From Variovorax sp. PAMC 28711 (GTDB lineage: Bacteria; Pseudomonadota; Gammaproteobacteria; Burkholderiales; Burkholderiaceae_C), in NCBI RefSeq assembly GCF_001577265.1, contig NZ_CP014517.1:2285001-2349000 (forward strand): a stretch of 64,000 nt of DNA, read 5' to 3'. The position numbers were made by a program, and so were the translations under genes. The notes beneath the pieces were generated by a model. That model saw only the letters and a list, made by a program, of their open reading frames with translations, searched no databases and was not told where the DNA came from. Below are positions 1 through 64,000 of the stretch, piece after piece (position 1 is the first letter of the stretch; every line of letters starts with the position of its first letter).

Positions 1-18
1 GCGCGCAAGAATCGCCGC

Positions 19-642
19 ATGCAACCGCTCATTGATGCCCTGATCTTCATCGTCGACGACGACGCGAGCGTGCGCGAGGCGCTGGCCTGGCTGCTGCGCT
101 CGCGCCGTCTGGACAGCGAACACTTCGCCAGCGCCGCGGCGTTCGAGGAGCGGCTCGATGCGTCGCCCCTGCCCGACCGGCCGCGCTGCCTGCTGCTCGA
201 CGTGCGCATGCCGGGCACCAGCGGCCTGGTGCTGTTCGACCGGCTGGCCGAACGCGGGTTGCTCACGGCGATGCCGGTGATCTTCCTGACCGGGCATGCC
301 GATGTGCCGACCGCGGTGGAAGCGGTCAAGCGCGGCGCTTTCGATTTTTGCGAGAAGCCGTTCTCGGACAACGCACTCGTCGACCGCATCGAGCATGCGC
401 TGGGCGTGTCGTTGCGTGCGCTCGCGCTGCAACGCCGGCGGCGCGAACTGAACGGACGGATCGCCGAACTCACGGAGCGCGAGCGCGACGTGATGCGGCT
501 CGTGATCGAGGGCCTGCCGAACAAGCTGATCGCCGATCAGTTGTCGATCAGCGTGCGCACGGTGGAAGTCCACCGCGCGCGCGTGTTCGAAAAGATGGAC
601 GTCAAGTCGGCCGTTGAACTCGCCAATCTCCTGCGCGAATGA
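19..642 (+). CDS. FixJ/NarL-type response regulator
   Basis: DNA-binding output protein of a two-component system. The receiver domain (about residues 8-125) has the acidic pocket Asp13-Asp15, phospho-acceptor Asp61 in LLLDVRMPG, Thr91 in FLTGHAD and Lys113 in CEKPF. A LuxR-type helix-turn-helix follows at about 148-205 (LTERERDVMRLVIEGLPNK, then SISVRTVEVHRARV). The length of 207 aa is normal for the family. The partner sensor kinase is not in the window and may lie just off the left edge (inference). The next gene is convergent and its stop lies 21 bases away. Target genes cannot be deduced from sequence. Confidence 0.9.
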   Translation: MQPLIDALIFIVDDDASVREALAWLLRSRRLDSEHFASAAAFEERLDASPLPDRPRCLLLDVRMPGTSGLVLFDRLAERGLLTAMPVIFLTGHADVPTAVEAVKRGAFDFCEKPFSDNALVDRIEHALGVSLRALALQRRRRELNGRIAELTERERDVMRLVIEGLPNKLIADQLSISVRTVEVHRARVFEKMDVKSAVELANLLRE

Positions 643-663
643 GGCGACCGGCCGACGCGCCCC

Positions 664-1203
664 TTACTGCTTTTCGCTGACGAAGATTTCGATGCGGCGG
701 TTCTGCGCGCGGCCTGCAGCCGTGCCGTTGTCCGCGACCGGCTCGCGCTCGCCGCGGCCTTCGGTCTGGACCGTGGCGGGTGCCACGCCCTTGGCGACCA
801 GATGGTCGCGCGTGCTCTCGGCACGGGCGACCGAAAGGCGCTCGTTGTTCTTCTCTCCGCCCGTGCTGTCGGTGTGGCCGATGACGACCACCGAGGCGGT
901 CGTCGCGCCGCGAAGGCCGTCAGCGATCCGGTCCAGCACCTGGGCCAGGTTGCGCTTCACGGTGGAGCGACCCACGTCGAACGACAGCTCGTCCGGGATC
1001 ACGACCTTCAGCAGGTTGTCGGGTGTTTTCTGGATGGCGACGCCAGAGCCCTGGGTGGCAGCCTCCAGGTCGAGCTTCAGCTTGGCGAGCCGTTGCGTCC
1101 AGCTGTTGGTGTGGACGACCGCGGCCGGTGGCGGTGGCGGGCTGGAACAGGCGGTGACGCCGAACGTGGCGACCACCACCGCCGCAGCGATGAACTTTCT
1201 CAT
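664..1203 (-). CDS. OmpA-family lipoprotein (first of a paralogous pair)
   Basis: Predicted outer-membrane lipoprotein with a C-terminal OmpA-like peptidoglycan-binding domain. The 179-aa protein starts with a lipoprotein signal peptide ending in the lipobox VTAC (Cys19), followed by a proline run. The OmpA domain spans about 70-175, with GHTDSTGG and the closing motif GRAQNRRIEIFV. It is clearly related to the next gene upstream, which it resembles from ATQGSGVAI to the C-terminus, but it lacks that protein's glycine-rich region. The 71-base gap to the upstream gene on the same strand suggests co-transcription. Likely role: anchoring the envelope to peptidoglycan. Confidence 0.88.
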   Translation of the reverse strand: MRKFIAAAVVVATFGVTACSSPPPPPAAVVHTNSWTQRLAKLKLDLEAATQGSGVAIQKTPDNLLKVVIPDELSFDVGRSTVKRNLAQVLDRIADGLRGATTASVVVIGHTDSTGGEKNNERLSVARAESTRDHLVAKGVAPATVQTEGRGEREPVADNGTAAGRAQNRRIEIFVSEKQ

Positions 1204-1274
1204 GACTCTCTCCCTGATTGAAACGAAACGGAAAATGCTGATCTGACGTCAGCTTCTCTGAAAAGACCAGCGCA

Positions 1275-1928
1275 TCAGCTCTGTGGACGCTCGCCCACGT
1301 AGATCTCGATGCGACGGTTCTGTGCGCGGCCGGCATCGGTGCCGTTGTTGGCGACCGGTTCGCGCGAGCCGCGGCCGTCGATCTGGATCGCGCTCGAGCG
1401 CACGCCGCGGGCGATCAGGTAGTCGCGCGTGCTGGCAGCGCGTTCGACCGACAGCGGGTTGTTGATGGCGTCGGTGCCGGTGTTGTCGGTGTGGCCAATG
1501 ATGCGCACTTCGGCGGCTGCGTTGTTGCGCAGGCCGTTGGCGAACTGGTCGAGCACCGGTGCCAGCGCAGGCTTGATGGCGGCGCGGCCGGTGTCGAAGC
1601 CGGCGTCGCTCGGGATCGCGAGCTTGAGTTCGTTGTTGGCGGTCTGGGTCACGGCGATGCCGGTGCCCTGCGTGGCCTGTTCCATCTGGCGCTTTTGCGA
1701 TTCCATGCGCTGCGACCACAGGTAGCCGCCGAGTGCGCCGGCGGCTGCACCGACGCCGGCGCCGATGGCGGCAGTGCGGCTGTTGCCGGTGGCCGCACCG
1801 ATGGCGGCGCCACCCAGTGCACCCACGCCGGCGCCCATGCCGGTGGTGCGTTGCGTGTCGGTCATGCCGCCGGCGCAGCCGGTGAGGAGGACGGCCAATG
1901 CGCAGCTGGAGAGGACGAGTTTTTTCAT
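1275..1928 (-). CDS. OmpA-family lipoprotein with glycine-zipper segment
   Basis: 217-aa outer-membrane lipoprotein. I start it at the ATG giving MKKLVLSSCALAVLLTGC, a typical lipoprotein signal with Cys18; a reading 38 codons longer has no signal peptide at its start. Residues about 30-75 form a glycine-zipper segment (GMGAGVGALGGAAIGAATG, then AAIGAGVGAAAGALGGYLW), as in YfiB/YiaD-type proteins, which probably inserts in or crosses the membrane. The C-terminal half is an OmpA-like peptidoglycan-binding domain (GHTDNTGTD, ending GRAQNRRIEIYVGE). It precedes its shorter paralogue and the two are likely one transcription unit. Confidence 0.88.
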   Translation of the reverse strand: MKKLVLSSCALAVLLTGCAGGMTDTQRTTGMGAGVGALGGAAIGAATGNSRTAAIGAGVGAAAGALGGYLWSQRMESQKRQMEQATQGTGIAVTQTANNELKLAIPSDAGFDTGRAAIKPALAPVLDQFANGLRNNAAAEVRIIGHTDNTGTDAINNPLSVERAASTRDYLIARGVRSSAIQIDGRGSREPVANNGTDAGRAQNRRIEIYVGERPQS

Positions 1929-2126
1929 GGTGATTCCCTTCGAGGTTGAGACAGGTGGACGGTCATTATCCCGGTCGAATCGGGCGCTCCCCGCGTGCCG
2001 CCACTTGACGGGTTGCCTAGGAAAACTGTCTGCAGCGCCCACGCACAGGGCAAACTTTGCTATCGAATCAATAGCAATCGGCGGCTTGTCCCACAGCGCA
2101 CCGTGCCGACCGATTACGTGCGGAAT

Positions 2127-2282
2127 TCACGATTCGGGCGGCTTGTCTCGGGGTCGGCGCGGGGCGTCTCCTTCCGGGTCGTCCGGCAGCTCCCCGCCCT
2201 TGCGTCCCGAGAACATGGTCCACCAGATGATGAGGACAAACAGCACGCCTGCCAGAAGGGCTTCAAGCAAAATCAGACCCAT
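2127..2282 (-). CDS. Small membrane protein, divergent from mltA
   Basis: 51-codon protein beginning MGLILLEALLAGVLFVLIIW: one N-terminal transmembrane helix (about residues 3-23), then WWTMFSGRKGGELP and a charged proline-rich tail. I accept it although it is short because the start is preceded by AGGAG at good spacing, the first 22 residues form a coherent membrane helix, and the tail is hydrophilic. Its ATG overlaps the mltA ATG on the other strand (both lie in the tetramer CATG at 2280-2283). Function unknown; from memory, similar short proteins sit beside mltA in relatives, but I could not check this. Confidence 0.7.
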   Translation of the reverse strand: MGLILLEALLAGVLFVLIIWWTMFSGRKGGELPDDPEGDAPRRPRDKPPES

Positions 2283-3423
2283 GAAAAAAGGACTCCTGTG
2301 GCGGCTGGTCGGGCCCGCGATCGTAGTGGCTACGCTGGCCGGCTGCTCTTTCGGCCCGCGCGTGCCTGATGCCCCCCCGACGACCCCGGGCATCAGCCTG
2401 CCGCCCGTGCTGGGTCCGTTGACCGGATCGCTCGCGCATCCCAAGAGCCGCTGGGTGCCGGTGAACTGGTCGGAGTTGCCGGGTTTCGGCGCCGATCCGC
2501 TGCATGAAGGGTGGGTCGCGCTGATCACCAGTTGCGCGCGCCCGAACGCCGCCTTCGCGCCGTTGTGCCAGGACGTTCGACGCCTCGCCATCGCCGATGG
2601 CGACACGCAACGCCAGTGGCTCGCCGACCGCTTGCAGCCCTATCGCATCGAATCGCTCACCGGCCAGAGCGACGGCCAGCTGACCAGCTACTACGAGCCG
2701 GTGTATGACGCGGCCCGTCGCCCCAGCGCGCAGTTCAGCGTGCCGCTCTATGCGGTGCCGGCCGGCTTTGCGGCGCGCAAGCCCTGGTTCACCCGCCAGC
2801 AGATCGAGACACTGCCCGAAGCGCAGGCCGCGTTGCGGGGTCGCGAGATCGCCTGGCTGGCCGACCCCATCGACGCCATGATGTTGCACATCCAGGGCTC
2901 GGGCCGCTTGCGCATCACCGATGACGCCGGCGTGCAGCGCACGGTGCGCGTCGCCTTTGCGGGCACCAACGACCAGCCTTATCGGAGCATCCAGCAATGG
3001 CTGCTGAGCCAAGGCGTGACGAAGATCAACCCATGGCCCGATGCCACCAAGGAATGGGCTGCGCAGAACCCGCAGCGTGTGCCGCAACTGATGTGGAGCA
3101 ACCCGCGCTACGTGTTCTTCCGCGAAGAGGCGCTCGACGAGGTCGACGCCTCGGCCGGCCCGCGCGGCGCGCAGGGCGTGCCGCTCACGCCGGGCCGCTC
3201 GATCGCCGTTGACCGCGACAGCATCCCGTACGGCACGCCTGTCTGGCTCGCGTCGAACGGGCCGACGGTGCAGCTGCAGAAGCTGGTGGTGGCGCAAGAC
3301 ACCGGCAAGGCGATCACCGGTGCGGTGCGGGCCGACTACTTCGCCGGCACCGGACTGGAAGCCGGGCGCATCGCGGCCGCGGTGAACCAACCGCTGCGGC
3401 TGTGGGCGCTCTGGCCGAAGTAA
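2281..3423 (+). CDS. mltA: Membrane-bound lytic murein transglycosylase A
   Basis: Outer-membrane lipoprotein that cleaves peptidoglycan glycan strands to 1,6-anhydro products. The 380-aa protein starts MKKGLLWRLVGPAIVVATLAGC (lipobox Cys22). MltA core motifs are present: SYYEPVYDA, MLHIQGSGRLRI, and the C-terminal 3D domain with VDRDSIPYGTPVWL and VAQDTGKAITGAVRADYF, which holds the catalytic Asp (QDTG). The ATG at 2281 has no good Shine-Dalgarno sequence but a -10-like CAAAAT lies 7 bases before it. It is divergent from, and shares start-codon bases with, the small membrane protein on the other strand. Confidence 0.93.
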   Translation: MKKGLLWRLVGPAIVVATLAGCSFGPRVPDAPPTTPGISLPPVLGPLTGSLAHPKSRWVPVNWSELPGFGADPLHEGWVALITSCARPNAAFAPLCQDVRRLAIADGDTQRQWLADRLQPYRIESLTGQSDGQLTSYYEPVYDAARRPSAQFSVPLYAVPAGFAARKPWFTRQQIETLPEAQAALRGREIAWLADPIDAMMLHIQGSGRLRITDDAGVQRTVRVAFAGTNDQPYRSIQQWLLSQGVTKINPWPDATKEWAAQNPQRVPQLMWSNPRYVFFREEALDEVDASAGPRGAQGVPLTPGRSIAVDRDSIPYGTPVWLASNGPTVQLQKLVVAQDTGKAITGAVRADYFAGTGLEAGRIAAAVNQPLRLWALWPK

Positions 3424-3430
3424 CGCGCGA

Positions 3431-3486
3431 CTGTCATTGAACGGTCATGCGGTTGGCATGACCGTGTCATCGGCGGTTTTCAAGAT
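3431..3486 (+). promoter_or_regulatory. Tandem Pho box and -10 element
   Basis: Four heptamers at an exact 11-base period: CTGTCAT (3431-3437), CGGTCAT (3442-3448), TTGGCAT (3453-3459) and GTGTCAT (3464-3470). The first pair, CTGTCATTGAACGGTCAT, fits the PhoB consensus (CTGTCAT, four bases, CTGTCAT) with one heptamer mismatch; the second pair makes an adjacent weaker box. A -10-like CAAGAT starts 10 bases after the last repeat, the spacing expected when PhoB replaces the -35. It precedes a PhoX-type phosphatase gene, so phosphate-starvation control is likely. Confidence 0.82.
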
Positions 3487-3519
3487 GCCGGGTTGTTTCC
3501 AACCCCACGAAGAAAACCA

Positions 3520-5595
3520 ATGTCCGACTCCACCGCGTTCCGCGCCTCGCGCCGCCAGGCACTCAAGCTCTTTTCCGCTCCTCTGCTGCCGCTCGGTGGC
3601 GCCGCGCTGCTGACCGCATGCGGCGGCGGCGGTAGCGGCGGGGGCTTTCCGATCGTCGGCGGTGCCGTGACGCCTGCCCCGGCCCCTGTACCCGGTGCTG
3701 CCCCGGCACCCGCGCCAGCACCGGCTGCGGCCAACTATGTGTCGGCCACTTTCACCGGCATGGCCGCACCCACTCTGGCCACGCCCGCTGCGATGGCGAC
3801 GACCACCGTGGGCTCGATGCTGAAGATCGCCTACGACGACGGCAGCGCGACCGACTTCAAGCTGGCCTACCAGCCCTTCTTCGTGACCGGCGACCTCGTG
3901 CCCGACGGCAAGGGAGGCACTGTCCTGGCGGGCGGCTACGTCGATGCGTACAACCAGCCCATCGTCGACGCTTCCGTCGCCGGCAAGGAGCGGCAGTTCT
4001 TCTCGGATTCGCCGGACGGCACCTCGCTGCTCGCCCTCGCGAACCCGACGGTGGGCGGCCTCAAGGGCAAGGCCGTGTTCGCGGTCGTGCAGTTCGAATA
4101 CACCACGCGCGACCAGGCCGGCAACAGCACCTACGGCACGCTGCCGTCGCCCATCGCAGTGCTCACGCTCGACCAGGACCCCACCACCGGCAAGCTCAGC
4201 CTGGTGAAGTACCACAACGTCGACATGTCGTCTGCACACGGCCTGTGGATCACCTGCGGCGCGAGCCTGTCGCCGTGGAACACGCACCTCTCGAGCGAAG
4301 AGTACGAACCCGACGCCTACACGGCCGCCACCAACACGATGTTCCGCGCCTACAGCAGGAACGTGTTCGGCAGCGAGACCGTCGCCAACCCGTACCACTA
4401 CGGCCACCTGCCCGAGATCACGGTCAATCCGGACGGCACCGGCAGCGTGAAGAAGCACTACTGCATGGGCCGCATCTCGCACGAGCTGATCCAGGTCATG
4501 CCCGACATGCGCACCGCCATCATGGGCGACGACTACACCAACGGCGGCTTCTTCATGTTCGTCGCCGACAAGGCGAAAGACCTGTCGGCCGGCACGCTGT
4601 ATGCAGCGCGCTACGACGCCGGCTACTCCATCGATCCGGCCGCCGCCGCCACGAAGATGTCGTGGATCAAGCTCGGCCACGCGACCAGCGCCGAGATCGA
4701 GAAGCTGGCCAACACGCTCAAGGCCACCGACATCCTCGACGTGGTCTACGCGGTGCAGAACGGCACGGCCGATGCCACGCCGCTGACGCCCGTCACGCCG
4801 GTCGATTCGAGCTACACGCTGATGTACTGCGACGGCAAGGCCAACTGGGTTCGCGTGAAGGCGGGCATGGACAAGGCCGCCGCGTTCCTCGAGACGCACC
4901 GCTACGCCAACCTGAAGGGCGCGAGCATGGCCTTCACCAAGATGGAAGGCACGACGGTCAACATCAAGGACAAGGTCGCGTACTCCGCGCTGCAGAACAT
5001 CCAGGACTCGATGGTCAGCGGCGGCAAGGGCTGGACTGCGGGCACCAACATCGCGCTGCCCAAGAAGCTCACCGCCGGCGGCGTGATGGCGCACAACCTG
5101 GTCGGCGGCCTCAAGGACAGCGACGGTGCCGCGATCGACAGCGAATGGGTGCCGGCACAGACCCGCGCGCTGATCGTGGGCGAAGACATCACCGCCGACG
5201 CGCTGGGCAATACCTCGAATCCCGACAAGATCGGCAACCCCGACAACCTCAAATTCTCGGAGAAGATGCGCACGCTCTTCATCGGCGAGGACAGCAGCAG
5301 CCACGTCAACAACTTTCTCTGGGCCTACAACGTCGACACCAAGGCGCTCGCGCGCGTGATGTCGATTCCGGCCGGCGGCGAATCGACCGGCCTGCATGCG
5401 GTCGACGAGCTCAACGGCTGGACTTACATCATGAGCAACTTCCAGCATGCGGGCGACTGGGGCAGCATCCATGGCAAGGTGCAGGCCACGCTCGATCCGC
5501 TGGTGCGCGCGAACTACAAGGACCGCTTCGGTTCGGCCGTGGGCTATCTCACGGCGGACCCGGTGCAGCCCTCCCTGGGCACCAAGAAAGCCTGA
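3520..5595 (+). CDS. phoX: PhoX-family (DUF839) secreted phosphatase
   Basis: 691-aa predicted exported alkaline phosphatase releasing phosphate from organic esters. The ATG start follows GAAGAAAACCA; a TTG nine codons earlier is less likely. The N-terminus has a twin-arginine motif (SRRQALKLF) and a lipobox-like LLTAC followed by a GGGGSGGG linker and an Ala/Pro-rich stretch, so it may be a Tat-exported lipoprotein. DUF839 motifs include GHLPEITVNPDGTG, MGDDYTNGGFFMFV, SRMRTLFIGED-like FSEKMRTLFIGEDSSSH and GESTGLHAVDELNG. Family membership is by motif recognition; a tandem Pho box directly upstream strongly supports a phosphate-scavenging role. Followed after 17 bases by the E1 enzyme gene, which has its own promoter-like box. 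Confidence 0.87.
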   Translation: MSDSTAFRASRRQALKLFSAPLLPLGGAALLTACGGGGSGGGFPIVGGAVTPAPAPVPGAAPAPAPAPAAANYVSATFTGMAAPTLATPAAMATTTVGSMLKIAYDDGSATDFKLAYQPFFVTGDLVPDGKGGTVLAGGYVDAYNQPIVDASVAGKERQFFSDSPDGTSLLALANPTVGGLKGKAVFAVVQFEYTTRDQAGNSTYGTLPSPIAVLTLDQDPTTGKLSLVKYHNVDMSSAHGLWITCGASLSPWNTHLSSEEYEPDAYTAATNTMFRAYSRNVFGSETVANPYHYGHLPEITVNPDGTGSVKKHYCMGRISHELIQVMPDMRTAIMGDDYTNGGFFMFVADKAKDLSAGTLYAARYDAGYSIDPAAAATKMSWIKLGHATSAEIEKLANTLKATDILDVVYAVQNGTADATPLTPVTPVDSSYTLMYCDGKANWVRVKAGMDKAAAFLETHRYANLKGASMAFTKMEGTTVNIKDKVAYSALQNIQDSMVSGGKGWTAGTNIALPKKLTAGGVMAHNLVGGLKDSDGAAIDSEWVPAQTRALIVGEDITADALGNTSNPDKIGNPDNLKFSEKMRTLFIGEDSSSHVNNFLWAYNVDTKALARVMSIPAGGESTGLHAVDELNGWTYIMSNFQHAGDWGSIHGKVQATLDPLVRANYKDRFGSAVGYLTADPVQPSLGTKKA

Positions 5596-5600
5596 CGCTC

Positions 5601-5606
5601 TACAGT
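5601..5606 (+). promoter_or_regulatory. -10-like TACAGT close to the E1 gene start
   Basis: TACAGT is followed by GGGCGG and then the ATG at 5613. There is no separate Shine-Dalgarno sequence in the remaining space. Six bases to the ATG would place a sigma70 start site at the start codon, as seen for several other genes here. Confidence 0.45.
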
Positions 5607-5612
5607 GGGCGG

Positions 5613-8240
5613 ATGAACGCCCACTCTGCCCCGCACCTCGTCGCCCTGGCCGACGCCGTCGACCCCGACCCGCAAGAAACCACCGAGTGGCGCGACGCCT
5701 TCGCGGCGCTGGTCGCGGCCAACGGCCCGGTGCGGGCGCGCCAGATCCTCGACGCGCTGGCCGAGTCGGCGCGCACGCATCGCATCGGTTGGCAGCCCGC
5801 GCTCTGCACGCCTTACGTCAACACCATCGCGGTCGACGCGCAGCCCGCCTTTCCCGGTGACCTCGCCATGGAAGAGCGGCTCGCGTCGCTCATGCGCTGG
5901 AACGCGCTCGCGATGGTGGTGCGCGCCAACCATTCCTACGGCGAACTCGGCGGCCACATCGCGAGCTACGCGAGCGCGGCCGACCTGTTCGAAACCGGCT
6001 TCAATCATTTCTTTCACGCACGCAGCGATGCGCACCGCGGCGACCTCGTGTTCTTCCAGCCGCACAGCGCGCCGGGTGTCTACGCTCGGGCGTTCCTCGA
6101 GGGCCGATTGAGCGAAGACGATCTTTCGCACTATCGCCAGGAGCTCACCGCGCCGGCCTTCACGCGGGGCAGCGGCGCGCGCGGCCTGTCGAGCTACCCG
6201 CATCCGTACCTGATGCCGGATTTCTGGCAGTTCCCGACCGGCTCGATGGGCATCGGCCCGATCAGTTCGATCTACCACGCGCGCTTCATGCGTTACCTCA
6301 CCGACCGGCAGCTGCTCGACTGCAGCCCGCGCAAGGTGTGGGGCGTGTTCGGCGACGGCGAGATGGACGAGCCCGAATCGATGAGCGCGCTGACCCTGGC
6401 CGCGCGCGAGAAGCTCGACAACCTGGTGTGGGTCGTCAACTGCAACCTGCAGCGCCTCGATGGCCCGGTGCGCGGCAACGGCCGCATCATCGACGAGCTC
6501 GAAAAGCTCTTTGCGGGCGCTGGCTGGAACGTGGTCAAGCTGGTGTGGGGCAGCGACTGGGACGGCCTCTTCGCGCGCGACACCACGGGTGCCTTGGCGC
6601 GCGCCTTCGCCAACACCGTCGACGGCCAGATGCAGACCTTCGCCGCGAAAGACGGTCGCTTCAACCGGGACACCTTCTTTGGCCAGGACGACGAACTGAA
6701 GAAGCTTGCGCAGGGCATGACCGACGAACAAATTGACCGGCTCAAGCGCGGCGGCCACGACCTGGTGAAGATCCATGCCGCCTACGCTGCGGCCGCCGCG
6801 CACGTCGGCCAGCCGACCGTCATCCTCGCCCACACCAAGAAGGGCTACGGCATGGGTGCGGGCCAGGGAAAGATGACGACGCACTCGCACAAGAAGTTCG
6901 AGAGCGCCGACCTCATCGGATTTCGCAACCGCTTCAACCTGCCGCTCACCGACGCGCAGGCCACCTCGCTCGCCTTCTACAAGCCGGCCGAAGACAGCGC
7001 GGAGATGAAGTACCTGAAAGACCATCGCACCGCGCTCGGCGGTTCGATGCCGCGGCGCGAAACCGCGTGCGAGGTCGTGCCGGTGCCCGACATCGGGGCC
7101 TACGCGCAGTTCGCGCTGGCCGCCGACGGCAAGGACATGAGCACGACCATGGCGTTCGTGCGCATCCTCGGCGCGCTGCTGAAAGACCAGGCGCTCGGCC
7201 CGCGCGTGGTGCCCATCGTGGCCGACGAGGCGCGCACCTTCGGCATGGCGAACCTCTTCAAGCAGGTCGGCATCTATTCGAGCGTGGGCCAGCGCTACGC
7301 GCCGGAAGACATCGACACCATCCTCAGTTACCGCGAGGCAACCGACGGGCAGATCCTCGAAGAAGGCATCAGCGAGGCCGGCGCCATCGCGAGCTGGACG
7401 GCCGCTGCCACCAGCTACAGCGTGCACGGCCTCGCGATGCTGCCGTTCTATATCTACTACTCGATGTTCGGCTTCCAGCGCGTGGGCGACCAGATCTGGG
7501 CCGCGGCCGACCAGCGCGCACGCGGCTTTTTGCTCGGCGCGACCTCGGGCCGCACCACGCTCGGCGGCGAAGGCCTGCAGCACCAGGACGGCACCAGCCA
7601 TCTGGTGGCCGCGACCATCCCGAACTGCAAGGCTTACGACCCCGCCTTCGCGGGCGAGATGGCAGTGATCGTCGACGCCGGCATGCGCGAAATGCTGGTC
7701 GAGCAGAAGGACGTCTTCTATTACGTCACCCTCATGAACGAGAACTACGCGCAGCCGAGCTTGCCGCTCGAAGCGCATGCCGACGTGCTGCGCGGTTGCT
7801 ATCGGTTCGGGCGCTACGGCGACGCGATGGGCGCCGCCGTAGTCACGCTCCTGGGGTCGGGCGCGATCTTCACCGAGGTGGTCAAGGCGGCCCAGCAGCT
7901 TGCGGCCGAGGGCGTCGCGGTCGACGTGTTCAGCGTCACCAGCTGGAGCGAACTCGCGCGCGACGGGGCGGCCTCCGAGCAGGCCGCGTTGCGCCGCGAG
8001 CCGGCGTCCAATCCCTTCGTCGCCCAGCAGCTCGCCGCCAGTGCCGGCCCCATCGTCGCCGCCACCGACTACGTGCGCGCCGTGCCCGAGAGCATTCGCG
8101 CGTACCTGCCCGAAGGTCGGCGCTATCTCACGCTGGGCACCGACGGCTTCGGGCGCAGCGACACGCGGGCCGCATTGCGCGATTTCTTCGGCGTCGACGC
8201 GGTGGCCATCGTGCGTGCGGCGCGCCACGCGATGCGCTGA
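5613..8240 (+). CDS. aceE: AceE-family 2-oxoacid dehydrogenase E1 (homodimeric type)
   Basis: 875-aa thiamine-diphosphate enzyme that decarboxylates pyruvate or a close 2-oxoacid and passes the acyl group to an E2 lipoyl protein. The thiamine/Mg motif is clear: GDGEMDEPES at about residue 247 and NCNLQRLDGP about 28 residues later. Other AceE landmarks are NHSYGELGGHIASYAS, GSMGIGPISSIYHARFMRYL, AHTKKGYGMGAGQGKM, EARTFGMANLFKQVGIY and GRTTLGGEGLQHQDGTSH. No E2 or E3 gene is adjacent, unlike the usual aceEF operon, so this may be a second E1 such as the MdeB-type 2-oxobutyrate enzyme (inference). The ATG follows a -10-like TACAGT by 6 bases. Confidence 0.88.
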   Translation: MNAHSAPHLVALADAVDPDPQETTEWRDAFAALVAANGPVRARQILDALAESARTHRIGWQPALCTPYVNTIAVDAQPAFPGDLAMEERLASLMRWNALAMVVRANHSYGELGGHIASYASAADLFETGFNHFFHARSDAHRGDLVFFQPHSAPGVYARAFLEGRLSEDDLSHYRQELTAPAFTRGSGARGLSSYPHPYLMPDFWQFPTGSMGIGPISSIYHARFMRYLTDRQLLDCSPRKVWGVFGDGEMDEPESMSALTLAAREKLDNLVWVVNCNLQRLDGPVRGNGRIIDELEKLFAGAGWNVVKLVWGSDWDGLFARDTTGALARAFANTVDGQMQTFAAKDGRFNRDTFFGQDDELKKLAQGMTDEQIDRLKRGGHDLVKIHAAYAAAAAHVGQPTVILAHTKKGYGMGAGQGKMTTHSHKKFESADLIGFRNRFNLPLTDAQATSLAFYKPAEDSAEMKYLKDHRTALGGSMPRRETACEVVPVPDIGAYAQFALAADGKDMSTTMAFVRILGALLKDQALGPRVVPIVADEARTFGMANLFKQVGIYSSVGQRYAPEDIDTILSYREATDGQILEEGISEAGAIASWTAAATSYSVHGLAMLPFYIYYSMFGFQRVGDQIWAAADQRARGFLLGATSGRTTLGGEGLQHQDGTSHLVAATIPNCKAYDPAFAGEMAVIVDAGMREMLVEQKDVFYYVTLMNENYAQPSLPLEAHADVLRGCYRFGRYGDAMGAAVVTLLGSGAIFTEVVKAAQQLAAEGVAVDVFSVTSWSELARDGAASEQAALRREPASNPFVAQQLAASAGPIVAATDYVRAVPESIRAYLPEGRRYLTLGTDGFGRSDTRAALRDFFGVDAVAIVRAARHAMR

Positions 8241-8301
8241 AACCCTGAGTCGGCCGCGCCGGCTTTGCGCGATCATGGGTGTCCACTTTCGAAGGACCAC
8301 G

Positions 8302-9186
8302 ATGACGTTGACCGTTGGATTGATCGGCCTCGGTGCCATGGGCAACGGCATGGCGCAGTCGCTGCGCCGCAGCGGTCATGCGCCGCATGTATTCGATGTG
8401 CGCACGGAGGTGGCCGACGCCTTCGCGCGCGACGGCGGCACCGCGTGCGCATCACTGGCCGAACTCGGCGCGGCCTGCGACGTGGTCGTGTCGGTGGTCG
8501 TGAATGCCGCGCAGACGGAAGTCGTGCTCGACGAGATCGCGCCCGCGATGCGGTCGGGGAGCGTGTTCGTGATGTGCTCGACGGTCGACCCGAACGTGTC
8601 GATCGCGTTCGAAAAGCGGCTTGCCGGCATGGGCCTGCTGTACATCGATGCGCCCATCTCGGGCGGCGCCGCCAAGGCCGCGAGCGGCGAGATGACGATG
8701 ATGACGGCGGCCACGCCGGCGGCGTACGCGAAGGTTGGCAGCGTGCTCGAAGACATGGCCGGCAAGGTCTACCGCCTTGGCGACCAGGCCGGCGCGGGCA
8801 GCAAGGTCAAGGTCATCAACCAGCTGCTGGCCGGCGTGCACATCGCCGCCGCCGCCGAGGCGATGGCGCTGGGCCTGCGCGAAGGCGTCGACGCCGCGGC
8901 GCTCTACGACGTCATCACGCACAGCGCGGGCAACAGCTGGATGTTCGAGAACCGCATGGCGCACGTGCTGGCCGCCGACTACACGCCGCTCTCAGCCGTC
9001 GACATCTTCGTGAAGGACCTGGGCCTTGTGCTCGACATGGCGCGCGCCAGCAAGTTTCCGCTGCCGCTGTCGTCGACCGCGCACCAGATGTTTATGCAGG
9101 CCTCGACCGCCGGCTTCGCCAAGGAAGACGACAGCGCGGTCATCAAGATCTTTCCGGGCATCGAGCTGCCGCAGAAAAAGGCGTAG
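8302..9186 (+). CDS. LtnD-like NAD-dependent 3-hydroxyacid dehydrogenase
   Basis: 294-aa beta-hydroxyacid dehydrogenase of the 3-hydroxyisobutyrate dehydrogenase family. The N-terminal Rossmann fold has GLIGLGAMGNGMA; the substrate region has DAPISGGAAKAASGEMTMM, and the catalytic Lys sits in GAGSKVKVINQLLAG. The stretches VVNAAQTEVV and HQMFMQASTAGFAKEDDSA resemble L-threonate dehydrogenase (LtnD), so that is my best guess; tartronate semialdehyde reductase or another branch is possible. The start has GAAGG six bases upstream; an upstream ATG nine codons earlier has none. No ltnC/ltnB-type partner genes are present, so pathway assignment is weak. Confidence 0.75.
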   Translation: MTLTVGLIGLGAMGNGMAQSLRRSGHAPHVFDVRTEVADAFARDGGTACASLAELGAACDVVVSVVVNAAQTEVVLDEIAPAMRSGSVFVMCSTVDPNVSIAFEKRLAGMGLLYIDAPISGGAAKAASGEMTMMTAATPAAYAKVGSVLEDMAGKVYRLGDQAGAGSKVKVINQLLAGVHIAAAAEAMALGLREGVDAAALYDVITHSAGNSWMFENRMAHVLAADYTPLSAVDIFVKDLGLVLDMARASKFPLPLSSTAHQMFMQASTAGFAKEDDSAVIKIFPGIELPQKKA

Positions 9187-9192
9187 GCGCCC

Positions 9193-10815
9193 TTACCGTT
9201 GGACGACGTAGCGGGTGACCACTGGCGGCTCTTCGCCCAGATGGAACGCGAGGCGCCGTTCCCGCAGCGCCAGGTCGGCCGCGGTCGCGCGGTTGAAGCG
9301 GCGCAGGTGCTCGGTCCATGACTCGTCGACGATCTGCTCGACATAGCGCGCGGGCTGCGTGATGTCGTGCAGCAGTTCCCAACCGATCGCGCCTTCGCTC
9401 AAGCGCGTGCGCCGCGTCTGATGCATCACGAGGTGGAAGGCCGCAGCGCGCGCCGGGTCGATCACATAGTCGACCGTGATGACGACGCGCCCCGCGCCCG
9501 GCGCGGGGTGCGCCGGTGCGGTGCTCCAGCCGGCCTCGGCCGGGCTCACGTCGTCGTCGGTGCCGTGGTCGAGCACGTGACGCAGGGCGGCCAGCATCAG
9601 CAGCGTGCCGCTCACCGCTGCGATGCAAAGGCTCAGTTGCAGCGTGCTCACGGTCGCGACCTGGCCCCAGATCGCAGCGCCGATGGCCGTCGCGCCCATG
9701 ATCGCCATCTGGTACATCGACATGCCGCGTGCGCGCACCCAGTCGGGCAACGCGAGCTGCGCCGACACCGCGAGCGAATTCGCCACCGTGATCCACGCCG
9801 CGCCGCCGAACAGCATGGCCGGCACCGCGACGTACACGTTGGGCGCGAAGGCCATCACCGCCGTCGCGACCGACTGCACCATCGTGCCGCGCAGCACCAG
9901 CTGGTCGCGCTCGTAGGCCTGGCGCAGCCGCGGCAGGTAGAGCACGGCGACGATCGCGCCGGCGCCCATCGCGGCCAGCAGCAGCGTGAAGGTGCCGGCA
10001 TCGCCGCCCTTCAGTCCGCGCGCCAGCAGCGGCAGCAGTGCGAGCAGCGCGGTCGAGTGGAAGAAGAAGATCGAGATGCGCACCAGCACCGCCCGCATGC
10101 GCGGCGACTGCCGCACGAACTGCACGCCGACCCGCATCGCGCTCACGAGCTTTTCGCGGCCGAGCGGATTGGGTTGGTGCTCGCGCCGCCAGCGCAGCAC
10201 GATGAAGCCCGAGGCCACCGACATCACCGCATTCAGCACGAAGACCCACAGCGTGCCGGCGCTCGCGATCAGCGCACCGGCCACCAGCGGGCCGATGATG
10301 CGCGACGCGTTCATCGCGATGCCGTTGAGCCCGAGTGCGGCGGGCAGCTGGATGCGCGGCACCAGCTCCGGCACGATGGCCGAGAACACCGGCCAGCGCA
10401 TCGCCAGGCCGATGCCGTTGGCGAAGGTCAGCGCCAGCAGGAGCGGGGCGCTCATGCCGCCCATCGCCACCGCGGCGCACAGCACGATCGCCACGCCGGC
10501 CAGCCAGAACTGCGTCGCGACCAGCCAGCGCCGGCGGTCGAGGATGTCGGCCAGCGCACCGCTCGGCAGCCCGAGCAGGAACACGGGCAATGTGGAGGCC
10601 GTCTGCACCAGCGCCACCCAGATCGGCGACGCGGTGAGCGTGGTCATCATCCAGGCGGCCGCCACGTCGTTCATCCACATGCAGATGTTGGCGATCAGCC
10701 AGGTGCTCCACAGCATGCGGAACACCGGCAACTTGAGCGGCGTGAGCGCACCGATGCGCGCGGGTTCGGCGCGCAGCGGGGGAAGCGGTGTCTCCTCGGG
10801 GGATATCGGTGGCAT
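9193..10815 (-). CDS. MFS exporter with C-terminal soluble domain
   Basis: 540-aa major facilitator superfamily exporter resembling the MFS_3/EntS group. The first about 420 residues give 10-12 hydrophobic helices starting at MLWSTWLIANICMWM, with the MFS loop GALADILDRRRWL after helix 2. The last about 105 residues are soluble: VVITVDYVIDPARAAAFHLV, WELLHDITQPARYVEQIVDE and HLRRFNRAT look like an ABM-type (antibiotic biosynthesis monooxygenase-like) fold attached to the transporter. Substrate unknown. It is convergent with the LtnD-like gene (6-base gap between stops) and lies downstream of lrp on the same strand. A weak AACAAT box sits 8 bases before the ATG. Confidence 0.83.
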   Translation of the reverse strand: MPPISPEETPLPPLRAEPARIGALTPLKLPVFRMLWSTWLIANICMWMNDVAAAWMMTTLTASPIWVALVQTASTLPVFLLGLPSGALADILDRRRWLVATQFWLAGVAIVLCAAVAMGGMSAPLLLALTFANGIGLAMRWPVFSAIVPELVPRIQLPAALGLNGIAMNASRIIGPLVAGALIASAGTLWVFVLNAVMSVASGFIVLRWRREHQPNPLGREKLVSAMRVGVQFVRQSPRMRAVLVRISIFFFHSTALLALLPLLARGLKGGDAGTFTLLLAAMGAGAIVAVLYLPRLRQAYERDQLVLRGTMVQSVATAVMAFAPNVYVAVPAMLFGGAAWITVANSLAVSAQLALPDWVRARGMSMYQMAIMGATAIGAAIWGQVATVSTLQLSLCIAAVSGTLLMLAALRHVLDHGTDDDVSPAEAGWSTAPAHPAPGAGRVVITVDYVIDPARAAAFHLVMHQTRRTRLSEGAIGWELLHDITQPARYVEQIVDESWTEHLRRFNRATAADLALRERRLAFHLGEEPPVVTRYVVQR

Positions 10816-10827
10816 CGGCCTCGATTG

Positions 10828-11310
10828 TTACCGCTTCGCCGTGAGGTGTCCCAGCGGCAGCGCATGGCTCGCCTTCACTTCCCCCAGCGAGAAGCTGGTG
10901 TGCAGGTCCTTCACGTTGGGCAGGTGCATCAGGCTGTTGAGCGCGAAGCGCGAGAACGCGTCGAGGTCTTCGGCGACCACCTGCAGCTCGAACATGCCGG
11001 TGCCGCTGATGTAGTGGCAGGCGATCACCTCGGGCAGCTTGCGGATCGCCTCCTCGATCTTTTTCGTCACCTCGCTGTTGGCGCGCTCGGTGTCCAGGCG
11101 CACGAAGGCAAGCACGCCCAGGCCGATCTTGCGGCGGTCGATCTCGGCGTAGTAGCCCTTGATGAAGCCGGAGTCTTCCAGCGCCCGCACGCGGCGCCAG
11201 CAGGGCGCGGCCGACAGGCCGACGCGCTGTGCCAGCTCGGCATTGGTGAGGCGGCCATCGGTCTGGAGTTCTTTCAGGATGGCGAGGTCGAACTTATCAA
11301 GGCTTTCCAT
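10828..11310 (-). CDS. Lrp/AsnC-family transcriptional regulator
   Basis: 160-aa amino-acid-responsive regulator. N-terminal winged helix (LDKFDLAILKELQTDGRLT, LAQRVGLSAAPCWRRVRALE) and a C-terminal RAM/AsnC ligand domain (about 70-150; CHYISGTGMFELQVVAEDLD). I use the ATG at 11310; a TTG ten codons upstream is less likely. It is divergent from the indolepyruvate ferredoxin oxidoreductase gene, and control of that gene in response to an aromatic or branched amino acid is the obvious hypothesis. A TAGAAT box lies 8 bases before the ATG. Confidence 0.9.
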   Translation of the reverse strand: MESLDKFDLAILKELQTDGRLTNAELAQRVGLSAAPCWRRVRALEDSGFIKGYYAEIDRRKIGLGVLAFVRLDTERANSEVTKKIEEAIRKLPEVIACHYISGTGMFELQVVAEDLDAFSRFALNSLMHLPNVKDLHTSFSLGEVKASHALPLGHLTAKR

Positions 11311-11318
11311 GAAGCGCG

Positions 11319-11324
11319 ATTCTA
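11319..11324 (-). promoter_or_regulatory. -10-like TAGAAT before lrp
   Basis: Read on the minus strand, TAGAAT is followed by CGCGCTTC and the ATG of the Lrp gene at 11310. The 8-base gap has no Shine-Dalgarno sequence. The rest of the 181-base divergent spacer (11311-11491) must also hold the oxidoreductase promoter and probably Lrp sites, but I could not identify these with confidence. Confidence 0.45.
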
Positions 11325-11491
11325 AGAAAGGATCTTCCAAAAACTAGGGTTTCCCGGCCAATATCTGAAAGCACCTGTCCCGCACCCGGGCATACACTTT
11401 CTGGCGCATCATGAGGGCGCTGCCCCTACCCGGGCGAATGCACGTCGCCCAGCCAGGCCCACCAGGCCACGCCAACCCGGAGACACAGACG

Positions 11492-14400
11492 ATGAACGCC
11501 CCCCTGCCCGAGCACATTCGCAAGGCCCTCGAAACCGTCACGCTCGACGACAAATATTCGCTCGACTACGGACGCGCCTTCATGAGCGGCGTGCAGGCCC
11601 TCGTGAAGCTGCCCATGCTGCAGCGCCTGCGCGACCAGCAGGCCGGCAAGAACACCGCCGGCTTCATCAGCGGCTACCGTGGCTCGCCGCTCGGCGGCTA
11701 CGACCAGGCGCTGTGGAAGGCGAGCAAGTACCTCAAGGCGCAGAACATCGTGTTCCAGCCGGGCGTCAACGAAGAGCTGGCGGCCACCGCGCTGTGGGGC
11801 ACGCAACAACTGGGCTTCTCGCCCCAGGGCACCAACAAGTTCGACGGCGTCTTCGGCATCTGGTACGGCAAGGGCCCGGGCGTGGACCGCTGCTCGGACG
11901 TGTTCAAGCACGCGAACATGGCGGGCACCACCGAGTTCGGCGGCGTGATCGCCGTCGCGGGCGATGACCACATCAGCAAGAGCAGCACGGCGGCACACCA
12001 GAGCGACCACATCTTCAAGGCCTGCGGCACGCCGGTGTTCTTCCCGACCAACGTGCAGGAGATCCTCGACCTGGGCATCCACGCCTTCGCGATGAGCCGC
12101 TTCTCGGGCGTGTGGTCGGGCATGAAGACGATCCAGGAGATCGTCGAATCCAGCGCCACCGCGATGATCGACCCCGAGCGCGTCGAGATCGTCATCCCCA
12201 CCGATTTCCAGATGCCGCCCGGCGGCCTGCACATCCGCTGGCCCGACCACGCGCTGGAGCAGGAAGCGCGCTTGATGCACTACAAGTGGTACGCCGCGCT
12301 GGCCTACATCCGCGCCAACCGGCTGAACCACAACACCATCGAAGGCCCGAACGATCGCTTCGGCATCATGGCCAGCGGCAAGGCCTACAACGACACGCGC
12401 CAGGCCTTGATGGACCTCGGCCTGGACGACGCGACCTGCCGCCAGCTCGGCATCCGCCTGCACAAGGTCGGGGTGGTGTGGCCGCTCGAGGCGCAGCTCA
12501 CGCGCGAATTTGCCACCGGCCTGCAAGAGATTCTGGTCGTCGAAGAAAAGCGTCAGGTCATCGAGTACCAGCTGAAGGAAGAGCTCTACAACTGGCGCGC
12601 CGACGTGCGGCCCAACGTGCTGGGCAAGTTCAACGAACTCGACGCCGGCGATTTCTCGGGCGGCGAATGGTCGATGTCGAACCCGACCGCCAACACGCTG
12701 CTGCGCGCCAATGCCGACCTGAACCCGGCGCTGATCGCCAAGGCGATCGCCCAGCGCCTGAAGAAGCTCGGCATCCTCGACCAGGCCGGCAGCGACATGC
12801 GCGCCCGCATCGATGCGCAGATGGCGATCCTCGACGCGAAAGAGCGCTCGATGGACGTCCTGAAAGTCGGCGGCGTGCAGGGCGCCGACCGCCAGCCCTG
12901 GTTCTGCTCGGGCTGCCCTCACAACACCAGCACGGTGGTGCCCGAAGGCTCCCGCGCGATGGGCGGCATCGGCTGCCATTTCATGGCGACCTGGATGGAC
13001 CGCAGCACCATCGGCTTCACGCAAATGGGCGGCGAGGGCGTGCCGTGGGTCGGCCAGCAGCCTTTCACGACCGACCAGCACATCTTCGCGAACCTGGGCG
13101 ACGGCACCTACTTCCACAGCGGGCTGCTGGCGATCCGCCAGAGCATCGCGGCCGGCGTGAACATCACTTACAAGATCCTCTACAACGACGCGGTCGCCAT
13201 GACCGGCGGCCAGCAGGTCGGCGAGCGGCCCGAGGGGCATTCGGTGCTGCAGATCGCCGAGAGTCTGCATGCCGAAGGCGCCAAGAAGGTCATCGTCGTC
13301 ACCGACGAGCCCGAGAAGTACGACGGCGTGAAGGTGCCCGGTGACAACGTGGCGATTCGGCATCGCGACGACCTGGACGAAATCCAGCGCGAGTTCCGCG
13401 AAATCACCGGCACGACCGCGATCATCTACGACCAGACCTGCGCCACCGAAAAGCGCCGCCGCCGCAAGCGCGGCACGGCCGTCGATCCGGCGGTGCGCGT
13501 GGTCATCAACGAACTCGTGTGCGAAGGCTGCGGCGACTGCAGCGTGCAGAGCAACTGCCTGTCGGTCGAGCCGCTCGAAACCGAATTCGGCCGCAAGCGC
13601 ACGATCAACCAGAGCACCTGCAACAAGGACACGAGCTGCCTCAAGGGCTTCTGCCCGAGCTTCGTCACCGTCGAAGGCGGCGCGCTCAAGAAGAAGTCGA
13701 AGAACAAGGCCAATTCGCCGTTCGATACGTCCGTCTGGGGCGCGATGCCCGAGCCGGTCGTGCCGCAACTGGCACGCGACCAGGTCTGGGGCATCGTCGT
13801 CGCGGGTGTCGGCGGCACGGGTGTCATCACGATCGGGCAGTTGCTCGGCATGGCCGCACACATCGAAGGCAAGGGCATCGTCACGCAGGACGCAGCTGGC
13901 CTGGCGCAGAAGGGCGGCGCCACCTGGAGCCACGCGCTCATCGGCGAATCGCAGGACGCGATCCGCACGACGCGCGTCGGCACCGCGGCAGCCGACCTGA
14001 TCCTGGCCGCCGACCCGCTGGTAGCGGTCAACGCCGAAACGCTGGCGCGCATGCGTGAAGGCCGCACGCACGTCGCGCTCAACACGCACAGCACGCCGAC
14101 CGCAGCGTTCGTGCGCAACGCCAACTGGGTCAACCCGCAGGACGACTGCGCGAACGAGATCGCGCGCGCCGTCGGCGTCGATGCGCTCGGCACTTTCGAC
14201 GCCGACGCGTTCGCGGTGGCGCTGATGGGCGACAGCCTGTATGCCAACCCGATGCTGCTCGGCTACGCGTGGCAGCGCGGGTGGGTGCCACTGGAATTCG
14301 CGTCGCTGATGCGTGCGATCGACCTCAACAACGTCGCGATCGAAAACAACAAGACGGCCTTCGAATGGGGCCGCCGCGCGGCGCACGACCTGGCCGCGGT

Positions 14401-15100
14401 GCAAAAGCTGGTGTCGCCGGGCCAGGTGATCGAATTCAAGAAGCGCGAGACGGTCGACACGCTGATCGCACGCCGCGTCGAGTTCCTGACCGGCTACCAG
14501 AACGCCGGCTACGCCGAGCAATACCGCGCGTTCGTCGAGAAGGTGCACAAGGCCGAAGCCGCAGCGACCGGCAAGACCGGCGTGACCGAAGCCGTCGCTC
14601 GCTATCTCTTCAAACTGATGGCCTACAAGGACGAATACGAAGTGGCGCGGTTGCACACCGACCGGACGTTCCTCGACCGCGTCAACGGCATGTTCGAAGG
14701 CGACTTCAAGCTCAACTACCACCTGGCCCCGCCCATCATCGCGAAGAAAAACGCCAAGGGCGAGTTGCAAAAACAGAAGTTCGGCCCGGCGATGCTGACG
14801 GGCTTCCGCATGCTGGCGAAGCTCAAGGGCCTGCGCGGCACCGCGCTGGACGTCTTCGGGCGCACCGAAGAGCGCAAGGGCGAGCGCGCGCTGATCGTCG
14901 AGTACCGCGCGAGCATCGAGGAAGTGATCGCCGGACTGAACCCGACGAATCACGCCACCGCGCTGGAAATCGCCAGCCTGCCTGAACAGATCCGCGGCTA
15001 CGGCCACGTGAAAGACCGCAACCTTGCGGCTGCGCGGGTCCGCTGGGTGGCGCTGATGGGGCAGTGGCGCCATCCCGAGGCGGCGGCCATCGCGGCCTGA
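11492..15100 (+). CDS. Fused indolepyruvate ferredoxin oxidoreductase
   Basis: 1202-aa single-chain 2-oxoacid:ferredoxin oxidoreductase combining the alpha (COG4231) and gamma (COG1014) parts. It oxidatively decarboxylates aryl- or branched-chain 2-oxoacids from amino acid transamination to acyl-CoA. The N-terminal thiamine part has SGYRGSPLGGYDQALWKA and GVNEELAATALWGTQQ; GCPHNTSTVVPEGSRAMGGI begins near residue 475. A ferredoxin-like cluster motif CEGCGDCSVQSNC is near 676, and the gamma part begins about 766 with GVGGTGVITIGQLLG. The start has GGAGA 8 bases upstream. Divergent from lrp, which probably controls it. The length is normal for the fused bacterial enzyme. Confidence 0.92.
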   Translation: MNAPLPEHIRKALETVTLDDKYSLDYGRAFMSGVQALVKLPMLQRLRDQQAGKNTAGFISGYRGSPLGGYDQALWKASKYLKAQNIVFQPGVNEELAATALWGTQQLGFSPQGTNKFDGVFGIWYGKGPGVDRCSDVFKHANMAGTTEFGGVIAVAGDDHISKSSTAAHQSDHIFKACGTPVFFPTNVQEILDLGIHAFAMSRFSGVWSGMKTIQEIVESSATAMIDPERVEIVIPTDFQMPPGGLHIRWPDHALEQEARLMHYKWYAALAYIRANRLNHNTIEGPNDRFGIMASGKAYNDTRQALMDLGLDDATCRQLGIRLHKVGVVWPLEAQLTREFATGLQEILVVEEKRQVIEYQLKEELYNWRADVRPNVLGKFNELDAGDFSGGEWSMSNPTANTLLRANADLNPALIAKAIAQRLKKLGILDQAGSDMRARIDAQMAILDAKERSMDVLKVGGVQGADRQPWFCSGCPHNTSTVVPEGSRAMGGIGCHFMATWMDRSTIGFTQMGGEGVPWVGQQPFTTDQHIFANLGDGTYFHSGLLAIRQSIAAGVNITYKILYNDAVAMTGGQQVGERPEGHSVLQIAESLHAEGAKKVIVVTDEPEKYDGVKVPGDNVAIRHRDDLDEIQREFREITGTTAIIYDQTCATEKRRRRKRGTAVDPAVRVVINELVCEGCGDCSVQSNCLSVEPLETEFGRKRTINQSTCNKDTSCLKGFCPSFVTVEGGALKKKSKNKANSPFDTSVWGAMPEPVVPQLARDQVWGIVVAGVGGTGVITIGQLLGMAAHIEGKGIVTQDAAGLAQKGGATWSHALIGESQDAIRTTRVGTAAADLILAADPLVAVNAETLARMREGRTHVALNTHSTPTAAFVRNANWVNPQDDCANEIARAVGVDALGTFDADAFAVALMGDSLYANPMLLGYAWQRGWVPLEFASLMRAIDLNNVAIENNKTAFEWGRRAAHDLAAVQKLVSPGQVIEFKKRETVDTLIARRVEFLTGYQNAGYAEQYRAFVEKVHKAEAAATGKTGVTEAVARYLFKLMAYKDEYEVARLHTDRTFLDRVNGMFEGDFKLNYHLAPPIIAKKNAKGELQKQKFGPAMLTGFRMLAKLKGLRGTALDVFGRTEERKGERALIVEYRASIEEVIAGLNPTNHATALEIASLPEQIRGYGHVKDRNLAAARVRWVALMGQWRHPEAAAIAA

Positions 15101-15103
15101 GCG

Positions 15104-15121
15104 GGCGCCCCGACGGGCGCC
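15104..15121 (+). terminator. Hairpin after the oxidoreductase gene
   Basis: Perfect 7-base stem GGCGCCC / GGGCGCC around CGAC, starting three bases after the stop codon. There is no T-run after it, so it is a weak intrinsic terminator or an mRNA 3' stabiliser. Confidence 0.45.
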
Positions 15122-15177
15122 GTCAATGTCCTGTTCCGGGTGGCGGGTAAGTCGCCCGGACGACCACCCCCGACGAA

Positions 15178-15183
15178 TACAAT
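15178..15183 (+). promoter_or_regulatory. -10-like TACAAT before yajC
   Basis: A good -10 hexamer (TACAAT) in the 186-base spacer before yajC, 103 bases upstream of its start. I see no convincing -35. It is the best promoter candidate for yajC-secD-secF. Confidence 0.4.
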
Positions 15184-15286
15184 GCCCGGTGCTGCGCGCG
15201 GCCCGGTCGCGTCCTGCGGCTGCGTCCTGCAGCCCTGAACCTGCCCGTCCGGTTCACGTCTTACTTTTCCTCAGTTGGAGACTCCC

Positions 15287-15616
15287 TTGTTCATTTCTTC
15301 TGCTTTTGCCCAAACCGCACCCGCCGCCGGCGGTGGCGACATGTTGTCGTCGCTCGGCAGCATGTTGCCGCTCGTGCTGATGTTCGTGGTGCTGTATTTC
15401 GTGATGATTCGCCCGCAGATGAAGCGCCAGAAAGAAGCACGCGCCATGATCGAAGCGCTGGCCAAAGGCGACGAAGTCGCGACCTCGGGCGGCGTGCTCG
15501 GCAAGATCACCTCGCTGGGCGACACCTATCTCGGTATCGAAATCGCCAACGGCGTGGAAGTCAAGATCCAGCGCAGCGCTGTCGTGCAAGTGCTTCCAAA
15601 GGGCGCGATCAAGTAA
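15287..15616 (+). CDS. yajC: Preprotein translocase subunit YajC
   Basis: 109-aa small inner-membrane partner of SecDF. I choose the TTG at 15287, giving MFISSAFAQTAP, because GGAG ends 6 bases before it; a TTG four codons earlier would overlap that Shine-Dalgarno sequence. One transmembrane helix (about residues 26-43, LPLVLMFVVLYFVMI) is followed by the family signature RPQMKRQKEARAMIEALAKGDEV and the soluble domain with VEVKIQRSAVVQVLPKG. First gene of yajC-secD-secF; queA or tgt, often upstream of yajC, are not here. Confidence 0.93.
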   Translation: MFISSAFAQTAPAAGGGDMLSSLGSMLPLVLMFVVLYFVMIRPQMKRQKEARAMIEALAKGDEVATSGGVLGKITSLGDTYLGIEIANGVEVKIQRSAVVQVLPKGAIK

Positions 15617-15683
15617 TGCGCGTCCGCAGGCCGCGGTGTGCGGGCGACGCCAGCCCCGCGGTGTTTCACGAACAGGTGAATGA

Positions 15684-17573
15684 ATGAACCGATATCCGGT
15701 CTGGAAGTACGCGGTCATCGTGATCGTGTTGCTCGTGGGGCTGATCTACGCCCTGCCCAATTTCTTCGGCGAAGCGCCTGCCGTGCAGGTGTCTGCGGCC
15801 AAGTCGACCGTCAAGGTCGATGCGGCGACGCAGGCGCGTGTCGACGAGGCGCTCAAGGCGGCCGGCCTGGTGCCGGACATGCAGACGATCGACGCGACCT
15901 CGCTGCGCGTCCGTTTCACGACCACCGACGACCAGCTGAAGGCCCGTGACGTGATGCAGCGCGCGCTGGTGCCCGACCCGGCCGACCCGCCGTACACCGT
16001 TGCCCTCAATCTCGTACCGCGTTCGCCCGCCTGGCTCGCTGCCCTGCACGCGTACCCGATGTACCTTGGCCTCGACTTGCGTGGCGGCGTGGACTTCATG
16101 CTGCAGGTCGACATGAAGGGCGCGATCGACAAGAAAGCCGAAACTTTCTCGAGCGACCTGCGCAGCGCGTTGCGCGACAAGAGCATCCGCGGCAGCGCGG
16201 TCAACCGCAACGGGCAGGCAATCGAAGTGAGTTTTCGCGATGCGGCCAGCCTCGAGGCGGCCCGCGTTCTCGTGACCGACCAGTTCCCCGACCTGACGCC
16301 GACCACGGCGCAAAACGGCGGTGACTTCAAGCTCACGGCGACCATCAAGCCCGAAGCCGCGCGGCGGCTGCAGGACGCGGCGCTTAAGCAGAACATCACG
16401 ACGCTGCACAACCGGATCAACGAACTCGGCGTGGCCGAACCCGTGATCCAGCAGCAAGGCCTCGACCGCATCGTCGTGCAACTGCCCGGCGTGCAGGACA
16501 CCGCCAAGGCCAAGGACATCCTGGGTCGCACGGCGACGCTCGAAATGCGCATGGTCGACGAGACCGCCGAAGGCCGTGCGGCCGAAACCGGCTCCGGTCC
16601 GGTGCCCTTCGGTTCCGAGAAATTCCTCGACCGCACCGGGCGCGCCGTCATCGTCAAGAAGCAGGTGCTGGTCACCGGCGAAAACCTGACCGACGCGCAA
16701 CCCGGCTTCGACAGCCAGAGCAACCAGCCCAAGGTCGACCTGACGATGGACGCCAAGGGCGGTCGCATCATGCGAGACGTGAGCCGTGACAACTACAAGA
16801 AGCGCATGGCCATGCTGATCTTCGAGAAGGGCAAGGGCGAAGTGCTCACGGCGCCGTCGATCAACGGCGAGCTCGGCAACCGCTTCCAGATCTCCGGGTC
16901 GATGAACGTGGTCGAAGCCAACGACCTCGCCTTGCTGCTGCGCGCCGGATCGCTGGCCGCGCCGATGGAAATCATCCAGGAACGGACCATCGGCCCGAGC
17001 TTGGGTGCCGACAACATCAAGAAGGGTTTCGACAGCGTCATGTACGGCTTTGTCGCCATCATGGTGTTCATGTGCCTCTACTACGCGCTGTTCGGCGCGT
17101 TCTCGTCGATCGCGCTGGCGGTGAACCTGATGCTGCTCGTGGCCATCCTGTCGATGCTGCAGGCCACCCTCACCCTGCCGGGCATCGCCGCCATGGCGCT
17201 GGCGATCGGCGTCGCGATCGACTCGAACGTGCTGATCAACGAGCGCGTGCGCGAGGAGCTGCGCAACGGCGCTTCGCCGCAGGCCGCGATCCACGCTGGC
17301 TACGACCGCGCGTGGGGCACGATTCTGGACGCGAACGTGACGACGTTGATTGCCGGCGTCGCCTTGCTGGCCTTTGGGTCCGGACCGATCCGCGGTTTCG
17401 CGGTGGTGCACTGCATCGGCATCGTGACTTCGATGTTCTCGGCGGTGTTCTTTTCGCGCGGCCTCGTTAACCTTTGGTACGGGCGCAAGAAGAAACTCAA
17501 GAGCGTGTCGATCGGCACCGTGTGGCGTCCCAAGACGGATGCCGCTGGAACCGCCCTGGCCGAAGCCAAGTAA
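15684..17573 (+). CDS. secD: Protein translocase subunit SecD
   Basis: 629-aa inner-membrane protein that, with SecF, uses the proton gradient to complete protein export on the periplasmic side. It has one N-terminal helix (YAVIVIVLLVGLIYALP), a large periplasmic region starting with LGLDLRGGVDFMLQVD (the D1 motif), and five C-terminal helices from about residue 450 (GFVAIMVFMCLYYALFG) containing IDSNVLINERVREE and the GFAVVHCIGIVTSMFS segment. The start is preceded by CAGGTGA. secF follows after 11 bases. The 67-base gap from yajC contains a short sequence matching the 3' end of an intergenic repeat found at 46 kb. Confidence 0.96.
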   Translation: MNRYPVWKYAVIVIVLLVGLIYALPNFFGEAPAVQVSAAKSTVKVDAATQARVDEALKAAGLVPDMQTIDATSLRVRFTTTDDQLKARDVMQRALVPDPADPPYTVALNLVPRSPAWLAALHAYPMYLGLDLRGGVDFMLQVDMKGAIDKKAETFSSDLRSALRDKSIRGSAVNRNGQAIEVSFRDAASLEAARVLVTDQFPDLTPTTAQNGGDFKLTATIKPEAARRLQDAALKQNITTLHNRINELGVAEPVIQQQGLDRIVVQLPGVQDTAKAKDILGRTATLEMRMVDETAEGRAAETGSGPVPFGSEKFLDRTGRAVIVKKQVLVTGENLTDAQPGFDSQSNQPKVDLTMDAKGGRIMRDVSRDNYKKRMAMLIFEKGKGEVLTAPSINGELGNRFQISGSMNVVEANDLALLLRAGSLAAPMEIIQERTIGPSLGADNIKKGFDSVMYGFVAIMVFMCLYYALFGAFSSIALAVNLMLLVAILSMLQATLTLPGIAAMALAIGVAIDSNVLINERVREELRNGASPQAAIHAGYDRAWGTILDANVTTLIAGVALLAFGSGPIRGFAVVHCIGIVTSMFSAVFFSRGLVNLWYGRKKKLKSVSIGTVWRPKTDAAGTALAEAK

Positions 17574-17584
17574 GAGAGCAGGCC

Positions 17585-18538
17585 ATGGAATTCTTCCGCA
17601 TCCACAAGACGATCCCGTTCATGCGCCACGCCGTGGTGCTGAACATCATTTCGTTCGCCACTTTCGCGCTGGCCGTGTTCTTCCTGCTGCACCGCGGGCT
17701 GCACCTGTCGGTCGAATTCACCGGCGGCACGGTGATGGAGGTCGCCTACCAGCAGGCCGCCGACACCGGAAAGGTTCGCGAAATCGTCGGCAAGCTCGGC
17801 TACCCCGATGTGCAGGTGCAGGCGTTCGGCACGGCGCGCGATGTGCAGATCCGGCTGCCCGCTCAAAAGGGCATGAACGCGACCCAGCAAAGCGAGCAGG
17901 TGCTCGGCGCGCTGAAGGCGGTCGATCCGACCGTGACGCTGCGGGGTACCGAGTTCGTCGGGCCGCAGGTCGGCGAGGAGCTCACCACCAACGGCATCAA
18001 GGCGCTCGGCATGGTGGTGCTCGGCATCATGATTTACCTGGCGTTCCGCTTCGAGTGGAAGTTTGCGCTGTCGACCGTGCTGGCCAACCTGCACGACGTG
18101 GTCATCATCCTGGGCTTCTTCGCCTTCTTCCAGTGGGAGTTCTCGCTGGCGGTGCTGGCGGCGGTGCTCGCTGTGCTGGGCTATTCGGTGAATGAATCGG
18201 TCGTGATCTTCGACCGGATTCGCGAGAACTTCCGGCGCTACCGCAAGCTGAACACCGAGGAGATCATCGACAACGCGATCACCTCGACCATCAGCCGGAC
18301 CATCATCACCCACGGCTCCACGCAGCTCGTGGTGCTGTCGATGTTCTTTTTCGGGGGGCCGACACTGCACTACTTCGCGCTGGCGCTCACCATCGGCATC
18401 TGCTTCGGTATCTACTCGTCGTGCTTCGTGGCGGCGGCGATCGCCATGTGGCTGGGCATCAAGCGGGAAGACCTGATCAAGGGCCCGGTCAAGCGCGAGG
18501 GCGATCCGGAGGATCCGAACGCGGGCGCGACCGTCTGA
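17585..18538 (+). CDS. secF: Protein translocase subunit SecF
   Basis: 317-aa partner of SecD. N-terminal helix (VVLNIISFATFALAVFFLLH), then the SecF signature SVEFTGGTVMEVAY, a periplasmic domain, and five C-terminal helices with SVNESVVIFDRIRENFRRYR and SRTIITHGSTQLVVLSMFFF. The ATG is the first after SecD and is preceded by AGAGCAGG. Closely coupled to secD, so the two are made in similar amounts. Confidence 0.96.
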   Translation: MEFFRIHKTIPFMRHAVVLNIISFATFALAVFFLLHRGLHLSVEFTGGTVMEVAYQQAADTGKVREIVGKLGYPDVQVQAFGTARDVQIRLPAQKGMNATQQSEQVLGALKAVDPTVTLRGTEFVGPQVGEELTTNGIKALGMVVLGIMIYLAFRFEWKFALSTVLANLHDVVIILGFFAFFQWEFSLAVLAAVLAVLGYSVNESVVIFDRIRENFRRYRKLNTEEIIDNAITSTISRTIITHGSTQLVVLSMFFFGGPTLHYFALALTIGICFGIYSSCFVAAAIAMWLGIKREDLIKGPVKREGDPEDPNAGATV

Positions 18539-18611
18539 ACGACTTGTGCGCGCAAGCATCTCGATGCAAGCTCGCATTTGTCGTTACGATTGGCTGCCCC
18601 ACTGACCCTTC

Positions 18612-21047
18612 ATGAGCACCGCGCGATCCCAGGCCCAATCTCTCCAGCTCGCGCGCGAGACGCGTGAGCGTTTCGTTGCCGCCACCGAAGGCGTTGCCGC
18701 CCCTGCGGCGGTAGCGATCCAGGAGCGTCTCACCGCGCTGGCCAGCCTGACCGGCAACGCCCGTGCGATGCAGGAACACCGGGACGATTTCATCGCGTTC
18801 CAGGGGCACGCCGCCAACTGGGTGAACCTCACCCAGCTCCACTGGCGCAAATCGCTGGGCACGACCACCACGGGCGGGTCACTCCATTCCAGTTCGCGCC
18901 TCGAGCTGATGGGCGACGAGGTGGTGGAAAACAACATCCTCTCGTCGCGGCTGGCGCAGCTGATCCAGGGCAAGGCCAGCTTCGAGCTGAACGATCTGCG
19001 CCTTCGCATCCAGCACCTTGAGGGCACCAGCGAACTCGACGGCAAGGACGTGCTCAAGCCGGACACGCTCGCGACGCTGCTGGTCGAACAGTGGCTGGCG
19101 GCGGGCTTGTCGCGCCAGCTCTGGACCAAGGTGCAAGACGCCATCCAGCAAAAGCTGCTCGATGTGGTGGTTGCGGCCTACAAGGACGCCAACGCGTTCC
19201 TGATCGGCAAGGGCGTGATGCCCGAAATCGACCTGAAGAGCTTCGTCAAGCGCACCGGCTCGAGCGGTGCGTCGGGCGCTGCGCCGCTCGGCGGTGGTGC
19301 GGGTGGCGGTGCCGGCGGCTTCGCGAACTCCCGTCCGCCCACCCACATCACGCCCAGCGGTCGCGGCATGGTGGGCGCGCCGCCCGGCAGCTTCGCGCCG
19401 GCCGCGATCGGCATCGGCGCAGGCCGCGGCGAGGGCGGCAGTGCAGGGCAGTTCGGCTACGGCGGCGGCCAGGACGCCGGCATGGCTGCAACCGGCGGGT
19501 CGCCGTTGCTCATGGCACGGCAGCGCGCGCAGGGCGTGCTGATCAATCTCAAGCGTTTTGTGACTGCGCGGCTCGGCAGCGATTCGGCTGGCGGCGGCGT
19601 GCAGCACGTGGCGGGCGGCCACGGCGGCGGCAATCATGCCGGCATGGGCGGCGGGGATGGAGGCTCGCAGGCCTTCGTCGCGGCCATCGCGGATGCCGAG
19701 GCGGCCTACCAGCTCGCGGCCTCGCATTACGTGGTCGGCGAAGACGCCACCGCCTTGCAGCAAAGCGCAGCCGACCTGCGCCGGCGCACCAGTGAACTCA
19801 AGAAGCGGGCACCGACCACCGCCGACAAGGCCACCGTCGAAATCGTCGCCCTGATGTTCCAGGCCATCCTGGCCGAAGAGCGCATTCCGTTTTCGGCGCG
19901 CGTCTGGTTCGCCCGCTTGCAGATGCCGGTGCTGCGCGTGGCGATCGCCGAGCCGGAGTTTTTCGGCACGCTGCAGCATCCCGCGCGCATGCTGATCGAC
20001 CGCATGGGATCGTGCGTGATGGGCTTCGATGCGGCCGCGATTTCGGGCAGCGCGCTCGAAGGCGAGATCCGTCGCGTGGTGCAGGTCATCGAGCAATACC
20101 CGGAAACCGGGCAGCGTGTGTTCAAGCTGGTGTTCGACGAATTCGTCGCCTTCCTCAACAAGTACCTGACGCAGAGCGACGCGACCCAGCGCCTCATGAG
20201 CGTGGCGCAGCAGGTCGAGCAGAAGGAGACGATGGCGATTCAGTACACCATCGAGCTGCGCAAGATGCTCAACGACATGCCGGTGCGGGAAGAGATTCGC
20301 GAATTCCTGTTCAAGGTGTGGGCCGAGGTGCTGGCCATCGCCGCCCTGCGCTACGGTGCGCAGGACGAGCAGACCGTGACGCTCAAGCGCGCGGCCTCCG
20401 ACCTCGTGTGGGCCGCGAGCGCCAAGCCGAACCGCAACGACCGCACGCGCGTCATCCAGGACCTTCCGCAGCTGCTCCAGCGGCTGCGTCTGGGCATGAC
20501 CCTGCTCGGCATCGTCGGCGATCCGCAGGAAGCACACATCAAGGTCATCGGCGCGACGTTGTCCGACGCCTTCATGTCGAAAACCGAAGCCATTCCGCAC
20601 GCCAAGATCGAGGCCATGGCCAAGCGCCTCGCGCACGTCGAGGATTTCGTCAGCGACGAGGGCTCGGCCGAATTCCCGCTCGACGCCGCCAGTGTCGAGC
20701 TCCTGCTCGGCGTCGACGCCGCGTCGATCGAGATCGTGCCCGACGCCGGCACCAAGGTGGCCGAAGACATGCTGGCCTGGGCGCACGAACTGCAGGTGGG
20801 GACCTGGTTCATGCTCGACCACAACGGCCGCGTGAACCAGGTGCAGTTCGTGTGGCGCAGCGATCGGAAGCAACTGCACCTGTTCGCATCGAGCGACGGG
20901 CGCAGTTTTCTCATCCAGGCCGGGCGCCTGGCGTCCTATCTGCAGGCCGGCCTGCTGGTGCCGGCCGAAGAAGAAACGCTCACCGTGCGCGCCACGCGGG
21001 AAGCGCTGGCCAAGCTCGATGCCAATCCCGAGCGGCTGCTGAACTGA
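18612..21047 (+). CDS. DUF1631 family protein with glycine-rich linker
   Basis: 811-aa protein of a family found mainly in beta- and gammaproteobacteria and of uncertain function. There is no signal peptide or transmembrane helix, so it is probably cytoplasmic. Residues about 215-360 are a long glycine-rich low-complexity linker (for example GGGAGGGAGGFA and GGHGGGNHAGMGGGDGG) between an alpha-helical N-terminal part and a conserved helical C-terminal part (HPARMLIDRMGSCVMGFD, VFKLVFDEFVAFLNKYL). The end (about 710-790, GTWFMLDHNGRVNQVQFVWR) looks like a PilZ-type barrel, a common c-di-GMP sensor; this is inference. The stop codon lies in a palindrome shared with smg. Confidence 0.8.
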   Translation: MSTARSQAQSLQLARETRERFVAATEGVAAPAAVAIQERLTALASLTGNARAMQEHRDDFIAFQGHAANWVNLTQLHWRKSLGTTTTGGSLHSSSRLELMGDEVVENNILSSRLAQLIQGKASFELNDLRLRIQHLEGTSELDGKDVLKPDTLATLLVEQWLAAGLSRQLWTKVQDAIQQKLLDVVVAAYKDANAFLIGKGVMPEIDLKSFVKRTGSSGASGAAPLGGGAGGGAGGFANSRPPTHITPSGRGMVGAPPGSFAPAAIGIGAGRGEGGSAGQFGYGGGQDAGMAATGGSPLLMARQRAQGVLINLKRFVTARLGSDSAGGGVQHVAGGHGGGNHAGMGGGDGGSQAFVAAIADAEAAYQLAASHYVVGEDATALQQSAADLRRRTSELKKRAPTTADKATVEIVALMFQAILAEERIPFSARVWFARLQMPVLRVAIAEPEFFGTLQHPARMLIDRMGSCVMGFDAAAISGSALEGEIRRVVQVIEQYPETGQRVFKLVFDEFVAFLNKYLTQSDATQRLMSVAQQVEQKETMAIQYTIELRKMLNDMPVREEIREFLFKVWAEVLAIAALRYGAQDEQTVTLKRAASDLVWAASAKPNRNDRTRVIQDLPQLLQRLRLGMTLLGIVGDPQEAHIKVIGATLSDAFMSKTEAIPHAKIEAMAKRLAHVEDFVSDEGSAEFPLDAASVELLLGVDAASIEIVPDAGTKVAEDMLAWAHELQVGTWFMLDHNGRVNQVQFVWRSDRKQLHLFASSDGRSFLIQAGRLASYLQAGLLVPAEEETLTVRATREALAKLDANPERLLN

Positions 21048-21061
21048 CCCCGCCGGTCAGT
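21043..21061. terminator. Palindrome spanning both stop codons (DUF1631/smg)
   Basis: Perfect 7-base inverted repeat ACTGACC / GGTCAGT around CCGCC. The TGA of the DUF1631 gene (21045-21047) and the TGA of smg on the other strand (21057-21059) lie in opposite arms. It may act as a bidirectional 3' end; no T-run follows on either strand. Confidence 0.45.
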
Positions 21062-21575
21062 GGGCGATGCGACCTTCGCGGTCGTCGCTGAGTTCGTCAA
21101 GCACCAACGCGTCGGGCTCGATGCCGGTGCTCCAGTGCACCATCAGCACGATGATCTTCAATTCGTCGAGCGCGACCGGGTCGCCGGGCGTGGCCATCGC
21201 GCGTTCGACCACGATCTCGCGCAGCCCGGCCGACAACACGTTCGCGGTTTCGAGAAAGCTGATGAAGCCGAGGCATTCGGCACCCAGGTGGTCTTGTTCC
21301 GCCGTCGAGTAGACACGCATCGAATCCGCGGCCTGCGGCAAGGCAGCTTCGCCCTGCCCGCGCGGCGCCACGGTGAAGCTGTTGGCGTCTTCGGAACTTC
21401 GGGTGAGCTGGATGCCCTGCGTCGCCAGCGTGAGGCCGTCGAGCCATTGCAGCGCGTCGCGAATTTCGTCGGGCTCGAAGCCGTGGGCCGTGAGCTTGCG
21501 GCCCAGCTGCTCGAGTTGAGGGCACGCGTCGCCGCGCCAGTAGTTTTCGTAGACGAACACAAGCACTTCGAACAT
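21057..21575 (-). CDS. smg: Smg family protein (DUF494)
   Basis: 172-aa Smg/DUF494 protein, often beside dprA and def in beta- and gammaproteobacteria; its biochemical role is not established. I use the ATG giving MFEVLVFVYENYWRGDACPQ, the conserved family N-terminus; a start three codons earlier adds only MSP. Conserved features include LTAHGFEPDEIRDALQWLDGL and LGAECLGFISFLE, and the helical C-terminal part ELKIIVLMVHWSTGIEPDALVLDEL. A TATATT -10-like box ends 7 bases before the ATG. It is convergent with the DUF1631 gene. Confidence 0.9.
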   Translation of the reverse strand: MFEVLVFVYENYWRGDACPQLEQLGRKLTAHGFEPDEIRDALQWLDGLTLATQGIQLTRSSEDANSFTVAPRGQGEAALPQAADSMRVYSTAEQDHLGAECLGFISFLETANVLSAGLREIVVERAMATPGDPVALDELKIIVLMVHWSTGIEPDALVLDELSDDREGRIAH

Positions 21576-21582
21576 GGGACTC

Positions 21583-21588
21583 AATATA
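21583..21588 (-). promoter_or_regulatory. -10-like TATATT before smg
   Basis: Minus-strand TATATT, then GAGTCCC, then the ATG of smg at 21575. The seven-base gap has no Shine-Dalgarno sequence and would put the transcript start at or next to the start codon. Confidence 0.5.
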
Positions 21589-21635
21589 GCCCACCGCCGC
21601 GCTTCAGGGGATGGGCGTTGGCGACGATGACTTGC

Positions 21636-22772
21636 TCAGCCTCGCCCAACGCGCTGGAACAGCCCGCCCGGCAGCCGCGCGATGCGGCCGTCCAGTTCCA
21701 GTTCGAGCAGTTGGGCTTGCAGCGTCGCGGCGCCATGGCCGGTGCGGGCGCACAGCGCGTCGAGGCTCACGGGATCGAAACCCAGGTCGCGCAGCAGCCC
21801 GGAATCGTCCAGCACCGCCGGGTCCGCATCAGGCGCCTGCGATGCCGTCACGTCATCGAAGCGAAGCTCTTCCAGCACGTCGTTGACCGACTCGACCAGT
21901 TTGGCGCCCTGCCGGATCAGTGCATGACAACCGCGCGATTGCGGCGAGTGGATCGAGCCCGGAATCGCGAAGACTTCCTTGCCCTGCTCCACGGCGAGCC
22001 GCGCGGTGATCAGCGAGCCCGACTGCAGCGCCGCTTCGACCACGAGGGTGCCGCGCGAAAGCCCCGCGATGATCCGGTTGCGCTTGGGAAAATTCTGGTT
22101 GAGTGGCGGCGTGCCGGGCGCGAACTCGCTCACGATGAGTCCGTGCGCCACGATCTGATGGGCGAGCGCGCGATGGCGTGCCGGGTAAACGCGGTCGAGC
22201 CCCGTGCCCACCACCGCCACGGTGGCGAGGCGCGACGGGTTGCTGGCCGCGGCATCGAGTGCACCCTGGTGCGCCGCGCCGTCGACGCCGAGGGCCAGAC
22301 CCGAAACCACCGTGATGTTCGCCTCGCCCAGTGCCTGCGCGAACGCGCGCGCGTTCGATGCACCCTGCGGGGTCGGATTGCGGCTGCCGACGATTGCCAC
22401 CGCGCGGCCGAGCTGCGTCAGATCGAAAGCGGGCGCGCCGATCACATAGAGCATCACCGGCGGATCGACCATTTCGAGCAACGACGCCGGATAGCCGGCA
22501 TCGGCGAGCGTCACGATGCGACGCGTGGCACCGTCCGGTTCCGTGGCCTGAAGCCATTGCCAGGTCTGTTCGAGCAGCGCCGGCAGACCCTCCGGTGGAT
22601 GGCCGAGTGCCATTGCCTGCGCGGATGACACCACCTGCAGCAAGGCGGCATGCGATTGCGCGAACACGCCCGGCGGCAGCCCGAAAGCCGCCAGCAACTT
22701 GCGCGCAGCGGTATCGCCGACGCCGGGCGTCAGCGTCAGCCGCAGCCAGCCGGCAAGTTCCTCCCGTTCCAC
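21636..22772 (-). CDS. dprA: DNA-processing protein DprA
   Basis: 378-aa DprA (Smf), which loads RecA onto incoming single-stranded DNA during transformation. The N-terminal helical region is followed by the Rossmann-like core: [65 protein letters not shown] and [17 protein letters not shown], which are diagnostic, then [20 protein letters not shown]-terminal winged-helix-like domain (DM9/DML1 type) ends the protein. The start is GTG ([10 protein letters not shown]) with no clear Shine-Dalgarno sequence. The LysM gene is upstream on the same strand after 19 bases, so they are probably co-transcribed. Confidence 0.95.
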
Positions 22773-22791
22773 GCGAAAAACCGAAATCAGC

Positions 22792-24003
22792 TCAGGGGTT
22801 GACGAGCAGGTCGCCGGCCTTCGGCGTGTCGCTGATCTCGAGCACGAGCGCGTAAGACACCTTGTCGAACGGCCGGAACACCATCAGCAGACCGATGCGT
22901 TCGTTCGGCAGCTTGAGCGTTTCCTTGGCATCGTTGGTCTTGTCGACGATGACGGCGCCGTTTTTCAGGATGGCCAGCACCTGACCGCTCTCGATGCCGT
23001 CGCGCAAGCCCTTGTTGATGGCCACGACCTGGTTCTGCGCCGCGAACTGCACCGCATTGCCGTAGACCGACACGATGCGTCCGTCGACCACTTGCTGCGT
23101 CGGGGCGCGTGGCACGTAGCTTTGCATCGGGCGCGGCGGTTCGGACAGCAGCCGGTCGCCGGCGCGCATCTCTTCGCGGGCGGCCACGATGTCGATCGTG
23201 GCCGGGACGACGTTGGTCACTTCCTTGCCGTCGGTCAGTTGGGTGACGGTGCTCTCGCCGCGCTGCAGCGTCGCGCGGCCGAGATATTGCGCTTCATAGC
23301 CGAGAATTTCGCCCGTAGCGGGATCTTTCAGCGGCGTGGCGTTGCGGAAGATCCGGAACTGCTTGATCGGACCTGGAACCTCGACCACCGGGGAGCCGGT
23401 CTCGCCGCGTGCATAGGCGCGGTCACCGCGGGCCAGCAGTACGCGATCGTCGTTGCCGGCCACGATGCGTGGCGCCACCTTGAGCGTGTCTTCGTCGACC
23501 ACGATCGGTTCGGCGAGGAAGGGCTCGATCAGGCTCGGGTTGAGCGTCGGCAGCGCCATGCCCGACAGGGATTCGTAGCGGGTGCGCGGCGACAGCTTGA
23601 TGGTGCCGTCCGGCATGCCGGTGCCGCGACGCGTCGTGAGACGGGCGCGTCCGCCGGTCTTGTCGAGGTAGAGCACCTGGCCCGGGTAGATGCGGTGCGG
23701 ATTGGCGATTTCGCCGAGGTTCATGCCCCACAGCTCGGGCCAGCGCCACGGGCTCTTGAGGTAGAGGCGGGAGATCGCCCACAGCGTGTCACCGGGCTTG
23801 ACCGTGTATTCGTCCGGTGCGGTGGCGACCAATTCGCTGAGCGGGATGCCGTTTTGCGCGGTCTGCTGGGCGATCGCGCGCTGTTGCGGTGTGATGGGAA
23901 AGTTCTGCGCCGAAGCCGTCGTACCGATGCCGAGCACCGTGAATGCCGCGAGCGTTGCCAGCAGGGTCGGGCGCGAGCGGGCAGGGATTCGGAGTTTTTT
24001 CAT
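22792..24003 (-). CDS. LysM-domain cell-wall-binding protein
   Basis: 403-aa exported protein with a peptidoglycan-binding LysM domain. A signal peptide of about 32 residues ([20 protein letters not shown]) is followed by LysM at about 65-113 ([20 protein letters not shown], then [13 protein letters not shown]). The remaining part has no catalytic motif I recognise; it includes [14 protein letters not shown] and a repeated hairpin-like region ending [22 protein letters not shown]. The order LysM-dprA-smg is common in betaproteobacteria. It is divergent from def across 162 bases, and upstream of dprA. Confidence 0.88.
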
Positions 24004-24165
24004 GGTTTGATGGTGTGCACGCACGGCACCGGAAGGGCCGAACAAATCCTCACAATTTGCAACGAATTTTGCGCTGAAGCCCTTGATTGGGCAACGTTTA
24101 TCAAGGTACGGCCCATCGCAGCGTCGCGGAATTGGCGAAAATACCCACAACTTTTTCTCGTTTTC
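24004..24165. promoter_or_regulatory. Divergent promoter region LysM/def
   Basis: 162-base spacer between divergent starts, visibly richer in A and T than its surroundings (for example CAACGAATTTTGCG and GATTGGGCAACGTTTATC). It must hold promoters for both directions. I could not pick a -35/-10 pair on either strand with confidence. Confidence 0.4.
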
Positions 24166-24687
24166 ATGGCCAAAAGAACCATCCTGAGCTTTCCAGACAA
24201 ACGCCTGCACACGGTCGCCAAGCCGGTGCAGGGCGTCGACGCACGCATCAAAGCGCTCGCGGCGGACATGCTCGACACCATGTACGACGCCGCCGGCATC
24301 GGCCTGGCGGCGACGCAGATCGACGTGCACGAGCGCCTCGTGGTGATCGACGTCTCCGAAGAGCGCAACCAGCCGCTGGTGCTGATCAACCCCGAGATCG
24401 TTTGGGCGAGCGACGACAAGATCCTGAACGAAGAGGGGTGCCTGTCCGTCCCCGGGATCTACGACGGCGTCGAGCGCTCGACCGCCGTGAAGGTCACCGC
24501 GCTCGACCTCGACGGCGAGTTGCGCACGCTGGAAGCCGACGGCCTGCTGGCCGTGTGCATCCAGCACGAGCTGGACCACCTGCTGGGCAAGGTGTTCGTC
24601 GAGTACCTGTCGCCGCTCAAGCGCAACCGCATCAAGAGCAAGCTCTTGAAGCTGCAACGCGAAGAGCAAAAGGAAGGCCGGCCTTGA
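24166..24687 (+). CDS. def: Peptide deformylase
   Basis: 173-aa metal enzyme that removes the formyl group from new proteins. All three family motifs are present: GIGLAATQI (motif 1), EEGCLSVPG with the metal-ligand Cys (motif 2) and QHELDHLLG, the HExxH metal site (motif 3). Length is normal. It starts the unit def-lipoprotein-fmt, in which successive genes overlap by four bases at TTGA. Pairing of def with fmt is classic, as the two act on opposite ends of N-formylmethionine metabolism. Confidence 0.96.
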
Positions 24688-25175
24688 AGCCGTTCAACCG
24701 GCTGGCAGCAGTGGTGCTGGTGCTCGCGCTCGCAGCCTGCGCCGCCGAGCCGACACGCATTGCGCCGGGCACGAGCCGGGCCGACGCGCTGCAGCAGCTG
24801 GGCCAGCCGACGGCGGTCTATCCATTGCCGGGCGGTGGCGAACGGCTTCAGTACTCGCGCGCGCCGGCAGGCACCGAAGTCAACGACGTCGATCTCGACG
24901 CCGGCGGTCGGGTCGTTTCGGTGCGCCAGGTGCTCGACGAACGCTGGTTTGCGCAGGACATCCAGAACGGTGTCTGGCGCGAAGCCGACATCCTGCGCAC
25001 GTACGGCCGTCCCCTCGAAATCACCGAGGTCGCGTCGTTCGACGGCGGGGTGTGGACCTGGCGTTACAAGGTGCTGAACGCGCCGCGCCTGCTCTATATC
25101 TATGTCGATCGCCAGGGCCTGGTGTCGCATTGGCACACGGGCGACGAACTGACGCGGGATCGGTTGCCCTTTTGA
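24684..25175 (+). CDS. Small outer-membrane-type lipoprotein between def and fmt
   Basis: 163-aa predicted lipoprotein. It begins at a TTG overlapping the def stop (TTGA), with a strong AGGAAGG six bases upstream. The signal sequence ends ALAACAAEP (lipobox Cys near residue 17). Two similar segments follow, [19 protein letters not shown] and [19 protein letters not shown], like the repeated helix-strand units of SmpA/BamE-type proteins, so a BamE-like fold is possible. Function unknown. Its position between def and fmt is unusual and it is translationally coupled to both. Confidence 0.78.
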
Positions 25176-26131
25176 GCGGCTTGCGAGTCGTCTTTGCGGG
25201 CACGCCCGCGTTCGCACGGACAGCGCTGGACGCCATCGCGGCGGCGGGCCACGAGATCGTTCGGGTCATGACGCAGCCCGACCGCCCGGCCGGGCGCGGG
25301 CTGAAGCTCCAGGCTTCGTCCGTCAAGCAGCGCGCGCTGGAACGTGGCTGGCCGGTGGCGCAGCCGCGCAGCCTGCGCCTCGACGGCAAATACCCCGACG
25401 ATGCTGCCGCCGCCCGTGACGTGCTCGTGGCCGCGCAAGCCGACGTGATGGTGGTGGCCGCCTACGGCCTGATCCTGCCGCAGTGGGTGCTGGACGTGCC
25501 GCGGCTGGGGTGCCTCAACATCCACGCCAGCCTGCTGCCGCGCTGGCGCGGCGCCGCGCCGATCCACCGCGCGGTCGAGGCGGGCGATGCACAGACCGGC
25601 GTCACGCTCATGCAGATGGACGCGGGGCTCGACACCGGCGCCATGCTCCTCACCGAAGCGCTCGACATCGGCGATGACAGCACCGCCGTGCTGCACGATC
25701 GCTTGGCCGACCTCGGCGGGCGGCTTGTCGTCCAGGCCCTCGCGCGAGCCGACGCCGGCACCCTGACGCCGACGCCCCAGCCGGCCGAGGGCGTGACCTA
25801 TGCGCACAAGGTCGAAAAGCACGAGGCGCAGATCGACTGGGCACAGGACGCGGCGGCCATCGTGCGCCGCATCCGCGCCTTCGACCCGTTTCCGGGCGCC
25901 AGCACCTTGCGCGACGGCGAGGCAGTGAAGCTCTGGGCGGCGCACGTTCACCCCGGCCCGACCACAGAAATGCCGGGGACGATCCTCGCGGCTACGCGCG
26001 CCGGCATCGCGGTGGCGGCCGCCGACGCCATCGTTGTGGTCACTGAACTGCAGCGCGCGGGCGGCAAACGCCTGGGCGCCGCCGATTTCCTGCGCGGCTT
26101 CGACCTGAAGCCCGGGCAGATCTTCGGCTGA
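25172..26131 (+). CDS. fmt: Methionyl-tRNA formyltransferase
   Basis: 319-aa enzyme that formylates initiator Met-tRNA from 10-formyl-tetrahydrofolate. It starts at TTG overlapping the upstream stop in TTGA ([14 protein letters not shown]); a second TTG three codons later is possible. Catalytic-domain motifs are [20 protein letters not shown] (Asn-His of the active site) and [17 protein letters not shown] (active-site Asp), with the C-terminal OB-fold region from [14 protein letters not shown]. It is joined to azlC by a one-base overlap (TGATG). Confidence 0.95.
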
Positions 26132-26868
26132 TGTTCTTCCTGCCGTCGATCCGCCGCCGCCCGGAGTTCCGCGAAGGCATGCGCAACATGGCGCCGCTCG
26201 CGCTCGGCATCGGCGCCTGGGGGCTGATGACCGGTGTGGCGATGGTCAAGTCTGGCATGAGCGGGGTCGAGGCGGTCGCGATGACACTGCTGGTCTACGC
26301 CGGCAGCTCGCAACTCGCGGCCATTCCGTTGCTCGTGGCGGGCGCGCCGGCCTGGGTCGTGTTGGCGACCGGCTTTTGCGTCAACCTGCGCTTCGTGGTG
26401 TTCAGCCTGCATTTGCGGCCTTACCTGATGTCGCTGCCACGCTGGCGGCGCCTGGTGCACGGCTACCTCACGGCCGACCTGAGCTATGCGATGTTCGTGC
26501 GCCGCTACGACGCCCCGGCCGACACGCCCGAAGGCGTGCTGGGCCAGGAGGCCTATCTGGCCGGCGGCTACTTCATCACCTGGTGCGCGTGGATGGGCCT
26601 CAGCCTCGTCGGCGTGGTGCTGGCCAATCTCATTCCGCAAACCTGGGGACTTGGCTTCGCGGGGGTGCTGAGCCTGGTCGGCATCCTGTGTTCGATGGCG
26701 ACCACCCGCCTGCGACTGCTGTCGGCGGCCGTGGCCGGCGCCACGGCGGTGGCGGCCTATTCGTTGCCGCTCAAGCTCAACATCGTGGTGGGCATCGGCG
26801 TGGCGGTGCTGCTGTGCTTCGGCCTCGAGCGGCAGTTCGTGCGCAACCCGGCGGAGGCAGACGAATGA
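26131..26868 (+). CDS. azlC: AzlC-family amino acid exporter, large subunit
   Basis: 245-aa inner-membrane protein that, with AzlD, exports branched-chain amino acids and analogues. It has seven or so helices; the signature VYAGSSQLAAIPLLVAGAP and NLRFVVFSLHLRPYL are typical of AzlC, and the N-terminus RPEFREGMRNMAPLALG too. The ATG shares its A with the fmt stop. The following azlD gene starts in the ATGA overlapping this stop. The pair sits between fmt and pgk; nothing in it relates to translation. Confidence 0.93.
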   Translation: MFFLPSIRRRPEFREGMRNMAPLALGIGAWGLMTGVAMVKSGMSGVEAVAMTLLVYAGSSQLAAIPLLVAGAPAWVVLATGFCVNLRFVVFSLHLRPYLMSLPRWRRLVHGYLTADLSYAMFVRRYDAPADTPEGVLGQEAYLAGGYFITWCAWMGLSLVGVVLANLIPQTWGLGFAGVLSLVGILCSMATTRLRLLSAAVAGATAVAAYSLPLKLNIVVGIGVAVLLCFGLERQFVRNPAEADE

Positions 26869-27203
26869 ACGGTGAGACGGACTGGTGGACGCTGGCCGTC
26901 ATCGTCGGCCTGGCCGGCGTGTCGGTGCTCACGCGCTGTTTCTTCTTCATTCTCGACCGACCCTGGGGTCTGCCGGAGTGGGCGCATCGCGCGCTGCACT
27001 ATGCCCCGGTCGCGGCGCTGTCGGCGGTGGTCATTCCCGAGATCGTCATGACGCAAGGCCATCTCGTCACCACGCTGCACGACGCGCGCATCTACGCCGC
27101 GGTCGCGGGCGCTGCCTATTACTTCTGGCGCCACGGCGTGCTCGGCACCATGGTGGTGGGCATGGCGGTGTACCTGCCGCTGCATCTGGGGCTGGGCTGG
27201 TAG
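26865..27203 (+). CDS. azlD: AzlD-family amino acid exporter, small subunit
   Basis: 112-aa membrane partner of AzlC with four predicted helices ([20 protein letters not shown], then [22 protein letters not shown] and [15 protein letters not shown]). The family feature of a short N-terminal segment followed by VLTR is present. The ATG overlaps the azlC stop by four bases (ATGA), so the two subunits are translated together. End of the def-fmt-azlCD unit. Confidence 0.92.
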
Positions 27204-27210
27204 GCGCTTC

Positions 27211-27216
27211 TAGAAT
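27211..27216 (+). promoter_or_regulatory. -10-like TAGAAT before pgk
   Basis: TAGAAT, seven bases CGGACGG, then the pgk ATG at 27224. It lies 7 bases after the azlD stop. No Shine-Dalgarno sequence fits in the gap, so a nearly leaderless pgk transcript is likely. Confidence 0.5.
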
Positions 27217-27223
27217 CGGACGG

Positions 27224-28417
27224 ATGAATGTCATCCGCTTTACCGATTTGTGCGCGCAGGGCAAGGCTTCCGGCCAGCGCGTTTTCATCCGTGCCGACCT
27301 CAACGTGCCACAGAACGAGGCCGGCGAGATCACCGAAGACACCCGCGTTCGTGCCTCCGTGCCGTGCATCCAGCTTGCGCTCGACGCCGGCGCCGCCGTC
27401 ATGGTCACCTCCCACCTCGGCCGTCCGACCGAGGGCGAATTCAAGCCGGCCGATTCGCTGGCGCCCGTGGCCAGGCGACTCGGGGAACTGCTCGGCCACG
27501 ACGTCCGGCTGGTGGCCGACTGGGTCAACGGCGTCGAGGTCAAGCCCGGCGAGGTCGTGTTGCTCGAGAATTGCCGCGTCAACGAGGGCGAGAAGAAGAA
27601 CGATCCGGCGCTCGCGAAGAAGATGGCGGCGCTCTGCGACATCTACGTGAACGACGCTTTCGGCACCGCGCACCGCGCCGAAGCCACGACTTACGGCATC
27701 GCGCAGTACGCGAAGATCGCCTCGGCCGGCCCGCTGCTGGCCGCCGAGATCGACGCCATCACGAAGGCGCTCGCGCAGCCGAAGCGCCCGCTGGTCGCGA
27801 TCGTCGCGGGGTCCAAGGTCAGCACCAAGCTCACCATCCTCAAGGCGCTGGCCGACAAGGTCGACCAGCTGATCGTGGGCGGCGGCATCGCCAACACCTT
27901 CATGCTGGCGTCGGGCCTGTCGATCGGCAAGTCGCTGGCCGAGCCCGACCTGCTCGACGAAGCCAGGGCCGTGATCGAGGCCATGCGCGCGCGCGGCGCG
28001 GCGGTGCCGATTCCGGTCGACGTGGTCACAGCCAAGACCTTCGCCGCGGATGCACCGGCGACCGTCAAGGCCGCCGACGCGGTCGACGCCGACGATCTGA
28101 TTCTGGACATCGGCCCGAAGACCGCCGACATGCTGGCCGCGCAACTGCGCGAAGCGGGCACCATCGTGTGGAACGGCCCGGTGGGCGTGTTCGAGTTCGA
28201 GGCCTTCTCGCACGGCACCGAAACCATCGCCCGCGCCATTGCGGCCAGCAAGGCCTTCTCCATCGCCGGCGGCGGCGACACGCTGGCGGCCATCGCCAAG
28301 TACGGCATCGAGCCGGCGGTGGGCTACATCTCGACCGGCGGCGGGGCTTTCCTCGAAATCCTCGAAGGCAAGACCTTGCCGGCCCTCGAGATCCTCACGA
28401 AGCGCGCAGCCGGCTGA
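27224..28417 (+). CDS. pgk: Phosphoglycerate kinase
   Basis: 397-aa glycolytic/gluconeogenic enzyme converting 1,3-bisphosphoglycerate and ADP to 3-phosphoglycerate and ATP. The N-lobe has [12 protein letters not shown] and [13 protein letters not shown]; the hinge and C-lobe contain [27 protein letters not shown] and the nucleotide-binding [11 protein letters not shown]. The length is normal. Its stop codon abuts the stop of the convergent desaturase gene in TGATCA. With pyk and the class I aldolase it forms a glycolytic neighbourhood beside pur genes. Confidence 0.97.
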
Positions 28418-29515
28418 TCAGGCGGGCAGGGCGCGCGGCGCGCTGGTCGCCCGGCCCTGGAAGTCGGTCCAGCACTTGCGGGTGAAGTCGTAGAGCTTGC
28501 AGCGGCGCGCGGTGCCGAAGTACCAGCGCCACGAAAAGCGTTGCACCACGATGCGGCTCGGCAGCAGATCCTCGATGCGGGCCTGCGCGGCCTTCAGCTT
28601 GTAGAGCGGGATGCTCATGTCCACGTGGTGCGCGGTGTGCTCCATGATGTGGTGCATCAACGCGCCGATCTGCATCGGGAAGGTCAGGTGCACGGTGGTC
28701 GAGACGAAAGGCTGGGCGCGCTGCCAGGTGGCGCGGTCGTCGTGCCAGCTCACCTTGACGTGCGTGTGGTGCACGTACACCACGAAGCCGATCATCGCGA
28801 ACCAGAAGAGGAGCGGCACCACGAAGGCGGCGCCGAGCAACAGGGCGATCGACTGGTCGGTGACCAGTGCGGCGCCAACCAGCGCCACGACCCAGGCCAG
28901 CGCGAAGCCGCCGATCAGCCCGCAGTCGCGCGAGAACACGGGGCGCTCGGCGTTGCTCGTCTTGTCGCGGCCCACCATGCGGTGCCACCAGATCTCGACC
29001 ATGTAGTAGACGCCCGGCGCCCAGCCGCTGCGGTAGACGCGTTCCATCAGGCGGCGCGACGGCGACAGCGCGTCGTATTCGGCCTGCGTGAGCGGCGCCC
29101 AGACGAAGTCGACGCCCTTCAGGTTGGTGAAGCCGTGGTGAACCACGTTGTGGCCCATGTCCCAGAGGCTGTAGGGCGTGAGCGAGGGCAGGAAGGCGAT
29201 GCGCCCCAGCCACTTGTTGAGGCGCCGGTGCGGCGTCAGGCTCTGGTGACAGGCGTCGTGGCCGATGATGAAGAGGCGTCCGATCACGAAGCCGGCGGCC
29301 AGGCCACACAGCGTCTTGAGCCAGAACGACTTCAGCATCACGACGCCCGACAGCAAGGCGCCGAACAGGGCGTAGTCGATGGCGAGCAGCACCAGCGCGC
29401 GCACGGTCGTGCGTTCGGCCAGCGGCAGCAACCAGGAGCGGATCACCTTGCGGTGCGGCAAGGGTTCGTCGGGGTGCAAGGGCTCGGGCAGTGCGGTGTC
29501 GATCGGGTTCGTCAT
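28418..29515 (-). CDS. Membrane fatty acid desaturase (DesA-like)
   Basis: 365-aa di-iron integral-membrane desaturase, introducing double bonds into membrane lipid acyl chains. The three histidine boxes are intact: GHDACHQ, DMGHNVVHHGF and HIMEHTAHHVD. Several long hydrophobic segments lie between them (ALVLLAIDYALFGALLSGVV, FWLKTLCGLAAGFVIG, ALAWVVALVGAALV). I start at ATG MTNPIDTALPEP; an in-frame start 19 codons upstream looks less likely. It is convergent with pgk with no bases between the stop codons. Likely omega-6/delta-12 type, but regiospecificity cannot be read from sequence. Confidence 0.88.
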   Translation of the reverse strand: MTNPIDTALPEPLHPDEPLPHRKVIRSWLLPLAERTTVRALVLLAIDYALFGALLSGVVMLKSFWLKTLCGLAAGFVIGRLFIIGHDACHQSLTPHRRLNKWLGRIAFLPSLTPYSLWDMGHNVVHHGFTNLKGVDFVWAPLTQAEYDALSPSRRLMERVYRSGWAPGVYYMVEIWWHRMVGRDKTSNAERPVFSRDCGLIGGFALAWVVALVGAALVTDQSIALLLGAAFVVPLLFWFAMIGFVVYVHHTHVKVSWHDDRATWQRAQPFVSTTVHLTFPMQIGALMHHIMEHTAHHVDMSIPLYKLKAAQARIEDLLPSRIVVQRFSWRWYFGTARRCKLYDFTRKCWTDFQGRATSAPRALPA

Positions 29516-29710
29516 GGACGGGAATGGAAAAGAAAACAGGACCCACGGCGCCAGGCGCCGTGCCGGAGTCATCGTGGGACTCTCGTATGACGGGTCTCGG
29601 TGCCGCGGGGTATCGGCCGGCCGCCCCTGTCGTATCGTGCGATGTCATTTTCGCATGTGAGAATTGTCCTCAAACGCTGCGGCGTCAGAATGAACAAACA
29701 GGAGACCGAC

Positions 29711-31159
29711 ATGGACCACACCCGCATTCCCCGTCACGCCACCAAGATCGTCGCCACGCTCGGCCCCGCCTCGAACACGCCGGAGATCCTCGAGCAAATG
29801 ATCCTCTCCAAGGTCAGCGTGGTGCGGCTGAACTTCAGCCACGGGACCGCGGCCGACCACATCGCGCGGGCCGTGATGGTCCGGGAGGCGGCGCGCAAGA
29901 CGGGCCGCGAGGTGGCGATCATGGCCGACCTGCAGGGCCCGAAGATCCGCGTCGGCAAGTTCGCCGAAGGCAAGGTGTTCCTGCTGCCGGGCGCGAAGTT
30001 CGTGCTCGATGCGGCGCGCACGGAACTGGGTGATATCGACGGCGTCGGCCTCGATTACAAAGACCTGCCACGCGACGTGAAGCCCGGCGACAGGCTCTTG
30101 CTGAACGACGGTTTGATCGTGCTCATCGTCGATGCGGTCAAGGGCGAAACGGTTCTGACGACCGTGAAGCTCGGCGGCGAGCTGTCGAACAACAAGGGCA
30201 TCAACAAGCAGGGCGGCGGCCTCACCGCGCCCGCGCTGACGGCCAAGGACATGGAAGACATCAAGACTGCGATGAGCTTCCAGGCGGATTACGTGGCGGT
30301 GAGCTTTCCGAAGAACGCGACCGACATGGAAATGGCGCGTCAGCTGTGCAACGTGGCCGCGGCCGAATACGGCCACCGGCCGGGGTTGATCGCCAAGATC
30401 GAACGCGCCGAGGCGATCCCCAAGCTCGAAGAAATCATCCGCGCCAGCGACGGCATCATGGTCGCGCGCGGCGACCTCGCGGTCGAGGTGGGCAACGCTG
30501 CCGTGCCTGCGCTGCAAAAGAAAATGATCCGCATGGCGCGCGAGATGGACCGGGTCGTCATCACCGCCACGCAGATGATGGAATCGATGATCACCAACCC
30601 GGTGCCGACGCGCGCCGAGGTGAGCGACGTGGCCAATGCGGTGCTCGACGGCACCGACGCGGTGATGCTTTCCGCCGAGACCGCGTCGGGCAAATACCCG
30701 CTCGAGACGGTGCAGGAAATGAGCCGCATCTGCGAGGCTGCGGAGGCCGCCGAAGACCTCGAACTCGATGCCGATTTCAGCGGCAAGAACTACACGCGCA
30801 TCGACCAGTCGATCGCCATGGGCGCGCTCTTCACCGCACATCACCTGGGCGCCAAGGCGATCGTCGCCCTGACCGAATCGGGCTCGACCATGCTCTGGAT
30901 GAGCCGCCATCGCGCCCACATCCCCATGTATGCGCTGACCTCGCGCCTCGCCACGCAGCGCAAGTTGGCGCTGTACCGCAACGTGCGCCCGCTGCTGATG
31001 GATTCGCAGACCGACCGCGACACCGCGCTCGAGCAGGCTGAAGCCCATCTGAAGAAGCGCGGCATCGTGCAGACCGGCGACGTCTACGCGATCACCTGCG
31101 GCGAACCCATGGGCGCACCGGGCGGCACCAACATGCTGAAGATCTGCCGGGCGAGCTAG
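29711..31159 (+). CDS. pyk: Pyruvate kinase
   Basis: 482-aa glycolytic enzyme making pyruvate and ATP from phosphoenolpyruvate. Motifs are RHATKIVATLGPAS, RLNFSHG, MADLQGPKIRVGKF, GLIAKIERAEAIPKLEEI, MVARGDLAVEVG (active-site Lys/Glu/Asp region) and VVITATQMMESM. I start at MDHTRIPRH because AGGAGA lies 5 bases upstream; an ATG seven codons earlier is less well placed. A strong hairpin follows the stop. It is not next to pgk because the desaturase gene lies between them on the other strand. Confidence 0.96.
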   Translation: MDHTRIPRHATKIVATLGPASNTPEILEQMILSKVSVVRLNFSHGTAADHIARAVMVREAARKTGREVAIMADLQGPKIRVGKFAEGKVFLLPGAKFVLDAARTELGDIDGVGLDYKDLPRDVKPGDRLLLNDGLIVLIVDAVKGETVLTTVKLGGELSNNKGINKQGGGLTAPALTAKDMEDIKTAMSFQADYVAVSFPKNATDMEMARQLCNVAAAEYGHRPGLIAKIERAEAIPKLEEIIRASDGIMVARGDLAVEVGNAAVPALQKKMIRMAREMDRVVITATQMMESMITNPVPTRAEVSDVANAVLDGTDAVMLSAETASGKYPLETVQEMSRICEAAEAAEDLELDADFSGKNYTRIDQSIAMGALFTAHHLGAKAIVALTESGSTMLWMSRHRAHIPMYALTSRLATQRKLALYRNVRPLLMDSQTDRDTALEQAEAHLKKRGIVQTGDVYAITCGEPMGAPGGTNMLKICRAS

Positions 31160-31167
31160 GCCAGGCG

Positions 31168-31194
31168 GCGGTCGCGTCCTACCGACGCGACCGC
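31168..31194 (+). terminator. Ten-base-pair hairpin after pyk
   Basis: Perfect stem GCGGTCGCGT / ACGCGACCGC with the seven-base loop CCTACCG, starting 9 bases after the pyk stop. No T-run follows. Its stability and position suggest transcription termination or 3' end protection. Confidence 0.5.
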
Positions 31195-31247
31195 GGGCCA
31201 TGCGCATGCTCCCGAAACCATTTCGGTCTGCACTTCGTATGGCTTTC

Positions 31248-32147
31248 ATGAAACTTCTTTTTCCCCGGCCACGCGGCGGGCTGTTCGCTGCGGCTGCCCT
31301 CGCGGGCGCCGCGCTGCTCACGGCCTGTTCGCCCATCAAGATCGTCAATGGCCTGACGCCGAGCAGCACCTACGGTTTCGAGGGCGACATCGGCTACGGC
31401 GCGGCCCCGCGGCAGCGGCTCGACGTGTACACGCCGTTGCCGGCCTCGATGGCCGCCAACGGCGCCAAGCCGCTGGTCGTGTTCTTTTTCGGCGGCACCT
31501 GGAGTAACGGCGATCGCGCGAGCTACAAGTTCGTCGGCGAGGCCCTGGCGTCGCGCGGCGCGGTGGTGGTGATCCCGGACTACGGCCTCTCGCCGGTTTT
31601 CAAGTACCCGGTGTTCGTGCAGGACAGCGCCTTGGCGGCGAAGTGGGCGCTCGACAACGCCGCACGGCTGGGGGCCGACCCGAAGCAGGTCTATGTGATG
31701 GGCCATTCGTCCGGCGGTTACAACGCGGCCATGCTGGCGCTCGATGCGCGGTGGCTCGGCGCCGTCGGCGGCAGTCCGAAGCAGTTCGCCGGCTGGATCG
31801 GCCTGGCGGGCCCTTACGACTTCCTGCCGATCGAAAACCCGCAAGCCCAGGTGGCCTTCAATTGGCCCGACACCCCACCGGACTCGCAGCCCCTGGCACA
31901 TGCGTCAGCCGCTGCGCCGCGCACGCTGCTGCTGGCCGCGACGAAGGACAAGCTGGTGAATCCGGTGCGCAACACCGGCCAGATGGCAACGAAGCTGCGT
32001 GCGGCTGGCGTGTCGGTCGAGACGCACGAATACGACGACCTGAGCCACATCACGCTGATCGGCAATGTCGCCAAGCCGCTGCAGTGGCTCGGCGGGCCGG
32101 TGCTGCCGCCCGTGCTGGCCTTCGTCGGGCTGCCGGCGGGGCGATAG
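31248..32147 (+). CDS. Alpha/beta hydrolase lipoprotein (esterase-like)
   Basis: 299-aa predicted lipoprotein esterase of the BD-FAE/carboxylesterase group. The start chosen gives [11 protein letters not shown] and a signal ending LLTAC (lipobox Cys near 26). The oxyanion-hole motif is [15 protein letters not shown], the nucleophile elbow is [12 protein letters not shown] (Ser in GxSxG), and the catalytic Asp and His are likely in AATKDKLV and [10 protein letters not shown]. Substrate unknown; lipid or aryl ester hydrolysis at the cell envelope is likely. A start 16 codons upstream would also be in frame. Confidence 0.82.
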
Positions 32148-32158
32148 AGGCCGCCGAT

Positions 32159-32164
32159 ACAATC
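32159..32164 (+). promoter_or_regulatory. -10-like TACAAT before the aldolase gene
   Basis: TACAAT lies 57 bases before the preferred GTG start at 32222 and 21 before an alternative ATG. No clear -35. Best promoter candidate for the aldolase gene. Confidence 0.4.
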
Positions 32165-32221
32165 TTGCGCTACCCCCATACCGCCATGTCGACGGACACG
32201 AAAACGAACAAGGACAACGCA

Positions 32222-33109
32222 GTGAATCAGGAACAACTGGACAAGGTCACCACGGGCAAGGGCTTCATCGCCGCACTCGACCAGAGCGGTGGCAGCACGC
32301 CGAAGGCGCTCAAGCTCTACGGCGTCGAAGAGACCGCCTACCAGGGCGATGCCGAAATGTTCGACCAGGTCCACGCCATGCGCAGCCGCATCGTCGCGAG
32401 CCCCGCCTTCAACGGCCAGCGCGTGCTGGGCGCCATCCTGTTCGAGATGACGATGGACCGCCAGTTCGAGGGCCGGGACGCCGCCACCTACCTCTGGGCA
32501 AACAAGCAGGTCGTCCCCTTCCTCAAGGTCGACAAGGGCCTGGCCGACGAAGCCGACGGCGTGCAGCTCATGAAGGCCATGCCCGAGCTCGACGCGCTGT
32601 TGAAGCGAGCGGTGGCCAAGGGCATCTTCGGCACCAAGATGCGTTCGGTGGTCAACACTGCCAATGCCAAGGGCATCGACGCCGTGGTGGCGCAACAGTT
32701 CGTCGTCGGCAAGCAGATCCTCGCGGCCGGGCTGATGCCGATCATCGAGCCGGAAGTCAACATCAAGGCCACCGACAAGAAGGAAGCTGAAGCGCTGCTG
32801 AAGGCGGCCTTGCTGAAGGCACTGGACGCCCTCGGCGCCGACCAGAAGGTCATGCTCAAGCTGTCGATCCCGACGGTCGACGGCTTCTACGCCGAGCTGG
32901 TCGCGCACCCGAAGGTGGTCCGCGTGGTGGCCCTGTCGGGTGGCTACAGCCGCGACGACTCGAACGCGATGCTCGCCAAGAACCCCGGCGTGATCGCCAG
33001 CTTCAGCCGCGCGCTGACCGAGGGCCTGAGCGCCCAGCAGTCGGATGCCGACTTCAACGCGGCGCTGGACAAGGCGATCGAATCGATCTACCAGGCGTCG
33101 AACACCTGA
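32222..33109 (+). CDS. Class I fructose-bisphosphate aldolase (Schiff-base type)
   Basis: 295-aa aldolase interconverting fructose 1,6-bisphosphate with glyceraldehyde 3-phosphate and dihydroxyacetone phosphate. The bacterial class I family is recognised from [35 protein letters not shown] (Schiff-base Lys region), [23 protein letters not shown] and [13 protein letters not shown] prefer the GTG giving [14 protein letters not shown], because the family usually starts there and AAGGA lies 7 bases upstream; an in-frame ATG at 32186 would add 12 residues. A classic terminator follows. Confidence 0.92.
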
Positions 33110-33134
33110 AGCGCGTGACCCTTTCGCAGCACCG

Positions 33135-33158
33135 GCCACCGCTCGCGGTGGCTTTTTT
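33135..33158 (+). terminator. Rho-independent terminator after the aldolase gene
   Basis: Stem GCCACCGC / GCGGTGGC with a two-base TC between the arms (four-base loop in practice), followed by six T bases. It is the clearest intrinsic terminator in the window and separates the aldolase gene from purC. Confidence 0.88.
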
Positions 33159-33218
33159 CTGCGCGCACAATCAGAGCCATCCGTCTCGTTTCCGTCCCGA
33201 TTTCATCCTGTCTCAGCC

Positions 33219-34124
33219 ATGACCACCGTCCACACCTCGTCCATCCAAAGCCTGCCCCTGCTCGCGCGCGGCAAGGTGCGCGACAACTACGCGGTCGGCG
33301 ACGACCGCATCCTCATGGTCGCCAGCGACCGGCTGAGCGCGTTCGACGTGATCATGGGCGAGCCGATTCCTGGCAAGGGCGTGATCCTCACGCAGATGGC
33401 GCTCTGGTGGTTCGACCGGCTCGGCCATCTGTGCCCGAACCACCTCACCGGCGAGGCACCCGAGAGCGTGGTCACGGCGGAAGAGGCGCCGCAGGTCACT
33501 GACCGCTCGATGCTGGTCAAGCGTCTGCGCCCGATCCCGGTCGAAGCGGTGGTGCGGGGTTATCTGGCCGGCAGCGGCTGGAAGGAATACCAGGAAAACC
33601 GGGCGGTGTGCGGCGTGCCCTTGCCCGAAGGCCTGACCAACGCGAGCAAGCTGCCGCGCCCGATCTTCACGCCCGCAGCCAAGGCGGCGGCCGGCGAGCA
33701 CGACGAGAACATCAGCTACGACCGCATGGTCGAGGTCGTCGGCCCGACGCTGGCGCAGCGGATTCGCGAGATCAGCATCCTGATCTACGAAACCGCGGCG
33801 GCGATCGCCCTCGAAAAGGGAATGATCATTGCCGATACCAAGTTCGAGTTCGGCCTCGACGAAGCCGACAACCTGGTGCTCATGGACGAGGTGCTGACGC
33901 CCGACAGCTCGCGCTACTGGCCGATCGAGGGCTACGAAGCCGCGCTTGCCGCCGGCACCAACCCGCCGAGCTACGACAAGCAGTTCGTGCGCGACTGGCT
34001 GGAGGCCACGAAGATCAATGGCAAGCCCTGGGACAAGACGCCGCCTGCACCGCGCCTGCCCGCCGAAGTGATCGAAAAGACCGCCGCGAAGTACCGCGAA
34101 GCGCTCGAACGCCTCACCGGCTGA
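33219..34124 (+). CDS. purC: SAICAR synthase (PurC)
   Basis: 301-aa purine enzyme that joins aspartate to CAIR to make SAICAR. The motifs [31 protein letters not shown], here split as RGKVRDNY and [11 protein letters not shown], and [25 protein letters not shown] and [12 protein letters not shown] are diagnostic. The long form fits the beta-/gammaproteobacterial type with an extended N-terminus. No strong Shine-Dalgarno sequence is visible. In this genome purC is separated from purE-purK by about 10 kb of regulator, haem-enzyme and thioredoxin genes. Confidence 0.95.
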
Positions 34125-34127
34125 GCG

Positions 34128-34144
34128 TCGGGCGAGCCGCCCGA
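34128..34144 (+). terminator. Weak hairpin after purC
   Basis: Perfect stem TCGGGCG / CGCCCGA around AGC, four bases after the purC stop. It is followed by AAA, not T, so on this strand it is a poor terminator. Confidence 0.35.
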
Positions 34145-34189
34145 AAAGGTGAATAAGTCACAAGCCGGCCGGCAATAGTCACGCTTTTC

Positions 34190-34213
34190 GAAGTGTGCAT
34201 TTGTTCACACTTC
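34190..34213. promoter_or_regulatory. CRP-type binding site before the LuxR-type gene
   Basis: 24-base interrupted palindrome GAAGTGTG, eight bases, CACACTTC. Its centre reads TGTGC-ATTTGT-TCACA, matching TGTGA-N6-TCACA at 9 of 10 positions. The site ends 28 bases before the ATG at 34242. A CRP-type regulator with the matching recognition residues is encoded 650 bases downstream. The position between promoter and Shine-Dalgarno sequence could suit repression as well as activation. Confidence 0.62.
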
Positions 34214-34241
34214 TCGCATCCCCAAAGGACAGGAGCGAGAG

Positions 34242-34862
34242 ATGAACCCATCGACGGCGGACCTTTCGATGCAGCCCGGCATGCTGGCCCGGGTGCTCGA
34301 CGAAATCGACCATGGCCTGCTGGTGCTCGACCTCGCTGGCCGCATCCTGCACGCCAACCATCCGGCGCGCCACGCGCTGTCGTCGGGCCACGCGATGCGC
34401 AATGTCGACGGTGTGCTGGCGTGCACCGGCGCAGCGGGTCAGCGCGCGTTGCGTCAGGCCCTCAAAGACGCCGAGCGCGGCTGCCGCAGCATCGTCGAAC
34501 TGGCGCACGCGAGCGATCCGCTGTCACTCGCTTTCGTGCCGCTCGATGCGGCGGACGGCGGGCCGGTCGACACGGTGCTGGTCATGTGCAGCCGTCGCCA
34601 CGGCTGCGAGAGCCTCACGATGCAGATGTTCGCGCGATCCAAGGGGCTCACGCGCTCCGAGCAGAACGTGCTGGCCCAGCTGTGCGCCGGCCAGCGTGCC
34701 GACGAGATCGCCTGCGTGCAGGGCGTGCGCCTGTCGACCGTGCGCACCCACATCAAGAACGTGCGGCAGAAAACCGGCAGCACCAGCATCCGCGAGATCG
34801 TGCACCGCGTCTCGCGCATGCCGCAGGTGGTGTCGGCGCTGCGCCTTGTCGCTCACGAGTAA
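34242..34862 (+). CDS. LuxR-type regulator with PAS-like N-terminus
   Basis: 206-aa transcription regulator. The N-terminal about 110 residues (VLDEIDHGLLVLDLAGRIL, HANHPARHALSSG) look like a PAS-type sensing fold; there is no receiver Asp pocket, so it is not a response regulator. The C-terminal LuxR helix-turn-helix spans about 135-187 (LTRSEQNVLAQLCAGQ, STVRTHIKNVRQKTG). Strong AGGAG six bases upstream of the ATG. The ligand is unknown. It starts a regulatory group with the CRP-type gene (33-base gap), after which the haem-enzyme genes follow. Confidence 0.85.
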   Translation: MNPSTADLSMQPGMLARVLDEIDHGLLVLDLAGRILHANHPARHALSSGHAMRNVDGVLACTGAAGQRALRQALKDAERGCRSIVELAHASDPLSLAFVPLDAADGGPVDTVLVMCSRRHGCESLTMQMFARSKGLTRSEQNVLAQLCAGQRADEIACVQGVRLSTVRTHIKNVRQKTGSTSIREIVHRVSRMPQVVSALRLVAHE

Positions 34863-34883
34863 CGGAGCCGCCGGGGCGGGCCG

Positions 34884-34889
34884 TATAGT
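34884..34889 (+). promoter_or_regulatory. -10-like TATAGT before the CRP-type gene
   Basis: TATAGT, six bases GGCCGG, then the ATG at 34896. There is no Shine-Dalgarno sequence. Only 21 bases separate it from the previous stop, so the gene may have its own nearly leaderless transcript as well as read-through. Confidence 0.5.
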
Positions 34890-34895
34890 GGCCGG

Positions 34896-35546
34896 ATGCC
34901 TCCTGCCGCGCTGCGCGCCGACCTCACCGACGCCCTGCCGCCGTCGCTCCTGCGGCTGGCCGAGTGCGGCACGCAACGCCACTTTCGCACCCACAGCCTG
35001 CTGATCCAGGAAGGCGACCTCGGCGATTCGATCTATATCGTCCTGACGGGCCGGCTGCGCGCGTTCGTGTCCGATGCGCGCGGCCGCGAAGTGACGCTTG
35101 GCGTGCACGGACCGGGCGAATACGTCGGCGAGATGTCGCTCGACGGCGGCCTGCGCTCGGCGAGCGTGCAAGCGCTGGAGCCCACCGTCTGTGCGGTCGT
35201 CACGCGCGCGAGCGTGCTGGGCCACATCGCCGCCGACCCGGAATTTTCGCTGGGGCTGATCACGCGCCTGATCCGCCGCGCCCGGCTCGCGACCGAGAGT
35301 GCGCGCAGCATGGCGCTGCTCGACGTCTACAGCCGCCTCAAACGTGTGCTCGAAGACCGGGCGCAGCCGGCGGTCGACGGCACCCGCCGCATCGCCGAGC
35401 GCCTGACGCACCAGGCGCTGGCCGGCGAGATCGGCTCGTCGCGCGAAATGGTCAGCCGCCTGCTCAAGGACCTCGAGAAGGGCGGCTATGTCGCCGTCGA
35501 GCAGCGCTGCATCGTGCTGCTGCGGGCGCTTCCCGCCCGCTGGTAG
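34896..35546 (+). CDS. CRP/FNR-family regulator of CRP type
   Basis: 216-aa cyclic-nucleotide-type regulator. The N-terminal cNMP-binding barrel has the phosphate-binding cassette GEMSLDGGLRSASV (Gly78, Glu79, Arg87, Ser88), as in cAMP-binding CRP proteins, and no FNR-type cysteine cluster. The C-helix includes ATESARSMALLDVYSRL. The winged helix has LAGEIGSSREMVSRLLKDLEKGG: Arg183, Glu184 and Arg188 match the three base-contacting residues of E. coli CRP, predicting a TGTGA half-site. A matching site lies upstream of the preceding gene. It precedes the cyclase-domain protein by 81 bases, suggesting linked signalling. Confidence 0.88.
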   Translation: MPPAALRADLTDALPPSLLRLAECGTQRHFRTHSLLIQEGDLGDSIYIVLTGRLRAFVSDARGREVTLGVHGPGEYVGEMSLDGGLRSASVQALEPTVCAVVTRASVLGHIAADPEFSLGLITRLIRRARLATESARSMALLDVYSRLKRVLEDRAQPAVDGTRRIAERLTHQALAGEIGSSREMVSRLLKDLEKGGYVAVEQRCIVLLRALPARW

Positions 35547-35584
35547 CGCGGCGGATCCTCTTTTTGGTGGATAGACAAGACGGT

Positions 35585-35602
35585 CCGACTCGCTAGAGTC
35601 GG
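35585..35602. promoter_or_regulatory. Perfect inverted repeat before the cyclase-AAA gene
   Basis: CCGACTC / GAGTCGG, seven-base arms around GCTA, ending 25 bases before the ATG at 35628. It is unlike the CRP-type site. It may be an operator or a hairpin in the transcript leader. Confidence 0.4.
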
Positions 35603-35627
35603 CGTGCCCGAAAACACAGAGGTGCGG

Positions 35628-38627
35628 ATGAACGCTTGTGCAAATTGCGGAACGCCACGCGAGGCCAGTCACCGCTTTTGCTGGCAGTGCGGCGCATTGC
35701 TGGATGCGCAGCGCGAGCTGAAACAGGTCACCGTCCTGCTCGCTGACCTCTGCGATTCCACCGCCCAGGTCGTGCAGACCGGGGCCGAGGCCGGGCAGGC
35801 CTACCTCGACACCGCCTACCGCCTCATGTCGGAGGCCGTCGAGGCGTACGGCGGCACCCGCATGCAATGGCGCGGCGACGAATTGCTGGCGCTCTTCGGC
35901 GCCCCCCTCGCGCAAGAGGACCACGCGCTGCGCGCCTGCCTGGCCGCCAGCGCGATGCTCGAGGCGATGCAAGCCCACACCACCGCCGAGTCGCCCATGC
36001 GGGTGCGCATCGGAATCGATTCGGGCGAGGTGATCGCCGGTCCGGGCGGGGCCGACATGTCGACGCCCTACCGCGTCGACGGGCCGCCGATTCACCTCGC
36101 GTCGCGGCTGGAGCAACTTGCATCGCCGGGCACGGCGCATGTCAGCGGCAACACCATGCAGCTGGTCGGCGACCAGATCGAGACGCGGCTGCTGGGCAAG
36201 CGCGAGCTTCGCGGCTTCAGCGCGCCGGTCGACGTGCACGAGATCACCGTCGGCCAGCAGGGATCGGCGGCGGCTCCGCTGGCACGTCGGCGCTATCTCG
36301 GCCCGCTGGTCGGCCGCACGGAGGCGATCGACGACCTGAAGGCGATCGCCGAGCGGGTGCGCGCCGGCGCGTTCTGCGCGGTCGGCCTGCGCGGCGAGGC
36401 CGGCATCGGGAAGTCGCGCCTGATCGCCGAGTTGTCGACCCACCTGCGTGCCAACGGATTCGCGGTGGCGCCCGTCACCGCGCGCGGCTATGCGAGCCAC
36501 GTGCCGTACGGGCTCGTCGCCGACCTGGCTCGGGTGCTGCTCGGATTGGGTGGCGACCCCTCGGCCGAGCCGGCCAACCTGCACAGCGCCGCCCTCACCG
36601 ACCTGCTCGATGCCGGCGACGCCGGCGACGCCTGGCGCGCGCTCTCGCCGCTGCAACGCAGCGAGCGCATCGCCAACACCTTCGCCTGGCTGGTGCGCGA
36701 ACGGACCCGGAGCGCGCCGCTGGTGCTTGCGATCGACGACGTGTTTCTGGCCGATCGCGGCAGCCTGCGCCTGCTGGAAATGCTGGCGCGCCGGCTGCAG
36801 TCGCAGCCGCTGCTGGTGCTCATGAGTTACCGGCAGGACTACGTGCACCGCTGGAGCGACGCGCCGTGGTTCGCGGAGCACTGGATCGGTCCGCTGCCTT
36901 CCGAGCGCATGGTCGAACTCGCACAGGCGCTGCTGGGCGGCGACGAATCGCTGCACGCCGTTCGCACCGCGTTGCTCGACCGCGCCGACGGCAATCCGTT
37001 CTTCCTCGAACAGATGGTGATGACACTGGTCGACGGCGGCAGTCTGCTCGGCCTGCCGGGCGGTTACCGCGCCACGTCGGGCGCATCGCCGCTCGGCGTG
37101 CCGGCGTCGATCATGGCGGTCATCGGCGCGCGCGTGGACCGCTTGCCGGCCGACACCAAGGCCAGCCTGGAGGCCGCGGCCATCGTGGGCGAACCGCTGC
37201 TCTCGGGCGTGGTGGCCGCCATGCGCAACATCGACGAGGCCGAAGCGGAAAGCCATCTGCGGCAGGCGATGTCGGGCGGGCTGATCACCGCGTCGGCCGG
37301 TGCCGGCGCTTCGGGTGCGTATGCGTTTCGCCACGGGCTGGTGCAGGAGGCGGTGGCCGCGACGCTGACCCGAGCGCGTCGCAGCCAGCTGCACCGCGCC
37401 GCCTTCGACGCCTTGCGTTTGCGCGGCGGCGACCCGCCTTCCGAAAACCCGGCCGTGCTCGCGCACCATGCCTACAACGGCGAGCAGTGGCTGTCGGCCG
37501 CCGAATACGCGCAGCGCGCGATGACGCGGTCGATTGCGCGCTCCGACAACCGCGACGCACTGCGCGTTTTTTCGCTCGGCCTCGAAGCGGCCCGGCGCGT
37601 GGAACCCGAAGCGGCAATGCTGACCTGCGAGCTTGCCCTGCGCATGGAGGCGCTGGGCGCGCAGATGGCGGTCGGGTTGTTCGATGCCATCGTCACCAAT
37701 CTCGAACGGGCCGAGCGCATCACGCGCACGCTCGGCGACACGCGTCGCCAGGCGGCGGTGGCGTTGCAACTCGCCGTCGTGCTGTGGACGCGCGGCAGCT
37801 ATCGGCAAGGCCTTGAAGCCGCCGCCAACGCCGGCGCGGTGGCATTGGCGGCCGGCAGCCGCAGCCTGCAGATGGCCGCGATGCAGGCCCGCATGATGCT
37901 CAACCACGGGCTCGGCCGCTATGCCGTGGCGGGCGCCGATGCCGCCGAGGTCGAGCGCGAATTCGCGGTCGAACTGCGGGGTCGTCGCCTGATGGCAGGC
38001 TGGGCCGTCATCGCGTCGATCAACGTCAAGACCTTTCTGGCCGACACGCTGATCTGGAAGGGCGAGTTCGTCGCCGCGCAGGCCGCGTGCGATGCCGCCT
38101 ACCGCGAGCTGGCCGCCGAAGACCACGCCTTCTCGCGCGTGCTGGTCGACTTCGTGCAGGCCGAACTGATGCTCGCCCAGCACCGCGCCGGCGACGCCGT
38201 CACGCTGCTGCGGTCGGCGCTCGAACTGTGCCGCGTGCACGAGCTGTCGAACATGCAGCCGGCCATCGTGGCGTACCTCGGCGGTGCGATGGCGCGCAGC
38301 GGCCAGGCGCTGCAGGCCCTGGCGCTGCTCGAGCCGGCCATCGCCGCGAAGATCTCGCTGTCGGGCGGGCGCTACAACGAGTTCTACTTTCCGTTCAACC
38401 TCGCCATCGCGCTGCAGACGGCCGGCCGTGCCGAAGAGGCCATCGTCGCGGCGCGGACGGCCTGCGAAGCCGCCAGCGCGCTCGAACAGCGCGGCCACGA
38501 GGCGCGCGCCCTGCAACTGCTCGCCGGCATCGAAGGCGAAGCAGGCCGCGCGCACGACGCGGCGCTGCACACGCAGCAGGCCCAGGCAGCTGCGCACGAC
38601 TGCGGCATGGCGCGCCTTCATGGTTGA
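35628..38627 (+). CDS. Cyclase-like domain / AAA ATPase / TPR signalling protein
   Basis: 999-aa multidomain protein. Residues 4-21 form a zinc ribbon (Cys4, Cys7, Cys18, Cys21). A class III nucleotide cyclase-like domain follows (about 34-207): both metal Asp positions remain (Asp40 in LLADL, Asp84 in RGDELLALFG) and the transition-state Arg160, but the catalytic Asn is His156 and the base-selecting Lys is Gln80, so activity is doubtful. Residues about 225-600 are an AAA/STAND ATPase with Walker A GEAGIGKS at 256-263 and Walker B LVLAIDDVFLAD. The rest is helical TPR-like repeats. The following P450 gene overlaps its end by 8 bases. Confidence 0.82.
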   Translation: MNACANCGTPREASHRFCWQCGALLDAQRELKQVTVLLADLCDSTAQVVQTGAEAGQAYLDTAYRLMSEAVEAYGGTRMQWRGDELLALFGAPLAQEDHALRACLAASAMLEAMQAHTTAESPMRVRIGIDSGEVIAGPGGADMSTPYRVDGPPIHLASRLEQLASPGTAHVSGNTMQLVGDQIETRLLGKRELRGFSAPVDVHEITVGQQGSAAAPLARRRYLGPLVGRTEAIDDLKAIAERVRAGAFCAVGLRGEAGIGKSRLIAELSTHLRANGFAVAPVTARGYASHVPYGLVADLARVLLGLGGDPSAEPANLHSAALTDLLDAGDAGDAWRALSPLQRSERIANTFAWLVRERTRSAPLVLAIDDVFLADRGSLRLLEMLARRLQSQPLLVLMSYRQDYVHRWSDAPWFAEHWIGPLPSERMVELAQALLGGDESLHAVRTALLDRADGNPFFLEQMVMTLVDGGSLLGLPGGYRATSGASPLGVPASIMAVIGARVDRLPADTKASLEAAAIVGEPLLSGVVAAMRNIDEAEAESHLRQAMSGGLITASAGAGASGAYAFRHGLVQEAVAATLTRARRSQLHRAAFDALRLRGGDPPSENPAVLAHHAYNGEQWLSAAEYAQRAMTRSIARSDNRDALRVFSLGLEAARRVEPEAAMLTCELALRMEALGAQMAVGLFDAIVTNLERAERITRTLGDTRRQAAVALQLAVVLWTRGSYRQGLEAAANAGAVALAAGSRSLQMAAMQARMMLNHGLGRYAVAGADAAEVEREFAVELRGRRLMAGWAVIASINVKTFLADTLIWKGEFVAAQAACDAAYRELAAEDHAFSRVLVDFVQAELMLAQHRAGDAVTLLRSALELCRVHELSNMQPAIVAYLGGAMARSGQALQALALLEPAIAAKISLSGGRYNEFYFPFNLAIALQTAGRAEEAIVAARTACEAASALEQRGHEARALQLLAGIEGEAGRAHDAALHTQQAQAAAHDCGMARLHG

Positions 38628-39849
38628 GGGTGCGTTGGCCCGTTTCGGTCGGTGGGCGGCTTACGAGGCCGTCAGCGCAGCGATTCACCAGCCGCGGGCC
38701 CTGCGCGCGCTCGCAACCTTCATCCGGAACCGTCCGGCGATGCGCAGCCGGCTGCACATCGTGGCCGCGCGCGACGACGTGGCCGGCGTGTTCCAGCGGC
38801 CACTGGCCTTTTCCAATTCGGCGCAGCGGCCGAACCTGGTGGCGGGCGAGTTCGCGATCGGCATGGCGTCCGGACCGCGGCACGCGTGCGAGCGCGCGCT
38901 GCTCCTGCGCCAGTTGCCGCCGCCCGACGATTTCGCGATGCGCTCGGCAGCCGAAAGCCGGCGCCTCGTCCAGGCGCTGCGCGCCGGGCCGGCGCGGCGC
39001 TTCGACCTCATCGGCGACTACATGGCGCCGATCGCGTGGCAGGCGATGGGCGGGGCGTTCGGCGCGGCCCTGCCGTCGTTGCCGGCGGGCGATCCGCTGT
39101 TCGTGCACCTGCGCAACATCGGCGCGCACCTGATCGTCGGCGGGGTGGCGACCGAGGCGGTGCAGCGCCGCGCCCGGGAAAGCGCCGCCGAACTCACGGC
39201 GTGGACGCACGCGCACCTGCCCGCCTTGCAGGCCGCGTGGGGCCTGCAAGGCGCAACGCACCGCGACGCGGTGGCGCGCAACGCCGTCGGCATGATGTGG
39301 GTCGGTCATCCGGCCACGGTGCAGAGCGGCGCGCTGCTGATGCAGGAGTTGCTGGTGCGGCCGAAGGTGTTGCGCGCGCTCGCCGACGCCGTCGGGCAGT
39401 GCACCGACCCCTGGCGCGATGCGCCGCTGCGCGATCGCCTCGGGCAGCATGTGCTCGAACTGCTGCGCTTCCGGCCGCCGTTTCCGATCCTGCAACGCGA
39501 GGTGCCGCGCGACGTGCGCTACGGCGCGGATGGGGCGGCGCGCGCCCCGGCCGGCGTGCCGCTGACGGTGCTGACCATCGGCGCACTGTTCGATCCCGCG
39601 GCCCATGCCGGATCGCCGCCCGACACCTACGACCCTGACCGCGTCTTCGTGCACCCGCACGACCGGCTCATGATTTTCGGCGGCGGCCGCCGGCACTGCA
39701 TCGCGGGCGAGCATGTCGTCGAAATGCTGGTGAGCGCCTTGATCGGGCTGCTCCAGTTGCCCGGCGTGACATGGGCCGACCCGTGGTGGCGGCGCCTCTG
39801 CTACGACGGGCCGAGCATCGCGTCGGCCCGGCTGGCGTTCCGGGACTAG
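38620..39849 (+). CDS. Cytochrome P450 (haem monooxygenase or related)
   Basis: 409-aa soluble P450-like protein. The haem-binding loop is FGGGRRHCIAG with the proximal Cys360, and the K-helix ExxR is Glu280-Arg283 (ELLRFRPP). The I-helix segment VGHPATV (228-234) keeps the Gly and Thr233, but the usual acidic residue before Thr is Ala, so proton delivery may differ. No membrane anchor, ferredoxin or reductase domain is attached or nearby. The ATG overlaps the ATPase gene by 8 bases and the membrane-protein gene follows 9 bases after the stop. Substrate unknown. Confidence 0.83.
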   Translation: MVEGALARFGRWAAYEAVSAAIHQPRALRALATFIRNRPAMRSRLHIVAARDDVAGVFQRPLAFSNSAQRPNLVAGEFAIGMASGPRHACERALLLRQLPPPDDFAMRSAAESRRLVQALRAGPARRFDLIGDYMAPIAWQAMGGAFGAALPSLPAGDPLFVHLRNIGAHLIVGGVATEAVQRRARESAAELTAWTHAHLPALQAAWGLQGATHRDAVARNAVGMMWVGHPATVQSGALLMQELLVRPKVLRALADAVGQCTDPWRDAPLRDRLGQHVLELLRFRPPFPILQREVPRDVRYGADGAARAPAGVPLTVLTIGALFDPAAHAGSPPDTYDPDRVFVHPHDRLMIFGGGRRHCIAGEHVVEMLVSALIGLLQLPGVTWADPWWRRLCYDGPSIASARLAFRD

Positions 39850-39858
39850 GGCCGCGCG

Positions 39859-41601
39859 ATGGCACGCGAGCAGATGATGTGCTTCATCACGCCGGGCGTG
39901 CCCGAGGTGTCGTCGAGCGTGCAGCGCCGCATCGACCGCATGTGCCGCGCCATCGGCCGCATCCATTTCGCGACGCTCGCGCTGTTGCCCGCGGTGCCGG
40001 ACCGGCCCGATGCCCCGGCGTCGCTGTTGTTCGAAGTCGTCGTCGACGAAGGCGTGCCGACGCCCGAGCTGGTCGGGCTGATGCTGCTGCACGGCTTCGG
40101 CGTGCTGTGGCGGCTCTACGGCGCGCACTGGCCGGGACCGCGTGGCGCCTCGACGCATTCGAAGCGGGACTGGTTGCACGCCTTTCTCGCGCAGCATGCG
40201 AACGCAGCGGCCTGCGGCTTCGTCGGCAACCGCGACCGCGACGTGGCGCAGGTCTGCGGCGAGAACGCCTTCTTTCGCGAGGCCGGCGCCGCCTTTCGCA
40301 GCCTGCCGCCCGACCGCGTGCCGGACTGCGCTGCGCTCGGGGACGAGATGACGGCCTGGGCGCGTGAGGCCGGCGGCGCGTGGACGGCCGAGCTGCCGCG
40401 GCGCTCGTTCTGGCGGCACGGCAACCGGCCCGATGGCGTGCGGATCGCGCTGCTGTCGGTCCGGCTGGTCGTGCCGTTGCTCGTGCTGCTGGTTCTGCTC
40501 ATGGGGCTCGGCGCGGTCGCGCTGGCGTCGGTGCAGTGGTGGAGCGGTGTCGGCTTCTCGGCATCGGGCGGGGCTGCGTCCGGCGACCACCGGCTGCCCG
40601 CGTGCCTGGGTGCACTCACCGCGATCGGCGGCCTCGCGGTGCTCGCCATCGGCCTGTCCGCCGCGTTCTTGCTGCTGCTGTGCGCCGCATCCACCTTGCG
40701 CGGCCCGCCGTTCTTTCCGATCGTCGCGGCGGTGCTGGTCGGCGCGGTGCTGTTGGCGGCGACTGTGGCGCTGACTGCGTGGATGTTCGCCGTCATGCGC
40801 GGCGCCGCCTGCGGTCTTCCGCCTTGGAACGCCGTGGCTTCACCCAACTTGCGGACTGTCGTCGTCTTGGCTGCAGGCGCGGCGTGCGTCGTCGGCGCGG
40901 GGCTCCAGTGGGGGCCGGGTGCGATCAAGCGAGTGGCCGCCGCGCTCGCCGAACGCATCGCGAAAGCCGACCGCCCGGTGGCGCTGCCCGACGTGCCGCT
41001 CCACCGCGTGCATCCGAGCCTGCAGGCGTGCGAGGCGGCGACCGCGCTGCGCACGGGCCACATGATCAGCCTCACCGACATCCGCGGCAAGGCCGCGTTG
41101 CGCCGCGTGCGCTTCTGGCTCTGGCTCATCAACCTGCTGGGCGAGCTCGTCTTCACGGAAGGGCGGTTGGGCCATGCCGGCGGCATCAAGTTCGGCCATT
41201 GGCACGTGATCGACGGTGGCCGACGGCTACTGTTCTGCAGCAACTTCGATGGCGGCTTCGGCGGCTACCTCGACGGCTTCATCCGCGGTGCGTCGCAGGG
41301 CGTCAACCTGGTCTGGCGCAACACCGAGCTGCGGCCCCGCAACGCGGCGCGTGACGACCAGCCGGGCGTCGTGACGCCGCGCAGTTTCCCGCCGACGCGC
41401 CTGCAGATGTTTTGCGGCTGCAAGTGCGAGCAGGCGTTCAAGTCCTATGCGCGCGACAGCATGGTGCCGCACCTCCATCGCTTCGAGGCGTACTGCCTGT
41501 CGAACGACGACATCGTGCGCGCGACCCGGTTGCGCGTGGCGCTGCAGGGCCGGCGCAGCGCCGTCCACGACGACCAGATTGCGAGGGCGCTGGAATCATG
41601 A
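39859..41601 (+). CDS. Four-helix membrane protein between P450 and DyP genes
   Basis: 580-aa protein of unknown function with four membrane segments (about 202-226, 248-277, 284-312 and 331-350). It has two soluble parts: residues 1-195 and 360-580. Both contain a similar segment: RIHFATLALL with ASLLFEVVVDEG at about 34-65, and GIKFGHWHVID with RRLLFCSNFDGG at about 442-466, so the soluble parts may be duplicated ferredoxin-like folds. A Cys cluster MFCGCKCEQ is near 517-524. No catalytic motif is recognised. Its gene is closely coupled to the P450 and DyP genes, so a scaffold or membrane role for the two haem enzymes is plausible. Confidence 0.75.
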   Translation: MAREQMMCFITPGVPEVSSSVQRRIDRMCRAIGRIHFATLALLPAVPDRPDAPASLLFEVVVDEGVPTPELVGLMLLHGFGVLWRLYGAHWPGPRGASTHSKRDWLHAFLAQHANAAACGFVGNRDRDVAQVCGENAFFREAGAAFRSLPPDRVPDCAALGDEMTAWAREAGGAWTAELPRRSFWRHGNRPDGVRIALLSVRLVVPLLVLLVLLMGLGAVALASVQWWSGVGFSASGGAASGDHRLPACLGALTAIGGLAVLAIGLSAAFLLLLCAASTLRGPPFFPIVAAVLVGAVLLAATVALTAWMFAVMRGAACGLPPWNAVASPNLRTVVVLAAGAACVVGAGLQWGPGAIKRVAAALAERIAKADRPVALPDVPLHRVHPSLQACEAATALRTGHMISLTDIRGKAALRRVRFWLWLINLLGELVFTEGRLGHAGGIKFGHWHVIDGGRRLLFCSNFDGGFGGYLDGFIRGASQGVNLVWRNTELRPRNAARDDQPGVVTPRSFPPTRLQMFCGCKCEQAFKSYARDSMVPHLHRFEAYCLSNDDIVRATRLRVALQGRRSAVHDDQIARALES

Positions 41602-43052
41602 GCGACACCCTGTCCGGGCTCGAAGAAGCCTTCGACGACATCCAGGCCCTCGTGGGCACCGGCTTCACGCGGCTGCGTCGCGGCCACTACCTGCTGCTGC
41701 AGGTCGACGATGCGGCGCGGGTCCGCTGCTGGCTCGCCGGCCTCCTCGCGCAAGGCCTGGTGCACGCGCTGGACGCGGTGCGCCGGCCGCATGTCGCGGG
41801 CCAGGCGGCGGCACCCGCGGAAGGGCAGAAAACGCGGCTGACCGAATCGGTGACGGTCGCCTTCAGCCATGCCGGCCTGTCCGCGCTCGGGCTTGCCGAC
41901 GCCGAGGCGAATCCTTTCCCCAGCGCGTTTCGCGGCGGCATGGCGGAGCCGGTGCGCCGCGAGCTGCTGGATGGCGATGCGGTATCGCCGTGGCGATGGG
42001 GCGATGTCGACACCGAAGCGGTGCACTTGCTGGTCGCGCACTTCTGGGCCGACGAGGCCACGCCGTCGCGCCATCTCGATCCGGCGTTGCTGGCGGATTG
42101 GGGCTTGCGGGCGCACGTGGTGGCGACCTGTCCGGCCTCCATCGATCCGCCGACGCAGCCGGAACCCGGATCGCGCGAGCCCTTCGGCTTTCGCGACGGG
42201 TTGAGCCAGCCGGTGCCCGAGGGCATCGCCTGGTCGCAGGCCGAAATCCGCGCCCGTCGGCAGGCCGGCAAGGCGCTGTTCGACGACCGGCGCGTCGCAC
42301 TCGGCGAGTTCGTGCTCGGCCATGCCAACGAATACCGGGAGGCTGCGTACTGCCCGGGCCTGGCCTGGGCCTCGGCCCCGTCGCGGCCGTTCGCGCGCTT
42401 CGGCCGCAACGGCAGCTACATGGCGGTGCGCCAGATCGCGCAGCACGTTGACGTCCTCCGGGCCTTCGAGGCGACTTGCCCGGTGCCCGACATTGCCGAA
42501 CGGATGATGGGCCGGCGCCGGGACGGTCGCTCGCTGGCGGCGCTCGGTGGCAGCCAGACGGGGTTGGACGGCTTTCGCTACCTGCAGGACGACGCCGACG
42601 GTTTCGGTTGCCCGCGCGGCGCGCATGTGCGGCGTGCCAACCCGCGCGATGCGCTGTCCGGCTCGCCGCAGGAAGGCGTCGCGAGCGCCCGGCTGCATCG
42701 CCTGTTGCGGCGCGGGCGCGTGTACGCCGAAGCGGGCGCCACCGAAAGCACCTGCGAGATCGGACAAGGGCAGGGGCTGATGTTCATCGCACTCAATGCC
42801 GACTTGGACCGGCAGTTCGAGTTCATTCAGCGCAGCTGGATCGGCGGACCGCGCTTCGGCGGCCTGCATGACGAAGAGGATCCGATCCTCGGGACGGCGC
42901 CCGGCCGCGGCTTCACGGTGCAGGGCTTGCCGGTCGGCCTGCGGATCGGCGGTCTGCCGCGCTTCACCACTGTCGTCGGCGGCGGCTACTTCTTTCTGCC
43001 CGGTCTGGCGGCGCTGGCCTTCATTGCCGCGGGACCGCCCTCCTCAGCGTGA
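41598..43052 (+). CDS. DyP-type haem peroxidase
   Basis: 484-aa dye-decolorising peroxidase. The defining GxxDG motif is intact as GFRDG (197-201), with distal Asp200. The proximal haem ligand is likely His343 in CPRGAHVRRANPRDAL, and a distal Arg is available in ARLHRLLRRGRVY (Arg365 or Arg368). The start overlaps the membrane-protein stop by four bases (ATGA). There is no signal peptide and no encapsulin-targeting tail I recognise. It ends the P450-membrane protein-DyP group and runs 9 bases into the convergent META-domain gene. Substrates are unknown; peroxide-driven oxidation of a lipid or aromatic compound is possible. Confidence 0.87.
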   Translation: MSDTLSGLEEAFDDIQALVGTGFTRLRRGHYLLLQVDDAARVRCWLAGLLAQGLVHALDAVRRPHVAGQAAAPAEGQKTRLTESVTVAFSHAGLSALGLADAEANPFPSAFRGGMAEPVRRELLDGDAVSPWRWGDVDTEAVHLLVAHFWADEATPSRHLDPALLADWGLRAHVVATCPASIDPPTQPEPGSREPFGFRDGLSQPVPEGIAWSQAEIRARRQAGKALFDDRRVALGEFVLGHANEYREAAYCPGLAWASAPSRPFARFGRNGSYMAVRQIAQHVDVLRAFEATCPVPDIAERMMGRRRDGRSLAALGGSQTGLDGFRYLQDDADGFGCPRGAHVRRANPRDALSGSPQEGVASARLHRLLRRGRVYAEAGATESTCEIGQGQGLMFIALNADLDRQFEFIQRSWIGGPRFGGLHDEEDPILGTAPGRGFTVQGLPVGLRIGGLPRFTTVVGGGYFFLPGLAALAFIAAGPPSSA

Positions 43053-43499
43053 GGGCGCGCTGCTCAGCACGATGACCGTGCGGCCGCTGGCATCGAGCAG
43101 GTTCATCCGGCCCGGCCCCGCCAGCCGGTAGGACGCCGTGGTCTGCAGTGCCTGGACGAACTGCGCCTCGATGTCGCCGCGGGCCGGGTCGGCGCACGCC
43201 ATGCGGGTGGACGCGAGCTGGCCGATGCGCAGCGCGCTGCCGGTGCGCGTGAAGGTGCCCGAGATGCGGTTGCATCCGCCCGCGCCGCTGACGCGTCCGC
43301 TGCTGCGGTCGAACGCCACCTGCGCATCGCGCTGCGGCTCGCCGCCGGGTGCGACCGGCTGGTCGTTCAAGCGCGTGAGCCACCACACCGGCCCCTCAAT
43401 CGGTTCGTCGAGGCTGATGCCGCTGCCGCAGGCGGTGATGCCCAGCGCGAAGGTGGCGGCGAGCAGGAAGCGGGAGAACGGCAGAAAGTGCATGCGCAT
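43044..43499 (-). CDS. META-domain lipoprotein
   Basis: 151-aa predicted outer-membrane lipoprotein with a META (HslJ-like) domain. The signal peptide [24 protein letters not shown] has lipobox Cys24. The META domain spans about 35-148 ([47 protein letters not shown]). A start at the third residue (also Met) is equally possible. Its end overlaps the DyP gene end by 9 bases on the other strand. The gene for CnoX is upstream on the same strand after 8 bases. Envelope stress is a common theme for this domain. Confidence 0.83.
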
Positions 43500-43507
43500 G
43501 GCGAACC

Positions 43508-44428
43508 TCAGCTCAGGACGACGCTGCTCAGGCGGCGGCGGTAGGTGGCCACCGTCGGATCGTCCGGCGGGATCTGGCCGTCGGCGACCTTCACTTTCGG
43601 CGGCTCGATGATGTCCAGGATGGCGATGTAAGTCTTGCGCGCCAGGTCGTCGCTCCAGGCCTTGTCGCGCATCAGGATGTCGAGCAGTTCGTCCATCGCC
43701 TCGGTCCAGCGCTGCTCGGCCATCAGCACCTGCGCGCGGCCGAAGCGGGCGTCGAAGTCGCGTTTGTTCGCGGCGATCTTCCCCTCGAACTCGGCGGCCT
43801 GGCGCAGCTCGCCGGCCGGCGGCGCCGCGAAATCGATGGCGTTCATCCAGCGCTGGAGGGCGTCGAAGCGGCGCACCAGCGTGGTTTGGGTGATCACCGG
43901 CGCGAACACGACCTTGGCCTCATCGGTGCGGCCTTCCTGCAGCAGCAGCTTCACGCAGTCGAAGCGGGCGTCGTCATTGGCCGGATCGGTCGCGACGGCG
44001 TGCTGGAGCTTTTCGAGCGCGCCCAGGGTGTCGCCCTCGGCCAGCGCCTCGTGTGCAGCTTCTTCTTCGGCTGCAGCCTCGAGTTGTTCGGCCGCCGGCA
44101 CGTGCTTGTCGAGGAACGTGCGGATCTCGGCCGCCGGGATCGCACCGACGAAACCATCGACCGGCTGGCCGTCCTTGAACATCACGCAGAACGGGATGCT
44201 GCGCACGCCGAACATCTGGCTGAGCTGCTGCGAAATCTGCGGCACCTTGTCGGCGTCGAGCTTGGCGAGCGTGAAGCGGCCGGCGTACTCGGTTTCGAGG
44301 TTTTCGAGCACCGGACCGAGCTGTTTGCAGGGGCCGCACCATTCGGCCCAGATGTCGAGCAGCACGGGCGTGGTGAGCGAGCCGTCGACCAGTTCGGACT
44401 GAAAGTTTTCGAGAGTGATGTCGATCAT
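43508..44428 (-). CDS. cnoX: Thioredoxin-TPR chaperone (CnoX/YbbN-like)
   Basis: 306-aa cytoplasmic thioredoxin-domain protein with TPR-like helices. The thioredoxin fold (about 1-110) has an active-site WCGPC (Cys31, Cys34) and the cis-Pro segment [12 protein letters not shown]; the remainder (about 120-305) is helical ([40 protein letters not shown]). This matches the CnoX/YbbN family of chaperone-redox proteins protecting substrates from hypochlorous stress. The start I use gives [13 protein letters not shown]. It is divergent from purE across 48 bases. Confidence 0.87.
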
Positions 44429-44463
44429 CGTGGGCGCAATCGGATTCGGAAGGGGGTTAAACC

Positions 44464-44469
44464 TAAAAT
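44464..44469 (+). promoter_or_regulatory. -10-like TAAAAT before purE
   Basis: TAAAAT, seven bases TGGAACC, then the purE ATG at 44477. The short divergent spacer to cnoX is only 48 bases. Confidence 0.45.
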
Positions 44470-44476
44470 TGGAACC

Positions 44477-45022
44477 ATGAACGAAACCATTCAGGTCGGT
44501 GTGGTGATGGGCTCGAGCTCCGATTGGGAGACGATGCGCAACGCGGTCGAGATTCTCACGCAATTCGGAATTCGCCACGAGGCCCGGGTGGTCTCGGCGC
44601 ACCGAATGCCCGACGAACTCTTCGCCTACGCCGAAAAAGCAGCCGGCCGCGGGCTCGCCGCGATCATCGCCGGTGCCGGCGGCGCGGCCCATCTGCCGGG
44701 CATGCTGGCCGCCAAGACCACCGTGCCGGTGCTGGGCGTGCCGGTGGCGAGCCGCCACCTGCAAGGCGTCGATTCGCTCTACAGCATCGTGCAGATGCCC
44801 AAGGGCGTGCCGGTCGCGACCTTCGCGATCGGCAATGCCGGTGCCGCCAACGCGGCGCTGTTCGCCGTTGCGATGCTGGCCGTCAACGACCCGGCGCTGC
44901 GCGCGAAGCTCGACGATTTCCGCACGGCGCAGACCGCCGCCGCCGAAGCGATGACACTGCCGCCGGCCGAGTCGCCAAGCGCAATTTCCCCGTTTTCCCC
45001 GCAGGGCGGGGGTGCGCTGTGA
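44477..45022 (+). CDS. purE: N5-CAIR mutase (PurE)
   Basis: 181-aa class I PurE that moves the carboxylate of N5-CAIR to make CAIR. Motifs are [62 protein letters not shown] and [13 protein letters not shown]. The last about 20 residues ([17 protein letters not shown]) are an extra tail not typical of the family. purK starts in the four-base GTGA overlapping this stop. The start has a -10-like box 7 bases upstream and no Shine-Dalgarno sequence. Confidence 0.96.
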
Positions 45023-46197
45023 CCGCCACCCTGCCCGTCCTCCCGGGCGCCACGCTCGGCGTGCTCGGCGGCGGCCAGCTCGGCCGCATGTTCGCGCACG
45101 CGGCGCAACGCATGGGCTATTTCACGGCCGTGCTCGACCCCGACGCCGACAGCCCGGCGGGCCGCGTGAGCCACTTTCACATCCACAGCGACTACACCGA
45201 TGTCGACGCGCTGGCCCGGCTGGCCGGCCTCGCCGACGCGGTCACGACCGAATTCGAGAACGTGCCCGCTTCGGCGCTCGAACACCTCGCGAGCGCCCGG
45301 CCCGTGGCGCCCGGCGCGCCCGCCATTGCGATCGCGCAGGACCGCATCGCCGAGAAGGCGCATTTCGGGCGTTGCGGCGTGGCCTGCGCCCCGTACGCAG
45401 TGATCGAATCCGCCGCGAACCTCGAAGCCGTGCCCGATGCGCTGCTGCCCGGCATCCTGAAGACGGCGCGCCTGGGCTACGACGGCAAGGGCCAGCAACG
45501 CGTGGCCACGCGCGCGGAACTCGCCGCGGCCTGGGACGCCTCCGGCAACGTGGCCTGCGTGCTCGAAAAACGCATGCCGCTCGACTACGAGTGCTCGGTG
45601 ATCGTCGCGCGTGGACACGATGGCCAGATGGTCAACTTCCCGGTGCAGCGCAACCTGCACCGCGACGGCATCCTCGCCGTGACCGAAGTGCATGAAGAGA
45701 ACATGCCGGCCGCGCTGGCGCAGCGCGCGATCGACGCCACGAAGCGCATCGCGACCGGCATCGACTACGTCGGCGTGCTGTGCGTCGAATTCTTCGTGCT
45801 GGCCGACGAGACGCTGGTGGTCAACGAAATGGCGCCGCGGCCGCACAACAGCGGCCACTACACGATGGACGCGTGCGACATCTCCCAATTCGAGCTGCAG
45901 GTGCGCACCATGGCCGGCCTGCCGCTGAACCCGCCGCGGCAGCACAGCCCGGCCGTCATGCTGAATTTGCTCGGCGACCTGTGGTTCTCCGGCCCCGATG
46001 CGCCGGCCATGGAGCCCGGCTGGGCCAACGTGCTCGCGCTGCCCGGCGTGCACCTGCACCTGTATGGCAAGACCGAGGCGCGGCGCGCCCGCAAGATGGG
46101 CCACCTCAACATCACCGGCGCCGACATCGCGAGCGTGCGCAGCACTGCGGATTTCGCGGCTGCGTTGCTTGGCCTGCCGATCCCGCTGTCGGAATAA
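45019..46197 (+). CDS. purK: N5-CAIR synthetase (PurK)
   Basis: 392-aa ATP-grasp enzyme that carboxylates AIR with bicarbonate. It starts at GTG overlapping the purE stop (GTGA). The N-terminus has [23 protein letters not shown]-grasp motifs include [44 protein letters not shown] and [18 protein letters not shown]. The close coupling matches its joint action with PurE. A palindromic intergenic repeat separates it from Sua5. Confidence 0.96.
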
Positions 46198-46200
46198 TGC

Positions 46201-46297
46201 TCGCCCCCAGTCTCCGCGCACTGCGTGTCGCTTCGCCAACCCCCTACCGGGGGCAACACCGGCGGCCCGGCAAAGCCGGTTCCGCGGTGTTCCACGA
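46201..46297. repeat. Structured intergenic repeat-like element
   Basis: Spacer between purK and Sua5 containing a hairpin CCCCC-TACC-GGGGG (46240-46253), then a nested stem: outer AACACCG / CGGTGTT (46255-46261 and 46285-46291) around inner CCGGC-AAA-GCCGG (46267-46279). From memory this resembles a dispersed intergenic element of Variovorax and relatives; I could not check copies. Its last bases, CCGCGGTGTT plus a near-match of CACGACAGG, recur before secD (15655-15676). Confidence 0.6.
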
Positions 46298-46308
46298 CAG
46301 GAGATGCA

Positions 46309-47307
46309 GTGATTTTTAACGGGGATTTGCCCGATGCCATCGCCGAGGCTGCGCGCGTGCTGCGGGCCGGAGGGCTGGTCGCGTTCCCGACGGAGACGGT
46401 GTATGGGCTCGGCGCGGATGCGAGCAACGACACCGCTGTCGCCGGCATCTTCGCGGCGAAAGGCCGGCCGAGCGACCATCCGCTCATCGTGCACATCGCG
46501 GCCGGCGCGCACGGCACGCAGTCGCTGTCGCGCTTCGCGCAGCCGCTGCCGCCTTTCGCGCAAGCGCTCGCCACCGCGTTCTGGCCGGGACCGCTGACGC
46601 TCATCGTCACGCGCCAGCCCGGCGTGGGCGCCGCGGCAGCCGGCGGGCAGGACACCATCGGCCTGCGCTGCCCGGCGCACCCGGTCGCGCAGGCGCTGCT
46701 GGAAGCCTGCGCCGAGATCGGCGTGCCGGGCCTGGCCGGCCCCAGCGCCAACCGTTTCGGCCGCGTGAGCCCGACCACCGCGCAGCATGTGCACGACGAA
46801 TTCGGCGACGGCCTGATGGTCATCGACGGCGGGCCGTGCGCGGTCGGCATCGAATCGACCATCGTCGACTGCACGCGCGGCGCGCCGGTGCTGCTGCGCC
46901 CCGGCGTCATCACCCGTGCGCAGATCGAAGCGGCTTGTGGCGAAACACTGAGCAGCAAGGACGCGCTCTCGGAGCCCGCGCCCCGCGCCTCGGGCACGCT
47001 CGAATCGCACTACGCGCCGACGGCCAGGCTGCGGCTCATGGACGCCAAGGCCATGCAGACGGGGCTCGACGTGCTGGGCGCCAACGCGGCGCACATCGCG
47101 ATCTGGTCGCGCACTCTGCTGCGCAGCCGGTCGTCGCGCATCGTGCAGCGCCGCATGCCCGACGACGCCGCCGCCAGCGCGCAACAACTGTTCGCGGTGC
47201 TGCGTGAATTCGACGCGCAGGGCGTCAAGCTGATCTGGGTGGAAATGCCGCCGCTCGATGCAGAGTGGGAAGGCGTGCGCGATCGGTTGCAGCGCGCTGC
47301 GGCGTAG
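46309..47307 (+). CDS. sua5: L-threonylcarbamoyladenylate synthase (Sua5 type)
   Basis: 332-aa enzyme making threonylcarbamoyl-AMP for the t6A37 modification of ANN-reading tRNAs. The YrdC domain has AGGLVAFPTETVYGLGADA, KGRPSDHPLIVHIA, GLAGPSANRFGRVSPT and GIESTIVDCT; a C-terminal Sua5 domain (about 220-332) follows after HYAPTARLRL, so it is the long Sua5 form. Start is GTG with AGGAG 5 bases upstream. Its partner TsaB is encoded in the same window at 49.8 kb, so two parts of the t6A pathway are close. Confidence 0.93.
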   Translation: MIFNGDLPDAIAEAARVLRAGGLVAFPTETVYGLGADASNDTAVAGIFAAKGRPSDHPLIVHIAAGAHGTQSLSRFAQPLPPFAQALATAFWPGPLTLIVTRQPGVGAAAAGGQDTIGLRCPAHPVAQALLEACAEIGVPGLAGPSANRFGRVSPTTAQHVHDEFGDGLMVIDGGPCAVGIESTIVDCTRGAPVLLRPGVITRAQIEAACGETLSSKDALSEPAPRASGTLESHYAPTARLRLMDAKAMQTGLDVLGANAAHIAIWSRTLLRSRSSRIVQRRMPDDAAASAQQLFAVLREFDAQGVKLIWVEMPPLDAEWEGVRDRLQRAAA

Positions 47308-47323
47308 CGCGGGCGCTGAACCT

Positions 47324-48724
47324 CTAATCCTGCGTCGCCCAGTCCACCAGCGCATCGAACGCCGGCCGCGCTGCGGCAGCGTTCGCATGGTTCGCGATCG
47401 CCACGACGATGTAGCGCCGGCCGCTCGCACCGTCGACGTAGCCCGCCACGCCTGCCGCATCGCGCAGCGTGCCAGTCTTCAGATGCGCGGCGCCGCCGGA
47501 CTTGAGGGCGCGCCGCTTCAAGGTGCCGTCGACGCCGAAGGCGGGCAGCGAGGACATGAGCTCCGACATCACCGGCGAGCGCCACGCGACCTGCAGCATC
47601 TTGGCGAGCTCGCCTGCGGTGATGCGCTCCTGGCGCGACAGCCCCGAGCCGTTGTCGAACACCGGCTGGCCTTCGCCGGTGCCGATGCGGTTGTTCCACC
47701 ACTGCTTCATGGTGTCGCGCGCGCCGTCGAGCGAGCCGCGGTTCTTTTGCTGCAGGCCGAGCGTGAGGAACACGTGCTGCGCCATCACATTGTTGCTGTA
47801 TTTGTTGATGTCGCGGATCACCTCGGCGAGCGGCGGCGACGCCACCTCGAACACCGGCTTCAGGCCCGCCGGCACGCGACCGTCGCGCACGGTGCCTTTG
47901 AGCTGGCTGCCCATCTCGCCCCACAGTCCGCCGACGGCGCGCGCCGCGTAGCTGCGCGGATCGGCATAGGCGATGGCCCAGACCTTTTCGCCGCAGCTCG
48001 CCGGGTAGCTGCCGGCGAAGCGAATGCGCGCCGGGTCGGCGTAGTCGGCCGCGAGCGTGCTGCGGTAGTCGCCGCAGTCGCCGGCCGAGAGCGGCACCGT
48101 GGTCTGCATCGCGACGCCGGTGAGCGAAGGCTCGAAGTTGACCTGCGCGGTCTGCGCCGTGCGGTTCGGCACGAAGGTCATCACCACCGATTTGAAGTTG
48201 AGCAGCAGCGCATCGGGCGCGACGTTGTACGGACGCAGGCCTTCGCCATCGAACGCGTTCGGATCGGCCTCGGTCGTCTCGAACGCGCTGCGGTCCAGCA
48301 CGATGTCGCCGGCGATGGTGTGGATGCCCAGCCCCTGGATGCGCCGCAGCAGCAGCCACAGGCGCTCGATCACCAGCTTCGGATCGCCCTGGCCCTTGAT
48401 GTACAGGTTGCCGTTGAGCACGCCGTTCACGATCGCGCCGTCGGTGTACACCGGCGTGGTCCAGGTGAAGGCGGGGCCGAGGATGTCGAGCGCCGCGTAG
48501 GTGGTGACCAGTTTCATGATCGACGCCGGATTCACCGGCGCCTGCGCGCGCCAGGCCAGGCGCGGCGGCCGCACCGCATCGGCGTCGGCGACCAGCATCG
48601 TGACCGCGTCACGCGGCACCTTGGCGCGGGCGAGCGCGGCGTCGACTTCGGGCGGGAGTGCTTGCTGGGCGAGCGCGCTGGCGCACAGGAGCAGGCTGGA
48701 AAGGGCAAGGAAGGCAGGGCGCAT
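47324..48724 (-). CDS. dacB: D-Ala-D-Ala carboxypeptidase/endopeptidase (PBP4, DacB)
   Basis: 466-aa low-molecular-weight penicillin-binding protein of the PBP4 type, trimming peptide cross-links in the periplasm. A signal peptide (about 20 residues, LALSSLLLCASALAQ) is followed by the active-site SIMK (SxxK), YSNN (SxN) and LKTGTL (KTG). The insert between SxxK and SxN is long, as in PBP4. A minus-strand GATAAT lies 6 bases before the ATG. It is divergent from the DMT transporter with only 32 bases between start codons. Confidence 0.93.
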   Translation of the reverse strand: MRPAFLALSSLLLCASALAQQALPPEVDAALARAKVPRDAVTMLVADADAVRPPRLAWRAQAPVNPASIMKLVTTYAALDILGPAFTWTTPVYTDGAIVNGVLNGNLYIKGQGDPKLVIERLWLLLRRIQGLGIHTIAGDIVLDRSAFETTEADPNAFDGEGLRPYNVAPDALLLNFKSVVMTFVPNRTAQTAQVNFEPSLTGVAMQTTVPLSAGDCGDYRSTLAADYADPARIRFAGSYPASCGEKVWAIAYADPRSYAARAVGGLWGEMGSQLKGTVRDGRVPAGLKPVFEVASPPLAEVIRDINKYSNNVMAQHVFLTLGLQQKNRGSLDGARDTMKQWWNNRIGTGEGQPVFDNGSGLSRQERITAGELAKMLQVAWRSPVMSELMSSLPAFGVDGTLKRRALKSGGAAHLKTGTLRDAAGVAGYVDGASGRRYIVVAIANHANAAAARPAFDALVDWATQD

Positions 48725-48730
48725 CGCAGG

Positions 48731-48750
48731 ATTATCCCGGCCTCGATAAT
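48731..48750. promoter_or_regulatory. Back-to-back -10 boxes for dacB and the DMT gene
   Basis: ATTATC (48731-48736, GATAAT on the minus strand) and GATAAT (48745-48750), separated by CCGGCCTC. Each lies 6 bases before its own start codon (dacB at 48724, transporter at 48757). Each -35 region would fall inside or next to the opposite gene. No Shine-Dalgarno sequence on either side. Confidence 0.55.
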
Positions 48751-48756
48751 GGCGGG

Positions 48757-49764
48757 ATGCCCGCCGCGACCCCGTCCGCCCCCCGTTTCAGTCCGCGCGC
48801 GATCGGCATCGCCTCGGCCGTGGTCACAGTCGCGGTGTGGACGGCCTTCATCGTCATCGCGCGTGCTTCGGCCGGACGTTCGCTCACACCCTTCGACCTG
48901 GCCTTCGCGCGCATCTGCGGTGCCAGCCTGGTCCTGATGCCGTGGGGCGCCTGGCTGGTGGCACGCGGCCGTCGCGAGGGCCAGGGCGCGGATTCGCTGT
49001 TCGGCCTCTCGCCGCTGTCGCTGCGCGTGACAGCCAGCGCGGGCGTCTTCGGCGGCCTGGCCTATGCGTTGCTCGCCTATTCGGGCTTTTTCTTCGCGCC
49101 GGCCTCGCATGCGTCGGTGCTGCTGCCCGGCAGCCTGCCGCTCTGGACCACGCTGCTCGCCGCGCTGGTGCTGCGCGACCGCATCACGCCGGCGCGCGCT
49201 GCCGGACTGGCGCTGATCGTGCTCGGCGACCTGCTGGTCGGTGGCCACAGCCTGCTGCATGCGCTCGATGGCGGCTCGGTGTGGCAGGGCGATCTGCTCT
49301 TCATGAGCGCCGCCTTCTGCTGGGCCTGCTACAGCGTGGTGGCGCGCCGCCATGCGCTCGATGCGGTGCGCGCGACGGTGGCGATCACGGTGTTCGCGTT
49401 CCTCACCTTCGTGCCGGTCTACGCGTTGCTGACCGCGTTCGGCGTGGTGACCAGCCACATCGGCAGCGCGCCGTGGGGCGAACTGGCCTTCCAGATGGCG
49501 TTCCAGGGTGTCGGCTCGGTCGTCGTCTCGGGCATCACCTTCACCAAAATGATCCAGCACTTCGGCCCGGTGCGCACGACGATGATCACCGCGCTGGTGC
49601 CCGGCCTCTCGGCGCTCGGCGCGGTCGTTTTCCTGGGCGAGCCGATGCACTGGAATTTGATTGCCGGGCTGCTGCTCGTGACCGGCGGCATCCTCTTCGG
49701 CGTCCGGCAAGCGGCGGTCGTTCTGCAGAAACCGGCGATGCCGGCCCTTCGATCCCATGCCTAA
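48757..49764 (+). CDS. DMT-superfamily transporter (EamA type)
   Basis: 335-aa inner-membrane protein with ten predicted helices in two EamA repeats (from IGIASAVVTVAVWTAFIVIA and from GDLLFMSAAFCWACYSVVAR). The repeat end FGPVRTTMITALVPGLSALGAV and FLGEPMHWNLIAGLLLVTGGI are typical. Substrate unknown; many such proteins export amino acids or metabolites. The ATG follows a GATAAT box by 6 bases. Its last 8 bases overlap tsaB. Confidence 0.88.
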   Translation: MPAATPSAPRFSPRAIGIASAVVTVAVWTAFIVIARASAGRSLTPFDLAFARICGASLVLMPWGAWLVARGRREGQGADSLFGLSPLSLRVTASAGVFGGLAYALLAYSGFFFAPASHASVLLPGSLPLWTTLLAALVLRDRITPARAAGLALIVLGDLLVGGHSLLHALDGGSVWQGDLLFMSAAFCWACYSVVARRHALDAVRATVAITVFAFLTFVPVYALLTAFGVVTSHIGSAPWGELAFQMAFQGVGSVVVSGITFTKMIQHFGPVRTTMITALVPGLSALGAVVFLGEPMHWNLIAGLLLVTGGILFGVRQAAVVLQKPAMPALRSHA

Positions 49765-50455
49765 ATTTCTTGCTTTCGACACCAGCACCGAGCACCTTTC
49801 GATCGCGGTGCAGCACGGCGATGCGCTGTTCGCGCACAGTGGCGCGGGCGGCGCGCAGTCGTCCACCACGCTGCTGCCGCTGGTGCTGCAACTGCTCGGC
49901 GAAGCCGGGCTCACGCTGGCCGAACTCGACGCCATCGCTTTCGGGCGCGGCCCAGGCTCGTTCACCGGGCTGCGCACCGCGTGTGCCGTGGCGCAGGGCC
50001 TGGGCTTCGGCGCCGGCGTGCGGCTGCTGCCGGTCGACACGCTGCAGGCGGTGGCCGAAGCGGCGCACCGGCGCTTCGGCGCGACACGCGTGGTCGCCGT
50101 GCTCGACGCGCGCATGGACCAGGTCTATGCGGCGCAGTACACCTTCGACGGGAGCCCCGCCGATTCCGAAGCGCTGTTGCTGGCGCCCGAACAGCTGGTG
50201 GTGCCCGGAGGATTCGCGCTCGCCGGCAATGCCTTCACCGCCTATGGCGACCGGCTGTCAGCCGCGACGGCACGCCACGTGGTCTTGCCGACCGCCGAGG
50301 CGATGCTGCGGCTCGCACCCGGCCTGCTGGCCGCCGGCCGCAGCGTCGCGCCGGCGGATGCGCTACCGCTCTACGTCCGCGATAAAGTGGCGCAAACCAC
50401 CGACGAGCGGGCCGCCCTCAAGGCGGGCACCGCCATTGCCACACCGTCCGCATGA
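49757..50455 (+). CDS. tsaB: tRNA t6A biosynthesis protein TsaB
   Basis: 232-aa TsaB, the non-catalytic ASKHA-fold partner of TsaD in t6A synthesis. The N-terminus FLAFDTSTEHLSIAVQHGD and the motif AFGRGPGSFTGLRTACAVAQGL are diagnostic. It overlaps the transporter gene by 8 bases and is joined to rimI by ATGA, the common tsaB-rimI arrangement. Confidence 0.94.
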   Translation: MPKFLAFDTSTEHLSIAVQHGDALFAHSGAGGAQSSTTLLPLVLQLLGEAGLTLAELDAIAFGRGPGSFTGLRTACAVAQGLGFGAGVRLLPVDTLQAVAEAAHRRFGATRVVAVLDARMDQVYAAQYTFDGSPADSEALLLAPEQLVVPGGFALAGNAFTAYGDRLSAATARHVVLPTAEAMLRLAPGLLAAGRSVAPADALPLYVRDKVAQTTDERAALKAGTAIATPSA

Positions 50456-50952
50456 GCGCCGTCCTCCAGCCCCTCGAAGCCCGCCTCGAAGCCCTGACCG
50501 TCGATCGGATCGACGCGGTCTGCGCGGTCGAGAAGACCGCCTACAGCCACCCCTGGACGCCGCTCAACTTCTCGGATTCGCTCGACGCCGGCTACCACTG
50601 CCAATTGCTCCTCGGCGGCGAAGCGCTCATCGGCTATTTCGTCGCCATGAAAGGCGTGGACGAGGTGCATCTGCTCAACCTCACCGTCGCACCCGCGTTC
50701 CAGCGCCAGGGCTGGGCGCCGTTGCTGCTCGAAGCGCTGGCCGGCTGGTCGCGCGGGCAGGGCGCACAGTGGCTCTGGCTGGAGGTGCGCGAAAGCAACC
50801 AGCGAGCGCTCGACCTCTACATCCGCCATGGCTTTCGCCGTGTCGGCCTGCGCAAGGGCTACTACCCGGATGTCGGCGACCAGCGCGAGAACGCGATCGT
50901 GATGAGCCTTCGCCTCGATGAAACCGGCAGCGCCTGGGGCGCCCTCCAATGA
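50452..50952 (+). CDS. rimI: Ribosomal protein N-acetyltransferase RimI
   Basis: 166-aa GNAT-fold enzyme; in E. coli RimI acetylates the N-terminus of ribosomal protein S18. The acetyl-CoA motif A is LNLTVAPAFQRQGWAPLLLEAL, followed by WLWLEVRESNQRALDLYIRHGF. The N-terminal region has YSHPWTPLNFSDSLDAGY. Translation is coupled on both sides (ATGA overlaps with tsaB and with the next gene). Confidence 0.93.
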   Translation: MSAVLQPLEARLEALTVDRIDAVCAVEKTAYSHPWTPLNFSDSLDAGYHCQLLLGGEALIGYFVAMKGVDEVHLLNLTVAPAFQRQGWAPLLLEALAGWSRGQGAQWLWLEVRESNQRALDLYIRHGFRRVGLRKGYYPDVGDQRENAIVMSLRLDETGSAWGALQ

Positions 50953-51722
50953 CCGAATCCACGCTGAATCTCGATGCGCGCCATCGCGCCATGCTCGACG
51001 AAATGGGCGTGAAGGTGTGGTGGCCGACGGCGAGTGCGGCGAGCGCGGCCGTTGTCGATGCCGCGGCCCAGGCCGAGGCGCCGCCCGCTGTCGAGGCACC
51101 CCCCGTGGCGGCCAGGACGGTCGCTGTGCCCGCAGAAGCGGCGCCAGTCGCCGCGCGGGTCGCGACAAAGTCGGCGCCGGTGTCGGCCCCTGCGCCGCGC
51201 AGCACGTCCGCCGTGCGCATTGACACCCCGCGCCGTCTCTACGGCAGTGAAGGCGATGCCACCGGAGGCTGGCTCATCGTGGCCGACATGCCGCCCGAAG
51301 CCGATGGCCGTCACGGCCAACCCTTCGACGGCGATGCCGGTCGGCTGCTCGACAACATGCTGCGCGCATTGAAGCTGCACGCCGGCGACGCGCCTGTTCA
51401 CCTCGTGCGCACCCACCGCGCCGCTGCGGGCTCGGCAGCCGACAGCGCGCTGGCGTTCGACGAAGCGTTCGCGGCGCACGCAGCCGCCCTGGCCCCGCGC
51501 ATCGTGCTGGCCATGGGCCCGCTCGCTGCGCAGAGTCTGCTGCAGAGCGCAGAGCCGCTGGGCAAGTTGCGAGGCCGCGCCGTGCCCGTGCCCGAACTGG
51601 CCGGCGTCCCGCTGGTCGCGACCTATCACCCGCTCTACCTGCTGCGAAATCCGGCCGACAAAGGACGCGCCTGGGCCGACCTGTGTCTGGCGGCCGCCAC
51701 CCTCGAATCGGCGCCTTCCTAG
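50949..51722 (+). CDS. Uracil-DNA glycosylase-superfamily protein, degenerate
   Basis: 257-aa protein resembling family 4 uracil-DNA glycosylases in its C-terminal part: WLIVADMPPEADGRHGQPFDG aligns with the usual GEAPG...QGEPF region, and VPLVATYHPLYLLRNPADK with the HPA(x)LLR motif. However the GEAPG catalytic signature reads ADMPP and I see no four-cysteine iron-sulfur set; the only Cys is LCLAA near the end. Residues about 30-85 are an Ala/Pro/Val-rich linker. It may be non-catalytic or a different DNA-binding function. Operon with tsaB and rimI by ATGA overlap. Confidence 0.75.
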   Translation: MTESTLNLDARHRAMLDEMGVKVWWPTASAASAAVVDAAAQAEAPPAVEAPPVAARTVAVPAEAAPVAARVATKSAPVSAPAPRSTSAVRIDTPRRLYGSEGDATGGWLIVADMPPEADGRHGQPFDGDAGRLLDNMLRALKLHAGDAPVHLVRTHRAAAGSAADSALAFDEAFAAHAAALAPRIVLAMGPLAAQSLLQSAEPLGKLRGRAVPVPELAGVPLVATYHPLYLLRNPADKGRAWADLCLAAATLESAPS

Positions 51723-51725
51723 AAT
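51720..51725 (+). promoter_or_regulatory. -10-like TAGAAT before pyrF
   Basis: TAGAAT, six bases CCCGCC, then the pyrF ATG at 51732. The box overlaps the stop codon of the upstream gene (TAG at 51720-51722). No Shine-Dalgarno sequence fits the gap. Confidence 0.5.
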
Positions 51726-51731
51726 CCCGCC

Positions 51732-52556
51732 ATGACTTTTCTTGACAAGCTGCGCGCCGCCGAGCGCCGCAACGGCTCGCTGCTGTGCGTGGGGCTCGAC
51801 CCCGAACCCGCCAAATTTCCGGCGGGCCTGAAGGGCGACGCCAGCAAGATCTACGACTTTTGCGCCCGCATCGTCGACGCCACGGCCGACCTCGTCATCG
51901 CGTTCAAGCCGCAGATCGCCTACTTCGCCGCGCACCGCGCCGAGGACCAGCTGGAGCGCCTGATGGAGCACATGCGCCGCCATGCGCCCCACGTGCCGAC
52001 CATCCTGGACGCCAAGCGCGGCGACATCGGGTCCACCGCCGAGCAGTACGCGCTGGAGGCCTTCGAACGCTATGGCGCCGACGCGGTCACGCTCTCGCCT
52101 TTCATGGGGTTCGATTCGGTCGCGCCCTATCTGCAGCACGAAGGCAAGGGCGCTTTCCTGCTGTGCCGCACCAGCAATCCGGGCGGCGACGATCTGCAGG
52201 GCCAGCGGCTGGCCGGCATCGAAGGGCAGCCTTTTCTGTATGAACATGTTGCACGCCTGGCCCAGGGGCCGTGGAACCTGAACGGCCAATTGGGGTTGGT
52301 GGTCGGCGCGACCTACCCGGCCGAAATCGAGCGCGTTCGCGCGCTGGCGCCCACCGTGCCGCTGCTGATTCCCGGCGTCGGCGCCCAGGGCGGTGACGCC
52401 GCGGCGACGGTGCGCGCCGGGTGGCGCAGCGACGCGCCGATCATCGTCAATTCGTCGCGCGCGATCTGCTACGCCTCGCCAAACGACGACTTTGCCGACG
52501 CGGCGCGGCGCGAGGCCATCAAGACGCGCGACAGCCTCGAGTCGGCGAAGCCTTAA
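51732..52556 (+). CDS. pyrF: Orotidine 5'-phosphate decarboxylase
   Basis: 274-aa last enzyme of UMP synthesis, of the type 2 PyrF subfamily. The signature [16 protein letters not shown] contains the catalytic Lys-Asp set, with [41 protein letters not shown] and [12 protein letters not shown]. The length is normal for this subfamily, which is longer than the E. coli type. The repeat-rich leader of the DUF1800 gene starts soon after its stop. Confidence 0.95.
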
Positions 52557-52595
52557 CGACAATTCGCGCCCGTTGACGACCGCCGACATGTGTCC

Positions 52596-52727
52596 AAGTG
52601 ACGAAAAAGTCACTTTGAATTACATCCTTAGTCCTACAGACAGCCCTTACATTTCTGAGCAGACGCGGATCGGCACCAAGGCACGCCTTTTGCCTTGTCC
52701 GAGAACTAAGTCACAAAAAGTCACAAA
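52596..52727. promoter_or_regulatory. Repeat-rich leader before the DUF1800 gene
   Basis: Within the 200-base, visibly A/T-richer spacer: an inverted repeat AAGTGAC / GTCACTT around GAAAAA (52596-52615), a hairpin CAAGGCA / TGCCTTG around CGCCTTT (52677-52697), and an exact tandem repeat AAGTCACAAA twice (52708-52727). AAGTCAC therefore occurs three times. Tandem 10-base spacing suits a regulator binding one face of the helix. The first repeat could also help end pyrF transcription. Confidence 0.5.
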
Positions 52728-52756
52728 GTGCGAGAGCGCTGAGGAGCGAGGGAACC

Positions 52757-54604
52757 ATGGTCGAAATCATCGAAGACGGTCGCGTGCGCGCGACCGAAGA
52801 TGCCGTGCCAGCCGTCGAGGGCGCTGAAACACCGGGCACGCATGGAAGGCTGGCCGCGGCACTCGCCGCTTCAAGTGCACTGGTCGCCTGCGGTGGTGGT
52901 GGTGGCGGAGGCGGCAGCGGCCTCGGTCTGTTCGGCGCCCCGGGCGCCAACGGCACAGCAGCGGCCGGCAGCACCGACACGACCGTGCAGGCCGGCTCGC
53001 TCACAGCCATCAACAACACGGCGACGGCCAGCACCTATGTCTACACGCAGGCCAAGACGGATGCCGAGGCCGCGCGGTTCCTGCTGCAGGCGCAGTTTTC
53101 CGCATCCGACGCCGACATCGCGGCGGTCCGTGCCAAGGGCTATCTGCCGTGGCTCGGCGAGCAGATGGACATGGCGCCCACGCAGACAGGCTGGGACTGG
53201 CTCAACAGCAAGGCCGAGGGCACGGCGAGCGTGGACAGCATGATCTGGCAGCAGCTCATGAAGTCGACCGATGCGGTGCGCAAGCGCATGGCGCTGGTCT
53301 TCTCCGAGATCTTCGTGGTGTCGGCCAACGACATCGGCTCGAACTGGCCCGACCTCCTGATGGCCGGCTACTGGGACACGATGGTCGCGGGCGTCACCAC
53401 CAACTTCCGCAAGCTGATCGAAGACGTGACGCTGAACCCGGCGATGGGCTTCTACCTGAACACGCGCGGCAACCAGAAGGAAAACAACAACGGCCGCCAG
53501 CCTGACGAGAACTACGGGCGCGAAGTGATGCAGCTGATGACGCTCGGGTTGGTCCAGCTCAACCCGGATGGCACGACGAAGACCGGTGCCGACGGCGCCC
53601 CGATGGACAGCTACACACAGGACGACGTGACCAATATCGCGCGCGTCTTCACGGGCTACGACCTGGACATCAAGCAAGCCGAAAAGAATTCGGTCGCGCG
53701 ACCGGGCTACACCATCGAGTCCAGCGCCTGGACCCGGCGGCCGATGGTGCTCACGGCCAGCAACCACTCGACGCTCGCGAGCAATTTTCTCGGCGCCACG
53801 GTGCCCGCCAGCACGCCCGGCGCGCAGGCACTGAAGATTGCGCTGGACACGCTGGTCGCGCACCCCAACACGGCGCCCTTCATCTGCAAGCAGGTGATCC
53901 AGCGGCTGGTCACGAGCAACCCGAGCCCGGCCTACGTGGCGCGCGTGGCAGCGGTGTTCGTGGACAACGGCGCCGGCGTGCGCGGCGACATGAAGAGCGT
54001 GTTCGCCGCCGTGCTGCTCGACAACGAAGCGCGCAGCCCCGCGGGCCTGACCGACGCCAACTTCGGCCGGCTGCGCGAGCCGATGCTGCGCTTCGTGCAG
54101 TGGGGTCGCACTTTCGGCATCCAGTCGACGCTGGACACCTGGGGGATCGGCGCGCGGAGCGACGCCGGCAACAACGGCCTCGGGCAGAGCCCGCTGCGTT
54201 CGCCCTCGGTCTTCAATTTCTTCCGGCCCGGCTATGTGCCGCCGTCGACGGCGATGGCGGCCGCCCGGCTGGTGGCGCCCGAGTTCCAGCTGGTGAACGA
54301 AACCAGCGTCGGGGGCTACCTCAACTTCATGCAGAACATCCTGCAGAACGGCTTCAACAACAAGGATGTCGTGGCCACCTACACGGTGGAAAAAACGCTG
54401 GTGCTCGATCCGCCCGCGCTGGTGGCGCGCCTCAATCTCCTCATGACGGGCAACGAGCTGTCTGCCGCGACGGTGGCGCTGATCGTCGGCGCGCTGGTGC
54501 AGCCGGCCGTGACCGCCGGGAGCCCCGATGGTGTCAAGCTCAACCGCGTCACGGCCGCCGTGCTGCTGGTGCTGGCTTCGGCCGAATACCTCATCCAGAA
54601 ATAA
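52757..54604 (+). CDS. DUF1800 exported protein
   Basis: 615-aa DUF1800 protein of unknown biochemical function. After a short N-terminal extension there is a lipoprotein-type signal (LAAALAASSALVAC) followed by a glycine run (GGGGGGGGS). The DUF1800 core includes RFLLQAQFSASDADIAAVRAKG, NFRKLIEDVTLNPAMGFYLN, NYGREVMQLMTLGLVQLNPDG and FICKQVIQRLVTSNPSPAYVARV. It is followed after 10 bases by the DUF1501 gene, the usual partner. Preceded by a repeat-rich leader. Confidence 0.85.
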   Translation: MVEIIEDGRVRATEDAVPAVEGAETPGTHGRLAAALAASSALVACGGGGGGGGSGLGLFGAPGANGTAAAGSTDTTVQAGSLTAINNTATASTYVYTQAKTDAEAARFLLQAQFSASDADIAAVRAKGYLPWLGEQMDMAPTQTGWDWLNSKAEGTASVDSMIWQQLMKSTDAVRKRMALVFSEIFVVSANDIGSNWPDLLMAGYWDTMVAGVTTNFRKLIEDVTLNPAMGFYLNTRGNQKENNNGRQPDENYGREVMQLMTLGLVQLNPDGTTKTGADGAPMDSYTQDDVTNIARVFTGYDLDIKQAEKNSVARPGYTIESSAWTRRPMVLTASNHSTLASNFLGATVPASTPGAQALKIALDTLVAHPNTAPFICKQVIQRLVTSNPSPAYVARVAAVFVDNGAGVRGDMKSVFAAVLLDNEARSPAGLTDANFGRLREPMLRFVQWGRTFGIQSTLDTWGIGARSDAGNNGLGQSPLRSPSVFNFFRPGYVPPSTAMAAARLVAPEFQLVNETSVGGYLNFMQNILQNGFNNKDVVATYTVEKTLVLDPPALVARLNLLMTGNELSAATVALIVGALVQPAVTAGSPDGVKLNRVTAAVLLVLASAEYLIQK

Positions 54605-54614
54605 GGCGGCCACC

Positions 54615-56084
54615 ATGTACCTCATCGATCCCGCCGCGCACACCCGCCGCGCTTTCCTGCGCCGCTCCGGCCAGCTTGCGATGGCCGGCACCGCCTTGCC
54701 CTTCGCGCTCAATCTCGCGGCGATGGGCGAAGCCGCCGCGCAGGGCGCCACCGACTACAAGGCGCTGGTCTGCGTGTTTCTCTATGGCGGTTGCGACTAT
54801 GCCAACACCGTGGTCACGTACGACGACCCGAGCTACACCGCCTACAGCACGATCCGCGGCGGCTCGGGCACCGGCGGCATCGCGCTGCCCAAGGCCGCGC
54901 TGCTGCCGCTGCTGAACGGCCCGGTCCGCTCTGATGGGCGCCAATACGCCCTGGCGCCCGGCATGCAGGGGCTGGCCGACCTCTACAACAACGAAGGCAG
55001 CCTCGCGGTGCAACTGAACGTCGGCCCGCTGGTGGTGCCGCTCACGCGGGCCCAGTTCAACAACGGCAACAGGAAGTTGTACCCGGTGCCGCCGAAACTG
55101 TTCTCGCACAACGACCAGCAGTCGACCTGGCAGTCGTCGTCGCCCGAAGGCTCGACGGTCGGCTGGGGCGGCAACATCGGCGACATCGTGCTCGACCAGA
55201 AGCAGAACACCAATTCGCTCTTCACCTGCATCTCGGTGTCAGGCAACGCGGTGTTCCTGTCGGGCGACTCGGCGCTGCAATACCAGGTGAGCACGAACGG
55301 CGCGGTCAAGATCGGCAGCGCGAACGGCAATGTCTACGGCTCGTCCACGGTCAAGTCGGCCATGGCGACGCTGATCCAGCAGGCACGCACGCACAACCTG
55401 GAGAACGAATACAACCGCGTCACTGCGCGCGCCATCGACGCCGAGGTCAAGGTGACCAGCGCGATCGGCGACGACAGCGCGGCGAGCCCCGCGTTTCCCG
55501 CCAACACGTTCCCCAACACCAACCTGGGTCGCCAGCTCGCGATGGTCGCGCGGCTGATCCGCGGCCGCAGCACGCTCGGCGCCAAACGCCAGGTGTTCTT
55601 CGTGTCGATGGGCGGCTTCGACCTGCACGACAACCTGCTGTCGAACCAACTGCAGCTGCTCACCCAACTGAGCGACGCGATGACGGCCTTCCACAAGCAG
55701 ATGGGCGTGCAGGGCCAGGCCAACAACGTGACCACGTTCACCGCGTCCGACTTCGGTCGCACGCTGGCTTCCAACGGCGATGGCGCCGACCACGGCTGGG
55801 GCAACCACCACTTCGTGCTGGGCGGCGCGGTCAAGGGCAAGAACCTCTACGGCACGCCGCCCGTGGTCAGCATCGAGAACGATTCCAAGAAGGTCGGCTA
55901 CGAAGGCCATGTCGGCCAGGGTCGGCTCATCCCGACCACCTCGGTCGACCAGTACGCCGCCACGCTCGCCACTTGGTTCGGCGTGCCCGCGGTCGACCTG
56001 CCGAGCATCCTGCCGAACCTGAAGAATTTCGGCACGCCCACCAACGGCATCGATTACCCGAAGAACGTCGGCTTCATGGCCTGA
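54615..56084 (+). CDS. DUF1501 Tat-exported protein
   Basis: 489-aa DUF1501 protein, of the sulfatase-like/alkaline-phosphatase-like superfamily. A twin-arginine signal is clear (TRRAFLRRSGQLAMAGTALP), so it is exported folded. Family features are VFLYGGCDYANTVVTYDD, RQVFFVSMGGFDLHDNLLS and TASDFGRTLASNGDGADHGW GNHHFVLGG (spaces mine). Substrate unknown. Co-transcribed with the DUF1800 gene. The last 11 bases overlap the convergent IclR-type gene. Confidence 0.88.
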   Translation: MYLIDPAAHTRRAFLRRSGQLAMAGTALPFALNLAAMGEAAAQGATDYKALVCVFLYGGCDYANTVVTYDDPSYTAYSTIRGGSGTGGIALPKAALLPLLNGPVRSDGRQYALAPGMQGLADLYNNEGSLAVQLNVGPLVVPLTRAQFNNGNRKLYPVPPKLFSHNDQQSTWQSSSPEGSTVGWGGNIGDIVLDQKQNTNSLFTCISVSGNAVFLSGDSALQYQVSTNGAVKIGSANGNVYGSSTVKSAMATLIQQARTHNLENEYNRVTARAIDAEVKVTSAIGDDSAASPAFPANTFPNTNLGRQLAMVARLIRGRSTLGAKRQVFFVSMGGFDLHDNLLSNQLQLLTQLSDAMTAFHKQMGVQGQANNVTTFTASDFGRTLASNGDGADHGWGNHHFVLGGAVKGKNLYGTPPVVSIENDSKKVGYEGHVGQGRLIPTTSVDQYAATLATWFGVPAVDLPSILPNLKNFGTPTNGIDYPKNVGFMA

Positions 56085-56877
56085 CGCCGAGCTGCTGCGA
56101 CACCGCGTTGGCGCAGCCTTTGAGCGCCTTGGCGATCTCGCCGTGCCACGCGGTGCTGAAGATGCCGGCCGGGCCGATGGCGATCAGCGCGAGCACGATC
56201 GCGCCGGTGTGGTCGAACACCGGCGCCGACATCGCGTGGATGCCCGGGATGATCTCGCCTTCGGAGCGGCTCAGGCCGTGCGCGCGCACCTCCGCGAGCT
56301 GCGCTTCGAACGCCTTCCAGCTCGGCAGCGGTGGCGCATCGGGCATGCCGGCGGCAGGCCGCGCGCTGCGGCGGCGCTCGGCCTCCAGCAAGGCCTGCAC
56401 CTTGCCCGCTTCGAGGTAGGCGCCGAAGAGCCGGCCCGATGCGGTGCTTGTCAGTGAAAACACCGTGCCGTGGCGCAGGTTCACGTGCACCGCCGACGGC
56501 GACTCCGCGATGCGCACGATGGTCGCGCCGCGATCGCCCCACACCGCCATCGCGATGGTGTGGCCCAAGCGCTGCGCGAGGTCGGCGATCAGCGGCGTCG
56601 CGATGTGCACCGGGTCGGCTTGCTGCAGGCTGATCAACCCCAGCTGCAGCGCGAGCGGGCCGAGCCGGTAGTGGCCGCTGGCCGCGTCCTGTTCGATCAA
56701 GCCCAACCGGCCGAAGCTCACCATGTAGGGGTGCGCCTTGGCCGGCGTCATGTCGGCTTCGCGCGCCAGGTCTTTCAGCGCCATGGGGCGGCCGGCATGC
56801 ACCAGCGCGCGCAGCAGTTCGCCGCCGACCTCGATGCTCTGGATGCCGCGCTGCGCGCGTTCGGTGCCGGTAGCCAT
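56074..56877 (-). CDS. IclR-family regulator of homogentisate genes
   Basis: 267-aa IclR-type regulator. The N-terminal winged helix (GIQSIEVGGELLRALVHAG, LKDLAREADMTPAKAHPYM) is followed by the effector domain (about 95-260; GDRGATIVRIAESPSAVHVN, GEIIPGIHAMSAPVFDHTGAIV). It is divergent from hmgA, so it is probably an HmgR-type repressor responding to homogentisate (inference from context). The 94-base spacer has an inverted repeat that may be its operator. Its end overlaps the DUF1501 gene by 11 bases. Confidence 0.88.
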   Translation of the reverse strand: MATGTERAQRGIQSIEVGGELLRALVHAGRPMALKDLAREADMTPAKAHPYMVSFGRLGLIEQDAASGHYRLGPLALQLGLISLQQADPVHIATPLIADLAQRLGHTIAMAVWGDRGATIVRIAESPSAVHVNLRHGTVFSLTSTASGRLFGAYLEAGKVQALLEAERRRSARPAAGMPDAPPLPSWKAFEAQLAEVRAHGLSRSEGEIIPGIHAMSAPVFDHTGAIVLALIAIGPAGIFSTAWHGEIAKALKGCANAVSQQLGVRP

Positions 56878-56893
56878 GTGCGTTCTTGTATTC

Positions 56894-56915
56894 GTCTAAA
56901 GAGAATGAATTAGAC
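56894..56915. promoter_or_regulatory. Candidate IclR operator before hmgA
   Basis: Inverted repeat GTCTAA / TTAGAC separated by AGAGAATGAA, in an A/T-rich stretch of the divergent spacer. It lies 16 bases beyond the regulator start and 56 before hmgA. Confidence 0.45.
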
Positions 56916-56971
56916 AATAGCAGATGAAGGCATTACCATCCAGCTCTGTTTTCCCGTGGAGACAAGCCACC

Positions 56972-58279
56972 ATGACCCCGAATTACCAGAGCGGTTTCGG
57001 CAACGAACACGCCACCGAAGCCGTCGCCGGCGCCCTGCCGCAAGGCCGCAACAGCCCGCAGCGCGCGCCTTTCGATCTCTACCCCGAACTGATCTCGGGC
57101 ACCGCCTTCACCGCGCCGCGCCACGAGAACCGCCGTACCTGGATGTACCGCCGTCAGCCGTCGGTGGTGTCGGGCCGCTACCAGCCGTATGCGCAGGCGC
57201 AGTGGACCAGCGGCGCCGATCGCGCCATCGCGCTGCCCCCCGAGCCGATGCGCTGGAACCCGATGCCGCTCGACCACGTCGATGCCGACTTCGTCGACGG
57301 CATGCACACGCTGGCGGCCAACGGCGATGTCGAATCGCAGGTCGGCATCGGCTCGCTGATGTACCTGGCCAACCGCTCGATGGAACGCCGCGCCTTCGTC
57401 AATGCCGACGGCGAAATGCTGCTCGTGCCGCAGCAGGGCCGCCTCGTCATCACGACCGAGATGGGCGTGCTCGAGGTCAAGCCCGGCGAGATCGCGGTGC
57501 TGCCGCGCGGCGTGGTGTTCAAGGTCGCGCTGCCCGATTCGGAAGCCGGTGCGGGCGCATCGCGCGGCTACGTCTGCGAGAACTACGGCGCGCAATTCCG
57601 CTTGCCCGAGCTCGGCCCGATCGGCTCGAACGGCCTGGCGAACTCGCGTGATTTCATGGCACCGGTCGCCGCATACGAAGAGGCGCCCGCCGAGTACGAG
57701 CTCATCAAGAAATCGGGCGGCCACTTCTGGCGCGCGCCGACCAAGCACTCGCCCTTCAACGTCGTCGCGTGGCACGGCAACCTCGCGCCGGTGAAGTACG
57801 ACACGGCGAACTTCATGACCATCGGTTCGATCAGCTTCGATCATCCGGACCCGTCGATCTTCACCGTGCTCACTTCGCCGAGCGACACGCCCGGCACGGC
57901 CAACTGCGACTTCGTGATCTTCCCGCCGCGCTGGCTGGTGATGGAAGACACCTTCCGTCCACCCTGGTACCACCGCAACCTCATGAGCGAGTTCATGGGG
58001 CTCGTGCACGGCCAGTACGACGCCAAGCCCGGCGGCTTCAAGCCCGGCGGCGCGAGCCTGCACAACATGATGGTGCCGCACGGCCCCGACGAAGAGGCGT
58101 TCGACAAGGCCAGCCACGCCGACCTGAAACCGCAGAAGCTCGACCACACGCTGGCCTTCATGTTCGAGAGCCGCTACCGTTTCATCCCGAGCGGCTGGGC
58201 GATGCAAAGCCCCGCGCTCGACCCCAACTACGCCGACTGCTGGGCGGGCCTGCCCGATCAATTCAAAACAACGCCTTGA
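56972..58279 (+). CDS. hmgA: Homogentisate 1,2-dioxygenase
   Basis: 435-aa iron enzyme opening the ring of homogentisate to maleylacetoacetate in tyrosine and phenylalanine breakdown. Diagnostic stretches are [39 protein letters not shown] (with a metal His) and [16 protein letters not shown]. The start I use gives [10 protein letters not shown]; a longer reading adds 16 residues. GTGGAG lies upstream with 12-base spacing. It is followed by a Bug binding protein and fumarylacetoacetase. Confidence 0.95.
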
Positions 58280-58292
58280 AGGGACATCACCC

Positions 58293-59255
58293 ATGAAAGC
58301 ATTCACCGCTCTCCTGCTCGCACTGCCACTCGCACTGTCGAGCGCCGCGCACGCCGCCGACTATCCGGCCAAGCCGATCCGTTTCGTCGTGCCCTACACC
58401 GCGGGCGGCACCACCGACCTCGTCGCGCGGACCGTCGGCCAGAAGGTGTCCGAGAAGCTCGGTCAGCCCGTGGTCATCGACAACCGCGGCGGCGCGGGCG
58501 GCAACATCGGCATGGACGCGGTGGCCAAGGCCGCGCCCGATGGCTACACGATCGGCTTCGGCGCCATTTCGACCAACGCGCTCAACCCGCACATCTACAA
58601 GTCGATGGCCTTCGATCCGCGCAAGGATTTCACCGCGATCAGTTTGCTCGGAACCTCGACCATCGTGCTCGAAGTGCCAGCCGCATCGCCGATCAAGAGC
58701 GTGAGCGATCTGGTCGCTGCAGCGAAGAAGAGTCCTGGTCTGCCTTACGCCACTGCCGGTGCTGGCACCTCGATGAACCTGGCCGGCGTGATGTTCGCGC
58801 AGACCACCGGCACCGAACTGACGCACGTCGCCTACAAAGGCAGCGGTCCGCTCATCAACGACCTGCTCGGCAACACGGTAGGCGTCGCCTTCGACAACCT
58901 GCCCGCCTCGCTGCCGCAGATCCAGGCCGGCAAGCTGCGCGCGCTGGCGGTGGCCGGGCCGTCGCGCTCGCCCTCTTTGCCTGACGTGCCGACGATGGCC
59001 GAGGCCGGCCTGAAAGGTTACGCGCTCGACCCGTGGTTCGGCGTCTATGGCCCCGCCAACCTGCCGGCACCGATCGTCAAGGCGCTGAACCAGGCCTTCG
59101 TCGAAGCGCTCGCGTTGCCCGAGGTGAAGGACAAGCTGGTGCAGGCCGGCTTCTCGCCGCGCGGCTCGTCGGCCGACGAACTGACGAAGCTCACCCAATC
59201 CGAATACCAGCGCCTTGGCGATGTCGCCAAAAAGGCCGGCATGTCGGCCGATTGA
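58293..59255 (+). CDS. Bug/TctC periplasmic binding protein (homogentisate locus)
   Basis: 320-aa periplasmic solute-binding protein of the Bug (TctC) family. Signal peptide LPLALSSAAHA, then YPAKPIRFVVPYTAGGTTD, typical of the family. GAGTSMNLAGVMFAQTTG and VAYKGSGPLINDLLGN line the ligand pocket in known members. No TctA/TctB membrane genes are present. It lies between hmgA and fumarylacetoacetase with GAAGGGA before its ATG, so it may bind an aromatic or dicarboxylic acid related to that pathway (inference). Confidence 0.88.
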   Translation: MKAFTALLLALPLALSSAAHAADYPAKPIRFVVPYTAGGTTDLVARTVGQKVSEKLGQPVVIDNRGGAGGNIGMDAVAKAAPDGYTIGFGAISTNALNPHIYKSMAFDPRKDFTAISLLGTSTIVLEVPAASPIKSVSDLVAAAKKSPGLPYATAGAGTSMNLAGVMFAQTTGTELTHVAYKGSGPLINDLLGNTVGVAFDNLPASLPQIQAGKLRALAVAGPSRSPSLPDVPTMAEAGLKGYALDPWFGVYGPANLPAPIVKALNQAFVEALALPEVKDKLVQAGFSPRGSSADELTKLTQSEYQRLGDVAKKAGMSAD

Positions 59256-59265
59256 AAGCACGCCC

Positions 59266-60543
59266 ATGAACATCCTCGACACCACCCACGACACCCAGCT
59301 GCGCAGCTGGGTCGACTCCGCCAACGTGGCGGATTGCGACTTCCCGATCCAGAACCTGCCCTTCGGGCGCTTCCGGCCGGCTGACACCGAGGAGCCGTTT
59401 CGCATCGGCGTCGCGATCGGCGACCAGGTGCTGGACCTCGACGCGGCCAAGCTGGTCGACCACGCCGACATGAACCGCCTGATGGCCGCGACGCCCGAAG
59501 AGCGTGCCGCCTTGCGCAAGGCCTTGTCCGAAGGTCTCGCGGAAGGCAGTACCAAGAAGGGCGACTGGGAGCTCGCGTTGTATGCGCAATCGTCCGTCGA
59601 GCTGACGGTGCCGTGCCGCATCCACGACTACACCGATTTCTACACCGGCATCCACCACGCGACCACGGTCGGCAAGCTCTTTCGCCCCGACCAGCCGCTC
59701 ATGCCCAACTACAAGTGGGTGCCCATCGGCTACCACGGCCGCGCCTCGTCGATCGGCGTGAGCGGGCAGGTCTTCAAGCGGCCGAAGGGTCAGACGCGCG
59801 CGCCCGATGCGGTCGAGCCGAGCTTCGGCCCGTCGAAGCGGCTCGACTACGAACTCGAGCTCGGCTTTCTCATCGGCCGGGGCAACGCGCTCGGCGAACC
59901 CATCGTCATCGGCGACGCGGAGCGCCACCTGTTCGGCGTGACGCTGCTCAACGACTGGTCGGCGCGCGATCTGCAAGCCTGGGAATACCAGCCGCTCGGC
60001 CCGTTCCTCGCGAAGAACTTCGCCACCACGCTGTCGCCCTGGATCGTCACGATGGAGGCGCTCGCGCCGTTCCGCGCGAAGTTCGAGCGCCCTGCGACCG
60101 ACCCGCAGCCGATGGCGTACCTCGACGATGCATCGAACCGCGCCGCCGGTGCGCTCGACATCACGCTCGAGGTCTGGCTGCAGACCGCGCAGATGCGCGA
60201 CGCCGGCGCGCCCGCCGTGCGCCTCACGCGCGGCAATACCACGCAAGCCGCGTACTGGACAGCGGCGCAACTGGTCACGCACCACACGGTGAACGGCTGC
60301 AACCTGCAGCCCGGCGACCTGCTGGGGTCGGGCACGTTGTCGGGCCCCACGCCCGAGCAGGCCGGCTCGCTGCTCGAACTCACGCAAGGCGGCAAGCAGC
60401 CGATCACGCTGCCCAACGGCGAGCGCCGCACCTTCCTCGAAGACGGCGACACGCTCACGCTGCGCGGCTACTGCGAGCGCGCGGGCGCGACGCGCATCGG
60501 TCTGGGCGAAGTCAGCGGAACGGTCGTGGCCCCACGGGGTTGA
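59266..60543 (+). CDS. fahA: Fumarylacetoacetase
   Basis: 425-aa hydrolase splitting fumarylacetoacetate to fumarate and acetoacetate, the last step of homogentisate breakdown. The N-terminal SH3-like domain (about 1-120) is followed by the catalytic domain with DYTDFYTGIHHATTVGKLF (metal Asp and catalytic His), DYELELGFLIGRGN (metal Glu pair) and LLNDWSARDLQAWEYQPLG. The start gives MNILDTTHDTQ. No maleylacetoacetate isomerase gene is seen next to it. 10 bases after the Bug gene. Confidence 0.95.
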   Translation: MNILDTTHDTQLRSWVDSANVADCDFPIQNLPFGRFRPADTEEPFRIGVAIGDQVLDLDAAKLVDHADMNRLMAATPEERAALRKALSEGLAEGSTKKGDWELALYAQSSVELTVPCRIHDYTDFYTGIHHATTVGKLFRPDQPLMPNYKWVPIGYHGRASSIGVSGQVFKRPKGQTRAPDAVEPSFGPSKRLDYELELGFLIGRGNALGEPIVIGDAERHLFGVTLLNDWSARDLQAWEYQPLGPFLAKNFATTLSPWIVTMEALAPFRAKFERPATDPQPMAYLDDASNRAAGALDITLEVWLQTAQMRDAGAPAVRLTRGNTTQAAYWTAAQLVTHHTVNGCNLQPGDLLGSGTLSGPTPEQAGSLLELTQGGKQPITLPNGERRTFLEDGDTLTLRGYCERAGATRIGLGEVSGTVVAPRG

Positions 60544-60560
60544 GCGCCCGGGTCGGGCAC

Positions 60561-60950
60561 TCAACGCGGCGAGCAGACGGTGACCACCGCCTTGCACGGC
60601 TGCGTCGGCAGATGCGCGTCGCACTGACCGACAGCCGCCTGGGTCGCTGCGTCCGCCGTCAGCGCAGTGGCGGCGCCCCATTCGCCATAGTTACCGGTGG
60701 CGAGCGCGCCGCAGGAGCGGTTGAAATACGCGGTGACGGCGCAGGCACCCGGGCGGCGGGCGGCGCGATCGCATTGCGCGCGTGCTGCGGCTTCAGCGGC
60801 GGCACGTGACGGATGGTTGAAGGCGTAGCCCTGGGCGCCGTACACCGAGGCGATCGCGCCCCAACTCGGTGACTGCGCGGACTGTGCATGGGCAGGAAGG
60901 ACGACCATTGCCGACCACCAGCACAGGAGCGTCAGCGCGCCCGCCCGCAT
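60561..60950 (-). CDS. DUF4189 exported protein
   Basis: 129-aa exported protein with a DUF4189 domain. Signal peptide MRAGALTLLCWWSAMVVLPAHA; the mature part has WGAIASVYGAQGYAFNHPSR, a set of Cys residues (QCDRAARRPGACAV, RSCGALA, QCDAHLPTQPCK) that probably form disulfides, and a C-terminal VVTVCSPR. I use the ATG; a TTG two codons earlier would overlap the thioesterase stop as TTGA. Function unknown. Confidence 0.78.
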   Translation of the reverse strand: MRAGALTLLCWWSAMVVLPAHAQSAQSPSWGAIASVYGAQGYAFNHPSRAAAEAAARAQCDRAARRPGACAVTAYFNRSCGALATGNYGEWGAATALTADAATQAAVGQCDAHLPTQPCKAVVTVCSPR

Positions 60951-60952
60951 GG

Positions 60953-61405
60953 TCAAACTTCGGGGCTCGCCGCAGCGCGTGCGGCATCGAGATGTGCGCG
61001 GGCCCGCTCGGCCAGCGCCATTTCACCGGGCGTGCCCGGCGCGTAGGTGACGACCGGCATCGGCCGGCCATGCGAATCGACCGACACGAACACCACCAGG
61101 CATTCGGTCGTCTTCGTCATCTCGCCGCCCTTCATGTCGCCGCTGCGCACCTCGACCGAGATGTTCATGCTGGTCTTGCCGGTGTAGGCCAGGCGGGCTT
61201 CGACTTCGACCAGGTCGCCGATCATGATCGGATGGTGAAAGCGGATGCTGCCGATGAAGGCGGTCACGCAGTAGCGCTTGGCCCAGCGGGTCGCACACGC
61301 GTAGCCGGCCTCGTCGATCCACTTCATGACGGTGCCGCCGTGCACCTTGCCGCCGAAGTTGACGGTGTTGGGTTCGGCGAGGAATCGCAAGGTGATGGAG
61401 GACAT
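60953..61405 (-). CDS. Hotdog-fold acyl-CoA thioesterase
   Basis: 150-aa YciA/ACOT-type acyl-CoA thioesterase. The hotdog signature is NTVNFGGKVHGGTVMKWIDEA with GYACATRWAK after it, then GSIRFHHPIMIGDLVEVEARL and CLVVFVSVDSHGRPMPV. The C-terminal tail ERARAHLDAARAAA is helical. It is likely cytoplasmic and acts on short- or medium-chain acyl-CoA. The DUF4189 gene follows closely on the same strand. Confidence 0.88.
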   Translation of the reverse strand: MSSITLRFLAEPNTVNFGGKVHGGTVMKWIDEAGYACATRWAKRYCVTAFIGSIRFHHPIMIGDLVEVEARLAYTGKTSMNISVEVRSGDMKGGEMTKTTECLVVFVSVDSHGRPMPVVTYAPGTPGEMALAERARAHLDAARAAASPEV

Positions 61406-61495
61406 GAGGGTTTCCGATGAGCACGCGGGAGCAGCAGATTATTCCCCAGCGACTGCGCCTAGACTGCTGGTTTGTCCAACCTCAGCCTGTCCGCC

Positions 61496-62476
61496 ATGCA
61501 TCCTTCCAAGAGAGCTTTTGCCGTCGCCACCCTGGCCGTCCTCGCCGCGGCTTGTTCGCCTGCGGCGCTGGCGCAGAACGCACCGTGGCCGACCCGGCCG
61601 ATCCGCATCCTCGTCGGCTTCCCCGGCGGCTCGACGCCCGACATGGCGGCCCGCGCCATCGCCGAGCCGCTCGGCCATGCGCTCGGCCAGCCGGTCATCA
61701 TCGAGAACAAGCCGGGCGCCTCCGGCAACATCGCGACCGACCAGGTGGCCAAGTCCACCGACGACCACACGCTCGGCGTTGTGATCAACGGCAACCTCAC
61801 CTCCGCCAAGATGCTGTACCCGCGCCTCCCCTACGACCCGGGCAAGGACTTCAGCTACATCACGCTGATCGCGACCGCGCCGCTGGTGCTGGTGGCGCAA
61901 CCGTCGGCCCCTGACGGCGCGGCGTTCTTCGATGCGGCGCGCCAAGCCGGCGACCGCTGGAACTACGGTTCGGTCGGGACCGGCTCGGTCGGCCACCTGG
62001 GCATGGAACTGCTGAAGTCGAAGGTGCCGGGCTTCACGCCGGTGCATATCCCGTTCCAGGGCAATCCGCAAGCCGTCACCGCCATCATCGGCGGCCAGGT
62101 GCAGATGGCGCTGGTGCCGCCGGGCATCGCGCAGCCGCAGGCGAAGGGCGGCAAGCTCAAGGTGATTGGCCTCACCACCAGCGGGCGCAGCGTGCTGATG
62201 CCCGAGGCGGATTCGCTCGCAGCGGCCGGCGTGAAGGACTTCCAGCTCGAGGTGTGGACCGCGCTCATCGGCCCGGCCAGCTTGCCGAAGGCAGCGCAGG
62301 AGCGCCTCGCGATCGAGATGCCGAAGATCATGCAGAACGCCGACGTGCGCCGGCAGCTCTTCAACCAGGGGTGGCAGGCCGTGGGCACCTCGTCCGAGGG
62401 CCTGAAGACGCGGATCAAGCAGGAGAGCGCGACGATGGCCGACATCATCGCCAAGCGCGGCATCAAGATCGAATGA
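61496..62476 (+). CDS. Bug/TctC periplasmic binding protein, coupled to FAD oxidoreductase
   Basis: 326-aa solute-binding protein of the Bug family, a paralogue of the one at 58.3 kb. I start at the ATG (MHPSKRAFAVATLAVLAAAC), whose signal ends SPAALAQ; a TTG eight codons earlier is possible. Family landmarks are WPTRPIRILVGFPGGSTPDM and VHIPFQGNPQAVTAIIGGQV. The next gene starts in the ATGA overlapping its stop, so the ligand may feed that oxidoreductase (inference). No TctA/TctB genes are present. Confidence 0.86.
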   Translation: MHPSKRAFAVATLAVLAAACSPAALAQNAPWPTRPIRILVGFPGGSTPDMAARAIAEPLGHALGQPVIIENKPGASGNIATDQVAKSTDDHTLGVVINGNLTSAKMLYPRLPYDPGKDFSYITLIATAPLVLVAQPSAPDGAAFFDAARQAGDRWNYGSVGTGSVGHLGMELLKSKVPGFTPVHIPFQGNPQAVTAIIGGQVQMALVPPGIAQPQAKGGKLKVIGLTTSGRSVLMPEADSLAAAGVKDFQLEVWTALIGPASLPKAAQERLAIEMPKIMQNADVRRQLFNQGWQAVGTSSEGLKTRIKQESATMADIIAKRGIKIE

Positions 62477-63849
62477 GCGTGCAAGCCCCCACCATCGACG
62501 AGCCGGCGCGCAGCCTGCCGGTCTTCGGCGAATACGACGTGGTCGTGGTCGGTGGCGGGCCGGCCGGCATCGCGGCGAGCGTGAGCGCGGCGCGCCATGG
62601 CGCGCGCACCTTGCTGGTCGAGCGCTACGGATTCCTCGGTGGCATGGGCACGGCCGGCGGTGTCACCAATTTCGCGGGGCTGTACGGCAAGCGCGGTGGC
62701 GAGATGCAGCAGCTGGTGCACGGCGTGGCCGACGACCTGCTCTCGCGCATCGACGCGATGGGCGGCCTCAACACGCCGCAGGACGGCATGCAGGGACGCA
62801 TCCGCGTGCGCTCGTACGACACGTCGGTCTACAAGATGGCGGCCGACCAGCTGCTGCAGAGTGCCGGCGTGTCGCTGCTGTTCCATGCGTGGGCGGCGGC
62901 GGTCGTTCGTGAAAAGGGTGGCGATGGCGAGCGCATCGCCGCGCTGGTGGTCGAAACGAAATCGGGTCGCCAGGCGATCCGCGCGACGGCGTTCATCGAT
63001 GCCAGCGGCGATGCCGACGTGGCCGCCTTCGCCGGCGTGCCCTTCACCGTCGGCGACGGCCACGGCAGCGGTCTGTATCCGACCACGATGTTTCGCGTCG
63101 GCCAGGTCGATGCGCCGCGCGCGCTGGCTGCGGTCGGCGAGTTCAAGGCGATCAACGCGCTGATGGCAGAGGCGCGCGAAAGCCGGCCGGGCGTCTATGA
63201 CTTCCCGCGCGACGGCGCGATCCTGCGGCCCAACATCGACCCGCGCGAATGGCGCGCCAACGTCACGCAGATTCGCAATGCCGCGGGCCAGGCGATGAAC
63301 GGTGTCGATGCGCAGGAGCTGAGCGATGGCGAGCTCGAAGGCCGGCGTCAGGTCGCCGAGTACTTCCGTTTCCTGAAGGCCGAGGTGCCGGGCTTCGAGC
63401 AATCGGCCATCGTGGAAATTGCGCCGCAGGTGGGCCTGCGCGAGACGCGGCGCATCGAGGGCGTGTACGCGCTCACGGGCGAAGACATCCTTTCATCCGC
63501 GCGCTTCGAGGACAGCATCGGCATCAACGCGTGGCCCATGGAAATGCACGCCGAGGGCCGCATCGAATGGGCGTTCCCACGGGACGAGACGCGCACCTTC
63601 AACCAGCTGCCCTGGCGCATGCTGGTGCCGCGCACGGTGAGCAACCTGCTGGTCGCCGGGCGTTGCGCGTCGATGACGCACGAAGGTCAGTCGGCGGCGC
63701 GCGCGAGTGGCGGGTGTTTCGTGATGGGGCAGGCGGCGGGCACCGCTGCGGCCACGCTGGCGACCGGTGCGGTGGGCCGCTTCATGGACATCGACGTGCC
63801 GGCGCTACAACGCACGTTGCAGGCCGACGGCGCCGACCTCGACCGCTAG
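62473..63849 (+). CDS. FAD-dependent oxidoreductase
   Basis: 458-aa FAD-binding oxidoreductase of the FAD_oxidored (PF12831) type. The N-terminal dinucleotide-binding motif is YDVVVVGGGPAGIAASVSAA with LLVERYGFLGGMGTAGG next; the C-terminal FAD-contact region is NLLVAGRCASMTHEGQSAAR and GCFVMGQAAGTAAATLA. No second domain is attached. It is coupled to the upstream Bug gene by a four-base overlap. Substrate unknown. Confidence 0.85.
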   Translation: MSVQAPTIDEPARSLPVFGEYDVVVVGGGPAGIAASVSAARHGARTLLVERYGFLGGMGTAGGVTNFAGLYGKRGGEMQQLVHGVADDLLSRIDAMGGLNTPQDGMQGRIRVRSYDTSVYKMAADQLLQSAGVSLLFHAWAAAVVREKGGDGERIAALVVETKSGRQAIRATAFIDASGDADVAAFAGVPFTVGDGHGSGLYPTTMFRVGQVDAPRALAAVGEFKAINALMAEARESRPGVYDFPRDGAILRPNIDPREWRANVTQIRNAAGQAMNGVDAQELSDGELEGRRQVAEYFRFLKAEVPGFEQSAIVEIAPQVGLRETRRIEGVYALTGEDILSSARFEDSIGINAWPMEMHAEGRIEWAFPRDETRTFNQLPWRMLVPRTVSNLLVAGRCASMTHEGQSAARASGGCFVMGQAAGTAAATLATGAVGRFMDIDVPALQRTLQADGADLDR

Positions 63850-63860
63850 CGACGAGCCGA

Positions 63861-64000
63861 TCAGCGGTAGCCCGACTCGTTCGGGTTGTGGATGATCCAG
63901 ATCAGGTTGCCGCTGGAGAAGTCGCCCATGCCACCGCCCGCAAAGATCAACCGGCCCTGGCCCTTGTAGGTCATCTCGAAGCGGTGACGGTCAGCGCCGA
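63861..64000 (-). CDS. C-terminal end of a hypothetical protein (cut by window edge)
   Basis: The final 45 residues of a protein on the minus strand, ending RLIFAGGGMGDFSSGNLI and WIIHNPNESGYR before the stop. The N-terminus is outside the window. Its sequence is compatible with a beta-rich fold (alternating hydrophobic residues); I do not recognise the family. It is convergent with the FAD oxidoreductase gene, 11 bases apart. Confidence 0.6.
   Translation of the reverse strand, partial: GADRHRFEMTYKGQGRLIFAGGGMGDFSSGNLIWIIHNPNESGYR

Follow-up and report, generated by a model that had tools for sequence, protein, structure and literature searches.

A conserved four-gene unit of Variovorax and other bacteria encoding a cytochrome P450, a membrane protein and a DyP-type peroxidase: a putative signal-gated haem oxidation system

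The stretch of DNA analysed here (the window, 64,000 nt, positions 2285001-2349000 of the 4.3 Mb single-contig genome of Variovorax sp. PAMC 28711) contains four genes that form one unit with conserved order, tight spacing and protein families diverging in step. They encode a class III cyclase-like/AAA_16 protein, a cytochrome P450, a membrane protein (MP) and a DyP-type peroxidase, and their travelling together in distantly related bacteria points to a previously undescribed oxidation machine. Tentatively, and with somewhat less than even confidence, we read the region 35628-43052 as encoding a co-inherited, signal-gated system for haem-based oxidation, which would use peroxide and be anchored at the cytoplasmic membrane; its substrate is most likely lipid-derived or aromatic. 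New here are the I-helix motif of the P450, the predicted packing of the MP ends, the constant pairing of MP and DyP in the loci checked, and a cyclase domain without the usual purine-selecting residues. No publication describing the four-gene module was found by title or abstract in a literature search of mainly open-access papers.

Gene content and conservation of the unit

The sequence and its open reading frames give six genes at 34242-43052, all on the + strand, so that their common direction, claimed in a preliminary description of this DNA, stands. The first two encode a LuxR-type regulator (34242-34862; Pfam GerE, 8.6e-8, and PAS_4, 0.0013, below cut-off) and a CRP-type regulator (34896-35546; cNMP_binding, 2e-21, and HTH_Crp_2, 3.7e-10). 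They are followed by gene 1, encoding the class III cyclase-like/AAA_16 protein of 999 aa (from ATG) with a long C-terminal region (35628-38627; Guanylate_cyc, 6.2e-18, and AAA_16, 2.9e-22); gene 2, encoding the P450 of 409 aa with an I-helix His-Pro-Ala (38620-39849); gene 3, encoding the MP of 580 aa (39859-41601); and gene 4, encoding the DyP-type peroxidase of 484 aa (41598-43052). The junction sizes reported earlier are exact when read from the sequence: the cyclase and P450 genes overlap by 8 bases, the P450 and MP genes are separated by 9, and the MP and DyP genes overlap by 4 (ATGA). In relatives, with starts set by script, 19 of 23 loci show a first overlap of 4 or 8 bases, and 19 of 26 a last overlap of exactly 4 bases. 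One short tandem repeat lies within the cyclase gene.

A profile built from the MP alignment and scanned over named bacterial and archaeal genomes yielded 26 loci, belonging to Variovorax, Hydrogenophaga, MAGs of Betaproteobacteria, Burkholderiales and Hyphomicrobiales, and genomes named Bradyrhizobium (14 loci). According to tblastn with the window's proteins, 23 of the 26 have the cyclase-AAA, P450, MP and DyP genes in this order on one strand, including two (L095 and L107) in which the cyclase gene starts at a contig end. Two more (L106, L110) are cut by a contig end, with MP-DyP visible, and a Pyrinomonadaceae MAG (L117) carries P450-MP-DyP without the cyclase protein. The identical four-gene order was seen outside Variovorax in genomes G842 and G437, the cyclase gene of the latter running to the end of the stretch examined.

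Within Variovorax, P450 matches were found at E 1e-3 in 8 of 101 genomes, or 7 after a partial match in G075 (E 1.4e-6) was set aside. The cyclase protein, with eight candidates scored per genome, gave matches in 13 of 101 genomes at E 1e-60; those at E < 1e-100 fall in the same 7 genomes as the P450, and the other 6 are paralogues with 29-33% identity. MP matches occur in 32 of 101 genomes at E 1e-5, the 7 long ones again in the P450-bearing genomes and the remainder short, mostly frames of about 440 aa. Profile searches at family and phylum level, in which three or four candidates per genome were scored and the counts are thus lower bounds, found at least 12 of 399 genomes at E 1e-30 (short relatives included) and at least 2 of 398 at E 1e-40. 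The P450, MP and DyP belong together, as had been proposed, and the unit includes the cyclase-AAA protein as well, with the same 7 of 101 genomes and the same order in 23 of 26 loci; a neighbourhood comparison that looked for relatives with these genes scattered found them kept together. The pairwise divergences of the four proteins correlate with r 0.88-0.97 (window and 22 loci; the statistic ignores kinship), and in Variovorax J22R187 all four proteins are nearest to Bradyrhizobium or Hyphomicrobiales copies, which we read as transfer of the whole unit.

Comparison of 18 loci for extra partners, made with a simple gene caller that missed some genes (for example the P450 in 5 of the 18), gave three kinds of cluster in at least 3 loci besides the four proteins: synteny among the Bradyrhizobium loci (9 of 10, L118 being the exception), a pair of genes from the purC-purE site in Variovorax, and a minus-strand frame over the module. 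Neighbours beyond the unit vary between lineages and indicate no single substrate; the setting in B. jicamae (L118) differs from that of the other Bradyrhizobium loci. An ALAD gene downstream of the unit in one Bradyrhizobium locus is read as synteny.

The patchy distribution (7 of 101 Variovorax genomes), the differing setting in B. jicamae, a variable slot with alternative cargo (see below) and PADLOC matches between the cyclase domain and Pycsar cyclases (the best at 1.3e-9) would suit a stress or phage defence island with a STAND-like ATPase as sensor and the haem enzymes as damaging effectors. We regard this as very improbable: PycC matches are expected of any class III cyclase-like domain, at E 0.01 PADLOC found nothing for the P450, MP or DyP, its matches for the other three proteins being confined to the cyclase, cNMP and HTH domains, and the neighbours are constant in 9 of 10 Bradyrhizobium loci compared.

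The cytochrome P450 and the DyP-type peroxidase

The names of both haem enzymes are upheld by residue and structure checks despite weak Pfam scores. The P450 matches its Pfam model at 2.2e-5 and has the haem-thiolate Cys loop and the ExxR motif expected of a P450. The acid-alcohol pair of the I-helix is absent, His-Pro-Ala/Val occupying the site in 24 of 25 sequences (the window and 23 module loci, plus L117); the canonical Asp-Thr is kept only in the P450 of L117, which has MP and DyP adjacent. In an alignment of 110 family members, His is found in 108 and Pro in 109, the position before Pro being otherwise Q (one) and C (one).

In CYP152 enzymes (P450 BSbeta, SPalpha, OleT) the acid-alcohol pair is replaced by Arg-Pro, a change linked to H2O2 use (PMC5818669). 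The family described here resembles these peroxygenases in having a basic residue and then Pro in place of the pair. It differs, however, in carrying His-Pro-Ala/Val rather than Arg-Pro, and Arg before Pro was found in none of the 110 relatives; moreover, the register is shifted, since in the HMMER alignment the acid and alcohol positions are taken by Pro and Ala instead of His and Pro, which departs from the CYP152 pattern by one residue. No CYP152 was present among the best 60 of 341 PDB matches to the P450, and we know of no CYP152 gene adjoining a DyP. Judged from its residues, this P450 family thus lacks the O2-activating pair and has a nearly invariant His-Pro-Ala/Val reminiscent of the CYP152 Arg-Pro. 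Because the pair is absent and no redox partner is encoded in the unit, the P450 may follow a peroxide or substrate hydroperoxide route without such a partner. The family may be a second natural route, besides the CYP152 Arg-Pro, to losing the acid-alcohol pair, which makes it relevant to P450 catalysis driven by peroxide.

The C-terminal Pfam model matches the peroxidase at 1.7e-6, and NCBIfam TIGR01413 (Dyp_perox_fam) at 1.6e-23 with 83.5 bits, below its cut-off of 100.5. Dyp_perox_N has no match in the whole genome, and for this reason residues and solved relatives were used. The Asp of GxxDG, the proximal His and the distal Arg are kept in 27 of 27 DyP sequences. The closest solved chain is 8re3 (E 1.4e-29), with which the catalytic residues align; we take 8re2/8re3 to be DrDyP of Deinococcus radiodurans. 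The window DyP shares these three residues with DrDyP but is a distant branch, paired with an MP-type membrane protein in the loci checked. With its catalytic residues in place, it is expected to react with peroxide. PMC10820274 gives DrDyP as inactive at physiological pH and raises the physiological substrates of DyPs as an open question. Since the DyP branch here has fixed genetic partners, deletion of a single unit in Variovorax or Bradyrhizobium would allow its physiological role to be tested.

Dependence on O2 and NAD(P)H is known for some P450s that lack the usual alcohol residue. The unit could be a conventional catabolic or biosynthetic module in which an O2-dependent P450 is served by a housekeeping ferredoxin, the DyP oxidises the product (e.g., an aromatic or lignin-derived one) and the cyclase-AAA protein has a purely regulatory role. 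This explanation is doubtful, given that no redox partner was found among the six genes, that the acid-alcohol pair is missing throughout most of the P450 family, and that the DyP, in which no export signal was seen by eye, is ill-suited to polymer attack.

The membrane protein and the cyclase-like/AAA_16 protein

An AlphaFold2 model divides the MP into a soluble domain (residues 1-178), four long helices (192-370) and a second soluble domain (386-580). The two soluble ends are predicted to pack together as an ABM-like double barrel, in the manner of the tandem ABM/SchA-like polyketide proteins WhiE-ORFI (9lmn) and Abx(+)O (9ltx). Unlike in those proteins, four predicted membrane helices stand between the two halves, and sequence comparison gave no meaningful relative: no Pfam family matched at E 0.1, ABM (PF03992) included, nor did any NCBIfam family, and the MP profile found only weak matches to unrelated membrane proteins among PDB sequences (best E 0.14). 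Foldseek returned nothing significant (best E 0.015; mainly AcrB-type chains at E > 0.01) and was left out of the fold claim. DyP, Cld and CYP152 chains were absent from the matches listed in the PDB comparisons. Haem binding by the MP through His36 was rejected, as Gln replaces this residue in seven of the Bradyrhizobium copies; His401, conserved in all 27 sequences, remains a candidate.

In 17 of 17 loci checked, the DyP gene directly follows or is fused to an MP-type gene, with one such fusion among the MP-type loci. This adjacency supports a physical link, and the MP probably docks DyP at the membrane, since the DyP gene always follows the MP-type gene there and is once fused to it. In a cluster of other Variovorax genomes (L058), a 431-aa MP-like protein is likewise encoded directly upstream of a DyP, but it is shorter than the MP, and a GMC oxidoreductase and a 408-aa protein take the place of the P450 and cyclase protein. 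With the MP, a family without a Pfam entry gains a testable role as DyP partner.

Known ABM-like double barrels act on hydrophobic polyketides, and allene oxide synthase-like P450s rearrange lipid hydroperoxides. An oxylipin-type pathway may be considered, starting with cleavage or oxidation of a membrane lipid; DyP would reduce or form the hydroperoxide, the P450 would rearrange it and the MP would present the lipid. The P450 without acid-alcohol pair, the predicted membrane anchoring of the MP with a barrel of the hydrophobic-ligand kind, and a patatin-like phospholipase adjoining the unit in Variovorax J22R193 agree with such a pathway; the patatin, however, was seen at one locus only, and neither lipoxygenase nor cyclooxygenase occurred among 30 neighbour proteins scanned, so that we hold it to be unlikely.

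The 999-aa protein matches zinc-ribbon models below their cut-offs only, and TPR models, named in the preliminary description, gave no match in the Pfam scan. TIGR03903, the model of TOMM kinase/cyclase fusion proteins, matches at 5.8e-54 (183 bits, below the cut-off of 706), the alignment spanning 33-1005 of the 1007-aa frame from an upstream GTG and beginning at model position 279. Cyclase domain, ATPase and C-terminal region all align with these fusions, whereas the kinase part is absent here and the cyclase pocket is degenerate. In a register set by alignments to 6fht and 3r5g, 22 of the 24 cyclase domains have letters at the two presumed metal-binding positions, and all 22 show Asp at both. 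Where we place the purine-selecting Lys, 20 of the 22 readable rows carry Gln and the other two Arg; at the presumed transition-state (catalytic) Asn, all 23 readable rows carry His. All 24 proteins have an intact Walker A. Because of the degenerate pocket, the cyclase-like domain more probably senses a nucleotide or serves regulation than works as an ordinary adenylate cyclase. We infer that the whole protein is a STAND-like ATPase, which would control the complex in response to a ligand or nucleotide.

The preliminary description had inferred joint action at the membrane on one substrate, with the ATPase as signal sensor. In the signal-gated oxidation system tentatively favoured here, DyP, its catalytic residues intact, would react with peroxide, and the P450, with haem Cys and ExxR kept, would run on peroxide or on a substrate hydroperoxide. 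The double barrel on its four helices would present a hydrophobic substrate to both haem enzymes, the STAND-like cyclase/AAA ATPase would gate the complex on sensing its ligand or nucleotide, and LuxR and CRP would act as optional local regulators. A more specific form, in which an ATPase with a converted cyclase sensor gates the membrane complex and the helix-split barrel passes a hydrophobic substrate or hydroperoxide between DyP and P450 without O2 activation, is speculative and rather doubtful; if true, this gated-barrel haem machine would give a DyP branch fixed partners and a role. Points against the best explanation are the use of O2 and NAD(P)H by some P450s lacking the alcohol residue, the one-off register, the Asp-Thr of L117, the pH behaviour of DrDyP, the null Foldseek result and the lineage-varying neighbours.

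The LuxR/CRP pair and the purC-purE interval

In six copies, window included, the unit is flanked on one side by the luxR-crp pair and on the other by a lipoprotein gene of the minus strand, presumably META/HslJ-like, which is followed by a thioredoxin-like gene (WCGPC seen) and then purE; the V. soli arrangement was assembled from two contigs. In J22R187 the unit is located elsewhere and luxR-crp remain at the purC site. Among the purC-purE intervals examined, all six that bear the module contain the pair, as do 5 of the 13 that lack it (LuxR without module in G013, G024, G027, G070 and G082). Since it occurs there without the unit, the suggestion that LuxR and CRP are an integral part was not borne out; they are a separable pair, possibly optional local regulators.

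The CRP gene adjoins all six unit copies at the purC site, and one whose product is 55% identical adjoins the module in L107. Together with the metal-binding Asp residues kept in 22 of 22 cyclase domains, this could suggest a local second-messenger loop, in which the cyclase-like domain makes an unusual cyclic nucleotide and the adjacent CRP reads it and switches the unit. Such a loop is quite improbable: the purine-selecting Lys and transition-state Asn are replaced wherever readable, CRP is also present in 5 of the 13 intervals that lack the module, and no CRP was found by tblastn within the examined flanks of the Bradyrhizobium copies.

The block had been described as separating purC from purE. 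It does lie between them, but not alone, as two minus-strand genes (43044-43499 and 43508-44428) also intervene and are present in 13 of 13 module-free intervals examined. No tRNA genes, sought as signs of integration, were found within the 64-kb window. GC content is 0.69-0.73 at 34-44 kb vs 0.65-0.70 leftward and is uninformative on insertion, because it is equally high (0.70-0.71) at 46-52 kb on the right.

Among 61 genomes searched for purC and purE, both were on one contig in 55; in 4 they were on different contigs, in 1 a purE match was absent and in 1 both were absent. The purC-purE distance in the 55 genomes is 1.45-13.7 kb (median 3.0 kb), with 19 intervals of up to 2 kb, 29 of 2-5 kb and 7 above 5 kb. 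Three of the seven longest intervals hold the module (G000, G076, G081), three hold other cargo (cyclase-TPR protein, PAP2 and subtilase in G024, G013 and G082), and that of G014 has no module. The comparison of spacing thus does not bear out an insertion into a conserved cluster; as the interval varies in length and other cargo occurs there, the four-gene block is one of several alternative contents of this variable purC-purE interval.

Membrane protein and its probable link to DyP

In genome G058, one long reading frame on the minus strand (L053:8663-11983) holds both a part resembling the 580-aa four-helix membrane protein of the unit (MP, positions 39859-41601 of the window) and a dye-decolorizing-type peroxidase (DyP) part; since the two share a single frame, a physical link between MP and DyP is supported. 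This frame is preceded by a divergent P450, also on the minus strand (L053:11647-12921). In one MAG assigned to Burkholderiales, MP is encoded by a frame of 1119 aa (L107:4084-7443), with a big additional stretch separating the two conserved ends.

Regulators and the purC-purE interval

A wider link between the LuxR-type regulator and the unit is hinted at by genome G437 of another genus, as a stretch adjoining DyP (L132:11417-11968) has 40% identity to the regulator of the window; this stretch had no Pfam match at E 1e-4. The purC-purE interval looks like a recurrent insertion site. Alternative cargo was observed there 3' of crp (L062:4091-9066, L064:3564-6932, and L065:3894-10631), consisting of a cyclase-TPR protein, PAP2 phosphatases, subtilases, and a solute-binding protein. 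In Variovorax J22R193, a patatin-like phospholipase gene (L063:4367-6031, minus strand) adjoins the unit, lying between crp and the cyclase gene.

Second DyP cluster in Variovorax

Other Variovorax genomes contain a second DyP cluster (L052, L057, L058, and L059, at about 3-17 kb in each locus), encoding a large lipoprotein, a GMC oxidoreductase, a 143-aa protein, an MP-like protein of 431-442 aa, and DyP. Family searches covered the L058 copy, in which the lipoprotein gave a weak cytochrome c peroxidase match, below the cut-off. L057 and L058 additionally encode a protein of ~408 aa, without a Pfam match in the L058 copy, which we take to be catalase-like.
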